A stretch of DNA of 64,000 bases. Origin: Corallococcus sp. EGB. GTDB taxonomy: Bacteria; Myxococcota; Myxococcia; Myxococcales; Myxococcaceae. The stretch covers positions 8,157,356 through 8,221,355 of the forward strand of contig NZ_CP079946.1 of NCBI RefSeq assembly GCF_019968905.1, in the 5' to 3' direction. Positions 1 through 64,000 of the stretch are shown one piece after another. The notes below the pieces were generated by a model. The model was not told where the DNA came from. It saw only the letters and a list, made by a program, of their open reading frames with translations, and searched no databases. A program made the position numbers and the translations under genes. Numbering within the stretch: position 1 is the first letter of the stretch; each line of letters begins with the position of its first letter.

Positions 1-2
1 CG

Positions 3-107
3 TTCACCGTGCGCTTCTTCCGGCCCTGGCCCCTCACCGAAGCCCGGAGGAAATTCCCCTCACCCCCTCACGAAGAAAATGAGGGCTCGGAACTCGGCGG
101 CAACTAG
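3..107 (+). CDS. C-terminal end of an unidentified protein (partial)
   Basis: An open frame enters from the left edge and stops at TAG 105-107. It gives about 34 residues rich in Arg, Pro and Glu (FTVRFFRPWPLTEARRKF near the start). The composition looks protein-like, but there is too little to assign a family. It would converge with the TetR gene, whose stop codon overlaps this one by two bases. Confidence 0.35.
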   Translation, partial: FTVRFFRPWPLTEARRKFPSPPHEENEGSELGGN

Positions 108-694
108 GACTTGCTGGAGAGCCAGCTGACGATGAGCGAGGCCAGGGTCTCCGCGGCCTGGGCCTCGTCGACGAGGCCCCGGAGCATGTCGCGGGAGATG
201 GCCTCCGCCGCGCCGATGATGCCGACGCAGCGCAGGTGCAGCGCGTCCTTCTTCAAGTCCGAGTAGGGCGCGAGCGCCTCGCGGTAGATGGCCACGTACC
301 TGTCGAGCAGGTCGAGATGAACGGCCTCCATCTCCTCCGCGCCCCTCAGCGCCGCGGAGATGGCATGCCACTCCGGACCGGCGGACGTGTAGCAGTGCAT
401 GTAGGCGGCGCTCATCACCCGGGCGACGTCCTCCAGCCGCTTGCGCGTGCGCTGGAGCGCGTCCAGGAGCGCCTGGACCTGCCGGGCGTCGATCTGCTCG
501 TAGAGCGCAATCAACAGCCCCGCCCGCGTCTGGAAGTGCTCGTAGGCGATGGGCTTGCTGACGCCCGCGCGCTCGGCCACGTAGCCAAGCGTCAACGCGT
601 CCGTCCCCTCCTCCCGGACGATGGAGAGCGCGATGTCGAGCAGCTGCTCGCGTCGCTGCGCCTTCGGCAGCTTCTTGCTGGGGGTCTTGCTCAT
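104..694 (-). CDS. TetR/AcrR family transcriptional regulator
   Basis: A 196-residue one-component repressor of the usual TetR length. Residues about 14-60 form the DNA-binding domain, with the recognition-helix region VAERAGVSKPIAYEHF. The remainder is an alpha-helical ligand-binding domain that cannot be matched to a ligand. The start is the ATG at 694 (MSKTPSKKLPKAQRREQLL), which places the HTH in the normal position; longer in-frame extensions are not TetR-like. It is divergent from the NAD(P)-binding oxidoreductase at 831 and probably controls it and itself. A small palindrome lies between them at 759-769. Confidence 0.9.
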   Translation of the reverse strand: MSKTPSKKLPKAQRREQLLDIALSIVREEGTDALTLGYVAERAGVSKPIAYEHFQTRAGLLIALYEQIDARQVQALLDALQRTRKRLEDVARVMSAAYMHCYTSAGPEWHAISAALRGAEEMEAVHLDLLDRYVAIYREALAPYSDLKKDALHLRCVGIIGAAEAISRDMLRGLVDEAQAAETLASLIVSWLSSKS

Positions 695-758
695 GGCTCG
701 CACCGGTTCGTAACGCCCCGGAAGGGCCCCTCCAAGAAAACGTGGCGAACCTACCAAC

Positions 759-769
759 AGTAACTTACT
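759..769. promoter_or_regulatory. AGTAA-C-TTACT inverted repeat between divergent genes
   Basis: A perfect 5-1-5 inverted repeat in the otherwise GC-rich 136-bp gap between the TetR gene and the divergent oxidoreductase. Short A/T-rich palindromes in this position are typical TetR operators. Operator function is inferred from position and symmetry only. Confidence 0.4.
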
Positions 770-830
770 ACTTGAAGGGAAGGCTGAATCCACACCCGCC
801 CTGCCCGCCCGGCAGAGGAGTTGCTTCGTC

Positions 831-1841
831 ATGTCCATGAATCCCCAGCGCCCCGTCCTCATCGTGGGAGGCTCCGGCCTCGTCGGCTCCCAGGCCGCGA
901 AGGTGCTTCGTCGCCTCCACCCCACGCTGCCCCTCACCCTTGGCGGCCGGGACCTGGTCCGGGCCGAGGCCGTCGCGAAGGAGGTCGGCGGCGCGGACGC
1001 GGTGCGCGTCGACCTGGGGCGCCCGGACCTGGGCCTCCCTGACGGGAGGGCCTACAGCGCCGTCGTCATGTTCGTGCAGGACGACACCCTCCACTCCTTG
1101 AAGTACGCCCAGGCGAAGGGGGCGGCGTACCTCAGCATCTCCACCGGCGTGTTCGAGGTGGGGCCCGAGGTGGCGCACTTCATCCACCAGCCCGCGAGCG
1201 CGCCCATCCTCATGGCCAGCCACTGGCTGGTGGGAGCGGCCACCCTGCCTGTCCTCCACTTCGCCCGCGAGTTCAAGACGCTCGAAGCCATCGAGCTCGC
1301 GGCGGTGCTCGACACGCAGGACGTGGGGGGACCGGCGGCCCACGCCGACCTCGAGCGCCTCACGGCCATCGCGACCCGGGCCCCGCAGCTCCAGGATGGA
1401 AGGTGGCGCTGGGTCCACGGCGCGGACGCGATGCGCACCTTCACCGGCGTGGACGGGACCCGGCTGGAGGGACAGGCGTACTCGCCGCTCGACGTGCTGA
1501 GCCTCGCGGCCGCGACCGAGGCCCGCTCCATCCGCTTCGACCTCGTGGTAGGCGAGTCGGCGACGCGCCGGCGTGGCGAGCCCTATTCGACGGAGATCAT
1601 CATCGAGCTGTCCGGGGTGAAGCCGGATGGAACGCGGGGACGCAGCCGCTACGAGCTGGTCCATCCCGGGGGCCAGGCACCCGTGACCGCGCTGGGAGTC
1701 GCCGTCGCCGTCGAGCGGCTGCTGGGCCTCGCCGGTGCGCCCCCCGTGGCCCCCGGGCTCTACATGCCCCACGTCCTCCTCGACCCGGCCGACTTCGTCC
1801 AGCGGCTGGAAACCTTCGGCATGCGGATCCGCCGCGCGTAG
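831..1841 (+). CDS. NAD(P)-binding oxidoreductase, saccharopine dehydrogenase-like
   Basis: A 336-residue protein beginning with a Rossmann fold: beta strand VLIVGGSG then GLVGSQAAKVL, a GGSGLVG dinucleotide-binding loop at about residues 12-18. The middle and C-terminal parts resemble the saccharopine dehydrogenase-like/trans-acting enoyl reductase group, whose substrates vary. The start ATG at 831 follows GAGGAG with a 10-nt gap; a second ATG at 837 is possible. It faces a TetR regulator and is probably its target. Substrate unknown. Confidence 0.75.
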   Translation: MSMNPQRPVLIVGGSGLVGSQAAKVLRRLHPTLPLTLGGRDLVRAEAVAKEVGGADAVRVDLGRPDLGLPDGRAYSAVVMFVQDDTLHSLKYAQAKGAAYLSISTGVFEVGPEVAHFIHQPASAPILMASHWLVGAATLPVLHFAREFKTLEAIELAAVLDTQDVGGPAAHADLERLTAIATRAPQLQDGRWRWVHGADAMRTFTGVDGTRLEGQAYSPLDVLSLAAATEARSIRFDLVVGESATRRRGEPYSTEIIIELSGVKPDGTRGRSRYELVHPGGQAPVTALGVAVAVERLLGLAGAPPVAPGLYMPHVLLDPADFVQRLETFGMRIRRA

Positions 1842-1900
1842 CCCCGCAGGCACAGCCCGACCCGAGGAGCACAATCGTCATGTCCTTGAACCTCCAAAGC

Positions 1901-2055
1901 ATAGGACGGATAGGAGCCCTGTTCCTGCAAGGGGCACCGCCCGCGAAGCTCCTTCCCGCTCGGAGTGAGCGCCACGTGACGTGAGATGAGGCCGGGCAGG
2001 TCCACCCGGTGGCGCAGTTCATCGAGGGTCTGGGGAAAGAGCCGCGATGCCATGA
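1901..2055 (-). pseudogene. IS91-like terminus fused to a CHC2/primase-like N-terminal fragment
   Basis: The 302-bp gap between the oxidoreductase and the GST holds no intact gene. On the minus strand, from the ATG at about 2051, a frame reads LFPQTLDELRHRVDLPGLIS then RHVALTPSGKELRGRCPL. This resembles the start of a DnaG/CHC2 zinc-finger protein up to its first cysteine. It then runs into CTCCTATCCGTCCTAT (reverse complement of 1901-1916), the terminus also found at 9233 and 26354. The fragment looks like a target gene cut by an IS91-like end. Confidence 0.4.
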
Positions 2056-2143
2056 GCCGTTCCGGAAGGCCACGCTCCCCTGGACGGACGCAGGGCCCGC
2101 TGGCCACACTCCAGGACCGTTACCCCGTTCGCACGGAGACCGC

Positions 2144-2776
2144 ATGTACACGCTCTACTATTCGCCGGGTGCCGCCAGCATGCTGGTGCATTGGGTGCTG
2201 CTCGAACTCGGCCAGCCGCACTCGCTGGAACGCGTTGACACCGGCGCCGGACAGCAGAAGCGCCCCGAATACCTGGCGCTCAACCCGAATGGCGTCGTGC
2301 CGACCCTGCTGATTGACGGAAAGCCGCACTTCGAGGCCGCGGCCCTGGCGATGTACCTCGCGGACCGCCATCCGGAGGCGGGCCTGGCTCCCGCGCCGGG
2401 AAGCGCGGCGCGCATGGCCTACTACCAGTGGATGTTCCACCTGGCGAACATGGTGCAGCCGCTGTTCCGGCAGTGGTGGTACCCCCACGAGCCCGCGGGG
2501 GAGGCCCATGCCGAAGCCGTGCGCGCCACCGTCGCGGGCCGCATCGACCGCGCGTGGCAGGTGCTGGATGCGCACCTCGCCGCGAACGGCCCCTTCCTGC
2601 TGGGCAAGACGCTCAGCGTCGCGGACTTCTACCTCGTCATGCTGATGCGCTGGTCCCGAGCCATGCCCAAGCCCGCCACGGCGTGGCCGCACCTGGCCGC
2701 GGTCGCCACCCAATTGAAGGCGCGGCCTTCGTTCGCGACCCTGTACCAGCGTGAGGGGCTGACGGAGTGGGCCTGA
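2144..2776 (+). CDS. Glutathione S-transferase
   Basis: A cytosolic GST of 210 residues, the normal family length. The thioredoxin-like N-terminal domain carries LYYSPGAASM near the glutathione site, then NPNGVVPTL with its cis-proline, and the EAAALAMYLA segment that binds the gamma-glutamyl group. The helical C-terminal domain has the N-capping-box region FLLGKTLSVADFYL. The start is ATG 2144 (MYTLYYSPGAAS), which begins exactly at the first beta strand; the in-frame extension upstream is low-complexity debris. It probably conjugates or reduces electrophiles. The substrate is not predictable. Confidence 0.9.
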   Translation: MYTLYYSPGAASMLVHWVLLELGQPHSLERVDTGAGQQKRPEYLALNPNGVVPTLLIDGKPHFEAAALAMYLADRHPEAGLAPAPGSAARMAYYQWMFHLANMVQPLFRQWWYPHEPAGEAHAEAVRATVAGRIDRAWQVLDAHLAANGPFLLGKTLSVADFYLVMLMRWSRAMPKPATAWPHLAAVATQLKARPSFATLYQREGLTEWA

Positions 2777-2918
2777 GAGGCTGAACTCCCAGGCCCCCCA
2801 GGCGGGTGTCGTGGCTCGCGCGGGGAGTCGACAGTTCGCGAAGGCGTGCGCCAGCTTGCGCGCTCTGGCAGCGGAAGCGTGATGGGTACCCGAGCAGTCC
2901 TCGTTCGAGGGCTCGCGC

Positions 2919-3225
2919 GTGCGCAGGCCCCACGTCTGGCTCAGGGTCGCGCTGGTGCCGTTCGTCATCAGGCACGGCATCGGGCTGCTGGGCGTCCTTG
3001 GCAACGACGTGCTCTACGGCCGGCTGTTCGGGTATGTGCCGCCGCTGGCGCTGCGCATCGCGGGGCTGCTCTTCGTGGTCGTGTTGCTCGCCGCCGTCGG
3101 GGGCGCGTGCCTCCGCACGGTCAGGGCCTTCCGTCAGGATGCCACCGACCCTCATGGCGCGTTCTGGGCGCTCGTGCTGCCCCTCTACGCGGCCTGGTTT
3201 CCGCTTTTCACCAGCCGGGAGTCTC
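2919..3225 (+). pseudogene. Small membrane protein truncated by an IS3 remnant
   Basis: From a GTG at 2919 the frame gives about 100 residues with three hydrophobic segments (VALVPFVIRHGIGLLGVLG, PPLALRIAGLLFVVVLLAAV, HGAFWALVLPLYAAWFPLF). The last residues (SRESPRRWRRC) are the antisense of the IS3 transposase tail that follows on the other strand. The native C-terminus has therefore been lost. The family is not recognised. Confidence 0.45.
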
Positions 3226-3229
3226 CGCG

Positions 3230-3830
3230 CCGGTGGCGGCGCTGCCGGTTGTAGCAAACCTCCATGGACTCGAAGAGCGCAGCACGGGCCTGGTCGCGCG
3301 TCGCGAAATCCGCGCCGTGAACGAGTTGCATCTTCAAGGTGCTGAAGAAGCTCTCGGCCACGGCGTTGTCCCAGCAGTTGCCCTTGCGCCGCATGCTGCA
3401 CTCGATTCCGCGGACGGCCAGGGCTTGCTGGTAGTCCTCGCTGGCGTACTGGCTGCCCCCGGTCCGAGTGGTGCAGCAACCCCAGTGGAGGCCGACGCGC
3501 CTTGAGTGCCATGTCGAGCGCCCCCAGTACCAGGTGGCGGTCGATGAACGCCCCCATGGCCCAGCCAACCACCAGCCGAGAGAGAGGTCGAGCACCACGG
3601 CCAGGTAGCGCCAGCCCTGCCTCGTCCAGACGGAGGTGATGTCCGTCATCCACGTGCGGTTGGGCGCGTCGACCGAAAAGTCGCGCGCGAGCACGTTGGG
3701 GGCCACTCGCGCCGACGCCTGGCGAGCCGCTCGCCTCCTGCACGACGGGCGTCTGCGCCAGCGACTGCATGGACCAGGGGGCCAGCTTCGGCCGGTGCAT
3801 CGGCGGCGTCTGCCAGTGCGTCTGCTAGAC
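3230..3830 (-). pseudogene. IS3-family transposase (OrfB) remnant, frameshifted
   Basis: The minus strand encodes an rve-type DDE core split between two frames. Frame A has NRTWMTDITSVWTRQGWRYL (first Asp) and SQYASEDYQQALAVRG then NCWDNAVAESFFSTLK (catalytic Glu). Frame B carries the middle, including LLHHSDRG (second Asp). At least two compensating frameshifts are therefore present. The N-terminal part and the left half of the element are missing. The insertion truncated the small membrane protein at 2919. Confidence 0.8.
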
Positions 3831-3840
3831 GTGCTGGGAC

Positions 3841-3872
3841 ACCGGTGCGGGATATCGTCCTCCCGCACCGGT
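3841..3872 (-). terminator. Strong stem-loop downstream of the dockerin-like gene
   Basis: A perfect 12-bp inverted repeat (ACCGGTGCGGGA / TCCCGCACCGGT) with an 8-nt loop lies just past the stop codon of the minus-strand gene at 3889. No U-tract follows, so it may act as a transcript-stabilising hairpin rather than a classic intrinsic terminator. Confidence 0.55.
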
Positions 3873-3888
3873 GCTTCAAGCGACTGCT

Positions 3889-4734
3889 TCAGCAGCCCGA
3901 GCCGTACGCCAGCAGGAACGTGGTGCGGTCCGTGCTGTTCACCACGCCGTTGCCGTCCGCGTCCGCGTCCAGGCTGCCCGCGTTCCACGCGTTGAGGAAC
4001 GCGTCGCGGTCCGCCTGATTCACGGTGCCGTTGGTGTCGTAGTCGGCCGGGCAGAAGAACTGGATGTCCATCTTCCACCACGACGTCGCCGTGCCCGCGG
4101 TGCCCTCGCGCGCGTCCACCAGCGCGGACACGTCCCCCTGCAGCGTGAAGGGCCCGGGGAACAGCCAGCCCTTGCGGCGCACCGAGTCCGAGTCCGTGTT
4201 GCCGATGTCGATGGACAGCACCGGCTCGCCGGTGGTGAGGCTCGCGATGTACACGAGCGACGTGGAGCCGCCGTACACCCCCGCCGTCGTGTCCGCCGCC
4301 GCATCGCCGGACACCGCGTAACGCGCGAAGCGGTTGAGCTGGAACGTCAGGTAGAAGTCCGCGTTGCCCGTGGCGTAGCCGCGCCCGGTGGCCTGCGTCC
4401 AGCCATTCGCGGTGGCCCGGACCTCGGCGCTGATGCGGGAGCCGGTGATGCTCGACGTCTCCGTGCCCGAGCCATTCGAGTCCGCGTGGCTGTGCGTGTC
4501 GTCGTACTGCGGCTGCTTGCTGGCCTTCAGCTCCAGGCTCTCGTTGAAGTCCTCGAAGCCATTCGTCCGGCGCGAGTCGGACGCGTTGACGTTGGTGATG
4601 CCGGCGTCCTTCGCGATGACGGTGGCGGACACCGAGCGGGTGCCCTCCGACGGAGTGATGAACTGCGCCTGCGCGAGCGCGGACGTGGCCGCGAAGAGGG
4701 GAACAGCACCAGCCAGCATGTGAATGCGACGCAT
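3889..4734 (-). CDS. Secreted protein with C-terminal dockerin-like calcium-binding repeats
   Basis: 281 residues. An N-terminal Sec signal peptide (MRRIHMLAGAVPLFAATSALAQA) is followed by a beta-rich region of unknown family (about 25-225). The C-terminus has two EF-hand-like loops of dockerin type: DYDTNGTVNQADRDAFLNAW and DADADGNGVVNSTDRTTFL. Such loops bind calcium and in other proteins mediate docking or surface assembly. Start ATG 4734 is preceded by GGAGG with good spacing. It faces the decayed TetR gene at 4912 across an operator-like palindrome at 4849. The protein is probably extracellular; its partner is unknown. Confidence 0.7.
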   Translation of the reverse strand: MRRIHMLAGAVPLFAATSALAQAQFITPSEGTRSVSATVIAKDAGITNVNASDSRRTNGFEDFNESLELKASKQPQYDDTHSHADSNGSGTETSSITGSRISAEVRATANGWTQATGRGYATGNADFYLTFQLNRFARYAVSGDAAADTTAGVYGGSTSLVYIASLTTGEPVLSIDIGNTDSDSVRRKGWLFPGPFTLQGDVSALVDAREGTAGTATSWWKMDIQFFCPADYDTNGTVNQADRDAFLNAWNAGSLDADADGNGVVNSTDRTTFLLAYGSGC

Positions 4735-4848
4735 GGAAACCTCCAAGGTGCGTGACGGGGTCAAGCGCGCAACTTAGGCTCCCTGCCTGACGGCCTCCCT
4801 ACCAATCCGGTGACAGCCCGCCTGCCCTCGTAACTCCGCGAAACACAT

Positions 4849-4868
4849 TGCCTACCGGTCGGCAGGTA
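4849..4868. promoter_or_regulatory. TetR-type operator-like palindrome
   Basis: The sequence around CCTACCGGTCGGCAGG is an imperfect 20-bp palindrome centred on the CCGG/TCGG junction. It has the same ACCnnCCGG-like symmetry seen in many TetR operators. It sits between the dockerin-like gene (minus) and the broken TetR gene (plus). If functional, the intact regulator must now come from elsewhere, or the site is a relic. Confidence 0.45.
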
Positions 4869-4911
4869 TTGGGAGTCGATACTTTTACAGTCTCCACGAA
4901 AAGGAGCACCC

Positions 4912-5160
4912 GTGTCGAACAGCGGGCGGAAGCCGGATGAGGGCGAGCGGTACCGGGCCATCCTTGAGACGTCGGCGCGGCTCCTCTTCGCCATCATGAA
5001 CTACGGGATGGACGTGTTCGAGGAGCAGATCCTCTCGCGCGTGCAAGGCATCGAAGACCCGGTGGAGCGGCTGTGCGCGTGCATGCGCCACAACCTCCTA
5101 GAAGCGCTACGTGGACTTCCCCGAGGAGGCCTTCGCGCAGGCCGAGCCGCCGCGCACCGT
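4912..5160 (+). pseudogene. Broken TetR regulator gene
   Basis: It starts like a TetR protein (MSNSGRKPDEGERYRAILET then SARLLF) with a good purine-rich ribosome site. The helix-turn-helix that should follow is missing: the frame jumps straight to AIMNYGMDVFEEQILSRVQG, typical of the TetR ligand-domain start. After about residue 62 a frameshift moves the continuation (YVDFPEEAFAQAE) to another frame, and then an IS91-like fragment begins. An internal deletion plus frameshift makes it non-functional. Confidence 0.65.
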
Positions 5161-5169
5161 GGTGGCCCC

Positions 5170-5225
5170 CCTTCACCGGGCACGGAGGAGGAGAACTCGG
5201 CCCAGGCTGCGACGGTGGAGTCGAG
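5170..5225 (+). repeat. Short IS91-like transposase fragment
   Basis: The stretch containing GAGGAGGAGAACTCGGCC and GCTGCGACGGTGGAGTCG closely matches the start of the IS91-like 3' fragments at 16460 and 26055. Only this short part is left. It lies immediately after the broken TetR gene. Confidence 0.5.
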
Positions 5226-5308
5226 TCGCTCTTCCGGCCCGAGGCCAAGCGGCCCAAGACGTTCTTCCTGCCGCGCGAATAGGGGACGGAGCCCTGACGA
5301 ACAGACGA

Positions 5309-5335
5309 GCAGTGGGAGCGAATTGCTCCCACTGC
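5309..5335. terminator. Stem-loop with 11-bp arms
   Basis: GCAGTGGGAGC / GCTCCCACTGC around a GAATT loop: a perfect hairpin 33 bp past the stop of the minus-strand cassette gene at 5368. It probably terminates or stabilises that transcript. Confidence 0.55.
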
Positions 5336-5367
5336 TTATCCAGCCAGGGCGACACGCGCACCTGAGG

Positions 5368-5601
5368 TCAACGCGCGACGAACTTCCTACCCGCGGAATC
5401 CACCTTGTATCGGGTTCCCAGGTCCTTCAATCGACGACGGATCTCCGCATCGTCCAGGTCCTCCGGGATGTCTGGCGCGTCGATTTCGACCTGGCGCTGA
5501 TGCGGCGGCAATCCAGCGAAAGCTGGCCGCAGGCCACCTTCCGGCGATGTCACGGCACCCAGGATGTTGCCCTCGGCATCACAGATCATGACAACTCGCA
5601 T
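5368..5601 (-). CDS. Hypothetical small protein, second gene of an AT-richer cassette
   Basis: 77 residues from ATG 5601, which follows a near-perfect AAGGAGG at 8-nt spacing. The N-terminus is a short beta segment (MRVVMICDAEGNILGAV). The C-terminal half is charged and helical (DDAEIRRRLKDLGTRYKV). There is no signal peptide or membrane segment, so it is probably cytoplasmic. It lies 35 bp downstream of the gene at 5637, in the same direction, and is probably co-transcribed. Base composition is visibly richer in A and T than the flanks, which suggests transfer. I do not recognise the family. Confidence 0.65.
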   Translation of the reverse strand: MRVVMICDAEGNILGAVTSPEGGLRPAFAGLPPHQRQVEIDAPDIPEDLDDAEIRRRLKDLGTRYKVDSAGRKFVAR

Positions 5602-5636
5602 ATCAAGACCCTCCTTGCGGCGGTTCACTGCGATCG

Positions 5637-5951
5637 CTACGGCGTAATCACTGACGTGTAGGCATCCCATTCGCTGAAGCCAGTCCCTGAGCCACCAACA
5701 TGGCCATTGTTCCTGACGACAATATCAAGCATCGAGTCGTACCCTCCTCCCGATCGACTCTGCCGGCGGGTCGCCATCTGGATGACCTCGACATACCGGG
5801 TCGCCAATCCATCCACGGCCTCGACGGCATGCACGGTGACATTGATTGAGCCTGTCGCCAATCGACTGTCAGGCCCAAGGACGTAGTAGTAGGTGCCGTC
5901 AAGCGGGATCCAGGCAACAAAATGATTCCTGAAACACTGAACAGTAGCCAT
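5637..5951 (-). CDS. Hypothetical protein, first gene of an AT-richer cassette
   Basis: 104 residues from ATG 5951, preceded by GAGGAGGGTGAG. The sequence is rich in short beta-type segments and small polar residues (VAWIPLDGTYYYVLGPDS, SINVTVHAVEAVD, YDSMLDIVVRNNGHVGGSG). It has no cysteine pairs after Cys6 and no signal or membrane segment. A compact beta fold is likely, but the function is unknown. It is followed by the 77-aa gene. The pair sits between a broken TetR gene and the IS66-interrupted M16 remnant, in atypically AT-rich DNA. Confidence 0.65.
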   Translation of the reverse strand: MATVQCFRNHFVAWIPLDGTYYYVLGPDSRLATGSINVTVHAVEAVDGLATRYVEVIQMATRRQSRSGGGYDSMLDIVVRNNGHVGGSGTGFSEWDAYTSVITP

Positions 5952-6529
5952 CTCACCCTCCTCAAACCAGGCAAAGACATCCCGCCTTGCCGTTCCGGGA
6001 GCCACTGCGTGCCAATTGGGACGGAATGGATTGGCACCCAGCGACCGAAACAACAATAGACAATCCACACCCGGAAAAACAGGGACGCCCTTCGGCTGTA
6101 CTCTACACCTCAAATTCAAAACCTGTCGGGGACAGCCAGCTTTTCCCAATCAGTCCTGCCTATGGGGTTGAGCGGATAGGATGCGCTTCAGGCGGGCCTG
6201 CTCTCCTATGGAGACGCCGAAACAGGAGAAGGCGAGGCGTCCGACAGGGAGGAAATGAGGGAGCCGCGATACCCGTCACGTCGCTACACGAACGCGTTCG
6301 AGGCCAGGTAGAGCGTCTGATGCTGGGAGAAGCGGATGACAACGGCCCGGGTGGTCAGGGCGCTGGACTCGCCGCTGTCGTCGTTGAGGCCACAGGTGGC
6401 GCAGGTGTACCCGGGCGGCGAAGCCCTGATGGCGCAAGGCCGCGTTGCTCCTGGAGCAGGACCGGGGGACGTGGATCTGGCGGAGGTGGAGTCCATCATC
6501 CTGAACAACCTGCCGGCCGACTGGGTGGG
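5952..6529. other. Gap with gene debris upstream of IS66
   Basis: No intact gene is supported. Positions 5952-6170 keep the AT-richer composition of the cassette and should contain its promoter. On the minus strand 6284-6450, a C-terminal-looking stretch (TRAVVIRFSQHQTLYLASNA, stop at 6284) may be the end of a broken gene. From about 6460 the plus strand carries the M16 fragment described separately. Confidence 0.4.
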
Positions 6530-6599
6530 GTAACCGTCCGGCCAACGACGTGCCGTGAGGGATTGCCGGGGTAGCGGGGCGCGGCGGACGCTGCTGGGC

Positions 6600-6911
6600 A
6601 TGGCGAAGCAGGTGGAGAAGCCGGAGTGGGCGCGCATCGCGGAGGCCTTTGAGGCGAGCGGGCAGACGCAGCGGGAGTTCGCGTTGGCGCACGGCATGCG
6701 GCTGAGCACGTTGCAGTCGTGGGTGTACCGGCATCGGCGGTCCGCTCCATCGCGAGCGGAAGCCGTGCGGCTGTTGCCGGTGCGAGTGGCGAGCGCCCCC
6801 GCGGCGCCGGAGTCCCTGGTGGTGGTGGCCACGAGCGGAGCGCGGGTGCGATTCGCGGTAGGTACCGACGTCGGTTACGTGGCCCGGCTCGTCGCCGCGT
6901 TGGGGCGCTGA
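6600..6911 (+). CDS. tnpA: IS66 accessory protein TnpA-like
   Basis: 103 residues with an N-terminal helix-turn-helix (WARIAEAFEASGQTQREFAL then STLQSWVYRHR), characteristic of the first IS66 gene. It is required with TnpB for transposition of this family and probably binds the element ends. ATG 6600 starts the HTH directly; the upstream in-frame codons belong to the terminal region. Its stop codon is 4 bp before the tnpB ATG. Confidence 0.9.
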   Translation: MAKQVEKPEWARIAEAFEASGQTQREFALAHGMRLSTLQSWVYRHRRSAPSRAEAVRLLPVRVASAPAAPESLVVVATSGARVRFAVGTDVGYVARLVAALGR

Positions 6912-6915
6912 AGTG

Positions 6916-7281
6916 ATGTTCGCCCTGCCTGCGTCGGTGCGCGTGGTGCTGGCGATGGAGCCGGTGGACATGCGCAAGTCGATTGACGGCCTCATGGCGC
7001 TGGTGCGCACGGCATGGGGCGAGGACGTCTACTCGGGGCACCTCTTCGCCTTCGTCTCCAGGCGGGGCGACCGCATCAAGGTACTGACGTGGAGCCGGGG
7101 CGGCTTCGTGCTGCTGTACAAGCGGCTGGAGACGGGCCGCTTCCGGCTGCCGCCGGTGGACGCGGGCGCGCAGGCGGTGACGCTGGACGCCACGCAGTTG
7201 GCCATGCTGCTGGACGGCATCGACGTGGCCCAGGTGAGGCGCCAGCCCGCCTGGACGCCTCCCGGGCGTCCGGGCACCTGA
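6916..7281 (+). CDS. tnpB: IS66 family accessory protein TnpB
   Basis: 121 residues, the usual size of IS66 Orf2. It has the family signature near the N-terminus (VRVVLAMEPVDMRKSIDGL) and YKRLETGRFRLP in the centre. The start is ATG 6916 (MFALPASVRVV); a GTG lies one codon before. The exact biochemical role in transposition is unknown for the family. Confidence 0.93.
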   Translation: MFALPASVRVVLAMEPVDMRKSIDGLMALVRTAWGEDVYSGHLFAFVSRRGDRIKVLTWSRGGFVLLYKRLETGRFRLPPVDAGAQAVTLDATQLAMLLDGIDVAQVRRQPAWTPPGRPGT

Positions 7282-7327
7282 CGTGCCCGGCCCGGGACAC
7301 GGCGCGGCGGCGGGGTGTTGAAGCCCG

Positions 7328-8827
7328 GTGCCCCGTGAGCTTCCCCAAGACCACTTCTGCCCCTGGCGCGAAGAGGCCGAAGAGCTCAAGGAGCGCCTGA
7401 CGTCGCTGGAGGCGAAGATGGCGGCGCTGGAGCGTCACGTCTTCGGCAGGAGGACGGAGAAGCTGCCGACGGTGGCCGCCGAGTTGCGTGGAGCCACGGA
7501 CTCGACGGCGGCCCAGGCCGAGGCCGCGAAAGAGAAGCGGCAAGAGAGAGCCGCCCGCAAGGCCGAGGGGGCCCCGGCGCGGGAGATTCGCCACGCGGTG
7601 CCGGCCGAGGAGCGCCACTGCCCGGCGTGCGGCAGCGAGGACTTGAGGCCCCTGGGCAAGGGCAAAACCTCGGTGGTGTACGAGTACGTGCCCGCCCGCT
7701 TCGAGAAGCAGGTGCACGTGCAGGAGGTGCTGGCGTGCGCGTGCGGCCGGGGCGTCGTCACCGCCCCGCCTCCGGCCCGGGTGGTGGACAGGGGCGAGTA
7801 CGGCCCGGGCTTCCTCTCCCACGTGGTGACGTCCAAGTGCGCGGACGCCATGCCCCTGCACCGGCTGGCCCAGCGGGTGGAGAGAGGCGGCGTGCCCATG
7901 AGTCGCAGCACGCTGACGGACCTCTTCCACCAGGCCGCCTCGGTGCTGCTTCCTCTTTCGCAGCACCTCCTGCAGTGCATTGCGTCCGCGGACGTGGTGT
8001 GGGCCGACGAGACGCCCATGCGCGTGCTGGACGTGAAGAAGACACGCCAGGGCTACCTCTGGACCTTCCTCACCCAGACGCCCACGGGCGAGTGGCTCAT
8101 CGGCTACCGCTTCAGCCTCGGCCGGGCCAGCACGACGCCCGAGGACGTGCTGGGCGGCACCCGGGGCGCCCTCGTCGTGGATGCCTATACCGGCTACAAC
8201 GCGGTGACGCTGCCCGAAGGGCGCGTCCGCGTCGGGTGTTGGGCGCATGTGCGGCGTCGCTTCTTCGACGCGCTGCCCACCGCGCCCGAGGCCCGCGAGG
8301 CCTTGGACTTCATTCTGGCCCTCTACCGGGTGGAGGCGCTGGCCCGCGACGCGGGCGTCGTGCGCACGGACGCGCACCAAGCGCTGCGCCAGCAGCAAAG
8401 TCTCCCCGTCCTCACTGCGCTGCGTGCGTGGATGGAATCCCAGGCCCCACGCCACCTGCCCAGGGGCCCCATGGGCCAGGCCCTTTCCTACGCGCTCAAG
8501 CAGTGGGACGCCCTGGCGCGTTTCGTCTCTGACGCGCGTCTGCCCTTGGACAACAACCGCTCCGAGGCGGCGCTGCGCAAGGCCGCCCTGGGCCGGAAGA
8601 ATTTCCTCTTCGTCGGCCACGAGGCCGCAGGGCAGAACCTCGCCGGCCTCTACGCTCTCGTCGCCACCTGCGAGGCCAACCAGGTCAATCCCGAGGCCTA
8701 CCTCGCGGATGTCCTGTTGCGCGTCCAGACGCACCCGTACTCGCGCATCGGTGAGTTGCTACCTCACGAGTGGATGCGGCGACGCGCCGCTGACCCGCCC
8801 GAGTCACCCCTCCAGCCCAGTCCCTGA
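7328..8827 (+). CDS. tnpC: IS66 family DDE transposase TnpC
   Basis: 499 residues, full length. Order: an N-terminal coiled coil (residues about 15-45, EELKERLTSLEAKMAALERH), a zinc-finger-like segment (CPACGSEDL with CACGRG later), then the catalytic core. Catalytic residues appear in WADETPMRVL, LVVDAYTGYNA and DNNRSEAALR (D, D, E). The start is GTG 7328. It cuts and joins DNA at the element ends. No disrupting mutation is seen, so the element may still be active. Confidence 0.95.
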   Translation: MPRELPQDHFCPWREEAEELKERLTSLEAKMAALERHVFGRRTEKLPTVAAELRGATDSTAAQAEAAKEKRQERAARKAEGAPAREIRHAVPAEERHCPACGSEDLRPLGKGKTSVVYEYVPARFEKQVHVQEVLACACGRGVVTAPPPARVVDRGEYGPGFLSHVVTSKCADAMPLHRLAQRVERGGVPMSRSTLTDLFHQAASVLLPLSQHLLQCIASADVVWADETPMRVLDVKKTRQGYLWTFLTQTPTGEWLIGYRFSLGRASTTPEDVLGGTRGALVVDAYTGYNAVTLPEGRVRVGCWAHVRRRFFDALPTAPEAREALDFILALYRVEALARDAGVVRTDAHQALRQQQSLPVLTALRAWMESQAPRHLPRGPMGQALSYALKQWDALARFVSDARLPLDNNRSEAALRKAALGRKNFLFVGHEAAGQNLAGLYALVATCEANQVNPEAYLADVLLRVQTHPYSRIGELLPHEWMRRRAADPPESPLQPSP

Positions 8828-9159
8828 CCAACTCGCTCCTCGCGGCGCTCGCTGAGCACGGTCGTGGTCCGTCTTCAATCCTTCCGGCACGTCACTGGCC
8901 GGACGGTTACTGGGTGGGCACTGCCGCCCCCGGTCCAGGCTCCGCGCCTGATCGAGCAGCCCACGCTGCCCGTCACCGGGCCGCCCGCGAAGAAGCTGCC
9001 GGTGTACTCGGCCGCCGTAGCGACACCGGAGCTGTACCTGTCGTGGGTGCTGCCACGAGGCTTCGATGAAGCCAGCGCCGTGCATGACTTCGTGAGGGCC
9101 GCCCTGAACACGGGGCCTGGTTCATGCGCAGGGGCGGCACAGCCTCTGCTCCGGCCCGG

Positions 9160-9252
9160 CGCACAGCCCGCGGGGCACCCTCCAGCGGCCCTTCTTGGCC
9201 CCTCTTCACCAGCCCGCCGCCCTCAACAGCGCTCCTATCCGTCCTATACTTG
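9160..9252 (+). repeat. IS91-like 3' terminus next to CTTG
   Basis: The stretch GCCCGCGGGGCACCCTCCAG onward matches the tail of the larger copy at 26285-26370. It ends in CAACAGCGCTCCTATCCGTC then CTATA, followed by CTTG at 9249-9252. Only the extreme end of the element remains. It joins the M16 fragment on its left and the tmRNA-like tail on its right. Confidence 0.6.
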
Positions 9253-9260
9253 AGCCGACG

Positions 9261-9296
9261 GCTTTCGGACGAGGGTTCGATTCCCTCCGCCTCCAC
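9261..9296 (+). other. ssrA: 3' end of a tmRNA gene: probable attachment-site relic
   Basis: The sequence has the T-arm GAGGG-TTCGATT-CCCTC flanked by CGGAC before and CGCCTCCAC after. This is the characteristic 3' terminus of bacterial tmRNA. The rest of ssrA (tag reading frame and 5' acceptor half) is absent upstream, where M16 and IS91-like debris lie instead. Integrases often use the ssrA 3' end as attB, leaving such a copy at the far end of an island. I see no integrase gene in the window. Confidence 0.65.
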
Positions 9297-9431
9297 AGTG
9301 CGAAGCCCGGCAATCTCAACAGGTTGCTGGACTTTTTCTTTGCCTGCGGTTCGTCATGTGCCCCCAGGGGCGAGGCTCTGATCAATGAGTGCGCCCCATG
9401 CCGTGACCGAAGAGCTTCGACGCACCCTGAT

Positions 9432-10040
9432 TCACGCCTCGGCTGATTGGGTCGGGCTCCAGAGTGAGCCGAGAAGATTGAGCACGGCTTGGGGCCGGGC
9501 GCGGTAGTAGCCCAGCCCCGAGCGCAGCGCATTCTGAAGCTCGGCCATCTCGTCGAAGAGGACATTGTGCGTGGCACGCTGGCGCAGAGGGCGCCACAGT
9601 CGCTCAATGGGCTGCAGTTGCGGACTGTAGGGTGGCAGCCGATACAGCGTCAGGTGTGGGTAGCGCCCCAATGCCCAGTCCACCGGACGTCCGCGATGCC
9701 AAGGCGCGTTGTCGATGACGAGAAGGACTTCGGGGTACGCGTCGGCAGGGTACGCCCGAGCGACGTTGAGCAAATGGTGGGCAAAGGCCACCTGCATCCG
9801 CCTCGTCTTCGACAGCCCATCCTTGCGGCGTTTCTGGGGGCGGCTGCCGTACAGTCGGCTCGTTACCGCGCCGGTGGTGACGTTGGCCGAGGCAAACGTG
9901 TGCACCACGTCCTTGCAATCGCGGGTTCCAATCACGGGGCGCTCGCCCTTGAGGCCCAAGGTGGCCGTCAGCGTGGGCACCATGGGAAACCGCGCCTCGT
10001 CCTGGCTCAGAAGGACCAGCTCGCCTGCCGCCGCCTGGCG
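9432..10040 (-). CDS. IS630 transposase, second frame (DDE catalytic domain)
   Basis: It is read after the -1 shift, not from its own start. The catalytic residues are in LLSQDEARFPMVPTL (D), LLVIDNAPWHRGRP (D) and YSPQLQPIERLWRPLR (E), matching the DDE order of the IS630/mariner group. The C-terminus ends in QSAEA within the left inverted repeat. Together with the first frame it makes a protein of about 370 residues, the family's usual length. An in-frame ATG at 9983 exists but would omit the first Asp. Confidence 0.8.
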   Translation of the reverse strand, partial: RQAAAGELVLLSQDEARFPMVPTLTATLGLKGERPVIGTRDCKDVVHTFASANVTTGAVTSRLYGSRPQKRRKDGLSKTRRMQVAFAHHLLNVARAYPADAYPEVLLVIDNAPWHRGRPVDWALGRYPHLTLYRLPPYSPQLQPIERLWRPLRQRATHNVLFDEMAELQNALRSGLGYYRARPQAVLNLLGSLWSPTQSAEA

Positions 10041-10543
10041 TTTTTTTCGCTCAACTCCTGCTGGGCTTGCTGCTGCCGAGCCGGGTCTGCGCGCAGGAAG
10101 CGGTAGGTAGGCCGGTAGAGCCGGACGCCATGGCGGCGGCAGAAGTCGCCCATGGCCGTCTCACGCACGCGAATGCCTGTCTGCTGGTGGAGAAAGTCGG
10201 CCAGGGCGACGTGCGTCCAGTTGGCGCGCTTGAGGCCGCATGCCCGAGGGCCCTGGCGAATCCAATCCAGCAGGGTGGGCGCCAGGTGCTCGGGAATGAG
10301 GGGCGTCTTGCCTGGCGCCCACTGAATCTTCAGCCCTTCCAGGCCGCCAGCGCGGTAGCGAGCCAGGAAGCGCTGCACATTGCGCGTCGTGGTGCCCAGG
10401 TCCTCGGCAATCTGCTGCTGGGGCCGGCTCCGGGCGGTCATCAGCACCGCCTGGCACCTGTCGCGCAATCGGCGGTCCTCCGTTGTTCGGAAGCACGCTT
10501 CCAGCTCGCTCCTCTGCTTCTCACTCAGCTCCAGCCGGCTCAT
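10007..10543 (-). CDS. IS630 transposase, first frame (DNA-binding part)
   Basis: 178 residues if read to its own stop. Two helix-turn-helix units: residues about 5-50 (SEKQRSELEACFRTTEDRR) and 55-110 (IAEDLGTTTRNVQRFLARYR). These are followed by a winged-helix-like part (GIRVRETAMGDFCRRHG). The conserved catalytic domain is not in this frame. Near the end it crosses GAA AAA AAC, a heptamer suited to -1 slippage, after which the reading continues in the frame that ends at 9432. Confidence 0.85.
   Translation of the reverse strand: MSRLELSEKQRSELEACFRTTEDRRLRDRCQAVLMTARSRPQQQIAEDLGTTTRNVQRFLARYRAGGLEGLKIQWAPGKTPLIPEHLAPTLLDWIRQGPRACGLKRANWTHVALADFLHQQTGIRVRETAMGDFCRRHGVRLYRPTYRFLRADPARQQQAQQELSEKNARRRQASWSF
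10040..10047 (-). promoter_or_regulatory. Programmed -1 frameshift site A AAA AAC
   Basis: On the coding strand the first transposase frame reads GAA AAA AAC GCC. A one-base backward slip at A AAA AAC gives AAA AAA CGC CAG, exactly the frame of the catalytic half. This heptamer is a classic -1 slippery sequence in insertion elements. Efficiency and any downstream stimulatory structure were not assessed. Confidence 0.75.
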
Positions 10544-10799
10544 GCAGGTTCAACCCGCGACCACTGACGGATTCATCCGAGCCGTGAATCAGGGGAGGCA
10601 CCTCTGTCCGCTTCCGGGACGCGACATCCCGGAGCCTCGCAGGCCCCGAGCGCCTGGATGCCGTGGTCCGTCATCTTCAGCGCCCCGCTGGGGCAACCAC
10701 CACCTGCACGTGCTGGGCAGGAGGGCGACGGGGACGACGGTGGAGGCGGCGCGCGGAGGTTTCGCGGGTGTCCTCCAGGAGGCCCGCGGACGCCGGCGA

Positions 10800-11244
10800 A
10801 AGAGCGCACGGGGCCTTCCTGCTCCCGTTCCAGGAGTCACTCACCGCCTCCACGCGGCCGGTGCTCTGGACGTTGTGGGCGGCGGTGGGCTTCGTGCCGC
10901 TCATCGCGTGCTCCAACGTGGCCAACCTGATGCTGGTGCGCGCGCTGGCGCGACAGCGGGACGGGGCCATCCGCGCGGCGCTGGGCGCGCATCCGCGGCA
11001 GCTCCGTGCGCTGGTGCTGGGCCAGGGGCCTTCGGCTGACGCTCTGGGGCGTGGGCGCGGGCGTGGTGGCGGCGGTCGGCTGCACCCAGCTGATGGCCAG
11101 CCTCCTGTACGGCGTGGAGGCCCGCGACCCGACCGTCTTCGCGGGCGTGGCGGGGGGCTGTCCCTCTGCTCGCTCGTGGCGTGCTGGGTGCCCGAGCTGC
11201 GCGCCAGCCGCGTGATGCCCGCCATCTGCCTGAGCTCCGACTGA
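10800..11244 (+). pseudogene. FtsX/MacB-type ABC permease, degraded C-terminal part
   Basis: The plus strand encodes AAVGFVPLIACSNVANLMLV then RQRDGAIRAALGAHPRQLRA, the conserved region of MacB/FtsX-like permeases. It then shifts frame for WGVGAGVVAAVGCTQLMASL then LYGVEARDPTVFAGVAGG, and shifts back for CSLVACWVPELRASRVMPA. The N-terminal half is gone and at least two frameshifts are present. From 10595 to about 10800 no homology is visible. Confidence 0.7.
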
Positions 11245-11304
11245 GCCAGGCGTGGTCATCCTCCGCCGAACCGCTGTATCCTTGCGGCCTCCCGGGAAGG
11301 CGGC

Positions 11305-11556
11305 ATGAATCGGATGCGGGTGTTCGCGATTGGAGTGGCTGTCCTTTTTACCGGGGCGGCAGTGGCCGGTGTTGTGCTTCGAGGCCGCTCCGCCCCGGAG
11401 CCAGGCGACGACTTTGACGCGGACCTGGATCGGCGCCCGGGGTGCTGGGTGAAGGTGAAGTCATCCGAGCCGGGAAAGTGCCCTGGCGGCGTCGGCCGCC
11501 TCCACAAGGGGCAGTGCTACATGGCCGACTGGGCTGAATGCGCGAAGTCCTACTGA
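11305..11556 (+). CDS. Small secreted or membrane-anchored hypothetical protein
   Basis: 83 residues. An N-terminal hydrophobic segment (VFAIGVAVLFTGAAVAGVVL) acts as a signal peptide or anchor. The short exported domain has four cysteines (CWVKV, CPGG, CYMADWAEC), suggesting two disulfides. ATG 11305 is preceded by GGAAGGCGG. It lies between the permease debris and the convergent beta-lactamase gene. The family is not recognised. Confidence 0.55.
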   Translation: MNRMRVFAIGVAVLFTGAAVAGVVLRGRSAPEPGDDFDADLDRRPGCWVKVKSSEPGKCPGGVGRLHKGQCYMADWAECAKSY

Positions 11557-11589
11557 AGGGCCTCCGCGGCCAGGTCCCGCACGTCGTTG

Positions 11590-12426
11590 TCAGAGCAACC
11601 CCTGGGCCTTCAATGCGTCGATGGCGGCGGCCAGCGCGGGATGGGGTGACTGCAATGCGCCCGGCGGGGAGCGCACCGTGCTGACAAAGACAAACGCGCC
11701 CTCCTTCGTGGCCACGTGCCCCACGAGCCACGTCAGATTCTCCTCTGGAAGCGTGAGCGCGCCTGTCTTCGCGCTGAGCACCGCGCCCTCCTTCCAGGGG
11801 CCTCCCATGTCGATGGCATCCCGGACATGCGCCACGGTCTGGGGACCCTGCACCAGGGTGCGCCTCACGGTTTCCTGCGTGCCCGCGCTCACGGGGAGCT
11901 GTCCCCTGTAGAGCCGTGCCAGGAAGTGGAGCTGCTCCTCGGGGGAGATGCGAAGCGGTCCAGTCAGCCAGAACCGGATGATGTCTCCCGAAGCCTCCGC
12001 GTTTCCGTAATGGAGGCGCTTCATCCAGGCTTCCTCGCGTTCACGACCCAGCCGGGTCGCGAGTCCCTGGAAGACCCACAGGGCCGAGCAGCGCATGGCC
12101 GTGTCCAGTGTCTGGTCCTGGTTCCATGCCGGGTTGCCATAGGGGGTGCCGTCCCATCGGACCACCTCGTCTGGCTTCAACACGCCCTCCTCCAGCGCGA
12201 TGAGCGCATGCGGAATCTTGAAGGTGGAGGCGGGAGCCAGGCGCTGTTGGCAGAGGCTGCTGTCGTTGAAGGCCACCTGGTCTGTTTCCAGGTTCAGCAG
12301 GCCGAAGCAGCCGGGATGACGGGAGAAGATGCGGAGCGGGGTGGGGCGATGACCCGCGCACGCGAGGGACGTGAGCAGCAGGAGCCAGCCGGCATGCCGC
12401 CACCTGAGAGGAAGGAGTTGGGACAT
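11590..12426 (-). CDS. Class D (OXA-type) beta-lactamase
   Basis: 278 residues, a normal class D length. A hydrophobic N-terminus ending in LACAGH indicates export, possibly as a lipoprotein. Active-site motifs: STFK at 67-70 (nucleophilic Ser and carbamylatable Lys), SAL at 114-116 in place of the usual SxV, YGN at 140-142, KTG at 220-222, and WLVG at about 233. The protein should hydrolyse beta-lactams or act as a penicillin sensor. The conservative V-to-L change may alter the rate. The start is ATG 12426; a TTG at 12444 with an AGG nearby is an alternative. Its 5' side abuts a truncated M1 aminopeptidase on the other strand. Confidence 0.88.
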   Translation of the reverse strand: MSQLLPLRWRHAGWLLLLTSLACAGHRPTPLRIFSRHPGCFGLLNLETDQVAFNDSSLCQQRLAPASTFKIPHALIALEEGVLKPDEVVRWDGTPYGNPAWNQDQTLDTAMRCSALWVFQGLATRLGREREEAWMKRLHYGNAEASGDIIRFWLTGPLRISPEEQLHFLARLYRGQLPVSAGTQETVRRTLVQGPQTVAHVRDAIDMGGPWKEGAVLSAKTGALTLPEENLTWLVGHVATKEGAFVFVSTVRSPPGALQSPHPALAAAIDALKAQGLL

Positions 12427-12485
12427 GGGGGCGGGGCACGGCAAACCTCGCGCCAGCAGTCGTCCCTCCAGGAGCGCGGTCGGGG

Positions 12486-13961
12486 GGCCGCGTCTGGCTG
12501 AACGAGTCCTTCACCGCATGGCTGGACCGGCAGACCGTGGACCGGCTGGAGCCGTCCTGGGACTACCAGCAGGAGCGCGCCATGTCCGCGACGCGGTCCG
12601 CGCTGGAGTCGGATGCGTTGGAGGCCGCGCTGCCCGTGCGCAAGCCGGTGGAGAACAATGACGACATCGTGGGCTCGTTCGACAACGGAACCACGTATGA
12701 CAAGGACTCGTCCGTCATCGTCATGTACGAGGCCTGGCTGGGGCCGGAGCGCTTCCGCGACGTAATCCGGGGCTACCTCCGCGAGCACGCCTGGAAGGTC
12801 GCGACGATGGAGGACTTCCTCGCGGACCTGTCCCAGTCGGCGGGGCCGGAGGTGGCGCGGTCCTTCGGCGGGTTCATCGTCCAGAAGGGAGCGCCGCGCA
12901 TCACCGCGCAGCTGTCGTGCCCGGCGGGCGGCGCGCCGACAGTGAAGCTGTCGCAGGAGCGCTACCTGCCCGTCGGGTCCAAGGCGGACGCGAAGCAGGA
13001 GTGGCAGGTGCCCGTGTCTCTGCGCGTGGGGACGGGCACGCAGTCGTCGCGGGTGTGCTCGATGTTGCAGGGACCGTCGGCGGACGTGGACGCGGCGGTG
13101 GAGCGGGGCGACCTGCCGCTGGGGGAGGCCTTGAAGGCGGTGCCTGCCTCGGCGAAGTCGACGAACCGGCTCGTGGTGCAGAGTGGTGCTTCGCTGCTCG
13201 GGCAGGTGCCCGTGGATCAGCTCACGCAGGAGGAGCGCCAGCGCTTCCGCGCGTGGGTGGCGTCGCTCTACTCCGCACGCGCGAGGGCGATGGGCTGGGT
13301 GCCGAAGCCGGGCGAGGACGACTCGGTGAAGGAGTCGCGCTCGCTGTTCCTCCAGTTGGCCGGTGGGACCGGGGATGATCCGCAGTTGGCGAAGGAAGCG
13401 CTGACCCTGGTGCGCGCGTGGCTGGCGGACCGGAAGTCGGTGGATCCGGAGGCATTCGGCAGCGCGCTGCCCCGGGCGGCGGCGCATGGCGACGTGGCGC
13501 TGTTCGACGCGCTGCTGGAGGCGGCGAAGAAGGAGCAGGACCGCAGCGAGCGTTCCCGGCTGCTGACATCGCTGGCGTACTTCCGGAACCCGGACCTGCT
13601 GTGGCGCGCGCTGGGGCTCGTGGTGTCACCCGATTTCGACGGGCGTGATTCGCAGGTCATCCTCGGCATGGCGCTGATGTCGCCGGAGTCACAAGCGCTG
13701 GCGTGGAACTTCTACCAGACGCACTTCGATGCACTGAGCCAGCGGTTGCGCTCAGATGAGCTGGGCCGGCTGATTGGACAGACGGGGAACCGCTGCAACG
13801 AGATCGACCTCGCGCAGGTGGAGACGTTCCTCACGCCCCGCGTGGACAAGATTGAAGGCGGACCACGAGCGCTCGCCCGGGCCCTGGAGTCCATCCGTCT
13901 GTGCATCAAGGCCCAGGAGGTCCACGCCCCGAGCGTCAAGGCATTCCTCCGCACCCGGTGA
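12486..13961 (+). pseudogene. M1-family aminopeptidase, C-terminal half only
   Basis: The frame enters at GRVWLNESFTAWLDRQTVDR, which in M1 peptidases follows the zinc site by a short distance. It runs about 490 residues to the stop at 13961 through the helical ERAP1-like C-terminal domain (QERQRFRAWVASLYSARARA, GPRALARALESIRLCIKA). The N-terminal beta domain, the GxMEN motif and HExxH are missing, and there is no start codon near 12486. The break lies in the 60 bp next to the beta-lactamase start. Enzyme activity is not expected. Confidence 0.75.
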
Positions 13962-14022
13962 GTCTGGGATAGGGTGGCCTGCACGGGCCACCCGGCCGAA
14001 ACGACTCAAGGAGCTTCAGTCC

Positions 14023-16326
14023 GTGGCGAGCGCAGGCGAACAGCAGCCGGAGCAGACCTTCACCGAGGCCATTCTCGGCAAGGAAACCCTCTCCGCGACC
14101 TGGATGAAGCGGTGGCTTCGGCTGCCTTTCAGTACGCGCGTCGTGGTGGCCAGCGCCGGCTTCGCAGCCCTCCTGTTCCTCCCGTACCTGGGAGCGGTGG
14201 GGCTGTGGGACTGCTGGGAGACGCACTATGGCGAGGTGGCTCGGATGATGATCGAGCGCCGCGACTACGTGTATCCCTTCTGGGAAGGCGCCCACTTCTT
14301 CTCCAAGCCCCCGCTCACCATGTGGATGCAGGCGCTGGGCATGCAGGTGGTGGGCACCGTGCGCGGCAGCGGCGCGGTGGCCCTCTACACCGAGTGGGGC
14401 ATGCGCATCCCCTTCGCCCTCCTCAGCATCACCGCGGTGGCGCTCCTCTCGCTCGCGGTGTCGCGAGTGGTGAGCCACCGCGCGGGCCTGGCCACGGGCT
14501 TCATCCTGGCCACCATGCCGCTGTACTTCCTGCTCACGCGGCAGACGGTGACGGACACGCCCTTCGTCACGACCTTCAGCTGCGCCATGGCGTGCGCGCT
14601 CATCGGTCAGCTGGATGAGACGACGAAGCACCGCGCCGCGTGGTGGTACGGCTTCTACTTCTTCGCCGGCCTGGCCACGCTGGCCAAGGGTCTGCTCGGC
14701 GTGGGCCTGCCCGCCGTCATACTGGTGCTGTACGCGGCGCTGGCCGTCATTCCCTGGGACGGCGCCAGCGTGGAGCAGCACCTGCGCTGGCTGTCGGACA
14801 AGGACTTCCGCAAGGACGTGCGCGAGGGCCGCATGCCCATGCCCGTGCTGTGGGGGCAGATGTATCGGATGCACCTGGGCACGGGCATCCTCGTGTTCCT
14901 CGCGGTGGCGGTGCCCTGGTACCTCACCCTGTCTCTCTTCAAGGAGGTGGACGACGAGGGCAAGCTCTTCTGGTACCGCTTCTTCATCCACGACCACCTG
15001 AACCGCCTCACGGCGGGCGTCTACACCACCACGCCGGGCGGCACCTTCATCTACTTCATCGAGCAGGGCGGCTTCGCCATCTTCCCCTGGGTGGCGCTCT
15101 TGCCCGGCGCTTTCGCCGTGGTGTCGCGGCTGCGCCTGCGCTCGGCGAGCAAGGCGGATCATCTGGCCCTCATCGCCGTGCTGTGGGTGGCCTTCGCATT
15201 CTGGCTGCTGTCCTCCAGCGCCACGAAGTTCCACCACTACGTCTTCCCCGTGCTGCCGGGCCTGGCCATCCTGCTGGCCCTCTTCGCGGACCGGCTGTGG
15301 GAGGAGGGCATCTCCGCGCACGCGGTGAGCCTCATCTTCGGGTTCGTGCTCTTCGTCCTGGTGGGCAAGGACCTGGCGGAGAACCCGAAGAACTTCACGG
15401 ACCTGTTTGTCTTCAACTACGACCGCCCGTACCCGCAGGACCTGGTGACGAAGCCCATCGCCTTCTTCGCCGCGCGCCCGCTGTGGGCGGGGGACCTGGT
15501 GACGCTGGTGCTGCTGGCCTTCGGCGTGTACCTCGCGTTCGACGTGTTCGCTCCCCGCGCGAAGGAGAAGGCATCACCGGGGGCGCGCGCGGTGGCACTG
15601 CTGCTGTTGTTGTCCGGCGTGGCCACGCTGGGCGCGGTGGCGTCGCGGGCGCAGGTGTCCGCGGAGGTATTGCTGGGATTGGCGTTCCTGGCGGTGGCCG
15701 GCTTCCTGGGCTGGCAGTCCTCGCGGCCGGGCACGGAGGGCCGCTCGTCGCTGAGGACGGTGGCGGGGCTCATCGCGGTGGTAGGTGTGGCGCTCGCGGT
15801 GCGGGGCTTCCGCCAGCCGGTGGCGGAGGACTCGCTGCTCAAGGCGCTGTCCGAGCCCGTCAACATCAAGAGGACGCTGGGCTTCACCTTCGCGGTGGCC
15901 GGAGCGCTGGCGGTGGTGGCGGCCCTCAGGCGCACGCGGGTGATGCTGTTCGGTACGTTCTGGGCGCTTGCGGCGGGCGTGGCCCTCTGGTTCAACTGGA
16001 GCCACTGGGTGGACCTGGCCCACCACTGGACGCAGCGTGACCTCTTCTGGCGCTACTACGAGCAGCGCAAGGCGGACGAGCCCATCGTCGCGTACATGAT
16101 GAACTGGCGCGGTGAGACGTTCTACTCGCAGAACACGGTGGAGCAGTTCCGCGCCCGCGACGCCAGCACACGCATGCGCAACCTGGCGGCGCGGCCGGGC
16201 CGGGTGTGGGTGCTGGTGGAGCACAACCGCCTCAACCTGGTGCGCGACGCGGTGGGGCCGGACCACGTGGTGACGCCCGTGGACCGGGACATCAACAACA
16301 AGTTCGTGCTGGTGACCGTCGACTGA
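14023..16326 (+). CDS. GT39/ArnT-like membrane glycosyltransferase
   Basis: 767 residues of a GT-C fold protein with about a dozen membrane spans. The first is at about residues 35-55, followed by the periplasmic loop motif LWDCWETHYGEVARMM, which carries the acidic residues expected for catalysis. FFSKPPLTMWMQAL is the next conserved segment. The family moves a sugar or related group from a polyprenyl-phosphate donor to a protein or lipid A acceptor on the outer face of the inner membrane. GTG 14023 follows AAGGAG at 9 nt. It has no operon partner. The specific acceptor cannot be told. Confidence 0.85.
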   Translation: MASAGEQQPEQTFTEAILGKETLSATWMKRWLRLPFSTRVVVASAGFAALLFLPYLGAVGLWDCWETHYGEVARMMIERRDYVYPFWEGAHFFSKPPLTMWMQALGMQVVGTVRGSGAVALYTEWGMRIPFALLSITAVALLSLAVSRVVSHRAGLATGFILATMPLYFLLTRQTVTDTPFVTTFSCAMACALIGQLDETTKHRAAWWYGFYFFAGLATLAKGLLGVGLPAVILVLYAALAVIPWDGASVEQHLRWLSDKDFRKDVREGRMPMPVLWGQMYRMHLGTGILVFLAVAVPWYLTLSLFKEVDDEGKLFWYRFFIHDHLNRLTAGVYTTTPGGTFIYFIEQGGFAIFPWVALLPGAFAVVSRLRLRSASKADHLALIAVLWVAFAFWLLSSSATKFHHYVFPVLPGLAILLALFADRLWEEGISAHAVSLIFGFVLFVLVGKDLAENPKNFTDLFVFNYDRPYPQDLVTKPIAFFAARPLWAGDLVTLVLLAFGVYLAFDVFAPRAKEKASPGARAVALLLLLSGVATLGAVASRAQVSAEVLLGLAFLAVAGFLGWQSSRPGTEGRSSLRTVAGLIAVVGVALAVRGFRQPVAEDSLLKALSEPVNIKRTLGFTFAVAGALAVVAALRRTRVMLFGTFWALAAGVALWFNWSHWVDLAHHWTQRDLFWRYYEQRKADEPIVAYMMNWRGETFYSQNTVEQFRARDASTRMRNLAARPGRVWVLVEHNRLNLVRDAVGPDHVVTPVDRDINNKFVLVTVD

Positions 16327-16387
16327 GCGGTATCCCAGCGCAGGAGCGCGCGCAGGGAAAGCGGGCCAGGGTCGGCCATGGCGCCAT

Positions 16388-17299
16388 TCAGCGTGCCCGC
16401 TGGAAGTTCCCGTCCTCGCAGAAGACGCCGGGTGAGGGGGGCGCTCCCTCAAGCGGGGGTGGAGCCGGGGCTGGAGGAGGAGAGCCCGGCCCTGGCTGCG
16501 ACAGTGGAGTCGGCGAAGGAGCGCACGCCGCGATTGGCTTGGGCGGGACGCCCGCGGCGCGGTGGAAGGTGCGCACGAAGTTGGAGAGGTCACCAAAGCC
16601 GACGTCGAACGCGATGTCGGTGATGGAGCGAGCATCGTCGGCCAGCAGTCGGGCCGCGTGGCGCAGGCGGGAGCGGATCAAGTACTGGTGCGGAGAGACG
16701 CCCAGGACCTTCGAGAACAGCCGGAGGAAGTGGAACGGACTGAGCCCGACCTCCCGCGCCACCCGTTCGAGCACGACCGGCTCGTGCGAGTGCGCGTCCA
16801 ACCACAGCGCCGCCTCCACCGCGCGGCGGCGATGCTGCGGCCGGGCGTCCACCGGCCTGAGCTTCCTTCCAGTGGCGACGTCCACGAAGCGTGCAGCGAA
16901 CAGGCCCCCCAGCTCATCGAGCCCCAGGTCGCGCCTGCCCTCCACCGCCGCCCGCGCGAGTTCGGCGAACACCATCAACTCCGGCAGCGGAGGAACGGGG
17001 CCCGTCCGCCAGACCTCCTGCCGACCACCGAGGGCATCCACCAGCGTCTCCGAGAGCCCGAATGACAGACACTCGTCCCCCACCACGTGCTCGTGCGTGC
17101 ACTGGTATTCGTCACCAGGGTGGCCAATCAGCAGCGAGCCCGCCACCAGCTCGAACGTGTTCCCCCGCGTGTGGTAGCTGAAATAGGCAATGGAGAAGCC
17201 CGTGTGCTGCTCCGTGAACGGCGTGTCCCAGGGACCCGCGTGGCACCGGTAGTCGAACACCGAGAGCGAATCGCACTTCATGACCGTCGTCGCCGCCAT
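16388..17299 (-). CDS. AraC-family regulator with an IS91-derived C-terminus
   Basis: 303 residues. Residues about 1-190 are a cupin-like sensing domain. About 190-270 are the AraC DNA-binding domain with two HTH units ([20 protein letters not shown] and [20 protein letters not shown], then FHRAAGVPP). From [20 protein letters not shown] onward the last 40-odd residues are Pro/Ala/Ser-rich. They are the antisense reading of an IS91-like transposase fragment that overlies the gene end, replacing the native tail. The DNA-binding domain itself looks complete. ATG 17299 follows GGGGAG; MKCDSL at 17281 is an internal alternative. Confidence 0.8.
16445..16555 (+). repeat. IS91-like transposase 3' fragment inside the araC 3' end
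   Basis: The DNA from TCCCTCAAGCGGGGG to GATTGGCTTGGGCGGGAC is nearly identical over about 105 bp to the copy starting at 26030. It stops just before the part that encodes the zinc ribbon. On the opposite strand it supplies the coding sequence for the tail of the AraC protein. Confidence 0.8.
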
Positions 17300-17507
17300 C
17301 GTTCTCCCCGTCCGCCAGCCGCCGCATCCAGGAGGGCCGCCCCGTGCGCTGTCATGACGCGGCGCGACCCTGGTCACGCCCTACGCACCGCGCTTGGAGA
17401 ATCTTGCGCGCTGGCGAGCCTCGCCTGGCGGACAGGGCGCCCCCAAGCATGTAATTGCCAGCGCTCGTGGTAAAATCCTAACTCCATTTGAAGTGGGGGA
17501 TTCTCCG

Positions 17508-19769
17508 ATGAAAAGCCTATTGAGGAGTCTTTGCGCCGTCTGGGCTGGCCTCTCGCTTTGCGGATGCAGCATGACCGGCGGGGAAGCCGCGGCGGCTCCG
17601 GTGGAGCAGGACGACAACGACCTCCGGGCCGCGCCAGGCAACCTGCATGATGCGCGGAGCGTGGGAGCGGAGGGAGGGATTCCCTACTTCATCCGTGGAG
17701 AGCTGGGACAAATCGACCTGGGGGCGGATGCGCGGCTGCTCCCAGGAGGGCCGCGGACGCAGGAGTCGCTGCGAGGCATCGCGCCCGCGTTTCGCCTGCG
17801 TGGCGAAGACCTGATGCTGTCGCGGGTGCAGGTGGACGAACAGGGCCACAGCCACCTGCGCTTCCAGCAGTTCAAGAACGGGCTGAAGGTGGTGGGCGGC
17901 GAGCTGATTCTCCACGCGGACACCACGGGCCTCATCTACGCGGCCAACGGTTCAGCACGTGACGGGGCGAAGGCGGAGGTGTCGCCGGCGCTGTCAGAAG
18001 CCATGGCGGCGAGCGCGGCGGTCCGCGACCTGGGGGTCCGCGACGCGGTGGCGGAGCGTCCCGCGCGGCTGGTGTATCTGCTGGGCGAAGGCGCGCGTCC
18101 GACGACGCTGGCCTACGAGGTACACGTCACAGGCGACCGCGGCGACCTGCCAGCGGACGAGCAGGTGTACGTGGACGCGGAGACGGGAGCGCGGCTGGCG
18201 GTCCATTCGCGCATCCATACGGCGCTGAATCGCCAGGTGTACTCGGCCAACAACGGCACCACGCTCCCCGGCACCCTCAGGCGCTTTGAGGGAAGCGCGG
18301 CCACGGGCGACTCCCACGTGGACGAGAGCTTCGGCCACCTGAGCACCATCTACCAGTGCTACCTCCAGAACTTCGGCCGCGACTCCTTCGACAACGCGGG
18401 CGCACCGCTCAGGAGCACGGTGCACTACGGCTCCAACTACGTGAACGCCTACTGGAATGGCGTGCAGTTGGTGTACGGCGATGGGGACGGCGTGAATTCC
18501 ACCGCGCTGGGCAAGTCGCGGGACGTGACCGCGCACGAGCTGACGCATGCGGTGACGGAGCTCGAGTCGAACCTCGTCTACGCCAACGAGTCCGGGGCGC
18601 TCAGCGAGTCCCTGAGCGACATCTTCTCCGCCTACTGCGAAGCGTGGGCGAAAGGGTGGAGCATCGACAGCGGCGTCTACATGATTGGCGACGACGTCTG
18701 GACCCCGAGCATCCCGAACGACGCGCTCCGATACATGAACGACCCCGTGCTGGACGGGGCGTCGGTGGACTACTACCCGAACTACTCCTCCGGCACGGAT
18801 GTGCACTACGGCTCCGGCATTCCCAACCTGGCCTTCTACCTGCTCGCCCAAGGTGGCACCCACCCACGCGGCAAGACGACCACGGTCGTGTCGGGCATTG
18901 GCATCCAGAAGGCGGGACGCATCTTCTATTGGGCGAACACGAACTACTTCACCTCCACCACCACCCTCCGTCAGGCAAGGCTGTACACGGTGCAGGCCGC
19001 CCAGGCGCTCGGCTACGACGCGGCCACGACACAGTCGGTCGAGAACGCATGGACCGCCGTGGGGGTGTCCTCGCTCGAGATGCCGCAGCTCATCAACGGC
19101 GTGCCGCTCCCAGGCCTGGGAGGCGCCCCGGACAGCACGCAATACGCCTACTTCGATGTGCCGAGTGAACCGGGCGGCGGAAACTGCCTCTCGCTCATGG
19201 AGGGTGGGAACGGCGCGGTCAACACGCTGGCCACCCCGAGCAAGCTCACCATCAGCACCAGCGGCGGCACGGGGAACGCGGACCTGTACGTGAAGTTCGA
19301 CTCGCAGCCGACGCTCGTCAACTTCGACTGCCGGTCGATGCTTCCCGGAAATGAAGAGACCTGCACGTTCCCCAGCCCGTCCCCTGGCAGGTGGTACGTC
19401 ATGTTGCATGGCAAGAACGCTTTCGCCGGCGTCTCCCTGAAGGCCACCTACACCCCTGCCACCTACGACCCGCCCACGGTGAACATGAAGGGAAGCCTCA
19501 GTCTTGGCGATCAGCACCCCATGGGCCCCTTCTGCGTCATTCCAGGCAGGAAGCTCACCGCGGTGATGACGGGAACGGGGGACCCGGACCTGTACGTCCG
19601 CTGGAACCAGCCCCCCACGCTCACTGATTACGACTGCCGCCCCTACCTCGCCGGTGCCTCCGAGTCGTGCCTGATGACGGTTCCGTCCGGCGTGCAACGC
19701 GTCTACCTCATGGTGCGGGGCTACACCGCGAGCACCTACGACCTAACCTTGACGTACAACATTCCGTAG
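17508..19769 (+). CDS. M4 (thermolysin-type) secreted metalloprotease with two PPC-like domains
   Basis: 753 residues. An export signal with possible lipoprotein cysteine (MKSLLRSLCAVWAGLSLCGC) is followed by a FTP/PepSY-type propeptide (about 50-230). The M4 catalytic domain has zinc ligands in HELTH (343-347) and E367 of SESLSD, and the C-terminal catalytic region has DVHYGSGIPNLAFYL. Two bacterial pre-peptidase C-terminal domains follow (TGNADLYVKFDSQP then GDPDLYVRWNQPP, each with a DCR segment). It should be an extracellular zinc endopeptidase, typical for a predatory lifestyle. ATG 17508 gives a correct signal peptide. Confidence 0.93.
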   Translation: MKSLLRSLCAVWAGLSLCGCSMTGGEAAAAPVEQDDNDLRAAPGNLHDARSVGAEGGIPYFIRGELGQIDLGADARLLPGGPRTQESLRGIAPAFRLRGEDLMLSRVQVDEQGHSHLRFQQFKNGLKVVGGELILHADTTGLIYAANGSARDGAKAEVSPALSEAMAASAAVRDLGVRDAVAERPARLVYLLGEGARPTTLAYEVHVTGDRGDLPADEQVYVDAETGARLAVHSRIHTALNRQVYSANNGTTLPGTLRRFEGSAATGDSHVDESFGHLSTIYQCYLQNFGRDSFDNAGAPLRSTVHYGSNYVNAYWNGVQLVYGDGDGVNSTALGKSRDVTAHELTHAVTELESNLVYANESGALSESLSDIFSAYCEAWAKGWSIDSGVYMIGDDVWTPSIPNDALRYMNDPVLDGASVDYYPNYSSGTDVHYGSGIPNLAFYLLAQGGTHPRGKTTTVVSGIGIQKAGRIFYWANTNYFTSTTTLRQARLYTVQAAQALGYDAATTQSVENAWTAVGVSSLEMPQLINGVPLPGLGGAPDSTQYAYFDVPSEPGGGNCLSLMEGGNGAVNTLATPSKLTISTSGGTGNADLYVKFDSQPTLVNFDCRSMLPGNEETCTFPSPSPGRWYVMLHGKNAFAGVSLKATYTPATYDPPTVNMKGSLSLGDQHPMGPFCVIPGRKLTAVMTGTGDPDLYVRWNQPPTLTDYDCRPYLAGASESCLMTVPSGVQRVYLMVRGYTASTYDLTLTYNIP

Positions 19770-19794
19770 GGCCGGAGGACAGCAGGTCTTCCAC

Positions 19795-19824
19795 GGAGCG
19801 AGGCGCCCTCCTGCGCCTCGCTCC
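19795..19824. terminator. Stem-loop between convergent genes
   Basis: GGAGCGAGGCGC / GCGCCTCGCTCC, perfect 12-bp arms around a 6-nt loop. It sits 25 bp past the protease stop and before the convergent SDR stop. No U-tract is seen on either strand. It can serve both transcripts. Confidence 0.6.
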
Positions 19825-19867
19825 AACCCGGCTCAACCCTCCGCGCCTACCGAAACAAGCACCAGGC

Positions 19868-20581
19868 TCAGCGCAACACGTAGCCGCCATCGGCGAAGAG
19901 TGTCGAGCCGGTCATGGAGCTGTTGGTGAGCAAGAACAGGGCCGCATCCGCGACATCGTCGACGCGCCCGACCTCACCGAGCAGCGTGGCGGCGCGATAG
20001 CCGCTGAAGGCGGCGTCGCGGAGCTCGGCGGGGCGCCGACGCCACAGGTCGCTGTCGACGGTGCCCGGCGCGATGACATTGACCCGACGCGGCGCGAGCT
20101 CCGTGGCCAGCCCCCGCGCGAGCCCTTCGACCGCGGCGTTGCAGGCGGCGTAGGCCGCGCCCCCCTTGACGGGCCGGGCGCCAGCGGCACCCGACATCAG
20201 CACCACCGATGCACGCTCCGTCAACTTCGGCAGCGCGGCGTGCACGGCCCAATATTGTCCCCAGAACTTGTGCGTGAACGGGCTCTCCGCGACCTCGGGC
20301 GCACTGTCGGCGAAGCTTCCGACGCGGTAGCTCGCCCCAGGAGTGAAGAGCATGTCGACGCTGTCGAGGTGGCCGAAGAACGCCGCCAGCGACTCGCGCG
20401 ACGCTGAATCGACGGTGTAGCCGCGCGCGCCGGCGCCCAACCGAGCCAGTGCACTGTCGAGTCGGTCTTGAGAACGGCCCCCGATGACCACGTTGAGCCC
20501 GCGCTCGGCCGCCAATTGCGCGGTTCGAAAGCCGATGCCGGAGCTGCCGCCGATCACCACCAACGTCTTGTCGCGTGACAT
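19868..20581 (-). CDS. Short-chain dehydrogenase/reductase (SDR)
   Basis: 237 residues, classical SDR size. Rossmann motif VVIGGSSGIGFRTAQLA (GGSSGIG). The active-site Ser is probably in VVLMSGAAGARP, and the usual YxxxK is replaced by AYAACNAAVE. The C-terminal MTGSTLFADGGYVL is typical. Loss of the catalytic Lys position suggests altered or atypical chemistry. ATG 20581 (MSRDKTLVVIGG). It is divergent from a LysR regulator across a perfect palindrome and is very likely its target. Confidence 0.85.
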   Translation of the reverse strand: MSRDKTLVVIGGSSGIGFRTAQLAAERGLNVVIGGRSQDRLDSALARLGAGARGYTVDSASRESLAAFFGHLDSVDMLFTPGASYRVGSFADSAPEVAESPFTHKFWGQYWAVHAALPKLTERASVVLMSGAAGARPVKGGAAYAACNAAVEGLARGLATELAPRRVNVIAPGTVDSDLWRRRPAELRDAAFSGYRAATLLGEVGRVDDVADAALFLLTNSSMTGSTLFADGGYVLR

Positions 20582-20662
20582 CCTGTCTCCTCGATGACGG
20601 GTTGAGCTGCGTCGAGACCTCAATGTACCGAGCAGGTGGCGTGCGGGGAGGTCGCCTCCAAC

Positions 20663-20677
20663 GTGACAAAGTGTCAC
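20663..20677. promoter_or_regulatory. Perfect GTGACA-AAG-TGTCAC palindrome between lysR and SDR
   Basis: Six-base arms with a 3-bp centre, 38 bp upstream of the LysR start and 82 bp upstream of the SDR start. Its position and symmetry fit the recognition site of the divergent LysR regulator for autorepression and SDR control. Function is inferred. Confidence 0.6.
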
Positions 20678-20714
20678 CCTTCCGTCGTTCGACGGCGAAC
20701 CCAAAGGAGACCGG

Positions 20715-21668
20715 ATGCTGACGCAGAGCGCACTGGCTGGAATCCGCGCCTTTGTCGCCTTGGGCGACACGGGGAGCTTCACCGACGCGGCGCTACGCAT
20801 CGACGTGTCGCGTACGGCCGTGAGCAAGGCGGTCTCGCGGCTTGAAGCGCGCCTGGGCGTGCGCCTGGTGGAGCGCTCCACCCGCCGGCTTGCGTTGACG
20901 CCGGAGGGGCGTGAATTCCACGAGCGTTGCCGGCAGGTGATGGATGCCTTGGCCTCGGCGGAGGCGTCCGTCAGCACCCGGCGGACACAACCGGCGGGCG
21001 ACGTGCGCCTGGACGTGCCCCTGCTGTTCGGCCGTCGCTGGGTCATGCCGGTCGTGGGGGAGCTGGCCACGCGGCATCCGCGCTTGCGCTTCGATGTGAC
21101 GTTCTCCAATCGCGTGAGCGAACTGGTGGCTGACGGTGTGGATCTGGCCGTGCGCATCGGCAAGCTGGCGGACCGCGCGGAGCTGATGGCACGCCCCCTG
21201 GGTATACAACGGACAGTCCTGTGCGCCTCGCCGACGTATCTGGCGCGCGGCGGCGTGCCTCAGTCCCTCGCCGACCTCGCCGGGCACCGTTGCCTGCTAT
21301 CGGATCGCCGGACGGGCTGGCGGTTGACGGAGCTTGTGGACGCAACGCGACCGGAGGCCGGAGTGACCTCGAGCGAGGTCCCCGTGGATGGCGCGCTCTG
21401 CCTGCGTGACACCGGCGCCTTGCTGGATGCGGCGCTGGCGGGCATGGGCGTGGCGCAACTGCCCTCGTGGCTGGCCGATGAACACTTGCAGGCTGGCGCC
21501 TTGCGCCGGGTGCTGCCAACGCTCCGGGGCGCCTCGTTACCCATCCACGCCGTCTGGCCGAGGGGCAGGCACATGCCTCCGCGGGTTCGACTGGTGATCG
21601 ACGCGCTGGTCGCGCAGATGGCCACCCAGCCGCAGTTCGCCCCGGAGTTCGCGCGCCCGGGCGTGTAG
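20715..21668 (+). CDS. LysR-family transcriptional regulator
   Basis: 317 residues. N-terminal winged HTH (residues about 5-65: IRAFVALGDTGSFTDAALRI, TAVSKAVSRLEARLGVRLVE) and a LysR substrate-binding domain (about 92-300). The closest style is the group that controls divergent dehydrogenases. ATG 20715 follows AAAGGAGA. It presumably binds the palindrome at 20663 and regulates the SDR at 19868. The inducer is unknown. Confidence 0.93.
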   Translation: MLTQSALAGIRAFVALGDTGSFTDAALRIDVSRTAVSKAVSRLEARLGVRLVERSTRRLALTPEGREFHERCRQVMDALASAEASVSTRRTQPAGDVRLDVPLLFGRRWVMPVVGELATRHPRLRFDVTFSNRVSELVADGVDLAVRIGKLADRAELMARPLGIQRTVLCASPTYLARGGVPQSLADLAGHRCLLSDRRTGWRLTELVDATRPEAGVTSSEVPVDGALCLRDTGALLDAALAGMGVAQLPSWLADEHLQAGALRRVLPTLRGASLPIHAVWPRGRHMPPRVRLVIDALVAQMATQPQFAPEFARPGV

Positions 21669-21701
21669 CGCGACAACCGCGAGCCGACGCCGCTCGCCCC
21701 G

Positions 21702-22352
21702 TCAGCCGCTGGCGGCGACGAGGCCCGAGAGGTCGCCAACGATGCGCCCCTCCACGATGGGCACACAGTCCGGCGGGCACTCCGTCGTGAAGCGCAGGCC
21801 CAGCGCCTTCGCCCGGACGAGGAACCCATCCAGGCCCTCCAGGCAGGCGTCCGGGATGTCATGCAAGACCATCAGCGTATGAGGGCGCAGCGCGCAATCC
21901 TGGAGCGCCTTCTCCGGCCACCCCGCGGGATCCAGCCAGTCGCCGGGGACGCTGTTCCAGAGCACACACGAGTACTGGCGGGCGCACAGGTGGTCGACGG
22001 CGCGCGGACTCAGCAGATGCGGGCCCAGCCTCCCTCCGCCGCCGAAGGGACGGAACCTCTTCGGCGCGGACACCAGCGGGGCGAGGAGCTCATCCGTCGC
22101 GGCGATCTCCTCCTCCACCGCGTCCGGGCGCGCATCTTCCCCGAGCGGAATGGAGTGCGTGAAGGAGTGATTCCCGATGAGGTGCCCCGCATCGCGCGCG
22201 CGCTCGACGAGCCGCCTCCCCTCGTCCGAGACGAGGTTCTTCCCCAGCACGAAGAACCAAGCAGGGATGGCGTGCGACGCCAGGACATCGAGCACCCGCG
22301 GCGTCACGCGGGGATCGGGCCCGTTGTCGAACGAGAGCGTGAGCAGGCTCAC
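21702..22352 (-). CDS. Polysaccharide deacetylase-like (CE4/NodB) protein with altered metal motif
   Basis: 216 residues with NodB-type motifs: SFDNGPD (usually TFDDGPD), the metal-binding HxxxH in GNHSFTHS, RPFGGGGRLGP, and LHDIP near the end. The second Asp of the first motif, a metal ligand, is Asn, so deacetylase activity may be weakened or a different amide may be cut. The start is GTG 22352, which overlaps the TGA of the VOC gene as GTGA, implying translational coupling. It is the last gene of the FAH-VOC-deacetylase unit. Confidence 0.75.
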   Translation of the reverse strand: MSLLTLSFDNGPDPRVTPRVLDVLASHAIPAWFFVLGKNLVSDEGRRLVERARDAGHLIGNHSFTHSIPLGEDARPDAVEEEIAATDELLAPLVSAPKRFRPFGGGGRLGPHLLSPRAVDHLCARQYSCVLWNSVPGDWLDPAGWPEKALQDCALRPHTLMVLHDIPDACLEGLDGFLVRAKALGLRFTTECPPDCVPIVEGRIVGDLSGLVAASG

Positions 22353-22891
22353 CGGAACACGTTGTTGGAGGTGCGATCCCCCGCGAGCCACCGCGCCAGC
22401 TCCTGGCGGGCCCTGGCGCGACGGGCCTCCACGAGTTCAGGCCGCACGGCCTCCGGGCTGTCGTGCGTGAACTCGACGATCATCCCGTTCGGGTCCTTCA
22501 CGTAGAGCGAGCGACAGTAGCCGTGCTCCAGCACGTACAGCTCGGGCTCCTTGTAGCCAGCGGCCCGCAGGCGCTGCTCGATTCCGTGCTGGGTCTCCGG
22601 GTCCACGTTCAGCGCGATGTGGTGGAACGGAGAGGCGGGCATCTCCGGCCCGAAGAGCTGCTGGTCCGCCGGCTTCTCGAACTGGAAGAACGCGAGCGCG
22701 CTCCCATCCGCGAGCTCGAAGAACGTGTGGCAGTAGGTTCGGACGGCACCGAACAGCTCGTCCGACTCGCACCAGGTCGCGACGAGCGGCAGGCCAATCA
22801 ACTCCTCGTAGAACTTCCGTGTCGCCTCGAGATCCCGGGTCACGTAGGCCGTGTGATGCAGCCTGCTGGGCAGCTTCGCTTGCGTGGACAT
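22349..22891 (-). CDS. VOC-family (glyoxalase/extradiol dioxygenase-like) protein
   Basis: 180 residues, one vicinal-oxygen-chelate unit pair. The first half has LHHTAYVTRDLEATRKFYEE and the second half SPFHHIALNV with LYVKDPNGMIVEFTH. The paired His and Glu residues at the start and end of each half fit a metal site. It lies 36 bp downstream of a fumarylacetoacetate-hydrolase-type gene and overlaps the deacetylase gene. Together they suggest ring or diketone catabolism. Exact reaction unknown. Confidence 0.8.
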   Translation of the reverse strand: MSTQAKLPSRLHHTAYVTRDLEATRKFYEELIGLPLVATWCESDELFGAVRTYCHTFFELADGSALAFFQFEKPADQQLFGPEMPASPFHHIALNVDPETQHGIEQRLRAAGYKEPELYVLEHGYCRSLYVKDPNGMIVEFTHDSPEAVRPELVEARRARARQELARWLAGDRTSNNVFR

Positions 22892-22927
22892 TCGTCCTCC
22901 CGTGGGTGCTTCCTCAACGACCCCAGC

Positions 22928-23851
22928 TCACTTCGCCGCCAGGGCGGCAGGCTGCTCGTGCGTGCGCGACGCCCCGGCGCGCGCGGGGACAGCGTCGGCG
23001 ACAGGGTTGGTCAGGGCTCCGAGCCGCTCGATGGAGACCTCACAGACGTCACCGGCGCGAAGGTACCGCGGCGGCGTTCGCGCGGCGCCCACGCCGCTCG
23101 GAGTGCCCATCGCGATGACATCTCCCGGCTGGAGCGTCATGGCCTCGGAGAGGTCCGCGATGACGGTGGCGACGTCGAAGATCATGTCCGACGTGTTCGC
23201 GTCCTGGAGGAGCTCCCCCCCGACACGCATCTGGATGCGCAGCCCGCGAGCGCCCTCGGGCAGCTCATCGGGGGTGACGAGCTCGGGGCCCAGGGGCCCG
23301 GTCCCATCGAAGTTCTTCCCCACCGTCCACTGGGGAGTGCGCTTCTGGTAGTCCCGAATCGAGCCGTCGTTGAAGAGCGTGTACCCGGCGACCCATTCCA
23401 GCGCCCGCTCCCGTGGGATGTTCCGCCCCGGGCGCCCCACCACCACGGCGAGCTCGGCCTCGTAGTCGAGCTGGTTCGAGCAGGTGGGGACCACCAGCGG
23501 CTCACCGTGCGCGAGGAGGCTCGACGGGACACGCGTGAAGACCACGGGGTGGCGCGGCGTTTCGTAGGTCGCCTCCGACGCGTGCGCGACGTAGTTCAAC
23601 CCGAGGCAGAGGAACTTGCTCGGCTCTGGCACGAGCGGCCGGAAGCGGAACTCCGCGGGCGAGAGCACGTACGACTCGGCCGCCTCCGCCGCGCGAGCGG
23701 CGAGCGTCGCCAACGCGCCGGGGCCCCGCTCGAGCAGGGCCCGCAGCGAGCTCCCGACCGACGGGTCGAGAGCCGTCATGTTGACCATCCCTCTGGGGGT
23801 GCGCACGCCCAGGGCGGGCACCTCCTTCACGAGAATCGATGCCATCCGCAT
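22928..23851 (-). CDS. Fumarylacetoacetate hydrolase (FAH) family protein
   Basis: 307 residues. The C-terminal FAH fold (about 85-290) includes FLCLGLNYVAHASE, the metal-binding LDYEAELAVVVG with its acidic residues, and GTPSGVGAARTPPRYLRAGD. The family cleaves C-C bonds of beta-diketo acids or decarboxylates/isomerises meta-cleavage products, using Mg2+. ATG 23851 follows GGGAG at 8 nt. It is the first gene of a three-gene operon and is divergent from a GntR regulator. Confidence 0.88.
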   Translation of the reverse strand: MRMASILVKEVPALGVRTPRGMVNMTALDPSVGSSLRALLERGPGALATLAARAAEAAESYVLSPAEFRFRPLVPEPSKFLCLGLNYVAHASEATYETPRHPVVFTRVPSSLLAHGEPLVVPTCSNQLDYEAELAVVVGRPGRNIPRERALEWVAGYTLFNDGSIRDYQKRTPQWTVGKNFDGTGPLGPELVTPDELPEGARGLRIQMRVGGELLQDANTSDMIFDVATVIADLSEAMTLQPGDVIAMGTPSGVGAARTPPRYLRAGDVCEVSIERLGALTNPVADAVPARAGASRTHEQPAALAAK

Positions 23852-23913
23852 GTCGCTGGTCTCCCTGTGCCGCCCGCCCAGGTTAGCGACGGAGCCGAGG
23901 CACATCAACCAAA

Positions 23914-23921
23914 TGTCGACA
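23914..23921. promoter_or_regulatory. TGTCGACA palindrome in the AT-rich FAH/GntR divergent region
   Basis: The 153-bp gap between FAH and GntR is unusually A/T-rich for this genome and must hold both promoters. An 8-bp perfect palindrome with A/T flanks (AATGTCGACAAAA) is a candidate GntR half-site pair. Inference only. Confidence 0.3.
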
Positions 23922-24004
23922 AAATACACTTTGCATCCAATTCGACGCCTTGTGTCAATTTCGCGCCCTGACGTATAGGTCGTGTCGTTCCCATGAGGAG
24001 GTCG

Positions 24005-24757
24005 ATGGCTGCTCCATCCCGCATCCGTGGCCCGGTGTCCGAACCCACGCTCGCGTCGGCGGTCGTAGACCGGCTGCGCGGGGACATCCTTCATGGGGTG
24101 TTGCCCCCGGGTGAGAAGCTGCGGCTCGAACATCTGGCGCCACGCTACGGCGTCGGGCGGACACCGCTGCGGGAGGCCTGCTGCCGACTGGCGTCCGAGG
24201 GGCTCGTCACCATCGAGGACCAACGTGGCTTCCGGGTGGCGCCCATCTCTCGCGCCGACATCCTGGACCTGACGCGGACGCGCCAGCAGATCGAGACGCT
24301 CGCGCTGCGCGCGGCCATCATCCATGGCGACATCACCTGGGAGGGAGAGGTGACCGCGGCCCTGCACCGCCTCCTCCGGAGCGTCCAGGCCTCGGAGCAA
24401 GGGACGCTCGACGAGGCCTGGGAGCTCGAGCACGCGCGCTTCCACGCGGCCCTGCTCAGCGCGTGCGGCTCGCCCTGGCTCCTGAAGTTCCATGCGACCT
24501 TGTTCGACCAGACCGAACGCTACCGGCGCCTTGCCCAGGCGCACGGCAAGGCCGGGAGGGACGTGGAGGCAGAGCACACCGCGCTCGTGCGAGCCACCCT
24601 GGACCGCGACGCGGAGCGCGCCTGCGCGCTCCTGACCGAGCACCTGGCGAGGACCACCGAGCTCGTCCTCCATGTCCACCCGGGGCTGCGCGCGAGCGCT
24701 CCTCCCCCTCAGAAGACTTTGCCGACAAAAATCCGTTCCCATCCCACAAAGGATTGA
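24005..24757 (+). CDS. GntR-family (FadR/FCD type) transcriptional regulator
   Basis: 250 residues. N-terminal winged HTH (about 15-75: VVDRLRGDILHGVLPPGEKL, YGVGRTPLREACCRLASEGL) and a helical FCD ligand domain (about 85-225) with the Asp/His metal-type residues in WELEHARFHAAL and AEHTALVRA. ATG 24005 follows GAGG; an in-frame ATG at 23993 is the alternative. It is divergent from the FAH operon, which it probably represses until a catabolic acid is present. The alpha/beta hydrolase starts 36 bp downstream. Confidence 0.9.
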   Translation: MAAPSRIRGPVSEPTLASAVVDRLRGDILHGVLPPGEKLRLEHLAPRYGVGRTPLREACCRLASEGLVTIEDQRGFRVAPISRADILDLTRTRQQIETLALRAAIIHGDITWEGEVTAALHRLLRSVQASEQGTLDEAWELEHARFHAALLSACGSPWLLKFHATLFDQTERYRRLAQAHGKAGRDVEAEHTALVRATLDRDAERACALLTEHLARTTELVLHVHPGLRASAPPPQKTLPTKIRSHPTKD

Positions 24758-24793
24758 CGGGCCGTCCGCGGGCGCGTACTGGCGGCGGCCGAC

Positions 24794-25636
24794 ATGCTGC
24801 GCACTTGCTTCGTTGAAGGTTCAGGTGGCGTCCGGCTCGCGGTGAGCGAGACGGGCCCGTCGTCGGGTGCACCCTGCGTGCTCTTCGTGCATGGCTTCGC
24901 CCAGAGCCGCCATGCGTGGGACACGGTCCTCCAGGGCGGTCTGGCTCGGAGCCACCGGCTCGTCGCGGTCGACCTCCGTGGTCACGGCGACTCGGACAAG
25001 CCTGAAGGGGACGCGCCGTACGTGAATGGCGTCCACTTCGCCGCAGACCTGGAGGCGGTCATCCAGCGGCTCGGCCTGGAGCGGCCGGTCGTGGTCTCCT
25101 GGTCATACGGTGGCGTCGTCGTCGGGGACTACCTCCGGCACCGGGGAGATTCCGCGTTGGGCGGCCTCTTCTTCGTGGCCGCGTCGCTCAAGACAGGCAA
25201 GCCCGCGCGCGCCCTGTTCGGGCCAGGAATGATGTCGAACGCGCGGGGCCTGCTGTCCGAGGACGCGGAAACCTACGAGGCCGCCGCTCGCGCCTTCATC
25301 GGCGCATGCGCCGCGCGACGAGTCGACCCGTCGCTGGCCGAGGAGAGCGTCCGCGCCATGCTCCGCGTGCCCCCGAACGTTCGGCGCGCGCTCCTCTCCC
25401 GCGCGGAGGACTACTCGGTGGAGCTGGAGCGTTGCGGCCGCCCTGTGGCGACGCTCCACGGTGAGCTCGACCTGGTGGTCCTTCCGAGCATGAGTTCGGA
25501 GGTGGTGCTGCCGTGCGCCCGCGCGGCGCGGGGCACGTGGCTTCCGGGCGTGGGGCACCTGCCCTTCATCGAGGCGACAGCGGACTTCGAGGCCGCGCTC
25601 GCGCACTTCGTGGAGGCCGCGAAGTCGGCGGAGTGA
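24794..25636 (+). CDS. Alpha/beta hydrolase
   Basis: 280 residues with the standard fold. Oxyanion region FVHGFAQSRHAW, strand-4 motif VAVDLRGHGDSDKP, nucleophile Ser104 in VSWSYGGV (Ser instead of the first Gly of GxSxG), catalytic Asp in HGELDLVV and His in GVGHLPF. A complete triad is therefore present. It is likely an esterase or C-C bond hydrolase acting with the neighbouring FAH/VOC pathway and co-transcribed with the GntR gene. Confidence 0.85.
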   Translation: MLRTCFVEGSGGVRLAVSETGPSSGAPCVLFVHGFAQSRHAWDTVLQGGLARSHRLVAVDLRGHGDSDKPEGDAPYVNGVHFAADLEAVIQRLGLERPVVVSWSYGGVVVGDYLRHRGDSALGGLFFVAASLKTGKPARALFGPGMMSNARGLLSEDAETYEAAARAFIGACAARRVDPSLAEESVRAMLRVPPNVRRALLSRAEDYSVELERCGRPVATLHGELDLVVLPSMSSEVVLPCARAARGTWLPGVGHLPFIEATADFEAALAHFVEAAKSAE

Positions 25637-25774
25637 CGTCCGGTGCGCCTCCGCCCACGGGAGGCAGGCACTGCGGTCTTCGGAGCGTCACGCTCGACGT
25701 GGCCCGTCGCGCCAGCAAGGCCCCCGGGGGAAGTCCTGGCGGACCTGGCCCCGGCCCCGCGGCCAGGGCACGCG

Positions 25775-26005
25775 CTATGCCTTTCGCACCTCGCGGATGA
25801 TGCCCTCGGCTTCGGGCTCGCCCAGCGCGACGAGCTGTTCGAGGTCGCCACGGATCAGGAACTCCGCCTCGGCGCGGAAGAAGGGCGTCTCGGCGACGGT
25901 CTCCGCGCTCCAGTGGATGCCCGACAGGCTCATCACGAGCCGCAGCAGCCGGAGGCGAACGCCGGAGTCCGCCGGGCTCGCGGACGAGTCATCCAGGTTC
26001 CAGGC
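25775..26005 (-). pseudogene. C-terminal fragment of an unidentified protein
   Basis: On the minus strand about 75 residues remain before the stop at 25775: LRLLRLVMSLSGIHWSAETV then FFRAEAEFLIRGDLEQLVAL and EGIIREVRKA. It is helical and protein-like, perhaps the end of a TetR-type ligand domain, but not firmly recognised. Its upstream part has been replaced by the IS91-like fragment that starts near 26020. Confidence 0.4.
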
Positions 26006-26019
26006 GCGAAAGTGCGGCC

Positions 26020-26369
26020 ATTTCTGCTCCCTCAAGCGGGGGGCGGAGCCGGGGCTGGAGGAGGAGAGCCCGGCCCTGGCTGCGACAGTGGAGTCGGCGA
26101 AGGAGCGCACGCCGCGATTGGATTGGGCGGGACTGCTGCGCCGGACGTTCGCGCTGGATGTCTTCGCCTGCTCTCGGTGTGGAGGCCGCACGAAGGTGCT
26201 GGCATACCTGACGGCCCCTGGTGGGGGACCTGCCATTCTGGAGCACCTGGCATTGCCCTCGCGGCCCGCGAAGCTGGCACCGCGCACTGCCCGCAGGGCA
26301 CCCGGCCGCAGCCATCCTCGGCCCCTCTTCCCCCCCGCAGCCCTCAACAGGGTTCCTATCCGTCCAATC
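26020..26369 (+). mobile_element. IS91-like element, 3' part with transposase C-terminus and terminal hairpin
   Basis: The longest of the copies. The plus strand encodes LDWAGLLRRTFALDVFACSR then CGGRTKVLAYLTAPGGGPAI and LEHLALPSRPAKLAP. This matches the C-terminal end of IS91-family transposases (LLRRVFDxD..C.RCGG..ILEHLGL..PAR). The element continues to CCCTCAACAGGG (small hairpin) and TTCCTATCCGTCCAAT, next to CTTG at 26370-26373. The 5' part with the HUH/Y2 catalytic residues is missing. Confidence 0.75.
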
Positions 26370-26476
26370 CTTGATCGAACCCGAACGAGGCGGAAGCTGA
26401 GCTCCCAGGTCTTCCACCGGCCCCCCATGTGTCTGATGCTCGGGTGTCCTCTCCTGCCCGGCTGGCGCGGGGCCTC

Positions 26477-29143
<2,667 letters not shown>

Positions 29144-29309
29144 TGCTTTAGGTCCCCTTACAGGGCCGTCATATCCGTGGCGCCCCGTGTCTCGAACACT
29201 GTGAATCTGGGGACCGCGGCGCGACCCCACCAGTGAGCGCCGAACAACCGCTCACGCTTCCCGTGACAGGCAGGCCTCCGCGGAGCGCCTGCCGATGCTT
29301 CGCGCCTGC

Positions 29310-29432
29310 CCTGCGCCAGACGTGCGCGAGCAAGCTCACGCCCGGCGCCAGGAAGGTGATGAGGCCAAAGCGGATGGCAGCGATGCCGCGCAGAGCAACG
29401 GCCCACCAGCGGGACGAGCGCGTCAGGACCAT
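29310..29432 (-). pseudogene. HdeD/DUF308-like membrane protein, N-terminal stub
   Basis: The frame from ATG 29432 reads SRWWAVALRGIAAIRFGLIT then FLAPGVSLLAHVW, the typical first hairpin of HdeD-family proteins. It then degenerates into Arg/Gly-rich sequence with no further membrane segments. Most of the gene has been lost. It occupies the 304-bp gap between the Clp gene and the DsbA-like gene; nothing else is seen there. Confidence 0.55.
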
Positions 29433-29447
29433 GGCTGCTGCACTCCC

Positions 29448-30062
29448 TCAAATATGGAAATGGGGCGGCGCCTGGAACCGGCCCATGCGCGGCACGCGGT
29501 CGCCTTCCCAGGGAAGCCCTGTCATCGGCTCGATGTCGGGCCCCGCCCGCTGCTCGATGGCGGCGAGCAGCGCCTCGGCCGTGTAGGCGCCGTTGTGGCG
29601 CTCCCCGTTGAGGAAGAAGCTCGGGGTGCCGTTCACGCCACTGCGCACGCCGTCCATGAAGTCGCGGCGAACCTTGGGGAGATGGCGGTGCTCCTGGAGG
29701 TCACGAGTGAAGCGGCCCATGTCGAGCCCCAGGTCGGCCGCGTAGGTCAGCAGCGCGGGAGCCTCCAGGCTCTGCTGGTTCTCGAAGAGCCTGTCGTACA
29801 TCTCCCAGAACCTGCCCTGCGCGCCGGCGGCCTCCGCGGCCTCCGCGGCCAGCAGCGCGTGCGGGTGGAGCTGGGAGAGCGGGAAGTGGCGGAAGACGAA
29901 GCGGACCCGGTCCCCGACAGCGCTCTCGAGCCGCTTCAACTCCCAGAAGGCCCGCCCGCAGTAGGGACACTCGAAGTCGCCGTACTCCAGGAGGGTGATG
30001 GGGGCATCGGCCGGCCCCTTGGCCCAGTCATTGGCGTCCACGCCTCTGCGAAGTCTGCTCAT
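29448..30062 (-). CDS. DsbA-family thioredoxin-fold protein
   Basis: 204 residues without a signal peptide, so probably cytoplasmic. Thioredoxin-type active site FECPYCGRAF (CPYC) at about residues 32-35, a helical insertion, and the cis-Pro loop GVNGTPSFFLNG. This matches the DsbA/FrnE-like group that handles thiol-disulfide exchange. ATG 30062 overlaps the TGA of the peroxiredoxin gene (ATGA), so the two are translationally coupled. It may serve as reductant for the peroxiredoxin. Confidence 0.88.
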   Translation of the reverse strand: MSRLRRGVDANDWAKGPADAPITLLEYGDFECPYCGRAFWELKRLESAVGDRVRFVFRHFPLSQLHPHALLAAEAAEAAGAQGRFWEMYDRLFENQQSLEAPALLTYAADLGLDMGRFTRDLQEHRHLPKVRRDFMDGVRSGVNGTPSFFLNGERHNGAYTAEALLAAIEQRAGPDIEPMTGLPWEGDRVPRMGRFQAPPHFHI

Positions 30063-30631
30063 GTCCGGGCCTCCGTCCGAGATGGCTGCTGCTGTGGCTG
30101 GAAGGTGGGGACCTCCATCGGTTTGCCAGTCAGCCGCTCGAGCGCGTCGATGACGCCGTCCGCGCCGGGGTTGAACTCGAGGGGCGAGACGTGGCTCCAG
30201 TAGATGTCGCCCTTGCCGTCGATGACGTAGAGCGCCCGCTCGCAGATGCCGGCGTCCTCCCGGTAGACGTTGTAGCGGCGGGAGATCTCTCCCTTCGGAT
30301 GGAAGTCGGAGAGGAGCGGAATCTGGATGTGGAGCTCCTTGGCGAAGGCGATGTGGCTCCAGAGGGAGTCGCACGAGATGCCGAACACCTTCGCGCCGAA
30401 CTGGCCAAGCTCGGGCAGCAGCTCGTTGAAGAGCCCCAGCTCGTTGGTGCAGACGGGGGTGAAGTCCCCTGGATAGAAGACGAGGACGACGGGTGAGCCC
30501 CGCTGGTCCGCAAGCTTGATGCGACGCCCGTCGGGGGTGGACGCGCCGTCCCATTCAGGCGCGCGGGTGCCAGGCGGCAGACCGTGCACAAGGATGCCTG
30601 AGGCGGGAGGGGGGGGAGCAAGTGTGGCCAT
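30059..30631 (-). CDS. Peroxiredoxin (AhpC/TSA-Bcp type)
   Basis: 190 residues. The peroxidatic site is in VFYPGDFTPVCTNELGLF (PxxxTxxC), with the conserved Arg later in ICERALYVID. It uses a cysteine to reduce peroxides. The second cysteine in GISCD may resolve it. Start ATG 30631. It is the first gene of a two-gene operon with a DsbA-like protein; the Clp ATPase is downstream on the same strand. Together they look like a redox and protein-damage response set. Confidence 0.9.
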   Translation of the reverse strand: MATLAPPPPASGILVHGLPPGTRAPEWDGASTPDGRRIKLADQRGSPVVLVFYPGDFTPVCTNELGLFNELLPELGQFGAKVFGISCDSLWSHIAFAKELHIQIPLLSDFHPKGEISRRYNVYREDAGICERALYVIDGKGDIYWSHVSPLEFNPGADGVIDALERLTGKPMEVPTFQPQQQPSRTEART

Positions 30632-30820
30632 TGGATGGGTTCCTTTTGCCCAATCTGGTACCCGGTGCGCGCTGGCGCCCACCCCAGCTCCAAGGCCTCG
30701 ATGGAAGCACGTGGCGGAAGCACGTGGCCCGGGCCGCTGTCAGAGCGTCCAGTGAGGAGCCCGGACGCCGCGAGGCCTCGGGGCGGGGAAGGCAGGGGGC
30801 CCTCGAGACGACCCATGCAC
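30632..30820. promoter_or_regulatory. Upstream region of the peroxiredoxin operon
   Basis: No gene is supported. Direct repeats of GGAAGCACGTGG-type sequence occur at 30704 and 30717 (GAAGCACGTGGC twice) and could be regulator sites. The IS3 remnant begins at about 30821. Confidence 0.3.
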
Positions 30821-31065
30821 TGAAGTTGCCCCGGTTTCGTGGAGTCCCACCCGCTGTGCGAAGAGGGTCCCACGATGCCGAAGTCACGCCCCCCATACCC
30901 GCCTGATTTCCGTGAGCGGGGCGTCGAACTAGCGATGTGTGAGAGCTGCTTCGCCACACTCGAGTGTGAGCTGCTCGCACGCCGCCGTTTTACAACTCAC
31001 GCCGAGGCGAGGATGGCCGTCTTCCGCTTCCTCGAAGGCTGGTACAATCCGCTCAGACGCCAGCC
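30821..31065 (+). mobile_element. IS3-family element collapsed by internal deletion
   Basis: The left end (TGAAGTTGCCCCGGTTTCGT) leads to an orfA start at 30875 (MPKSRPPYPPDFRERGVELA). It then switches directly to the last part of orfB (MCESCFATLECELLARRRFT, FRFLEGWYNPLRR). The orfA remainder and the whole catalytic core are missing, so a single clean deletion created a short in-frame fusion. It is not related to the IS3 copy at 3230 beyond family level. Confidence 0.75.
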
Positions 31066-31089
31066 AGTCTGCGAAGGCGCGAGGCCCGG

Positions 31090-31380
31090 CTTGCCGAACG
31101 TGAGGCTCTCACCGTCCGTGGGAACCCGGTCCGTCAGCACGCGGTAGCCTCTGTCCGTGACGAGCGCCCGTATCCGAGCGCCGGTAACCGCCGACGCCCG
31201 GCACGTAGACTCCCGCCTCGCTGGAGATGAGCATGTTCCGCTCCAGCCGGTGCTCACTCTCCACGGCCATCCATGGCGGTTCATGGTTCCCCAGTCCGAA
31301 TCCATGCCCGTGCGGTGCAGTTGCGGCGCCGGCTCTGCGAATCCCTGATGCGAGTGGATCCGGCCGCGGCACTTCAGGGC
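31090..31380 (-). other. Gap with possible decayed coding sequence
   Basis: On the minus strand, two overlapping frames carry short protein-like stretches (RNMLISSEAGVYVPGVGG, then GARIRALVTDRGYRVLTDRV), which suggests a frameshifted relic. No family is recognised and no start or stop can be assigned. Confidence 0.25.
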
Positions 31381-31395
31381 GTCACGAGGCGCGGA

Positions 31396-31839
31396 CTAAA
31401 GGCAGGGTGCGCACTCGGGGGCGCACCGGTAGCTGCCGTCGCAGCGCTGGCAGAGGAACTGGTGCGGCGGGCAGCTCGTGGAGTCCATGGCGGACACGGA
31501 CGGGTCCGGGTTGGCCACCTGGGGAGCGCACTCGAAGCACTTCGCGGCGCAGTAGGAGCCCGTGCCATCGCAAGTGGGGCAGAGCCTCTGGCCCGTCTTG
31601 CAGGTGACGCCCTCGGCCTCGACGGTGGGCGCGGCGATGGGGACGGCGCAGTCCATGCACATCATGGCGCAGTAGGTGCTCTTCCCATCACACGTGGGGC
31701 AGAGGTGCTGGCCCATTGCACAGGTGCTGCCCTGGGCGGTCACCCGCTCGTCCTGCATCACGTTCTCATCAGCCACTCCGCAACCCACGACCAGCGTCAG
31801 CATCGCAACAACGGACATCGCGAGAGCATTCAGCTTCAT
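31396..31839 (-). CDS. Cysteine-rich lipoprotein with three repeats
   Basis: 147 residues. A lipoprotein signal peptide ends in LTLVVGCG (lipobox VVGC). The mature part has three imperfect repeats of about 35 residues with a shared core: QHLCPTCDG, QRLCPTCDG, QFLCQRCDG. Each is followed by YCA/RCA and a CxxC pair. The dense cysteine pattern suggests disulfides or metal binding at the outer surface. ATG 31839 follows AAAGGA with good spacing; ATG 31845 is too close to it. No family is recognised. Confidence 0.7.
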   Translation of the reverse strand: MKLNALAMSVVAMLTLVVGCGVADENVMQDERVTAQGSTCAMGQHLCPTCDGKSTYCAMMCMDCAVPIAAPTVEAEGVTCKTGQRLCPTCDGTGSYCAAKCFECAPQVANPDPSVSAMDSTSCPPHQFLCQRCDGSYRCAPECAPCL

Positions 31840-31954
31840 CGTCATTCCTTTGGTTGGGGGGAACCGCGTACAGCAGCGCGCACCCTACCCATGTCGCCGA
31901 ATGCTGACGAGTAACGTGTGCGGCATGACTGCCCCGGATGTCGCTGCATGGACG

Positions 31955-32200
31955 TTGCCGTGGCGGGGGGGTCGGCCTGAGCAGCAACCTCGGCGCGAGT
32001 GACGCGCCGCCCCCGTACCGGCTGCTCGACGGCGAGCCCGGCCTCTTCGACTGCTTGAAGTACAGCCCGCCGCTGTCGCTGGAGGAGACGCGCGCAGGCC
32101 TCGCTCTTTCCGGAGATGTGGCGGCGCCGCGCGGACGTGCCGGTTCTTTACCACCCGGCGCACCTCAACCTCTACGGCCCGGAGCGGGAGCCGGCGCAGC
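31955..32200 (+). pseudogene. Frameshifted N-terminal fragment, possibly DUF692-like
   Basis: The plus strand reads GVGLSSNLGASDAPPPYRLL then GLFDCLKYSPPLSLEETRAG. After one frameshift near 32105 it reads FPEMWRRRADVPVLYHPAHL then NLYGPERE. The HPxHLNLYG part resembles a metal-binding segment of DUF692-type (multinuclear iron oxidase) proteins, but this is tentative. It ends before an IS91-like copy. Confidence 0.35.
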
Positions 32201-32320
32201 AGCCTTCCACGTCCCCCGCTGCGAAGGGCGGCGTCTCTCCGACGCCGTCGAAGGTTTGGATTCCCTTGCGGAAGCTTACGCCAAACCAGCTCGTCGTGAG
32301 CGCGGGGAACGGCTTGGAGA

Positions 32321-32863
32321 TCAGCTTGTACTTCCCCAGGGTGGATGCAGTGGGCCGGGCCGAGTTGCCGAGGAGGACGTCCGACTTCGACGTGTTCGCC
32401 TGCGTGAGGTGTGGAGGCCGCGGGAGGGTGCTGGCATACCTGACGGCCCCCGGAGGGGGACCCGCCATTCTGGAGCACCTGGCATTGCCCTCGCGGCCTG
32501 CGAAGCTGGCCCCGGCACAGGGGCCCCCCAGAGCGCGTGGTGTTGAGCCCAAGCACCCAAGTGGCGAAGGCCCTCGAGCTGGAGCTCCGGATCCGCATGG
32601 GAGCACAGCGCGTCGATCAATGCTTGCGCGTCGGGAGCCTCGGCCGGAGAGAGCCGCTGGACGGCACGCAACACCCGCCCTCCAACCGGCAGGGACGCCA
32701 GCCTCACCAGCGGAACCTCCGGAGGAAGCAGGCGGGCCAGCTCGGCGAGGAGGACCTGCGACTCGGGGGGACACACGCGCCAAGGGCCTCCGGAAGCGCC
32801 TCCATCAGCGATGAGGAGTGCGCGGCGGCGTGGGGTGAACGCTTCCGAGCGGGGCTGAGGCAT
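32321..32863 (-). CDS. Unidentified protein with IS91-derived C-terminus
   Basis: 180 residues from ATG 32863. The first about 110 are native (FTPRRRALLIADGGASGGPW, LLAELARLLPPEVPLVRLAS, ELQLEGLRHLGAWAQHHALW). A short hydrophobic start is followed by helical segments. The rest (GPASQAARAMPGAPEWRVPL onward) is the antisense of the IS91-like fragment. The gene has therefore been truncated and given a random tail, and may be inactive. Family not recognised. Confidence 0.4.
   Translation of the reverse strand: MPQPRSEAFTPRRRALLIADGGASGGPWRVCPPESQVLLAELARLLPPEVPLVRLASLPVGGRVLRAVQRLSPAEAPDAQALIDALCSHADPELQLEGLRHLGAWAQHHALWGAPVPGPASQAARAMPGAPEWRVPLRGPSGMPAPSRGLHTSRRRTRRSRTSSSATRPGPLHPPWGSTS
32365..32535 (+). 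repeat. IS91-like transposase 3' fragment
   Basis: Encodes RRTSDFDVFACVRCGGRGRV then LAYLTAPGGGPAILEHLALP, the zinc-ribbon and C-terminal end of the same IS91-like transposase as at 26020. It reads antisense into the C-terminus of the minus-strand gene ending at 32321. The terminal hairpin part is absent. Confidence 0.75.
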
Positions 32864-32913
32864 GGAGCCCTTTATAGATATAGAGGGTCGCCTGGCCAGT
32901 GCCCGCTCCCGCC

Positions 32914-33852
32914 TCATCGCAGCAGGCGCGCGAGCGCACTCCGAAGGTCGGCGACAAACCGGGCCGCGGAGGCTGTCGGGAACAAATCGAAGCCATGGAT
33001 GCCGCCTGGGTAGACGTGCATTTCGACGGGCACGCCCGCGCGGGACAGGCGCATCCCGTAGTCGACGTCCTCCTCCAGGAAGAGGTCCACGCTCCCCACC
33101 GCCAGGAACGTCGGCGGCAAGCCCTCGAGCCCGGACGCCAGCGAGGGCGAGTAGTGGCCCTCGCGCTCCTTCGGAATCACGCCGCCGCCCCGCAGCGCGC
33201 GCCACGCGAATTGATTGAGCGGACGCGTCCACCCGAACTCGCCCGTGCTCGGGTTGTCGACCGGGGCCTCCGGCGCTCCGGTGCGGGCGTCGAGCATCGG
33301 GTAGATGAGCACCTGTCCCGCCAGGGGAGCGCCACCGCGGTCGCGGTGCAAGAGCGCGGTCGCCGCCGCGAGCCCTCCGCCAGCGCTGTGCCCCATGATG
33401 ACGACCCGTGACGTGTCCACCCCGAAGGCAGGCGCCTCCCGCATCAGCCAGCTCAACGCGGCGTAGCAGTCCTCGACGGGACCGGGGAAGGGAGTCTCCG
33501 GCGCGAGGCGGTAGTCGACGCTGACGACCAGCGACTGGTACTCCTCGGCGAGCTGCACACACGCCGCATCGGTCATCTCCGCGACGCCCGCGATATAGCC
33601 GCCGCCGTGCACATAGAGGATGGCCCCCAGCACCGCTGGCGGGTTGCTCGGTCGATACACCAGGACCCGCACGTCGGACGGCCCCGGCACCCAACGCTCC
33701 TCCCGCGCGTGAGGCATTGGGGCGGCAATCTGCGCGTAGCTCGCGAGGAGCTGAGCGCGGAACGCCTCCAGGGGCTCACTCGCGGGATCAAACGCCTTCA
33801 TGGAGGCAACGATGTCGCGCACGGAGGGGTCGACCAGATGGAGCGTCTTCAT
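32914..33852 (-). CDS. Alpha/beta hydrolase of the hormone-sensitive-lipase (acetyl esterase) family
   Basis: 312 residues. The oxyanion motif HGGG at 82-85 (LYVHGGGYIAG) and nucleophile Ser156 in MGHSAGGG are diagnostic. DYRLAPETPFP is the usual strand-turn. Catalytic Asp is near AVGSVDLFLEE and His in YPGGIHGFDLF. It should hydrolyse short-chain carboxyl esters in the cytoplasm. The start is ATG 33852. No operon partner is seen. It is bordered on its 3' side by the truncated gene at 32863. Confidence 0.92.
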   Translation of the reverse strand: MKTLHLVDPSVRDIVASMKAFDPASEPLEAFRAQLLASYAQIAAPMPHAREERWVPGPSDVRVLVYRPSNPPAVLGAILYVHGGGYIAGVAEMTDAACVQLAEEYQSLVVSVDYRLAPETPFPGPVEDCYAALSWLMREAPAFGVDTSRVVIMGHSAGGGLAAATALLHRDRGGAPLAGQVLIYPMLDARTGAPEAPVDNPSTGEFGWTRPLNQFAWRALRGGGVIPKEREGHYSPSLASGLEGLPPTFLAVGSVDLFLEEDVDYGMRLSRAGVPVEMHVYPGGIHGFDLFPTASAARFVADLRSALARLLR

Positions 33853-34002
33853 GGCTTGTATGTTCTCCAGGTTCGAGCGTGGCCGCGATGAAGGCGGCGC
33901 TCATGGGGATGTATCGACATGGCCTGTCTCAGACCTTCCAGGCCTCAAATCCAAACGCTTCTATTCCAAGACAAGAATCGAGCCGCCGACTTCCAAATGC
34001 CT

Positions 34003-35181
34003 TCAGGCTGCTCGCAGGACGAGCTGCGTAATCTCCGCGGGAGCGCCGAGCCGCATGGGAGGCCCCGAGAAGCCAGTGCCGCTGCTGACGTAGACCCAGG
34101 TCTTGCTGAACCTGGCGAGCCCCGCGACCACCGGTTGCCCCAAGCGCTGAAGCCACCCCAGCGGCCACAGCTGCCCTCCGTGGGTGTGCCCTGACAACTG
34201 CAGGTCGACCTCGTGCAGGACGGCTTCGTGGACGGCCTTGGGCTGGTGCGCCAGAAGGACCAGCGCTCGACGCGTGTCTCTGCCCGCCACGGCCCGTGGG
34301 AGGTCTACCCGATGGCCGATGTCGAACCTGGCGGACTCGTAGTCGTCGATACCCGCCAGGTGAAGCACCTGCTCACCGCTCCCCAGCTCCACGTATTCGT
34401 TGCGCAGGACTCGCACTCCGAGCTGGCCGAGGTGCTCGCACCACCGACTCGCGTCCGCGTGGTACTCGTGATTGCCCGTGACGAAGTAGGTGCCATGGGT
34501 GGAGGTGAGGTTCGCGAGCGGCGCGACGTGCGGCTCGAGGTCCTCGACGCTGCCGTCCACCAGGTCGCCCGTGATGGCCACGACGTCTGGAGCCAGCGCA
34601 TTCACCATCCTCACGACGTGCTCGACGAACTCCCGACCCATCATCGGTCCGATGTGCATGTCCGACAGCTGGATGATGCTCAGCCCGTCGAGCTCGGTCG
34701 GCAGCTTCTTCAGCGGGACCTCCACCCGCTTGACGCGAACCCGGCGGCCTTCTCGAAGCCCCCAACCGCTGGCGACGACGCCAACCGTCACCGCGACCAA
34801 CGCGCTCATGCGCGCCAACGCCTGCCGGCGGCCGGCGTCCATCGGCTCGGCGCCCCAAAGCGCCATGGAAGCACCGACCCGCAGCACGTCCACCACCACG
34901 AGCGACATGAGCAGCAGCGTGGACACGCCAATCCACACGTAGACTGGCGTGAGCCACCACACCGACAAATCGGGAGGCACCAGGCGGCTCGCGAACACGC
35001 CCACGGGAATGCTGACCGCGAGGACAACCAGGCTCCACGTCAGCGCCCACGCGGCGGGCTTGGGGAGGCCGACATCCCGGACCAGCCGCGCCCACAAGTA
35101 GTAGTGCTCGAATGCGAGCAACCCAACGCCGGGCAGCAGAAACCCGCTCAGCGAAGTCCATGCCTCACCGAGCTTGCTCAT
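34003..35181 (-). CDS. Membrane-anchored metallophosphoesterase
   Basis: 392 residues. Four N-terminal membrane segments (about 10-145) are followed by a calcineurin-like phosphoesterase domain with all metal motifs: QLSDMHIGPM (DxH), ITGDLVDG (GDxxD), VTGNHEYHAD (GNHE), and LSGHTHGGQLWP (GHxH). It resembles the YkuE/YaeI-type enzymes, some of which act on lipids such as UDP-diacylglucosamine. ATG 35181 overlaps the SDR stop (ATGA). It is the third gene of the ABM-SDR-phosphoesterase operon. Confidence 0.9.
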   Translation of the reverse strand: MSKLGEAWTSLSGFLLPGVGLLAFEHYYLWARLVRDVGLPKPAAWALTWSLVVLAVSIPVGVFASRLVPPDLSVWWLTPVYVWIGVSTLLLMSLVVVDVLRVGASMALWGAEPMDAGRRQALARMSALVAVTVGVVASGWGLREGRRVRVKRVEVPLKKLPTELDGLSIIQLSDMHIGPMMGREFVEHVVRMVNALAPDVVAITGDLVDGSVEDLEPHVAPLANLTSTHGTYFVTGNHEYHADASRWCEHLGQLGVRVLRNEYVELGSGEQVLHLAGIDDYESARFDIGHRVDLPRAVAGRDTRRALVLLAHQPKAVHEAVLHEVDLQLSGHTHGGQLWPLGWLQRLGQPVVAGLARFSKTWVYVSSGTGFSGPPMRLGAPAEITQLVLRAA

Positions 35182-35921
35182 GCCGACCGAGCCAGTGCGA
35201 CCGCGTCAGGGCCCGCGGGGTAACGGAGCTTCGCCGACGTGTCGTTCGCGGCATGCCACACCTCTTCGGCCACGTCGGACTCGCGCGTCACCGCGGCCGG
35301 CTGCCCGAATGAAGCGAAGATGCGCTGTGCGAAGGGCGCATACGGCTCGGGAAACAGCCCCTCCATGCGGGCGCCTCCGTTGCTCGTGAAGCGGGTGCTC
35401 GGGCCATAGCCCGGCTCGACGAGCTTCACGCGCAGGTTGAAGGCCTCGAGTTCGAACGCGAGCGACGCCGTGAACCCCTCGATGGCCATCTTGCTCGCGG
35501 TGTACACGGCCACCAGCGGCATCGGCGCCAGCGTCGCGCTGGACGTCACGTTGACGACGACGCCCGACTTGCGGGCACGAAACTGGGGCAGCACCGCCTG
35601 CGTCATCGCCATCACCCCGAAGACGTTGGTCTCGAACACCTCACGCACCGTCGCCATCGGCGTGGCCTCGAAGGCCCCCATCAGCCCGATGCCCGCGTTG
35701 TTGACGAGCACGTCGATGGGCCCGCTCGCCTCCAGCGCCGCCGCGATGCTCCCGGGCTTCGTCACGTCGAGCGGCACCACGCGCAGCCGGTCCGAACGAG
35801 GGAGGACGTCCTCGCGTGGAGTGCGCATGGTGGCGACCACGCTCCAGCCCTGCGCGTGAAAGTGGCGCGCCGTCTCGAGCCCATAGCCCGAGGAGCAACC
35901 CGTGATGAGCACCGTCTTCAT
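35178..35921 (-). CDS. Short-chain dehydrogenase/reductase
   Basis: 247 residues, classical SDR: TGCSSGYGLETARHF (TGxxxGxG), NNAGIGLMGAFE (NNAG), Ser in VTSSATLAPMP and the YxxxK of VYTASKMAIEGF. All catalytic residues are present. It acts on an unknown carbonyl or alcohol with NAD(P). Both ends overlap their neighbours by 4 bp (ATGA), so the three genes are tightly coupled. Confidence 0.92.
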   Translation of the reverse strand: MKTVLITGCSSGYGLETARHFHAQGWSVVATMRTPREDVLPRSDRLRVVPLDVTKPGSIAAALEASGPIDVLVNNAGIGLMGAFEATPMATVREVFETNVFGVMAMTQAVLPQFRARKSGVVVNVTSSATLAPMPLVAVYTASKMAIEGFTASLAFELEAFNLRVKLVEPGYGPSTRFTSNGGARMEGLFPEPYAPFAQRIFASFGQPAAVTRESDVAEEVWHAANDTSAKLRYPAGPDAVALARSA

Positions 35922-36247
35922 GACACCACCCCCTCGCTGAGCTTGCCGCCAGCGGGCACTTCGTCCTGGTACTGAGCCTCGCCGGTGACGAGCGGGGCGA
36001 GCCTGGCGATGAGTGCCTGGGCGCGCGGGCTCGCGAAGTTCGCGGCGTGCGCCTCCTTCGTGGTCCACCCCTCCGTGACGGAGACGACGTCCGGATTGCT
36101 GCTGGAGCGCCCCACCAGATAGAGGACGCAGTCCTGGTTGGTGACGAGGCCCGTGCCGCTCACCGCGGAGAGCAACAGCGCCGCCAGCTCATCGCCTCTT
36201 CCCGGCAGCGCGGTCATCGTGGCCCGGAACCCATACGTTGCCTTCAT
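35918..36247 (-). CDS. Antibiotic biosynthesis monooxygenase (ABM)/quinol monooxygenase-like protein
   Basis: 109 residues, a single ABM ferredoxin-like domain (ATYGFRATMTALPGRGDELA, VVSVTEGWTTKEAHAANFAS). Small ABM proteins oxidise quinols or remove reactive aldehydes and usually act as dimers. ATG 36247 follows AAGGGG. It heads an operon with an SDR and a phosphoesterase, divergent from an AraC regulator 112 bp away, which probably controls it. Confidence 0.85.
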   Translation of the reverse strand: MKATYGFRATMTALPGRGDELAALLLSAVSGTGLVTNQDCVLYLVGRSSSNPDVVSVTEGWTTKEAHAANFASPRAQALIARLAPLVTGEAQYQDEVPAGGKLSEGVVS

Positions 36248-36359
36248 GTCGACCCCTTGGTTGGCCGCGGTTCGTGCGGCGTTGATGGTCCCAAGGTACG
36301 TGCCGCCGACAGGACTCTCCACCACGAGCGGTCCATATTTCTTTTGCTAGAGTCCAGCC

Positions 36360-37277
36360 ATGATCGATCCACTCTCGGAAGTCATCGCCCTGCTTCAGCC
36401 ACGAGCCGTCTTCTCGAAGGGCATCAGCGGAGCAGGCCGTTGGGGGGTTCGCTACTCGGACTTTGGCCAGCCGAGTTTCAGTGCCGTGCTCGAAGGGAGC
36501 TGCCGACTCGCTGTCGACGGCCAGCCTCCTCTCACGCTCCAGGCGGGTGATTTCGTGCTCCTGCCGGCGACGCCCGGCTTCACCATGTCCGGCTTCGAGC
36601 CGGTGGTGCCCGAGCGCATCGACGCCAAGGCGGCGCCCAATCCGAAGGGGGAGGTGCGTTACGGCACCCGTGGCGGCCGTCCCGATGTGCGCACGCTCGG
36701 CGGCTACTTCGTCTTCGATTCGCCTGACGCGGCCCTGATGGTGTCGCTGCTCCCAACCCTGGTGCACGTGCGCGGCGTGGAGCGGCTCTCGACGCTGGTG
36801 CGGCTCGTCCGCGACGAGACGAGCGAGCAGCGTTCGGGCCGAGACCTCGTGCTCACGCGTCTCGTGGAGCTGCTGCTCATCGAGGCGCTGCGCTCGACAC
36901 CGGCGGACAACGCGCCCCCGGGGCTCCTGCGCGGCCTGGCGGATGCGCGGCTCGCGCCCGCGATACGTCAGATGCACGCGCACGTCACGCGGCCGTGGAC
37001 GGTGGCGCAGCTCGCGAAGAGCGCGGCCCTCTCGCGCTCGGCGTTCTTCGACCGCTTCACTCGCACCGTGGGCCTGCCGCCGATGGAGTACCTGCTGGAC
37101 TGGCGGATGGCCGTTGCGCGCGGGCTGCTTCGCCGCCGGGACTTCGCCATCTCCGAGGTCGCCGAGCGCGTCGGGTACAGTTCGGCGAGCACCTTCACCA
37201 CGGCCTTCAGTCGACGCGTGGGCCAGTCTCCGGGCCGGTATGCGCGGGCAAGCCAGGCGGCATCCCCCGGTCTCTGA
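36360..37277 (+). CDS. AraC-family regulator with cupin domain
   Basis: 305 residues. The N-terminal AraC_binding_2-type cupin (about 20-180: FSAVLEGSCRLAVDGQPPLT) senses a ligand. The C-terminal AraC DNA-binding domain (about 205-300) has both HTH units (TVAQLAKSAALSRSAFFDRF, ISEVAERVGYSSASTFTTAF, SRRVGQSPGRY). It is divergent from the ABM-SDR operon, the usual arrangement for AraC regulators of stress-type oxidoreductases. Start ATG 36360. Confidence 0.92.
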   Translation: MIDPLSEVIALLQPRAVFSKGISGAGRWGVRYSDFGQPSFSAVLEGSCRLAVDGQPPLTLQAGDFVLLPATPGFTMSGFEPVVPERIDAKAAPNPKGEVRYGTRGGRPDVRTLGGYFVFDSPDAALMVSLLPTLVHVRGVERLSTLVRLVRDETSEQRSGRDLVLTRLVELLLIEALRSTPADNAPPGLLRGLADARLAPAIRQMHAHVTRPWTVAQLAKSAALSRSAFFDRFTRTVGLPPMEYLLDWRMAVARGLLRRRDFAISEVAERVGYSSASTFTTAFSRRVGQSPGRYARASQAASPGL

Positions 37278-37314
37278 GCCGCAGCGAGGGCGGGAGGAGG
37301 TGCGCCCGTTGCGT

Positions 37315-37969
37315 TCAGGACCGGATGCCGGCGAGCGCGAGGCGCAGCACCCGGCGCGCGGTGAGCGGATCGTCTTCGATGGCGATCGCGTTCGCCAGCA
37401 TCATCAGGTCCTCCGTCGTGGCGCCGGAGTGAATCGCGCCCACCGATGACGCCCGTGTCACCAGACCGTTCGACACGTCGAGCAGCATGTCGGCGCAGCA
37501 GAGTTCCTCGAGCGTGAGCCCATCCGGGCCAGCCAACAGCGCGGCGGCGAGCCCGCGGTTGGTCGCGGTGTAGACCGTCACCTCCTCAAGCCAGGCCACC
37601 AGCTCGGCGGCGGGATCCTCACCCGTTTGCGCGGCGGCCCGCGCACAGAGCTGCGCGACGCCGTCGCGGAAGACCGCCTCCAACAGCGCCCAGCCGCGAA
37701 GCAGGGTGACGTCCCCCAGGTCCAAGACCCGTGTCCCCGCGGGGATGGCGAGGCCGGCGCCCACTGCCTGGATGCTCGAGCCTTCGATGAGCACGACCGC
37801 AGCCGGCAGGACTCGGTCACGCTTCCCATCGACGAGCCTCGCGGCGCGCAGGGCGATGCGCGTGGGCTTCTCCGCGGAGGGGGCCTGCCCCCCACGACGA
37901 GAGAGGAAGGCTCCACAGCAGGGCCGCACCAATGACAGTCGTCAACGACTGTACATGGGGCCACGGCAT
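37315..37969 (-). pseudogene. Secreted amidohydrolase start joined to a TetR C-terminal domain
   Basis: From ATG 37969 one frame encodes a signal peptide (SLTTVIGAALLWSLPLSSWG). After a frameshift near 37870 the next frame gives an amidohydrolase N-terminus (RIALRAARLVDGKRDRVLPA, VVLIEGSSIQAVGAGLAIPA, then LDLGDVTLLRG). This runs directly, in frame, into WALLEAVFRDGVAQLCARAA then AAELVAWLEEVTVYTATNRG and the helical end of a TetR ligand domain (DLMMLANAIAIEDDP). Two unrelated genes were fused by a deletion. The amidohydrolase metal site and the TetR HTH are both absent. Confidence 0.7.
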
Positions 37970-38028
37970 CGAACAGGAGTCCCTCGGCGCGGGCCCCCAT
38001 CCGGTCGCTGCGTCATGAGCACGACAGC

Positions 38029-38757
38029 TCATCCGGCCGAGGCGAGCGCGTTCGCCAGTTGCCGGGGCGTGTAGCCCGCGAAGCGGACACAGGTCCGAGT
38101 CAGGTGTGCCTGGTCCGAGAAGCCCGAGGCCGCGGCCGTCTCCGCGAGGCCGCCCGCGCGCAGCAGGGGCAGTGAGCGCAAGAGGCGACGCCACAGCAAC
38201 CAGCGCCGCAGGGGGATTCCCACCCTGGCATGGAACAGGGTCGAGACATGTCCCGTGGAAAGCTTCAGGCGGGCCGCGTGCACCGGGAGGGGGTGCTCCT
38301 CGTCCCCTTCCAGCATGTCGAGCAGGCGCGCGATGCGGCCATCCCCCACCGGGGCCGGGCCCGTGGGAAGCAGGCCCGCCACGGCCTGCTCGGCGCCGCG
38401 CGCGACCGCTCCCTTCCCGCGCGCCACCACCCCCGCCATTTGAGCCAGGGCGCTGGAGGACTCCAGGGCGAAGGGCTGGCGCCGCGCCAGCGCTCGGAAC
38501 GTGGCGCGGTGGTGGTCCGCGTCCAGCACCACGCTGGCCAGCGGTCCCCGGGACGACGTCACGTGCGGGACATCCCCAGGCACCACCACGATGCGGCCTC
38601 GCGCGCTGCCCGAGGCGTGCCGCACCGTCACCGCGCCCTCCAGTCCGAAGAGGATCGCGGTGCCCCACTGCTGGTGGGGCGCGGAGTGAGCGTCGTTGGA
38701 CCGCAGGACGAAGATGCCGGCTTCCGGGGCGAGGACGAAGAGAGGTGGGAGGTTCAT
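38029..38757 (-). CDS. AraC-family regulator
   Basis: 242 residues. A cupin-type N-terminal half (about 30-110: LFGLEGAVTVRHASGSARGR, PGDVPHVTS) and a C-terminal AraC domain (about 145-240: HAARLKLSTGHVSTLFHARV, ETAAASGFSDQAHLTRTCVR, FAGYTPRQL). Start ATG 38757. It is divergent from the serine hydrolase at 38830 with a 72-bp gap, so it is a likely regulator of that gene. Confidence 0.9.
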   Translation of the reverse strand: MNLPPLFVLAPEAGIFVLRSNDAHSAPHQQWGTAILFGLEGAVTVRHASGSARGRIVVVPGDVPHVTSSRGPLASVVLDADHHRATFRALARRQPFALESSSALAQMAGVVARGKGAVARGAEQAVAGLLPTGPAPVGDGRIARLLDMLEGDEEHPLPVHAARLKLSTGHVSTLFHARVGIPLRRWLLWRRLLRSLPLLRAGGLAETAAASGFSDQAHLTRTCVRFAGYTPRQLANALASAG

Positions 38758-38829
38758 TCTTCCGAAGAGCGTTCAAGCGCCGCCGGCCCTGGCCACGACA
38801 CAGTGGAGGCTCCTCATCCCGGAGTCTCC

Positions 38830-40005
38830 ATGGCATCACGCAGGACCCCAACATACGCTGCGTGCAGCGCGCTCACCGTCACGAGTTGTCTCCTCTTCGG
38901 AGCGCTGGCCTGCCGGTCGGACGCCCCTGATGTCCCCCCCTGTGACGCCGCCGCCTTGCGACAGTCGCTCCAGCAGGCGATGCAGGAGGCCCAGGAGGCA
39001 CATCCCGGCAACGCCGGCTGGCTGATGAGCGTCCGCATCCCTTCCGCGGGGCTTGAGTTCTCAGGCGCGGTACAGGCTCCCGGCATGGAGCCGCTCGACC
39101 CAAGGGCTCCGTTCCGCATCGCCAGCGTGACCAAGACATACATGGCCGCGGCCATCCTGCGGCTGGTGGAGGACGGCAAGCTGTCCCTCGATGACACCGT
39201 GGCGGCGGTGGTCCCCGCGCCCTATCCGGAGCTGCTGCGCGCAGGAGGCTATGCCCCCGAGCGGATGACGATGGCGCACCTCCTCACCCACACCAGCGGC
39301 CTGTTCGACTACGCCCAGAGCGAGGACTACCTCACGACGGTCCTCGATGCACCGGAGCGCGTCTGGACCCGCGAGGAGCAGGTCCGCTTCGCGCTGGAGC
39401 ATGGCGCGCCCGTGGGCGCACCGGGCGAGCGCTACGTGTACTCGGACACGGGCTACCTGTTGCTGGGGGCCGTGCTGGAAGCGAGGACCGGTTGGCGGCT
39501 CGCGCAGGCCTACCGGAGTCAGCTCGGCTTCGAGCGGCTGGGGCTCCAGGCCACATGGCTCGAAGAGCTGGAGCCGCCCCCCGCGAACCTTGTCGCCCTG
39601 GCACCGCAAGCCTATGACGGGCTCCCGCTCGCCAGCATCAATGCCACGGCCGACCTCTTTGGCGGTGGAGGGTTGGTGTCCAACACGGCGGACCTCGCCC
39701 GCTGGTTCCAGGCCTTGTTCGCCGGAGAGGTGTTCACCCGGGCCTCCACGCTCGACACCATGTCGCGGATCCCCTCCACGAACACCGAGGACGGCGGGGG
39801 CATGGGCATCTTCCGGCTGGAGCGCGCCGATGGAAAACCTTGCTGGCTGCACGAGGGCTTCTGGGGCGTGGCGGCGATGGTGTGCCCAGACCTCGACCTC
39901 GGTGTCGCCGTCGCGGGGATGGATGCGACGCGAATGGGCACGGGAGCGAACGACCTGCTCCGGGCCGCGGTGAAGGCCGGCACCGGCTGCAGGCCCGTCC
40001 CCTGA
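38830..40005 (+). CDS. Exported serine hydrolase (beta-lactamase class C/DD-peptidase family)
   Basis: 391 residues. The N-terminal export signal ends at FGALACRSD, a probable lipoprotein cysteine. Catalytic motifs: SVTK at 99-102 (SxxK), YSD at 204-206 in the YxN position, and LLTHTSGLFDY, typical of the family. The third motif is not clear; HEGFWGVAA may take the place of KTG (HxG). It could be a DD-carboxypeptidase, esterase or penicillin-binding protein; it is not clearly a true AmpC. It is divergent from an AraC regulator. Confidence 0.87.
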   Translation: MASRRTPTYAACSALTVTSCLLFGALACRSDAPDVPPCDAAALRQSLQQAMQEAQEAHPGNAGWLMSVRIPSAGLEFSGAVQAPGMEPLDPRAPFRIASVTKTYMAAAILRLVEDGKLSLDDTVAAVVPAPYPELLRAGGYAPERMTMAHLLTHTSGLFDYAQSEDYLTTVLDAPERVWTREEQVRFALEHGAPVGAPGERYVYSDTGYLLLGAVLEARTGWRLAQAYRSQLGFERLGLQATWLEELEPPPANLVALAPQAYDGLPLASINATADLFGGGGLVSNTADLARWFQALFAGEVFTRASTLDTMSRIPSTNTEDGGGMGIFRLERADGKPCWLHEGFWGVAAMVCPDLDLGVAVAGMDATRMGTGANDLLRAAVKAGTGCRPVP

Positions 40006-40032
40006 CCCGAGCGCACCCGTGGCGCCTGCCTT

Positions 40033-40329
40033 TCAGACATCCGAGCGAAGCACTGTGTTCGGGTCCACGCGCGAGGCGCGCCGGGCCGGCAGCCAGCTCG
40101 CGAGCAGCCCCTCCTCCTTGGCCGGCGGGAGCACGAGGCTGAGCACCGCGACATCCCCGGTGCGGCACCCCGGGTCCAGCGAGAGCAGCCCCATCAGGCT
40201 GCGGCCCAACGAGCGCAGGCTCTGACGCAATCCACTCAGAACGGCATTGATGCGGGACGTCTCCCGAGGCCGGGCAGCGGCCTCCGGAGCGGCTCCGTCC
40301 AGGCCGACCGACGATTGCCTCTCCCCCAC
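40033..40329 (-). pseudogene. FtsX/MacB-type permease relic
   Basis: The minus strand ends in LLASWLPARRASRVDPNTVL then RSDV and a stop, the hallmark C-terminus of MacB/ADOP permeases. Just upstream is a piece from elsewhere in the same protein (SLMGLLSLDPGCRTGDVAVL). The transmembrane segments between are deleted. A second relic of this family lies at 10800. Confidence 0.6.
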
Positions 40330-40394
40330 GAGCCCCTAATGGGAGGCAGCGCCGGTCAGCCAGCCGGTGAAGGGACACGCTTCAGGGGACGAGC

Positions 40395-40580
40395 GCTCCC
40401 CCAAGCAGGTGGGGAGGAGGCGAGAGCGGGAAAGGAGGCACCGGCCAGAACGGAGCGGATGAAGCAGGGAGCGCCGCGAGTGGACCGGGCCGAGTTGCTG
40501 AGGAGGACGTTCGACTTCGACGTGTTCGCCTGCGTGAGGTGTGGAGGCCGCAGGAGGGTGCTGGCATATGCGTTCGCTGA
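40395..40580 (+). repeat. IS91-like transposase 3' fragment
   Basis: Encodes PRVDRAELLRRTFDFDVFAC then VRCGGRRRVLAYAF, the zinc-ribbon part of the IS91-like transposase, more diverged upstream than the 26020 copy. It ends abruptly within the conserved AYLTAP region, 18 bp before the convergent histidine kinase stop. It probably cut the permease relic at 40329. Confidence 0.7.
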
Positions 40581-40597
40581 GCCCTCCTGGCCAGCCC

Positions 40598-42328
40598 CTA
40601 CGGCGCCCCGGGCTTGACGTCCGGGGGGCCTGACAGCGGCAGCTCGACGAAGAAGCGGGCGCCGTCGCCCAGGGCGCTCCGCACGTGGATGCGGCCCCCG
40701 TGCGCCTCCACGATGTGGCGGGCGATGTGGAGGCCCAGACCCAGCCCGCTCACCTCGCTGGCGCTGCCGAGCCGCTCGAAGCGCTCGAAGATGCGGTGTT
40801 GATGCTCCGGTGCGATGCCGGGCCCGCGGTCCTCCACCTCCAGCACGGCGTGGCCGTCCCGGGCCGTGAGGCTCACCGTGAGCGGCGTCCCGGGCGCGTA
40901 CTTGAGGGCGTTGGTCAGCAGGTTCGCGAGCACCTGCTCCAGCCGGATCCGGTCCCACCGCCCCACCACGCCGGACGTGAGCCGCAGCGTGAGCGTGTGG
41001 CCCGCCGCGGTGAGCTGCGGCTCGAAGCGGTCCATCACATCGCGCGCGACGTCGCTCAGGTCCACCGGCTCCAGATGCAGCTGCAGCCGGCCCGCGGCGA
41101 TGCGCGAGATGTCCAGCATGTCATCCACCAGCCGGGCGAGCCGGTCGATGGAGCGCTCCGTCTGCTCCACCATCCGGATGACGCGCTCGGGGGTGAAGGC
41201 CACCGGGTCGTTGGCGTGGATGCGCTTGCGCATGTGCTGCGACAGCAGCTTCATGGATGTGATGGGCGTGCGCAGCTCGTGCGAGGCGATGGACAGGAAG
41301 GTGTCTCGCGACGTGACGGCCTCCTGCACCCGCTGGAAGAGCCGGGCGTTGTCCATGGCCACGGCGACCTGCGCGGCCAGCCCCGCCGCCAGCCGCTCCT
41401 CGCGCGCGGTGAAGACGCCGGGCGTGGGGTGACCGAAGAACAGCCCGCCAATCACCTCACCGGAGCGCGAGGCCACGGGCACCGCCAGGTAGCTGCGCAC
41501 CGGGAGGTGGCCTTCGGGCATCCCCCTGCGGGGGGCGTTATGGCCGTAGCGAGGGTCCTTCGTGATGTCTTCGCTGCGGATGATGCCCTCCCCCTTGAAG
41601 GTGGGCTCGAAGACACGGGTCGCGCGCGGCATGGGGAACTTCGAGAAGGACTCCCGGGGCACGCCGCTGAGCGTGTAGAGCATGTAGGTCTGTCCCCGCT
41701 CATCCAGCACGTTGTAGAAGAACGCGCCGAACGCGGCCCGGGTGAGCTGGGTGGCGGCGTCCGTCACGCCCTGCACCAGCTTCTCCAACTGCAGCTCCGC
41801 GCCCAGCGCCTGGCCCGTGCTGTTGATGAGCTCCAGGTTCTGGAGCGAGTCGTTCTTCTCGATGAGCGTCTGGCGCAGGGACTCCTCGAGCTGCCGCTCG
41901 GCGGTGATGTCCCGCGTGATGCCCTCGAAGTGCCGCGCGCGCCCTTCCGCGTCGTGGAAGACGGAGCCCGTGACATGCAACCACTTGATGGAGCCTTCCG
42001 CGCCCGGGTGGAGCCGGAAGCGCATCTCGAAGGGCGCCTGCCCCTCCATCGCGCGCCGCGCCGCGTCCCACACCTGCTCACGGTCCTCCGGGTGGATGCG
42101 CTCCTGGAGTTGGGCCGGGGTCACCGCGCCGTCCGGGGGCAGTTCGTAGTGCACGCGGCAGATGGCGTCGCAGACGACGTGGGCTTGTGACAGGTCGCGG
42201 GACCAACGGCCGATGCCCGCCGCGGCGACCACTTTCTCGGCGCGCTCGCACTCCTCCAGCCGCCGCAACGCGCGCTGGAGCTGCTCGTCGGAGGAGGGGG
42301 GCGCGGAAGGCGAGGGATGGTCGGGCAT
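40598..42328 (-). CDS. PAS-GAF sensor histidine kinase
   Basis: 576 residues without membrane segments, so a soluble sensor. A PAS domain (about 25-150; IKWLHVTGSVFHDAEGRARH, FEGITRDITAER) is joined by a coiled coil to a GAF domain (about 170-325). HisKA has phospho-acceptor His350 in SIASHELRTPI. The HATPase has NLLTNALKYAPG (N box), VEDRGPGIAP (G1) and VSGLGLGLHIARHIVE (G2). It phosphorylates an unlinked response regulator in response to an unknown small-molecule or redox cue. Start ATG 42328. No partner gene is adjacent. Confidence 0.93.
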   Translation of the reverse strand: MPDHPSPSAPPSSDEQLQRALRRLEECERAEKVVAAAGIGRWSRDLSQAHVVCDAICRVHYELPPDGAVTPAQLQERIHPEDREQVWDAARRAMEGQAPFEMRFRLHPGAEGSIKWLHVTGSVFHDAEGRARHFEGITRDITAERQLEESLRQTLIEKNDSLQNLELINSTGQALGAELQLEKLVQGVTDAATQLTRAAFGAFFYNVLDERGQTYMLYTLSGVPRESFSKFPMPRATRVFEPTFKGEGIIRSEDITKDPRYGHNAPRRGMPEGHLPVRSYLAVPVASRSGEVIGGLFFGHPTPGVFTAREERLAAGLAAQVAVAMDNARLFQRVQEAVTSRDTFLSIASHELRTPITSMKLLSQHMRKRIHANDPVAFTPERVIRMVEQTERSIDRLARLVDDMLDISRIAAGRLQLHLEPVDLSDVARDVMDRFEPQLTAAGHTLTLRLTSGVVGRWDRIRLEQVLANLLTNALKYAPGTPLTVSLTARDGHAVLEVEDRGPGIAPEHQHRIFERFERLGSASEVSGLGLGLHIARHIVEAHGGRIHVRSALGDGARFFVELPLSGPPDVKPGAP

Positions 42329-42450
42329 TGGTGCTGACCTGACCCAAGCCTCGACATTGCGTCAACATCCACCCCGCGCATCGGACGAACGGTCGACAGG
42401 AGGAGCATCAGCCCCGGGCCCAGCCATGACTGGGGACTCACTGAGGGTCA

Positions 42451-43110
42451 TTGCCACTGGGACCCCTGGGATATCAGCCTTCACCGGGCCGCGTGTTCAA
42501 TCGCATCCTCGAAACATCAAAAGCAAATCGCAAACAAGTGCGCGGCAGGGGGGAGCGCGCCCTCTTCGACGCTTCCGCGGTCCCGGCCGTGGAGGCCGCC
42601 AATGACAGCGCCGCGCTGGAGCTGGGCGTGCGCTTCCGCAGCGACGCGCCCGGGCAGCTCAAGGGCAGGCGCTTCTACAAGGGCGCGGGCAACACGGGCA
42701 CGCACACCGGCAGCCTGTGGTCCGCGTCGGGGGCGCTGCTGGCCACCGCCACCTTCACGAGCGGCTTTCCCACCGACAGCTACCAGGCCAGCAACTCCTG
42801 GGTGGAGGTGGCCTTCCAGTCCAACGACACCACGCCCCCGACGGCGCCCACGCACGTGGAGGCGGCGCCCCACTCGTCCACCGCCATCGACCTGACCTGG
42901 TACGGGTCCGTGGACGGCAGTGGCGAGGTGCAGGGAAACGCGCGCTGGCGCCTGGTGTGCCGGGGCAGCCAGCTCATCGCGGAGCCGCCGGGCACCACCA
43001 CGTTCCACCGCGACACCGGCCTGACGCCGCCGACAACGTGGGGCCTGCGCTCGCCGCCCGAGCGTCCAACGAACAGCGGCAGGCCGCGCTGGGAGGGCCG
43101 AAGCCGGAAG
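42451..43110 (+). pseudogene. DUF4082/FN3 surface-protein relic
   Basis: A frame reads ALELGVRFRSDAPGQLKGRR then FYKGAGNTGTHTGSLWSASG and LLATATFTSGFPTDSYQAS, a DUF4082 domain lacking its second half. A fibronectin type III-like stretch follows (DTTPPTAPTHVEAAPHSSTA to FHRDTGLTPPTTW) with deletions. There is no signal peptide at the start. A longer secreted carbohydrate-binding protein has been reduced to pieces. Positions 42329-42450 hold only the kinase promoter region. Confidence 0.55.
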
Positions 43111-43152
43111 CCCAAAATGAAAACGGGCTGAAGATCCGAAGATCTCCAGCCC
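43111..43152 (-). terminator. Rho-independent terminator of tRNA-Pro
   Basis: On the minus strand a 12-bp stem (GGGCTGGAGATC / GATCTTCAGCCC, one G-U pair) with a TTCG tetraloop is followed by GTTTTCATTTT. It starts 11 bp past the tRNA CCA end. This is a textbook intrinsic terminator. Confidence 0.9.
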
Positions 43153-43163
43153 GCTTCATCGTT

Positions 43164-43240
43164 TGGTCGGGGAGACAGGATTTGAACCTGCGACCCCTTG
43201 GTCCCGAACCAAGTGCTCTACCAGGCTGAGCCACTCCCCG
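43164..43240 (-). tRNA. tRNA-Pro (anticodon CGG)
   Basis: A 77-nt cloverleaf. The acceptor arm is CGGGGAG/CTCCCCG, the anticodon stem CTTGG/CCAAG encloses TTCGGGA (anticodon CGG), and the T-arm has GCAGG-TTCAAAT-CCTGT. The 3' ACCA is encoded. It reads CCG proline codons, which are frequent in this GC-rich genome. Confidence 0.97.
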
Positions 43241-43380
43241 ATATCCGGTGCTGCGCCAGGAACTGCCCTCGGGCCCGGCGAAGCGTGGGCGGATCTATCC
43301 GAGCCGCTTCCTTCAGTCAACGGACTCTTTTGCCCTCCCCTTCCCCTCCACCTCCCGCCCCCCTCGCCTGCCCGACTGTT

Positions 43381-43401
43381 GTCCTACATACCCTTTAGGA
43401 C
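43381..43401. promoter_or_regulatory. GTCCTA-N9-TAGGAC inverted repeat
   Basis: Perfect 6-bp arms, nested in a wider TTGTCC...GGACAA symmetry, in the 253-bp gap between the tRNA and the response regulator gene. It could be an operator. No other feature is seen in the gap. Confidence 0.35.
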
Positions 43402-43493
43402 GGGACAATGTTCACCCTCTTCACAAGATCCGGGCCTTCCTGTACTTCCAAGATGTTGCACGTTGATCCACCCCTGTTCCCCCACAGAGGGCC

Positions 43494-43892
43494 ATGACTG
43501 CTCCCACTGTCCTCATCTCGGACGATGAGCCCCTTGTCGTGTCCGCACTCGCTCGAGAGGCCAAGCGCTCGGGCCTCGTCTGCGTGTCCGACACCACCTC
43601 CGAACACGTGCTGGAGCTGGCCCGCAAGCACCGGCCCGCGGTCATCATCCTGGACATCAACCAGCACCAGGACGGCAGGGATCTGCTCGCGCAGCTGAAG
43701 AAGGACCCCATCACCCGCGACTGCAAGGTCATCATGCTCAGCGGCGTGGAGGATCAATTCACCCGCCACGTGTGCTTCGAGCTGGGCGCCGACGACTACG
43801 AAGTGAAGCCGTGCGACCCCACCTTCATGACCCGCATCGCCCGCATGGCCGCCGCCGCCGCGCGCCCGCCCGCCTCCCCCGAAGCCGCCTGA
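43494..43892 (+). CDS. Single-domain response regulator
   Basis: 132 residues, only a receiver domain: acidic pair DD at 10-11, phospho-acceptor Asp54 in IILDINQHQDG, Ser in VIMLSGVED and the conserved Lys in DYEVKPCDP. There is no output domain, so it works by protein contacts, as common in myxobacterial signalling networks. The start is ATG 43494. Convergent with rpe (1 bp between stop codons). The cognate kinase is not adjacent. Confidence 0.93.
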   Translation: MTAPTVLISDDEPLVVSALAREAKRSGLVCVSDTTSEHVLELARKHRPAVIILDINQHQDGRDLLAQLKKDPITRDCKVIMLSGVEDQFTRHVCFELGADDYEVKPCDPTFMTRIARMAAAAARPPASPEAA

Positions 43893-43893
43893 C

Positions 43894-44553
43894 TCACGAG
43901 GGCCGCAGCGACCGGATGGCCTGCGCGTAGTCCTTCGCGCCAAACACGTAGCTGCCCGCCACCAGCACGGTCGCCCCCGCGTCCACCACGCGCTTCGCCG
44001 TCTGGGCGTTGATGCCGCCGTCCACCTCGATGTCCACGTCCTTCAGCCCCCGCGCGTCCAACATCCCGCGCAGCCGGCGGACCTTGTCCACCGTGGACTC
44101 GATGAACGACTGGCCCCCGAACCCCGGGTTCACGCTCATGAGCAGCACCATGTCCACGTCCCCCAGCACCTCCTCGATCGCCACCAGCGGCGTGCCCGGG
44201 TTCAACACCACCGCCGGCTTCGCCCCCGCATTGCGGATGTGCTGCAGCGTGCGGTGCAGATGCGGGCTCGCCTCCTGGTGCACCGTCAGCACGTCCGCGC
44301 CCGCCTTCACGAACGCGTCCACGTACTTCTCCGGCTCCACGATCATCAGGTGCACGTCCAGCGGCTTCGTCGCCACGCGCTTGATGGCCTCCACGATGAC
44401 CGGCCCCAACGTGATGTTGGGCACGAACCTGCCATCCATGACATCCACGTGAATCCAGTCGGCGCCGGCGGCCTCGATGGCGCGGACCTCCTCGCCCAGG
44501 CGGCTGAAGTCAGAGGAGAGCAGCGACGGAGAGATGCGAACGGGGCGGGTCAT
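43894..44553 (-). CDS. rpe: Ribulose-phosphate 3-epimerase
   Basis: 219 residues, complete TIM barrel. Motifs: [34 protein letters not shown] (metal-binding His/Asp), [22 protein letters not shown] (phosphate loop) and IEVDGGIN (catalytic Asp). It interconverts ribulose 5-phosphate and xylulose 5-phosphate in the pentose phosphate pathway. Start ATG 44553. It is divergent from the HD-GYP gene. Confidence 0.97.
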
Positions 44554-44726
44554 GGCGGCGCTTCATAACCGCTTCCGGCGGGCCACGGTACCTTCGCCCG
44601 GCAGGACAGCGGGCTGGCGGACAGAGGTGGACCCCACAGGGGGTGGGCCCGGGCAGCCGACACATCCTGCATGCTACAACCCGGTGCGCCCGCGGCCACC
44701 CGCCGCATCCCACGGAGCCCGCCTCG

Positions 44727-46235
44727 GTGCTTCCTCAGTCCGCGCCCGCCTCCCCCAACCTGAACCGCCGGCTCGCGAAGCTGACGTCCATCCTGGATGT
44801 CGCCAAGGCGATGAGCGCCGAGCGGGACCTGGACCTGCTGCTGCCCCTCATCCTCTATGAGGCCACCAAGGTCGTGGAGTCGGACCGCTGCTCGCTCTTC
44901 ATCCTGGACCGCGAGCGCAATGAGCTCTGGAGCAAGGTGGCCCAGGGCTCCAAGAACGAGATCCGCCTCCCCATGGGCAGCGGCGTCGCCGGCCAGGTCG
45001 CCCAGACGGGCGCCGTCATCAACATCCCCGACGCCTACGCCGACCCCCGCTTCAACAGCAGCTTCGACGTCTCCAGCGGCTACCGCACCCACACCATCCT
45101 CTGCGTCCCCATGCGCGACGCCAACGGCGAGGTGACCGGCGTCATCCAGGCCCTCAACAAGCGCGGCGGGCAGGTGTTCGACGCGGAGGATGAGGAGCTG
45201 CTGCTCGCCCTGGGCGCCCAGGCCGCCGGCGCGATTGAAAACGCCCTCCTCCACGAGGAGATCAACCGCCTCTTCGAGGGCTTCGTCTCCGCGTCCGTCG
45301 TGGCCATCGAAGCGCGCGACCCCACCACCGCGGGCCACTCCGGCCGCGTCGCGGACCTCACCGTGTCGCTGGCCCAGGCGCTGGAGCACCACTCCACCGG
45401 CCGCTATGCCCAGATGCGCTTCACCGCCGTGGAGCTGCAGGAGCTGCGGTACGCGTCGCTCCTGCACGACTTCGGCAAGGTGGGCGTGCGCGAGAACGTG
45501 CTCGTCAAGGCGGAGAAGCTCTACCCCCATGAGCTGGAGGCGCTGCGCGCCCGCTTCCAACTGGCTCGCAAGGACCTGCAGCTGCAGAGCTCGCGGCGCA
45601 GGCTGTCCGCCGTGGAGGCTCGCGGCCTGGCCGCCCTGCCCTCCATCCACCAGGAGGAGGACCTGCGGCTCGCCCACGAGCTGGCCCAGCTGGATGAGGT
45701 GATGGGCTTCCTGCTCACCTGCAACAAGCCCACGGTGCTCGCGCAGGGCAACTTCGAGCGGCTCCTGGAGCTGGGCAAGCTCACGTTCACCGACGCTCAC
45801 GACCAGGGCCAGCCGCTGCTGCTGCCCCAGGAGATCCAATCCCTCTCCATCACCCGCGGCACCCTCTCCATGGAGGAGCGCCGCGAAATCGAGAGCCACG
45901 TCGAGCACACGTACCGCTTCCTGTCCCAGATTCCGTGGACCCGCGCGCTGCGCCGCGTGCCGGAGATTGCGTACGCGCACCACGAGAAGCTGGATGGCAC
46001 GGGCTACCCTCGCGCCATCCCGGAGATTCCGGTGCAGTCCCGGATGATGTCCATCTGTGACATCTACGACGCGCTCACCGCGAGCGACCGGCCCTACAAG
46101 AAGGCCGTGCCGCACGCGCTCGCGCTCGACATCCTCAAGAAGGAGGCGGGGTCCGGACAGCTCGACATGGACCTCTTCACCATCTTCGTGGAGGCGGAGA
46201 TTCCCCGCCGGGCCCTCAAGAAGAGCCCGGCGTGA
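44727..46235 (+). CDS. GAF-HD-GYP protein with an enlarged HD-GYP domain
   Basis: 502 residues. GAF domain at about 15-175 (DRCSLFILDRERNELWSKVA) followed by an HD-GYP output domain with HSGRV (204-208), HDFGK (247-251) and HHEKLDGTGYP (418-428). These motifs define c-di-GMP phosphodiesterases. The distance between HD and GYP motifs is about 170 residues instead of roughly 60; about residues 270-378 are an insertion. GTG 44727 is the best start: the longer in-frame reading is Pro/His-rich non-conserved sequence. It probably degrades c-di-GMP under control of a GAF ligand. Confidence 0.88.
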   Translation: MLPQSAPASPNLNRRLAKLTSILDVAKAMSAERDLDLLLPLILYEATKVVESDRCSLFILDRERNELWSKVAQGSKNEIRLPMGSGVAGQVAQTGAVINIPDAYADPRFNSSFDVSSGYRTHTILCVPMRDANGEVTGVIQALNKRGGQVFDAEDEELLLALGAQAAGAIENALLHEEINRLFEGFVSASVVAIEARDPTTAGHSGRVADLTVSLAQALEHHSTGRYAQMRFTAVELQELRYASLLHDFGKVGVRENVLVKAEKLYPHELEALRARFQLARKDLQLQSSRRRLSAVEARGLAALPSIHQEEDLRLAHELAQLDEVMGFLLTCNKPTVLAQGNFERLLELGKLTFTDAHDQGQPLLLPQEIQSLSITRGTLSMEERREIESHVEHTYRFLSQIPWTRALRRVPEIAYAHHEKLDGTGYPRAIPEIPVQSRMMSICDIYDALTASDRPYKKAVPHALALDILKKEAGSGQLDMDLFTIFVEAEIPRRALKKSPA

Positions 46236-46244
46236 GTCGCGGCA

Positions 46245-47675
<1,431 letters not shown>

Positions 47676-47774
47676 ATGAGGCCGAACATCCGGCTCTCCC
47701 TCATTTCGGTCAAGACATCACCGAGCGCGACCGGGCAGGTAAACCAGTAAATGTCCAGGCCGCTCGGCGTGCGT

Positions 47775-48617
47775 TCAACCGCGCAGCAGCGTGCCCAGGT
47801 TCTCGCGCTCCCAACGCAGCGCGGCGGCGTAGTGCGGGTACGTGCGCTCGCGCTCGCGGAAGGCGCGCGGGTGATGCACGCGGCGCCCCGTGCGATTGCT
47901 GCTGGGGAAGAGCTGGTGGAGCATCTCGTGGAAGACGATGAACTCCACGAAGAAGGCGGGCACGTCCGGCTTGTCCAGCGCGGGGTGGATCCGGATCTCC
48001 CGCGTCTGGTGGTCGTAGACGCCCAGGCGGATGGACTTGCGGCGGCGGCGCGGCGGCATGCGGCCCCAGCCGATGCGGGCCTGGATGGCGTTGCCGAAGT
48101 AGGCCTCGTTGACGCCGTTGTAGAGCGCCCGCAGGTCGAAGCAGCGACCGAGCGGATTCAGCTCCGCGTCGGACTCACGGCGGAGCTGGCGGATGAGCGG
48201 CTGCTGGCCCCGGATGTACTCGTCCAGGAGGGCGCCCGCGCTGCGGTGACCCCGGCCCGCGTAGTCCGCCACCGCGCGCACGACGATCTCCGGCGCGTCC
48301 AGGAACATGTGGTGCAGCCGCAGCTGGAGCACCTGCGCGCCGCGACGGAATGAAACCATGGTGGAGCGGTTGTCCGTCACGGCCAGACGCACCGGCATGC
48401 CCAGGTTCGCGCTCAGTCGCCACGCGAGTGACTCCGCGCGCGTCCAGAGCTCTTCACGCGACGCGGTGAGGACGCGCGGCGCTTCCTCCGCGACGCGGTT
48501 GCGCGGCGGCAGGGGCGCGGGGCCTTCCGGCGCGCGCGGCTGCGCGGGAGTGGCGGCGCGTTCCGCGGACGAGCCACGCGGGAACAGGGACATCTGGCGG
48601 AAGGCTTCGGGCGTCAC
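47775..48617 (-). CDS. SprT-like zinc metallopeptidase-fold protein
   Basis: 280 residues. A variable N-terminal part is followed by the SprT-like domain: LYNGVNEAYFGNAIQARIGW, SIRLGVYDHQTREIRIHPAL and the zinc motif HEMLH at 230-234 (FIVFHEMLHQLFP), with a further His in RRVHHPRAF. SprT/Spartan relatives cut DNA-bound proteins; bacterial members are poorly studied. GTG 48617 gives the first residues; no better start is seen. Cytoplasmic, single gene. Confidence 0.8.
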   Translation of the reverse strand: MTPEAFRQMSLFPRGSSAERAATPAQPRAPEGPAPLPPRNRVAEEAPRVLTASREELWTRAESLAWRLSANLGMPVRLAVTDNRSTMVSFRRGAQVLQLRLHHMFLDAPEIVVRAVADYAGRGHRSAGALLDEYIRGQQPLIRQLRRESDAELNPLGRCFDLRALYNGVNEAYFGNAIQARIGWGRMPPRRRRKSIRLGVYDHQTREIRIHPALDKPDVPAFFVEFIVFHEMLHQLFPSSNRTGRRVHHPRAFRERERTYPHYAAALRWERENLGTLLRG

Positions 48618-48745
48618 GCGGGGGGCATCGTACCCGGCACTTCCCGAACCTCAAGGCCGGGGGTTGGATGCCCGTCCGCCGGTCGACCGGGCCCACACGC
48701 CGAGCGTGACACGCTGGGGTGAATCCGTCCCACAGGCATCGTCCT

Positions 48746-50206
48746 TCAGGACGATGCGCCCGGGTCGCCATGGCGCGACTTGAGCAGCCGCTCCAACCGC
48801 TCCGGCTCCATGCGCACGACAAAGGTCTTCTCCCGGGCATACGTCACCTGCCCGGGGGCCGCGCCCTTCAGCTTGCGCACGAACTTCACCGGCAGATAGC
48901 TCACCTCGCCGCGCGGCTCGCCCTTGGCGCCGGAGTGGTGCAGCGCCAGGTGCGCCGCGTCCAGGAGCACCTCCTGCGCCACCTCCGCGTTCTTCTCCAG
49001 CGGCACCACCACGTGGCTGCCCGGCAGGCCGCGCGCGTGCAGCCACAGGTGCCACGGACGGGCCACCTTGAAGGTGAGCTGGTCGTTGTCCTCGGAGCCG
49101 CGCCCCACCCAGATGCGCGCGCCGCCGTGGCCCACGTACTCCTTGAAGGGGAGGCCCCCCTTCGGGCCCTCCTCGCCCTGCGACACCTGGAGCACGTCCA
49201 CCTGCGCGAGCAGCGCGGCGTCATCCATGGCCTCGATCTGCGCGAGCGCCGTCTGCGCGTGCGCCACCTCGCGCGCGAGCTCCGCCTCGCGGTGGCGCGC
49301 CTGCTCCACGCCGCGCAGCAGGCGGCGGTACTGGTGGAAGTGCCAGTCCGCCTCCTCCCTGGGAGTGCGCTTCGGGTCCAGCTTCACCTGGACCTCCTCC
49401 ACGCCCTCCTCTGTATAGGCGGTGAGCGTCACCTGGGAGGCGCCGCGCTTGAGCCGGTGCAGGTTCTGCGCGAGCAGCTCGCCCACCTGCCGGTGCTTCT
49501 CCGCCTCCGGGCCGCGCCCCGCCTCCGCGCGCACCTTCTCCAATGTTCGCGAGGCGCGCTTCAGCCGCGCCCGGTACGGCTGCGCGAGCCGGCGTCGGAT
49601 GGTGTCCGCGCGGCTGGTGCGGTCCTTCTGCCCGAGCACCCGCTCGGCGGCCTGCAGCCTGGGGAGCACGTCCCCTTCGCGCGGCTCCAGGCGCGAGGGC
49701 TGCGCGCGCCCCTTCGCCAGCGCCTCCGCGGACACGGGCTCCGGTGGAGACCACTGCGCTCCGGGATAGAGGTTGCGCCTGGGGCCGAAGCCTTCACCGG
49801 AGAGCATCAGCACCCGGTTGTTGTCGCTGAGGAGCAGCAGTCCCCCGGGCGCGCCCACCTCCAGGACGAGCCGGCGGCGCACGTCCTCGCGCTCGAACTC
49901 CAGGACGATGGCGCGAGAGTCCTCCAGGTAGCGCGCGGCCTGGAGCTTGAAGCCGGTGAGCTCCTGGCGCAGCCAGCGCTGGAAGGGCGCGGGCTCGCCC
50001 GGCGTGGGGAAGCGGTCCTCCGCGACGGACAGGCGCGACAGCTCACCTTCAGCGCACAGGCACAGCACCACCGATCTGCCGGGGACGCGCAGCTCCAGGT
50101 AGGCCAGGCGGGGCAGCGGGCACCACGCCTTCTGGGCCACCGCGCCCACCAGCCGGGCCGCGGCCTCCGCCACGACCTCCCCGAACTCCACCGGACGCAG
50201 CGACAT
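48746..50206 (-). CDS. NFACT-family protein (RqcH/Rqc2 homolog)
   Basis: 486 residues. NFACT-N domain (about 1-180), a helix-hairpin-helix and long coiled-coil middle (about 200-350: AEKHRQVGELLAQNLHRLKR), and a C-terminal NFACT-R RNA-binding domain (WVGRGSEDNDQLTFKVARPW, LWLHARGLPGSHVVVPL). RqcH binds stalled 50S subunits with peptidyl-tRNA and recruits Ala-tRNA to add alanine tails. The DR motif of the N-domain is not obvious here. Start ATG 50206. Downstream of the H1-like gene on the same strand, but a terminator separates them. Confidence 0.88.
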   Translation of the reverse strand: MSLRPVEFGEVVAEAAARLVGAVAQKAWCPLPRLAYLELRVPGRSVVLCLCAEGELSRLSVAEDRFPTPGEPAPFQRWLRQELTGFKLQAARYLEDSRAIVLEFEREDVRRRLVLEVGAPGGLLLLSDNNRVLMLSGEGFGPRRNLYPGAQWSPPEPVSAEALAKGRAQPSRLEPREGDVLPRLQAAERVLGQKDRTSRADTIRRRLAQPYRARLKRASRTLEKVRAEAGRGPEAEKHRQVGELLAQNLHRLKRGASQVTLTAYTEEGVEEVQVKLDPKRTPREEADWHFHQYRRLLRGVEQARHREAELAREVAHAQTALAQIEAMDDAALLAQVDVLQVSQGEEGPKGGLPFKEYVGHGGARIWVGRGSEDNDQLTFKVARPWHLWLHARGLPGSHVVVPLEKNAEVAQEVLLDAAHLALHHSGAKGEPRGEVSYLPVKFVRKLKGAAPGQVTYAREKTFVVRMEPERLERLLKSRHGDPGASS

Positions 50207-50253
50207 GGCCCCTCCCGGGAGCGGACCCCGAGGGGAGGGAGCCCCTGGCCCGC

Positions 50254-50291
50254 AAAAAGAAAAACGGCCCGGCGGGTTTCGCCGAGCCGTT
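50254..50291 (-). terminator. Rho-independent terminator of the H1-like gene
   Basis: On the minus strand AACGGCTCGGCG-AAACC-CGCCGGGCCGTT (one mismatch) is followed by TTTTTCTTTTT. It starts 39 bp past the stop codon of the H1-like gene. A strong terminator suggests a strongly transcribed gene. Confidence 0.9.
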
Positions 50292-50330
50292 CACCGGACG
50301 TCAACCGACGTCCGAAATGACGCCGTTACT

Positions 50331-50534
50331 TCAGGCTTCCGGGGTCGCCGGGGCCGCAGCGGCCTTGCTGGCGCTCTTGCGGGTCGTCTTGCGAGCGGAC
50401 TTCTTCGCGGCGGCCTTCTTGGCCGGGGCCTTCTTGGCCGTACCGCGCTTGGCGGCAGGGGCCTTGCGGGCGGTCTTCTTCGACGCGGTCTTCTTCGACG
50501 CGGCCTTCTTCGCGGTCTTCTTCTTCGCGGCCAT
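50331..50534 (-). CDS. Lysine/alanine-rich histone H1-like protein
   Basis: 67 residues, almost only Lys, Ala, Thr, Ser, Arg and Pro, in repeats such as KKTAKKAASKKTASKKTARK and KRGTAKKAPAKKAAAKK. There is no globular domain, as in bacterial H1-like chromatin proteins that bind DNA non-specifically. ATG 50534 is preceded by GGAGG at 6 nt. It has a consensus promoter (50617-50645) and its own strong terminator, so it is probably an abundant monocistronic protein. Confidence 0.85.
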   Translation of the reverse strand: MAAKKKTAKKAASKKTASKKTARKAPAAKRGTAKKAPAKKAAAKKSARKTTRKSASKAAAAPATPEA

Positions 50535-50616
50535 CGGAATCCTCCGTTCAGTGTTGAGGCCCGCGAGGACGCGAGCCCTGCACCCACTTCGAACTGAACG
50601 TGAGTGCTTGAAATGA

Positions 50617-50645
50617 ATGGTACGGGCGACATGCCAGTGTGTCAA
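50617..50645 (-). promoter_or_regulatory. Sigma-70 promoter of the H1-like gene
   Basis: On the minus strand a perfect TTGACA (50645-50640), a 17-bp spacer and TACCAT (50622-50617) form a near-consensus housekeeping promoter. Transcription would start around 50610, giving a leader of about 75 nt. It is the clearest promoter in the window. Confidence 0.8.
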
Positions 50646-50881
50646 CGCATGGTGATGTATTGCAGTGCGCGGCGAGGCCGATTTTTGGCCTCCGGGCGCT
50701 TCGAACCGTTCGTGGCGGTCATTTCGGGGGTCCGGCGCGTCGCGCGCGAGGCCGAGTTTCCGGCTCCGGACGCACTTCGAGGGTTCGCGCTACAGGCCTG
50801 GATGTCCGCTGCCGTGCATCCGGCGCGTGCGCGTCGTGTCGCTTTGCGTCCCGGAGGCGGCGGCCTACGGTGCGCGCCCGC
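50646..50881. other. Gap upstream of the GH1 gene
   Basis: No gene is supported. The region contains near-repeats GCGAGGCCGATTTTTGGCCTCCGG (in part) and GCGAGGCCGAGTTTCCGG at about 50669 and 50746, which may be related regulatory or degenerate repeat units. Otherwise nothing is seen. Confidence 0.3.
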
Positions 50882-52204
50882 ATGAGCACCAGCGCGCTGA
50901 CCTTCCCCGCGTCCTTCACCTTCGGCGTCGCCACGTCCGCGTACCAGGTGGAGGGCGGCATCGAGAACGACTGGTCCCAGTGGGAGCGGCAGGGGAGGCT
51001 GAAGGAGCCGCATGCGCGCTGCGGCCGCGCGGTGGACCACTGGCACCGGTACCCGGAGGACTACGCGCTGGCGAAGGCGGTGGGGGCCACGGCGTTCCGG
51101 CTGTCGCTGGAGTGGGCGCGCATCGAGCCCGAGCGCGGCCGGTTCGACGAGGCCGCGCTGGAGGCCTACCGCGAGCGGCTCTTGCGGCTGCGCGCCCTGG
51201 GCTTGCGGCCGGTGGTGACGCTGCATCACTTCACCCATCCCACGTGGTTCCACGCGTCCACGCCCTGGCACCTTCCGGAGAGCCTGGAGGCCTTCCGCCA
51301 GTATGTGCGCCGGTGCGCCCCCCTGTTGGAGGGGCTGGACGCGCTCATCATCACCTTGAACGAACCGATGGTCCTCTTGTTGGGCGGCTACCTCCAGGGA
51401 GTGATGCCGCCGGGCATCGCGGACGGGGGGAAGATGATGGCCGCGCTCGCCAACCTGGTGCGGGCGCACGTCATCGCGCGCGAGGAGCTGGGGCAGCGGC
51501 TGGGCCGGGTGGAGCTGGGCATCTCCCAGAACATGCTCGCGTTCGCGCCGGACCGCGCGTGGCATCCCCTGGACCGCCTGCTGGTGCGGTGGGCGGCCCC
51601 CGCCTACAACCACGCGTTCCACGAGGCGCTGTCCACCGGCCGCCTGCGCGTGTTCATGCCGGGCGTGGCGTCCACGAACGTGCACATCGAGGGGGCGCGC
51701 GACTCGGTGGAGTTCGTGGGCGTCAACTACTACACGCGCGCGCACCTGCGCTTCATCCCGCGTCCGCCGTTCATCGACTTCAAGTACCGCGACCCGGAGG
51801 GGCGCGGGCTCACCGACATCGGGTGGGAGCAGCGGCCCGAGGGCTTCCTCCAGCTCCTCCAGGAGGTGAAGCGCTACGGCAAGCCGGTGTGGGTCACGGA
51901 GAACGGCATCGACGACCGTAAGGGGACGGTGCGGCCGGAGTACATCCATGCGCACCTGCGCCAGGTGCTGACCGCGCGCGAGGCGGGCGTGGACGTGCAG
52001 GGCTACCTCTATTGGAGCCTGCTGGACAACTTCGAGTGGCTGGAAGGCTGGGGCCCGCGCTTCGGCCTCTACCACGTCGACTTCGACACGCTGGAGCGCC
52101 GCCCCACCCCGGCGTGCGACTACTTCCGCGCGGTGGCCACCGGGCGCGTGCTGGTGCCGCCGGCCTCCGTCGTGGCCGGCGCTCAGCCCAGCGCCGCGCG
52201 GTAG
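50882..52204 (+). CDS. GH1-family beta-glycosidase
   Basis: 440 residues, full GH1 TIM barrel. N-terminal signature FTFGVATSAYQVEGGIENDW, acid/base Glu161 in TLNEPMV, VGVNYYTRAHL, nucleophile Glu340 in WVTENGIDD, and the YWSLLDNFEWLEGWGPRFGL substrate-binding end. It should cleave beta-linked glucosides or related sugars in the cytoplasm. ATG 50882 starts at the fold boundary; upstream in-frame codons are Arg-rich noise. Its last 22 bp overlap the convergent dus gene. Confidence 0.94.
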   Translation: MSTSALTFPASFTFGVATSAYQVEGGIENDWSQWERQGRLKEPHARCGRAVDHWHRYPEDYALAKAVGATAFRLSLEWARIEPERGRFDEAALEAYRERLLRLRALGLRPVVTLHHFTHPTWFHASTPWHLPESLEAFRQYVRRCAPLLEGLDALIITLNEPMVLLLGGYLQGVMPPGIADGGKMMAALANLVRAHVIAREELGQRLGRVELGISQNMLAFAPDRAWHPLDRLLVRWAAPAYNHAFHEALSTGRLRVFMPGVASTNVHIEGARDSVEFVGVNYYTRAHLRFIPRPPFIDFKYRDPEGRGLTDIGWEQRPEGFLQLLQEVKRYGKPVWVTENGIDDRKGTVRPEYIHAHLRQVLTAREAGVDVQGYLYWSLLDNFEWLEGWGPRFGLYHVDFDTLERRPTPACDYFRAVATGRVLVPPASVVAGAQPSAAR

Positions 52205-53199
52205 TCCACCTCCGGCGGCTCCTCCAGGAGGGCCGTGGGGTCGGTGTCCGCGCCCGCGAAGAAGCGGCGCACGCTGTCCTCCACCGCCTGCGGCGAGTCC
52301 AGCTGGTTCACCTCCGAGCGGAAGTGCGCCGCGCCCTTCAGGCCGTGGGCGTACCAGGCCAGGTGGCGGCGGAAGGAGCGCACCGCGCCCAAGGCGTCCC
52401 CGACGAACTCCGCGTGGCCGCGGGCGTGCTCCAGCACCAGCTCGCAGCGCTCCTCCGGCGTGGCGGGCGGGCCGCCCCGCAGCTCCCGGAAGAGCCACGG
52501 GTTGCCCAGCGCGCCCCGGCCAATCATCACGAAGTCGCAGCCGGTGCTGTCCAGCATGCGGTGGGCGTCCGCCACCGTCCTCACGTCGCCGTTGCCCATG
52601 ATGGGCAGCTCCGGGAAGTGGCGCTTCAGGTCCGCGATGTGGGCCCAGTTCGCCTGGCCCGAGTAGCCCTGCTCGCGCGTGCGCGGGTGCAGCGCGAGCC
52701 CCGCGCACCCCGCCTCCTGGAGGGCCTCCGCCACCTGGAGGTAGTTGAGCGTGCGCGCGTCCCAGCCCGAGCGGATTTTACAGGTGACCGGCAGGCCCGT
52801 TGCCTCCCGGATGGCGCGGACGATGGCGGCGGCGCGGGGCACGTCGCACAAGAGGCCGCTGCCGGCGCCGTTGCGCACCACCTTCTTCACCGGGCAGCCC
52901 ATGTTGATGTCGATGAGCTGCGCGCCCGCGGCCTTGCCCACCTGCGCGGCCCGGGCCATGGCCTCCGGTTCGCCGCCGAAAATCTGCAGCGAGTAGGGCT
53001 TCTCCACCTCTGGGTCGTAGCGCAGGTACTTGAGGGTGCGCTGGTTCTGCCGCATCAGCCCCTGGGCGCTGACCAGCTCCGTGGGGCAGAGCGCCGCGCC
53101 CAGGCGGAAGGCGATGACGCGGAAGGGACGCTCGCTCACGCCGGCCATGGGCGCGAGGATGTAGGGGTTGGGGAGCGTGTAGGGACCCAGCTTCAGCAT
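52183..53199 (-). CDS. dus: tRNA-dihydrouridine synthase (DusB/NifR3 type)
   Basis: 338 residues. FMN-binding TIM barrel with LAPMAGVSERPFRVIAF, LQIFGGEPEAMARAA, the catalytic-cysteine motif INMGCPVKKVVRNGAGSGLL and MGNGDVRTVADAHRML, followed by the helical tRNA-binding domain. It reduces uridines in tRNA D-loops with NADPH. ATG 53199 (MLKLGPYTLPNPYILAPM). It overlaps the 3' end of the GH1 gene on the opposite strand. Confidence 0.95.
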   Translation of the reverse strand: MLKLGPYTLPNPYILAPMAGVSERPFRVIAFRLGAALCPTELVSAQGLMRQNQRTLKYLRYDPEVEKPYSLQIFGGEPEAMARAAQVGKAAGAQLIDINMGCPVKKVVRNGAGSGLLCDVPRAAAIVRAIREATGLPVTCKIRSGWDARTLNYLQVAEALQEAGCAGLALHPRTREQGYSGQANWAHIADLKRHFPELPIMGNGDVRTVADAHRMLDSTGCDFVMIGRGALGNPWLFRELRGGPPATPEERCELVLEHARGHAEFVGDALGAVRSFRRHLAWYAHGLKGAAHFRSEVNQLDSPQAVEDSVRRFFAGADTDPTALLEEPPEVDYRAALG

Positions 53200-53295
53200 G
53201 GCGTGAGGACACCCTATACCCGGCGGGGAACAGAAGCGCGCGGACCATGAGAACGGCCCTGCGCGGGTGGGGACCAACGATTATGGTCCTCCGCC

Positions 53296-54723
53296 ATGTT
53301 CCGTTTCAGGCTCGGGAGCGTCCCCGTCCAGGTCCATACCAGTCACCTGCTCTTCTCCGCGGTGTTCGCCTTCCAGTCCCGCCCGCTGCCGGGGCGTCAC
53401 TCGGGAGCCGGGTGGCTGGGGGACCAGCTGGTCGACCCTTCGTCGCCCGGGCACGTGGGCGCCCTGGTGGCCTTCGTGCTGGCGTGGATGTTCATCATCT
53501 TCGTGTCGGTGCTCGTCCACGAGCTGGGGCACGCGGTGGCCTTCCGCTTCTTCGGCTACCGGCCGAGCGTGGACCTGGTCTTCATGGGCGGCGTCACCCG
53601 GCCCAACACGGACGCGCCGCTGCCCTGGCACAAGGACGTGGTGAGCAGCTTCGCGGGGCCGCTGGCGGGGCTGACGCTGGGCGTCCTGTGCTGGGCGGTG
53701 CTGATGCAGGTGCGGGGCCGCTCGGAGATGGCGGACTTCTTCCTGGGCAACTTCTTCTTCGCCAACATGGTGTGGGCGGTGCTGAACCTGCTGCCGGTGC
53801 CGCCCCTGGACGGCGGGCACATCAGCACGGCGCTGGCGACGCGGATGTTCGGGCGGCGGGGCTTCATCGTGTCGCACGTGCTGGCGCTGGGGCTGTGCGT
53901 GGGCGTGGTGCTGCTCAGCATCCGGACCGGGGCGCTGTTCATGGGCGTGCTCTTCGCCATGTTCGGCTTCCAGGCGTTCCGCGTGCTGGCGGACGTGATG
54001 CGCGCGCGCAACGCGGCGAAGGAGGAGGAGGGCCCCCTCGCCCAGGCCCTGCGCGAGGCGCAGCAGGCGCTGCGCGAGGACCGGCTGGACGACGCGTGGC
54101 GGCAGGGCACCCGGCTCCTGGAGACCGAGGGCCTGTCCCCCAACCTCACCAGCCGGGCGCACTATCTCCTGGGCTGGGTGGCGCTGAAGCAGGGCCACGG
54201 GCGGCCCGCGCTGGACCACTTCTCCCAGGTGCAGGGCCAGCCGGTGGAGATGCACGCGGTGGCGGCGGCGTTCTCGCTGGTGGGGGATGACGCCCGGGCG
54301 GTGGGCTACTGGAAGCAGGCGTGGGCCGAGTCGCAGGACCGCACCGTGATGCACGAGTACGCGGGAGCGCTCATCCGGCTGGGCCAGGTGAACGAGGCGC
54401 TGCGGCTGCCCGGCGCGGACCCGGCGGCCGCGTTCCGGTGCGCGGAGCGGGCGCTGTTCATCCGGGGCGCCTATTCGGAGGCCGCGGCGGTGAGCGAGGC
54501 CGCCCTTCGCCACGTGCCCGACCCGGGCATCGCGTACGACGCGGCGTGCGCCTTCGCTCGCGCGGGCAACGTGCCGGACGCGGTGCGCCTGCTCCAGCGG
54601 GCGGAAGGGCTGGGCTTCCGGGACGCGGCCTATGCCGCCTCCGACGAGGACCTGGCGCACCTGCACGGCCACCCCGCCTTCGAGCAGTGGCTGGCTCGGC
54701 TGCGGCCGGCCGCCTCGCCCTGA
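53296..54723 (+). CDS. Site-2 (M50) protease fused to a TPR-like repeat domain
   Basis: 475 residues. The N-terminal part is a multi-pass M50 protease: zinc ligands HELGH at 75-79 and Asp in PVPPLDGGHI (171-174), with about five membrane segments up to residue 235. The C-terminal half (about 245-470) is helical, in TPR-like pairs (ALREAQQALREDRLDDAWRQ, AHYLLGWVALKQGHGRPALD, YSEAAAVSEAALRHVPDPGI). It should cut a membrane-bound partner inside the bilayer while the repeats bind a regulator. An ECF sigma/anti-sigma pair starts 112 bp downstream, on the same strand. Confidence 0.88.
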   Translation: MFRFRLGSVPVQVHTSHLLFSAVFAFQSRPLPGRHSGAGWLGDQLVDPSSPGHVGALVAFVLAWMFIIFVSVLVHELGHAVAFRFFGYRPSVDLVFMGGVTRPNTDAPLPWHKDVVSSFAGPLAGLTLGVLCWAVLMQVRGRSEMADFFLGNFFFANMVWAVLNLLPVPPLDGGHISTALATRMFGRRGFIVSHVLALGLCVGVVLLSIRTGALFMGVLFAMFGFQAFRVLADVMRARNAAKEEEGPLAQALREAQQALREDRLDDAWRQGTRLLETEGLSPNLTSRAHYLLGWVALKQGHGRPALDHFSQVQGQPVEMHAVAAAFSLVGDDARAVGYWKQAWAESQDRTVMHEYAGALIRLGQVNEALRLPGADPAAAFRCAERALFIRGAYSEAAAVSEAALRHVPDPGIAYDAACAFARAGNVPDAVRLLQRAEGLGFRDAAYAASDEDLAHLHGHPAFEQWLARLRPAASP

Positions 54724-54835
54724 CGGGGCGACTTTCTCCCTCGCGGCGGCCGGGGGGGGCCTAAAATCCCCCCTGTCCGTGAGCCCCTCGTCACCTCCCG
54801 TGAAACCTGATGCCGCGCCCGTGCGTACCGGAGAG

Positions 54836-55408
54836 ATGCCGGTGTCCTCGGGAGCTTCCGGCGACTCGGACGAGGTGCTGATGGAGCGGTTCCGCCAGGG
54901 AGACGCGCAGGCGTTCGACGCGCTCTTCCAGCGCTACGCGCGCCCCGTCCAGGGCTACCTGGCGCGCCTCACCGGCAGCCCCTCCACCGCCGAGGACCTG
55001 GCCCAGCTCACCTTCCTGTCCCTGGTGCGCGCGCGGGGCCGCTACCAGGCGGGCGCCCGCGTCCGTCCGTGGCTGTACGCCATCGCCACCAACGCCGCGC
55101 GGGACCATGCCCGCCGCCACCGCCGCCCGGAGGACCTCACGCCCGAGGGCGAGCTGCCCGTCACCGTCGCGGCGGACACGCCGGAGCCGCGCGACGTGGG
55201 ACTGGAGCGCGCGGTGCAACACGCCCTGGCGCAGCTGCCCGAAGGCCAGCGGCTGCCCATCCTCATGCACCGCTTCGAGGGCATGGGCTTCGCTGAAATC
55301 GCCGAGGCCCTGGGCCTCACCGAGAGCGCGGTGAAGGTCCGCGCCCACCGGGGCTACGCGCGCCTGCGCGAGCTGCTCGCCCCGCTCCAGGAGGAGACAT
55401 CGCGATGA
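54836..55408 (+). CDS. ECF-type RNA polymerase sigma factor
   Basis: 190 residues. Region 2 at about 10-80 (LMERFRQGDAQAFDALFQRY, STAEDLAQLTFLSLVRARG) and region 4 at about 125-180 (AQLPEGQRLPILMHRFEGMG, FAEIAEALGLTESAVKVRAH). Region 3 is absent, as in ECF factors. In-frame GTG codons at 54779, 54800 and 54821 are alternative starts; ATG 54836 is closest to region 2. The stop overlaps the anti-sigma ATG (ATGA), so they are translated together. Confidence 0.92.
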   Translation: MPVSSGASGDSDEVLMERFRQGDAQAFDALFQRYARPVQGYLARLTGSPSTAEDLAQLTFLSLVRARGRYQAGARVRPWLYAIATNAARDHARRHRRPEDLTPEGELPVTVAADTPEPRDVGLERAVQHALAQLPEGQRLPILMHRFEGMGFAEIAEALGLTESAVKVRAHRGYARLRELLAPLQEETSR

Positions 55409-56187
55409 CGCCCGAGTGTGAGCGCGTCCTGGACCAGATGGACGGCCCGTTGCCTCCGGACCTGGCGTCGCACGCGGCGGGCTGCGCGGACTGCCGCGCC
55501 CTGCTGGCGGGCTTCCATGCCCTGGGGCCTCCCGCCTCCGTCCCCTCCCCCACCCCCGTTGACGAAGCGCGGCTGGAGCAGACGCGGCGCCAGTCGCTGA
55601 CGGAGCTGGCCGCACGGCCCCGGCCCACGCCGTGGTGGAAGGAGGTGGCGGTGCTGCTCGCCACCTATCTGGTGGTGGGCGTCCTGGGCCTGTTCGTGGT
55701 GGGCCGGCACGGGATGATGCTCAACGCCGCGTCGCCGTGGGCGGTGGCGCTGGTGGCGCTGCTCATCGTCGTGGGCGTGGGCGGGGGGGCGATGGTGGCC
55801 CTGGCGCCGATGCGGCGCGCCTGGCCCTTCACGCTCGTGGCCTCGGGCGCGCTCGTCGTGGCGCTGGCGCAGCTGACGGGACGCTCGGGGGTCCAGGCGC
55901 GGCCGTTCCTCGCGGGAACCCTGGGGTGCATGGGCGCGGAGGTGGCCCTGTCGGTGGTGCCGTTGGCGCTGGCGCTCGTCCTCCTGTGCCGCTCCGCCTT
56001 CCAGCCCGTGCGGGCGCTGGCGGCGGGCCTGTCCTCCGCGGGGGTGAGCCTGCTGGTGCTGCACGTGCACTGCCCGGACGGCAGCGCGGGCCACCTGATG
56101 CTCGGGCACGTGCTGCCGTGGCTCGTGCTGGCGGGCGTGGCGGTGTTCATCCGCTCGCGCCTGCCGTCCCGCTCGTTCGCGCCTTGA
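55405..56187 (+). CDS. Probable membrane anti-sigma factor
   Basis: 260 residues. The N-terminal about 40 residues contain a zinc-finger-like ASD motif (HAAGCADCRALLAGF), the usual anti-sigma clamp. The rest has about seven membrane segments, more than the common single-pass form. It resembles the polytopic DUF1109/NrsF-like type and should hold the upstream ECF factor at the inner membrane. Translationally coupled to the sigma gene. The neighbouring M50 protease could be involved in its release (inference). Confidence 0.82.
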   Translation: MTPECERVLDQMDGPLPPDLASHAAGCADCRALLAGFHALGPPASVPSPTPVDEARLEQTRRQSLTELAARPRPTPWWKEVAVLLATYLVVGVLGLFVVGRHGMMLNAASPWAVALVALLIVVGVGGGAMVALAPMRRAWPFTLVASGALVVALAQLTGRSGVQARPFLAGTLGCMGAEVALSVVPLALALVLLCRSAFQPVRALAAGLSSAGVSLLVLHVHCPDGSAGHLMLGHVLPWLVLAGVAVFIRSRLPSRSFAP

Positions 56188-56206
56188 GGCCAGGGCGCGC
56201 GGCGTC

Positions 56207-56647
56207 CTACTGGAGCCGCGACAGCGCTTCCTGGGGGAAGGCGCGCGCGTCCACCTTCGCGTGCCACTCCTTGATGCGGCCGTCCGGCCCGATGACCACG
56301 CCCACGCGGCGCGCGTTGGGGGCCGAGGCGTCATCCGCGGCGCCGTAGGCCAGCCCCACCTTGCGGTCCACGTCGCACAGGAGCGGGAAGTTGAAGCCGA
56401 ACTTCTCGGAGAAGGCCTTGTTCTCCGCGGGTGTGTCGAAGCTGATACCCAGGATGGCGGTGCCCTTCGCCTCGTACTGGGGCTTGTGGTCGCGGAAGGA
56501 GCAGCCCTCCGCGGTGCATCCCGGCGTGTCCGCCTTCGGGTAGAACCAGAGCACCACGTTCTTGCCCCGGTAGTCCGACAGGCGGTGCGTCTTTCCCGCC
56601 GAGTCCTGCACGGTGAACTCCGGCGCGACGTCTCCCGGCTTGAGCAT
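56207..56647 (-). CDS. bcp: Thioredoxin-dependent peroxiredoxin (Bcp/PrxQ)
   Basis: 146 residues. The peroxidatic and resolving cysteines are five residues apart in PKADTPGCTAEGCSFRDH, the hallmark of PrxQ. DYRGKNVVLWFYP precedes it. It reduces hydrogen and lipid peroxides with thioredoxin. ATG 56647 follows AAGGAGG at 9 nt; the upstream in-frame ATG at 56665 overlaps that site. Convergent with the anti-sigma gene. Confidence 0.95.
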   Translation of the reverse strand: MLKPGDVAPEFTVQDSAGKTHRLSDYRGKNVVLWFYPKADTPGCTAEGCSFRDHKPQYEAKGTAILGISFDTPAENKAFSEKFGFNFPLLCDVDRKVGLAYGAADDASAPNARRVGVVIGPDGRIKEWHAKVDARAFPQEALSRLQ

Positions 56648-56824
56648 GTGCGATGCCTCCTTCATCGGGTGGAAACCAGGGGCGTCGTAGCACGCTCCGG
56701 GGGCAAGGGGCCGGGCACCGCTCGGCGGATGTGTGGAGTGGAGTGCAAGCGGACAAGGCGCGCGTCACACCTCCATCAAGAGGCTTGAAACCCACCGGCG
56801 TCCTCCGTTTAGTAGGTGTACCAA

Positions 56825-58936
56825 ATGAATGACTCCGACGAACCTCCGCCTGCCCAAGTGCAGCGGATGGCCGCGCTCAGCCTCTGGGCGCGTCAGAACC
56901 TTTCACGCCTCATCTACTTCCTTTTGGGTGCGTCCAACCGCATCCGCCTGCCCAGCCCCTCGGTGTTGCCCATCGCGGGCGCGGTGGTGGGGCTCTACAG
57001 CGGCCTCGCCGCGGGCATCTTCTCCAACCTCATTGGCGTGATGAGCGGCATCACGTTCAGCGCCGCGGAGCTGGCGGCGACGCTGAAGCCGCAGCGGCTG
57101 CACACGCTGATGGAGTCGCTCGCGTCCGCGCGCTGGCACCTGGAATACGCGCTGGTGGGCGTGCCGCTGGCGCTGGGGGCGCTGCTGCTGGCGCGGGTGA
57201 TTGATCCCGGCGGCCCGCGCGACGAGGTGAAGCGCCGCCTGCGCCTGTTGGCGCTGCTGACGCTGGGCGCGCTGTCGCTCTACTACCCGCTGGTGGGCCT
57301 GGCGGCGGTGAACGCCGTGTTCGGCCACTCACACAACATGCCCGCGGCGCTGCCGCACCTGCCCTGGTGGCTGGTGCTGCTCGCGCCCACGGTGGGCGGC
57401 CTGGCGGTGGGGCGGCTCCTGCGCGACCGGCCGGAGACGCACGGCCACGGCCTGCCGGAGGTGGTGCGCGCGGTGAAGAGCGGCGCCAACGTGGTGCCGG
57501 CGGACCGCGGGTTGCTCAAGCTCATCGCGTCCGCCATCACCATTGGCAGCGGCGGGTCCGCGGGCCGCGAGGGCCCCATCGTCTATGGCGGCGCGGCGTT
57601 CGCGTCCAGCGTGGGGCGCGTGCTGGGCTTCAGCCGCAAGGAGCTGTCCATCCTGCTGGCGTGCGGCGCGGGCGCGGGCATCTCCGCGTCCTTCAACGCG
57701 CCCATCGCGGGCGCGGTGTTCGCGATGGAGATCATCCTGCGCGAGTTCGAGCTGCGGGTGTTCTCCCCCATCATCCTGGCGAGCGTGGCGGGCACGCTGG
57801 TGAGCCGGGGCGTGCTGGACGAGGCGCCCATGATCCACCGGGTGAACTACGAGCTGGTCAGCGGCTCGGAGGTGTTCGCGTACGCGGCGCTGGGCATCGG
57901 GTGCGGGCTGCTCGCGTTCGCGTTCGTGAAGCTCCTGCACGGGGTGGAGCACTTCTTCCACGGCAGCATGGGCGGCCGTCTGTCCCCGTGGCTGGGGAGG
58001 AAGCCGCTGCCGGTGCGCGCCGCGCTGGGTGGCCTGTGCACGGGTCTGCTCGTGTTCCTGAGCCCCACGGTGTGGGGCAGCGGGCACGACTACATCAACC
58101 TGGCGGCGGCGGGCCAGCTGCCCTTCTACTTCATGCTGACGGCGTGCGTGCTGAAGCTCGTGGCCACGTCGCTCACCATTGGTTCTGGCGGGTCCGGCGG
58201 CACGTTCTTCCCGGCGGCGCTCATTGGCGCCATGGCGGGCGGCGCGTTCGGCACGCTGGTGCACTACTTCTTCCCGCTCGCCACCGGGCCCAGCGGGGCG
58301 TACGCCATCGTGGGCATGGGCGGCGCGGTGGCGGCGCTCACGCGCGGCCCGCTCACCGGCATGATGATGCTGTACGAGCTGAGCGGCAGCCACGAGATCA
58401 TCCTGCCGCTGATGGTCACGTGCACCATCGCGTCCGCGCTGTGCCACTACCTCACGGAGCGCACCGCGCCCAAGGTGCAGAGCGACGAGGACCTGCTGGC
58501 CGCCACGCATGTGCGCGCCCTGATGACGGAGGTGCCGGCGGTGCCCGCGGGCACGCCGCTGCGCGCGCTGACGGACCAGCTGCTCACCTCAGAGGCCGGC
58601 ACGCTGCCGGTGCTGGACACCGAGGGCAACCTCTACGGCACGGTGCAGGTGGAGCAGCTGCGCGAGGTGTGGCGCGACGAGTCCATGTACCCGCTGCTCG
58701 TGGCCAGCGACATGGCGCGCAAGCTGCCGGCGCTGGCGCCGGACTCGGACCTGGCGCATGCGCTCCGGGTGATGGACCAGGAGGACGTGGACGCCCTGCC
58801 GGTGGCCCCCGTGCTGGGGCTGGCGCCATGCGGGCTCATCACCCGCGCCGCGGTCCGGCGCTTCCTCTTCGCGCAGCACACGCGCGCGCACTCGACGGGC
58901 AGCTACCCCATCACGCCCACCGAGGCGACGCACTGA
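56825..58936 (+). CDS. ClC-family chloride channel/transporter with CBS domains
   Basis: 703 residues. The membrane ClC domain (about 35-545) has the selectivity-filter motifs GSGGSAGREGPIVYGGAAFA (GxEGP) and GSGGSGGTFFPAALIGAMAG. The position of the gating/proton glutamate is Glu in REGP. Two C-terminal CBS domains (about 565-690) probably bind an adenine nucleotide and regulate gating. ATG 56825 is preceded by TAGGTG; GTG 56816 is an alternative. It moves chloride across the inner membrane. Confidence 0.92.
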   Translation: MNDSDEPPPAQVQRMAALSLWARQNLSRLIYFLLGASNRIRLPSPSVLPIAGAVVGLYSGLAAGIFSNLIGVMSGITFSAAELAATLKPQRLHTLMESLASARWHLEYALVGVPLALGALLLARVIDPGGPRDEVKRRLRLLALLTLGALSLYYPLVGLAAVNAVFGHSHNMPAALPHLPWWLVLLAPTVGGLAVGRLLRDRPETHGHGLPEVVRAVKSGANVVPADRGLLKLIASAITIGSGGSAGREGPIVYGGAAFASSVGRVLGFSRKELSILLACGAGAGISASFNAPIAGAVFAMEIILREFELRVFSPIILASVAGTLVSRGVLDEAPMIHRVNYELVSGSEVFAYAALGIGCGLLAFAFVKLLHGVEHFFHGSMGGRLSPWLGRKPLPVRAALGGLCTGLLVFLSPTVWGSGHDYINLAAAGQLPFYFMLTACVLKLVATSLTIGSGGSGGTFFPAALIGAMAGGAFGTLVHYFFPLATGPSGAYAIVGMGGAVAALTRGPLTGMMMLYELSGSHEIILPLMVTCTIASALCHYLTERTAPKVQSDEDLLAATHVRALMTEVPAVPAGTPLRALTDQLLTSEAGTLPVLDTEGNLYGTVQVEQLREVWRDESMYPLLVASDMARKLPALAPDSDLAHALRVMDQEDVDALPVAPVLGLAPCGLITRAAVRRFLFAQHTRAHSTGSYPITPTEATH

Positions 58937-58997
58937 GCCACGGAGCGGCAGGAGTGGGTCTGTCAGGAATCCCGGGGAGCGGGCATCCTTGGGCGCC

Positions 58998-61900
58998 ATG
59001 TCCGAACCCGCCCTGTCCGCCCTGCGCTCCGAGCTGAACGCCACCTTCCACGATGCCCGGGTGCGCCGCATGGTGGAGCTGGGCCGGAAGGCGCGGACGG
59101 ACCCGGAGGCGCAGGCGCAGCTGGACGCGCTGGCCCGGGGGGATGCCTTCGAACGGCGGCTGGCCCTGGCGGCCCAGTTCACGCGCCGGGATGGCGCGGC
59201 GGTGCTGAAGGCCACGGCGGATGAATCCTCGCGCGTGCGCGCGCTGGCGTTCGAGCTGGTGGCGCTGGCCTGTGACGACGCCCAGGCGCTGGAGGCGCTG
59301 CGGATGGCGCACGGCATGCGCCGCGAGCAGCACGTGCTGCGCCAGTTGGTGAGGCAGCGGCGCTCCCCGGTCATCGACGCGTTCCTCGACGGGCTGGCGG
59401 AGCGGGGAGCCCCCGCTACCTTCGCGGACACGGTGCCCCTGGCCTCCGAGGCGGGCCTGCGCAAGCATCTGGCGCGGGCGCTGGAGCGGCCCAGCCACCG
59501 ATTCTGGGCGCGGCTGGCGCGGCGTGCGCCCGCGGTGCTGGGCGAGCTCCTGCTGGAGCAACTGCGCGCGGTGCCCGGCGAGCCGGACCCCGTCACCCGG
59601 CAGCATCTGGCGTGGGGGCTGGCGTGGCTGTCGGACCGGACGCCCGACCTCGCGGAGACGCTGCTGACGCTGCTGCTGGAACGAGGCATCCCGCCGCTCG
59701 AATATCCCCTGCGGTCGCTGGTACGGCAGCGCCCCGTGCGCATGGTGGCGCTCCTGCGTCAGCACCCCACGGTGGCCCTCCCCCATCTGCTGTTCGCGAA
59801 GTCCCTGGCGTCGCTGGACGCCGGGTCCCTGACGTGGATCGTCCAGCGCGACCCGACGCTGCTAGGCAGCGCGGAGGACGTGCTGGAGTACCTGCCGGAG
59901 TCGCTGCACGCGACGCTCACCGAGGCCTGGGCCGCGTCCGTGAAGCGCGCCCCCGCCTGGGGCACGAAGCTCATCGCCCGTATCGCGGACCCGGCCGTGC
60001 GAGAGAGCGTCTACGCGCGCTGGACGGTGGGGGCACGCAACAACAGGGGCATCATCGCGCTGGACTCCGTGCGGCACCTTCCCATGGACCTGCGCGAGCG
60101 GGAGGCGCGCCGGCACCTGCATGAGGTGATGGAGCTGCACACCCGCGCCGAGAAGCGCATCGCCTACGCGCGCTACCTGCCGTGGAGCGAGGCGCTGGAG
60201 GTGCTCCGGGCCGAGATGGGCCACCCGGACGCCGGCATGCGCGGCGCGGCGCTGAGCGCCCTGCTGGCCCTGCCCGGGCTGCGCCCGGACGAGCCCGCGT
60301 GCGTGGCGCCCGCGCTGGCGGTGGTGCTGGCCCGGAAGAACGAACAGGACCCGGTGCGAGGGCTGATGTTGCAGGCGCTGGCGGACTGGCCCCGGCGGAT
60401 GTGGCGCGCCGAGCACACCGAGGCGCTGGGCCGGGTGCTGCGCGACGCGCTGGATGCCGCGGACCTGTCGATGCCCACGGCGCAGGCGGCGGAGCGGCTG
60501 CTGGTGCGGGCCTTCCGCGCGGACGCGGCGTGGGGCGCCCAGTGGCTGGGCACCTTCCTCAAGGAGCGCGGGCGCGTCCAGGACGGAGGGCTGGGGCACC
60601 GGTTGACGGACGACGAGGTGCGCCACGCCGCACCGTACCTGCTGAAGATGGCGAAGGTCTGGGCGGAGCGCGAGCGCGGGGGCCCCCTGCTCCAGCTGGC
60701 GGCGAGCCTGGGCAAGCGCGCGGCGCTGGTGCCCGGCCTGTCGGACTGGCTCGTCTCCGTGCGTGACACCACCCCCCAGGTGAGGCTGTCGCTCGCCCTG
60801 ACGCAGTGGCTGTCGCGGGAGGACCGGCCCCGCTACGAGGCAACGCTCGCGGGCGTGCTCCGGCACTGGAGGGACCGGGGCTGGGGCGACGAGGTCGTGA
60901 CACTTGCGGCTTCCGAGCAGCGGGGGATGCCCCTGCACCGGGAGCTGGTGGAGGAGTTGGAGCGGATGGCGCTGCGACAGGGCAAGGCGTACGCGGTCGC
61001 CCTGGAGGTCCTGCGCCACCGCGCCTGGAGGGACTTCGACCGGCTGCTGCCCGAGCTGCTCAAGCGGGACGAGAGCGTCATCGCCATTTCGGTGGTGCGC
61101 GACTACCTGCACCGGCGGCGGCAGGACCTGCTGGGGCCCTACCTGGACGCGCCGGTCATCACGGGCCGGTTCGCCACCGGGGCGACGCACTGGATCCTCC
61201 CCTTCTCCTCCGGCTTCTTCCGATGGACGACCGAACAGAGCCAGGCGTATTCGCGCGCGCTCGCGAGGCTGTGCGAGGACATGGAGCGGGACACGCCCAC
61301 GCTGCTGGAGGCGGTGACGCGGATGGCGGCGCTGGACTGGGCGCCCATGGACGCGCTGCTCGCGCTGGCGGACGACAAGCGGCCCGCGGTGCAGGAGCGG
61401 GCCCTGCGGGTGATGGCGCGGTGCGACCAGGGCCAGGGGGTGCCCGCGCTGCTGCGGGCCCTGGAGGATTCGCGCGCGCGCATCGCCATCTACGGGCTGC
61501 GCCGCGCGTTCAACGGGATGCCCGTCACGCGGGTGCTGTCGCTGCTGGCGGAGGTGCCGCTGACCAAGGTCACGGTGGCCAAGGAGGTGGTGCGCCTGTT
61601 GGGCGAGCTGCGCTCGGACGCGGGCTATGAGCGGCTGCTGGAGCTGGACGCGAAGCCGCTGCACCGCGACGTGCGCATCGCGCTGTTGCGCGCGCTGTGG
61701 GACCACCTGGACCGCGAGCCCACGTGGGCGGTGTTCGAGCGCGCCGTCACCGGCGAGGACGCCATCATGGCGTCGCGTGTGGGGGACATTCCGGCGGACC
61801 GGCTGACGGAGGCGCTGGATGGGCGGCTGTCCGCGCTGCTCGCGAAGGTGCTGGCGCGGCCGGAGCCGGATGCGCGCATCGACCTGCTGCGGCGCGCGGC

Positions 61901-62558
61901 GTGGCTGCCCGTGAAGGACCGGGAGCGCGTGTTCCTCGCCGCGTGTGGCGCGCGGCTGGCCTCGCCCTATGACGACGAGGTGCGCGCGGCGATGGGGGCG
62001 CTGGTGTACCGCGCCGACGAGCGTGACGTGACGCTGCTGGAGCGGATGCTGGAGGCGGTGGTGGAGGACCGGCGCGCGCTGAGCGTGGCGCTGGACGCGC
62101 TGCTTCAGCCCCGGGAGCGGATGCGGCCCGTGCCCCTGCTCGCGGTGCAGGGCCTGGTGACGGGGCTCCTGACGAAGGACCCGCGCCTGGCGACGCTGCG
62201 CGTGCGTTGCGCGGTGGTGGCCCTCGCGCCGCCGGCCTTCGCGAGCCACCTGGATACGATGGGCCGGGAGGGCTGGCTCCACGCGGATGCGCTGATGGCG
62301 GCACAGGTGGCGGTGTCCAGCCTGAATGTGGGGACGATGGACGACGTCGGCCGGCGTCTGGCGCGGAGCCCCAGTCCGGAGGCCCGGCGCGTGGCCCTGC
62401 ACTGCCTGGTGCGCGACGCAGGAGAGGGGCGCGGGTGGACGGAAGAGCGGCTGGCGATGCTCGCTGCGTTCCAGCGCGATGTCTCGCCGCTGGTGGCCGG
62501 GGCCGCGCAGTTCGTGTTCCCGCCGCGCGAAATGGTGAAGGCCCCTGAGGGGGCGTAG
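58998..62558 (+). CDS. Large HEAT/ARM-like repeat protein of unknown function
   Basis: 1186 residues, almost entirely helical hairpins with Leu/Ala/Arg heptad-like spacing (AGMRGAALSALLALPGLRPD, KRPAVQERALRVMARCDQGQ, EDSRARIAIYGLRRAF). It has the look of a continuous alpha-solenoid. There is no signal peptide, membrane segment or enzyme motif, so it is probably a cytoplasmic scaffold. ATG 58998 is the first ATG; TTG 58989 lies in frame before it. It has no operon partner. I do not recognise an orthologue. Confidence 0.8.
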   Translation: MSEPALSALRSELNATFHDARVRRMVELGRKARTDPEAQAQLDALARGDAFERRLALAAQFTRRDGAAVLKATADESSRVRALAFELVALACDDAQALEALRMAHGMRREQHVLRQLVRQRRSPVIDAFLDGLAERGAPATFADTVPLASEAGLRKHLARALERPSHRFWARLARRAPAVLGELLLEQLRAVPGEPDPVTRQHLAWGLAWLSDRTPDLAETLLTLLLERGIPPLEYPLRSLVRQRPVRMVALLRQHPTVALPHLLFAKSLASLDAGSLTWIVQRDPTLLGSAEDVLEYLPESLHATLTEAWAASVKRAPAWGTKLIARIADPAVRESVYARWTVGARNNRGIIALDSVRHLPMDLREREARRHLHEVMELHTRAEKRIAYARYLPWSEALEVLRAEMGHPDAGMRGAALSALLALPGLRPDEPACVAPALAVVLARKNEQDPVRGLMLQALADWPRRMWRAEHTEALGRVLRDALDAADLSMPTAQAAERLLVRAFRADAAWGAQWLGTFLKERGRVQDGGLGHRLTDDEVRHAAPYLLKMAKVWAERERGGPLLQLAASLGKRAALVPGLSDWLVSVRDTTPQVRLSLALTQWLSREDRPRYEATLAGVLRHWRDRGWGDEVVTLAASEQRGMPLHRELVEELERMALRQGKAYAVALEVLRHRAWRDFDRLLPELLKRDESVIAISVVRDYLHRRRQDLLGPYLDAPVITGRFATGATHWILPFSSGFFRWTTEQSQAYSRALARLCEDMERDTPTLLEAVTRMAALDWAPMDALLALADDKRPAVQERALRVMARCDQGQGVPALLRALEDSRARIAIYGLRRAFNGMPVTRVLSLLAEVPLTKVTVAKEVVRLLGELRSDAGYERLLELDAKPLHRDVRIALLRALWDHLDREPTWAVFERAVTGEDAIMASRVGDIPADRLTEALDGRLSALLAKVLARPEPDARIDLLRRAAWLPVKDRERVFLAACGARLASPYDDEVRAAMGALVYRADERDVTLLERMLEAVVEDRRALSVALDALLQPRERMRPVPLLAVQGLVTGLLTKDPRLATLRVRCAVVALAPPAFASHLDTMGREGWLHADALMAAQVAVSSLNVGTMDDVGRRLARSPSPEARRVALHCLVRDAGEGRGWTEERLAMLAAFQRDVSPLVAGAAQFVFPPREMVKAPEGA

Positions 62559-62578
62559 GCCCGGGGCGCGATGCTCCA

Positions 62579-62605
62579 AAACCTGTCCGACTGTCGGACA
62601 GGTTT
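62579..62605. terminator. Perfect 13-bp inverted repeat between convergent genes
   Basis: AAACCTGTCCGAC-T-GTCGGACAGGTTT, ending in A/T runs on both strands, 20 bp past the HEAT gene stop. It probably acts as a bidirectional terminator. A protein-binding palindrome is the alternative because the formal loop is a single base. Confidence 0.65.
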
Positions 62606-62657
62606 GTGCGGTGCGCTGCCGACAGGGGGGCCCGTCCGTCTTGCCGGCCCCTGAGGC

Positions 62658-63740
62658 TCAGTTCAGCGAGCGCACCGGGGCCAGCCACGCGACTCCACGC
62701 TCCGCCTCGCTCACGTACTGCTCCAACAGCTTTGCGCGGTGGGCCACGGTGTGTTCGGCCAGGACCCTCGCTCGGGCGCGCATGCCCAGCTGGCGCCGTT
62801 CCGCTTCCGGCATCGCGAGCAGGTAGCGCAGCACGTCCCTCTCCGTGCGGGCGACCATCACCTCCTCGCCCAGCGAGAAGATGTCCTCCAGGCCCGGCCA
62901 CGTGTCGCAGATGAGCGCCGCGCCCCAGGCCGCGGCCTCGAAGAGGCCCGCGCCCGGCGTGTGCTCCGCCCGGGAGAGGGCCAGCGTGAAGCGCTGCGCC
63001 CCCAGGAAGCCCGTGTGCTCCTGGAGCGACGGCGGCGCCTGCCTCTCCACGTTGGCGGGCCACGCGTCATCCACCGCCGACAGCGTCCCCGCGAGGACGA
63101 AGCGGCCCTCGGGCCAGCCTCGCGCGGCGCCCAGCAACCATTGCTTCAGCAGGCTCCGCCGCTCCGGCGACAACGGCCCCAGGTGCCCCAGGTCCCAACG
63201 CGTCCTCCCGCTTCCGGGCGCGACGTGCTCCACGTCCACTCCCGGCAGGAAGACGCGCACCCGGGGCACGCCCCACTCGCGCTCGATCCGACGGGGCACC
63301 GGGCCTCCACTGGAGGCGAGATAGAGCCGGTAGCCCGCGAGCAGGTCCGGCGTCAGACAGCCCGGGTCCTCGCGCAGGGCATGCCGCGCCAGCGTCCGAG
63401 GCGTGTCCCGGTCCCAGAAGACGGTGAGCCCACCCGCCGCGCTCGTGGCCCAGCGACTCACGTCCGCGACCTGCGGCACCTCCGCGTCCACCATCACCAG
63501 GTCCGCACGGCGCACCCGTGAATGGAACCGCGCGTGGAGGTCCGTGAGGTCCTGGTACGGCGCGACGTCGGAGCGCTTGAGGTCAGTCCCCTCCTCGATG
63601 CAGGCCCCGGGCGCCGCGCGCTCCAGGAGCAGGACCGTGTGGCCGCGCCGCCGGAGCGCCTGCGCGAGCTGACGTGGGGCGTTGCCTTCGCGGGCCTCGG
63701 GGGTGGGCCGACACGTGGGGCCCAGCAAGACGATGTCCAT
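62658..63740 (-). CDS. CgeB-like glycosyltransferase
   Basis: 360 residues. N-terminal MDIVLLGPTCRPTPEAREGN then LAQALRRRGHTVLLLERAAP is a GT-B Rossmann start. The C-terminal domain (about 200-340) has the nucleotide-sugar region FTLALSRAEHTPGAGLFEAA then WGAALICDTWPGLEDIF, as in CgeB/glycosyl transferase family 1_2 proteins. It probably transfers a sugar to a surface or spore glycan. ATG 63740 is the first start that fits the fold. Single gene here. Confidence 0.82.
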   Translation of the reverse strand: MDIVLLGPTCRPTPEAREGNAPRQLAQALRRRGHTVLLLERAAPGACIEEGTDLKRSDVAPYQDLTDLHARFHSRVRRADLVMVDAEVPQVADVSRWATSAAGGLTVFWDRDTPRTLARHALREDPGCLTPDLLAGYRLYLASSGGPVPRRIEREWGVPRVRVFLPGVDVEHVAPGSGRTRWDLGHLGPLSPERRSLLKQWLLGAARGWPEGRFVLAGTLSAVDDAWPANVERQAPPSLQEHTGFLGAQRFTLALSRAEHTPGAGLFEAAAWGAALICDTWPGLEDIFSLGEEVMVARTERDVLRYLLAMPEAERRQLGMRARARVLAEHTVAHRAKLLEQYVSEAERGVAWLAPVRSLN

Positions 63741-63958
63741 CCACGCGGGCCTCCTCACGCCCCCCGCCCGGCGGAGGGAGGATGCTCCGCGCGCGGCACG
63801 CCCCAGGGCTATCGCTTCCGCTCGGGGGCGGACAAGCCAGCAGCCCCCGTGCCGCGTGAACTCCTCAACGGCTCGGCCCGCGTCCAGCCCGCCCGTGCCA
63901 CGAGGACGTCCGCGAGTGGACCGTGCCCCCGTCCCTTCATCCGGGGGCCGCATCGCGA
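63741..63958. other. Intergenic region
   Basis: Between the glycosyltransferase and the gene at the right edge, both on the minus strand. No conserved gene or clear promoter is seen. Confidence 0.4.
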
Positions 63959-64000
63959 CTACTTCGTCGCGGGCGCGGCCTGGGTGGGCGGCGTGGTGCC
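63959..64000 (-). CDS. C-terminal end of an unidentified protein (partial)
   Basis: The minus-strand frame at the right edge reads GTTPPTQAAPATK then TAG at 63961-63959. A Pro/Ala/Thr-rich tail of this kind is common at the ends of exported myxobacterial proteins. Too short for assignment. Confidence 0.35.
   Translation of the reverse strand, partial: GTTPPTQAAPATK

Follow-up and report, generated by a model that had tools for sequence, protein, structure and literature searches.

An isolated copy of the ssrA 3' end in a Corallococcus chromosome, probably the remnant of a tyrosine-integrase junction

Does a piece of the tmRNA gene ssrA that stands by itself in a Corallococcus chromosome mark the border of an island, the trace of a lost one, or nothing more than a displaced copy of the gene's end? 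The piece lies in a stretch of 64,000 nucleotides (the window), positions C1:8157356-8221355 of a genome that consists of a single contig of 9,431,171 bases; the ten best-named relatives of one window protein come from Corallococcus or a Myxococcaceae bin (92-96% identity). The first-pass annotation had recognized a T-arm and acceptor 3' strand at 9261-9296 with the gene body absent, which the tmRNA covariance model bears out (25.2 bits, E 9.8e-8). That stretch is real, and the identity to ssrA is longer: window positions 9252-9296 on the plus strand equal the last 45 nt of the genome's own ssrA (45/45 nt), and extension by one base on either side breaks the identity. The protein reading RRRESNPRPKA, which had been noted on the flanking strand, was found as well, since the antisense strand of the fragment reads ...LWRRRESNPRPKAVGS (frame 1). 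ARAGORN reported no tmRNA in the window, and at the Rfam gathering score the sole match in the window was a tRNA, with the tmRNA fragment below that score. The match is not a chance one: searched for with up to 3 mismatches, the 22-nt core of the sequence was found at one place in the window as compared to 0 times in 100 shuffles.

The sole complete ssrA gene was located at C1:7144138-7144501 on the minus strand; it is intact, encodes the tag ANDNVELALAA, and lies 1.02 Mb from the window copy on the opposite strand. A different 3' sequence in this gene would have spoken against the proposal of an attachment site, and the two 3' ends are identical over the 45 nt. With up to 3 mismatches allowed, the last 30 nt of ssrA occur at 2 places in the 9.43 Mb genome, which are ssrA and the window copy, and a genome search with the 22-nt core gave the same two copies only. 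A second core (22 nt, up to 3 mismatches) was not found in the window, nor were relatives of two integrase queries (tblastn, E 0.05). With no integrase relative and no second core, and with ssrA 1.02 Mb distant and oppositely oriented, the copy does not bound any island today; a live island in the window was rejected for the absence of both a second core and an integrase relative. The earlier proposal of a probable attachment-site remnant is supported in the sense that the full ssrA elsewhere shares the 3' end and that a complete island is no longer present.

The sequence to the right of the copy is not random. We read positions 9297-9367 (minus strand) as the putative terminator and stop region of a tyrosine-integrase gene, with a hairpin terminator, a stop and the last codons. 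A relic of such an element should have an integrase-side flank next to its core, and the window flank matches integrase-type flanks at up to 59/69 nt (score 41.5), as compared to a best score of 10.5 for 1,998 random window 75-mers taken outside the locus. The reading frames agree, with the stop and a few residues that are also present in loci L240 and L068 of related genomes. The assignment to an integrase rests on DNA similarity because the remnant is too short for tblastn, by which 9297-9367 was not detected with integrases as queries. The similarity ends at 9367, and 58 nt further on begins an IS630-type element with split reading frames (9426-10593, minus strand).

In relatives, the corresponding arrangement is found in complete form. 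In L240, L250, L065 and L071 a tyrosine-integrase gene of about 410 amino acids stands just behind the core and reads towards it, and more cases were found by tblastn. Such genes read towards ssrA or ssrA fragments and end about 20-110 bp from the core; both representatives tested matched Pfam Phage_integrase (2/2). Among phage records, the best-ranked match to the integrase had 28.9% identity. The arrangement was counted in 63 non-ssrA fragments and in 38 full ssrA ends; the window copy was not included, and copies with identical flanks had been dropped beforehand. An antisense integrase C-terminus within 220 bp to the right was present in 23 of the 63 fragments and in 9 of the 38 full ssrA ends, and a sense-oriented one within 3 kb in none of the 63 fragments. 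Split by how the fragments had been selected, the figures are 4/21 (pattern-led), 2/17 (covariance-model-led), 7/13 (likeness to the window) and 10/12 (integrase-led, including L288, which came from the covariance-model list), the last two selections being ones that favour integrases. Linkage to an integrase is not general, because no integrase could be found next to the core in 40 of the 63 fragments; these may be far ends or decayed. C-terminal stubs beside the core were found in L251, L270, L239 and L259, which together with L252 give a decay series from an integrase to a C-terminal stub. The genome's own ssrA also has an integrase stub behind it, which belongs to a second subtype. Two recurrent, partly palindromic sequences occur just left of many ssrA-type cores (one in L242, L081, L057, L274 and L283, the other in L258, L063 and L069); they may be the right-end arms of elements.

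The most probable reading, to which we give a probability of about 0.78, is that the fragment represents what is left of an attL-type (integrase-side) junction, formed by a tyrosine-integrase element with the ssrA 3' end as its attachment site, after loss of the integrase and the partner site. In the intact relatives the ssrA 3' end, as core, is followed by a hairpin terminator and then by the integrase gene, which reads back to the core. Of these the window has kept the core and terminator and no more than the final codons of the integrase, the partner core being gone. Because the flank past the acceptor end is of the integrase type, with terminator and stop, the whole element would once have lain to the right of the fragment, and its integrase would have been removed by a deletion near the IS630 element. 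Of the earlier view that an island could extend to the left or right, the rightward option is thus favoured, while no island is left for the copy to bound. Hairpins behind many cores suggest that elements may come with a terminator of their own and so leave ssrA with one. Decay would then remove the integrase and leave a core with a C-terminal stub, and the window copy would stand at the end of that series.

The distance of 1.02 Mb from ssrA could have arisen in two ways: the element integrated at a site other than ssrA, or part of an ssrA::element junction reached its present place by being copied or moved. Ectopic integration is a real possibility for the window copy. The second way is favoured because the identity to ssrA covers 45 nt, while in most ectopic cores the match is only about 26 nt long. 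In 62 of 64 non-ssrA rows, the 26 nt left of the T-arm agree with ssrA at no more than 14 positions; the exceptions are L058 (25/26) and the window copy (20/26, ending sharply at a repeat). The window copy hence resembles a fragment of a real ssrA::element junction more than it does a primary ectopic insertion. Ectopic integration at the very end of the interspersed repeat described below was also considered and is not supported, given an identity of 45 nt and not about 26.

An origin without any element, in which the 3' end of an ordinary ssrA together with its native terminator would have been duplicated into an accumulation of accessory DNA debris, is unlikely. The 45-nt identity, which exceeds that of most ectopic cores, fits such a duplication, as do the mosaic surroundings: between 1 and 13 kb the window is largely made of pieces whose counterparts in congeners lie at different places. 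In genome G017 there is indeed a longer ssrA pseudogene piece, which retains some of the RNA body together with the 3' end (L058 4031-4167). Corallococcus ssrA with its own flank free of integrase is 85-89% identical to window positions 9252-9342, a figure that includes the 45 identical nt. However, among the 25 best matches to 9299-9367 there are no full Corallococcus ssrA flanks, whereas an integrase C-terminus adjoins the core in at least 16, a count that is biased since the flanks compared were partly picked for their likeness to the window.

Very improbable is a large inversion that split an ssrA-integrated island and carried the half with the displaced 3' fragment over 1 Mb while flipping it. 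The two copies do lie on opposite strands 1.02 Mb apart, and the terminators downstream of the own ssrA and of the fragment differ. Yet from about 36 kb on the DNA downstream of the own ssrA is collinear with four relatives (G016, G018, G022 and G028), so that the native downstream region is still at ssrA, and this synteny led us to reject an inversion of 1 Mb out of ssrA. A retrocopy made by reverse transcription of the tmRNA 3' end, for which one could cite that the RNA 3' end alone is present and that its left neighbour is a repeat with 5'-truncated copies, was rejected as next to impossible because the copy continues into a terminator and integrase-type DNA and has no added CCA.

On the left side of the fragment, positions 9130-9251 (plus strand) are, by comparison of copies, the 5'-truncated right end of an interspersed repeat of about 0.5 kb, an unrelated neighbour of the core. 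The right end of this repeat is fixed, and different sequence follows other copies. The fragment's left boundary coincides with the end of this other repeat, so that nothing of the original left flank remains. The repeat ends sharply in ..CCTATCCGTCCTATACTT, its copies being cut at differing left points; besides 9130-9251 it is found at 26026-26374, in related form near 32.4 and 40.4 kb, and in L253-L257. In the loci scanned it had no match among Rfam families. An empty-site search showed that genome G016 shares a gene on the left and the repeat end and has different DNA to the right, for most of which no match was found in the genome studied here. Further left, a chromosomal gene relic (6465-9110, plus strand) consists of 6465-6529 and 8911-9110, which match L056 at 4944-5008 and 5001-5202, and is split by an IS66 element at 6530-8910. 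The 8-bp overlap of the L056 matches corresponds to the duplication TGGGTGGG at both IS66 ends; the IS66 element entered the older relic in an event of its own, which left a clean 8-bp target duplication. The suggestion that IS elements on both sides fit island borders is therefore not supported: the IS66 element has its own target duplication, the left neighbour is an unrelated repeat, and the IS630 element stands 58 nt off the stub.

As a relic the scar is of a known kind and ordinary in itself, left by a type of mobile element that is widespread among soil bacteria related to this one. In the part of the Islander work available (PMC4383910), and by general knowledge of tyrosine integrases, the attP of an island includes the target gene's 3' end; on integration the gene is made whole again, and a fragment of it remains at the other end of the island. 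Islands at tRNA and tmRNA genes, as described in that part (PMC4383910), are alike in their border of a 3' tDNA fragment, the tyrosine integrase, a core on the T-stem side and ssrA as a favoured target, and the fragment is identical to its cognate gene here as well (45/45 nt). Unlike these islands (PMC4383910, same part), the window holds a relic without island, integrase or paired ssrA within 200 kb. A complete tDNA at 2-200 kb in the same orientation is not found, ssrA being 1.02 Mb off on the opposite strand, and in place of an integrase gene inside there is a stub only, recognized by DNA likeness. Myxococcus phage Mx8 (PMC6070905, in the portion available; AF396866) likewise has the integrase 3' end facing the tDNA 3' end. 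In its record AF396866 the tRNA-like 3' end lies antisense inside int, whereas the core here lies behind the integrase stop: in the integrated forms compared, the integrase coding sequence of the relatives ends about 20-110 bp before the core and does not enclose it. The Mx8 integrase shows only marginal similarity to that of the relatives (25% over 116 amino acids, E 0.002) and was rejected as close kin. Partial tDNA as a trace of integration, as in the window, is also described in the accessible text of PMC9897764; the example given there is paired with a complete gene across a 21-kb island, while the window fragment is unpaired.

What makes the scar worth following is that it leads to a myxobacterial integrase family found at ssrA, tRNA-Leu and tRNA-Asp genes and at ssrA-type cores away from tRNA genes, which allows tests of relaxed site-specific target choice and of island spread within one chromosome. 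The genome studied here has one strong relative of this integrase, an intact gene for 409 amino acids (L286, C1:1740049-1741227) that adjoins, from behind, a tRNA-Leu(cag) gene. A census of the 22-nt core (at most 1 mismatch, ssrA included) in 20 complete genomes, all of which have a single tmRNA above the cut-off, gave 1-33 copies per genome, and a control with the reversed pattern gave 0 in 20/20. One copy was found in G059, two in each of G000, G018, G028, G062, G069, G071 and G072, four in G034 and G060, five in G077, six in G063, 10 in G068, 14 in G035, 19 in G037, 21 in G002, 25 in G033, 28 in G006 and 33 in both G003 and G007. Full position lists were made for G002, G003, G006, G007 and G033 (140 copies), where 122 of the 135 non-ssrA copies lie more than 200 kb from ssrA. 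Neighbouring cores within 30.5 kb, a limit chosen with a 30.3-kb pair in view, are on the same strand in 37 cases and on opposite strands in 5 (binomial p 4e-7); such an excess is as expected of direct repeats that bound islands.

Cores also occur away from tRNA genes. In 17 loci scanned with ARAGORN, of which 16 have a core, neither a tRNA nor a tmRNA was detected. In L079 and L311-L319 the DNA behind one conserved gene varies among Corallococcus genomes, two of which carry ssrA-type cores there, and the site appears to be a hotspot of insertion away from tRNA genes. The gene to the left of the L079 core, which from reading alone we take to be UdgX-like, is followed by a core in G028 and G016 and by none in seven other readable congeners (in G021 over 56 nt only); the right flanks differ in this empty-site comparison. 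The gene left of the L240 core in G003, presumably ahcY as read from its last residues, has other DNA after its stop in G002, G004, G005 and G007, with no crossover readable, and the right flank of the L240 island had no match in the empty-site search of relatives. We consider it evenly balanced whether, in several large-genome relatives, the ssrA 3' end serves as a genome-wide dispersed attachment site, such that integrases using ssrA or tRNA ends also insert islands behind protein genes, which would give up to 33 cores per genome, often as direct-repeat pairs, with the window copy as a late remnant of that process. Fragments of tmRNA in these genomes should hence not be read without further evidence as borders of islands at ssrA. 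The dispersal in G002, G003, G006, G007, G033, G035 and G037 is the less expected part and merits study; a literature search, whose scope fell short of most subscription journals, found no report of dispersed ssrA ends in myxobacteria. Cores may also stand close together, as in L065, where a full ssrA at 5643 is followed by two more cores at 8304 and 10130 (spacing 2.7 and 1.8 kb), forming very small tandem units with an intact integrase behind the last core only.
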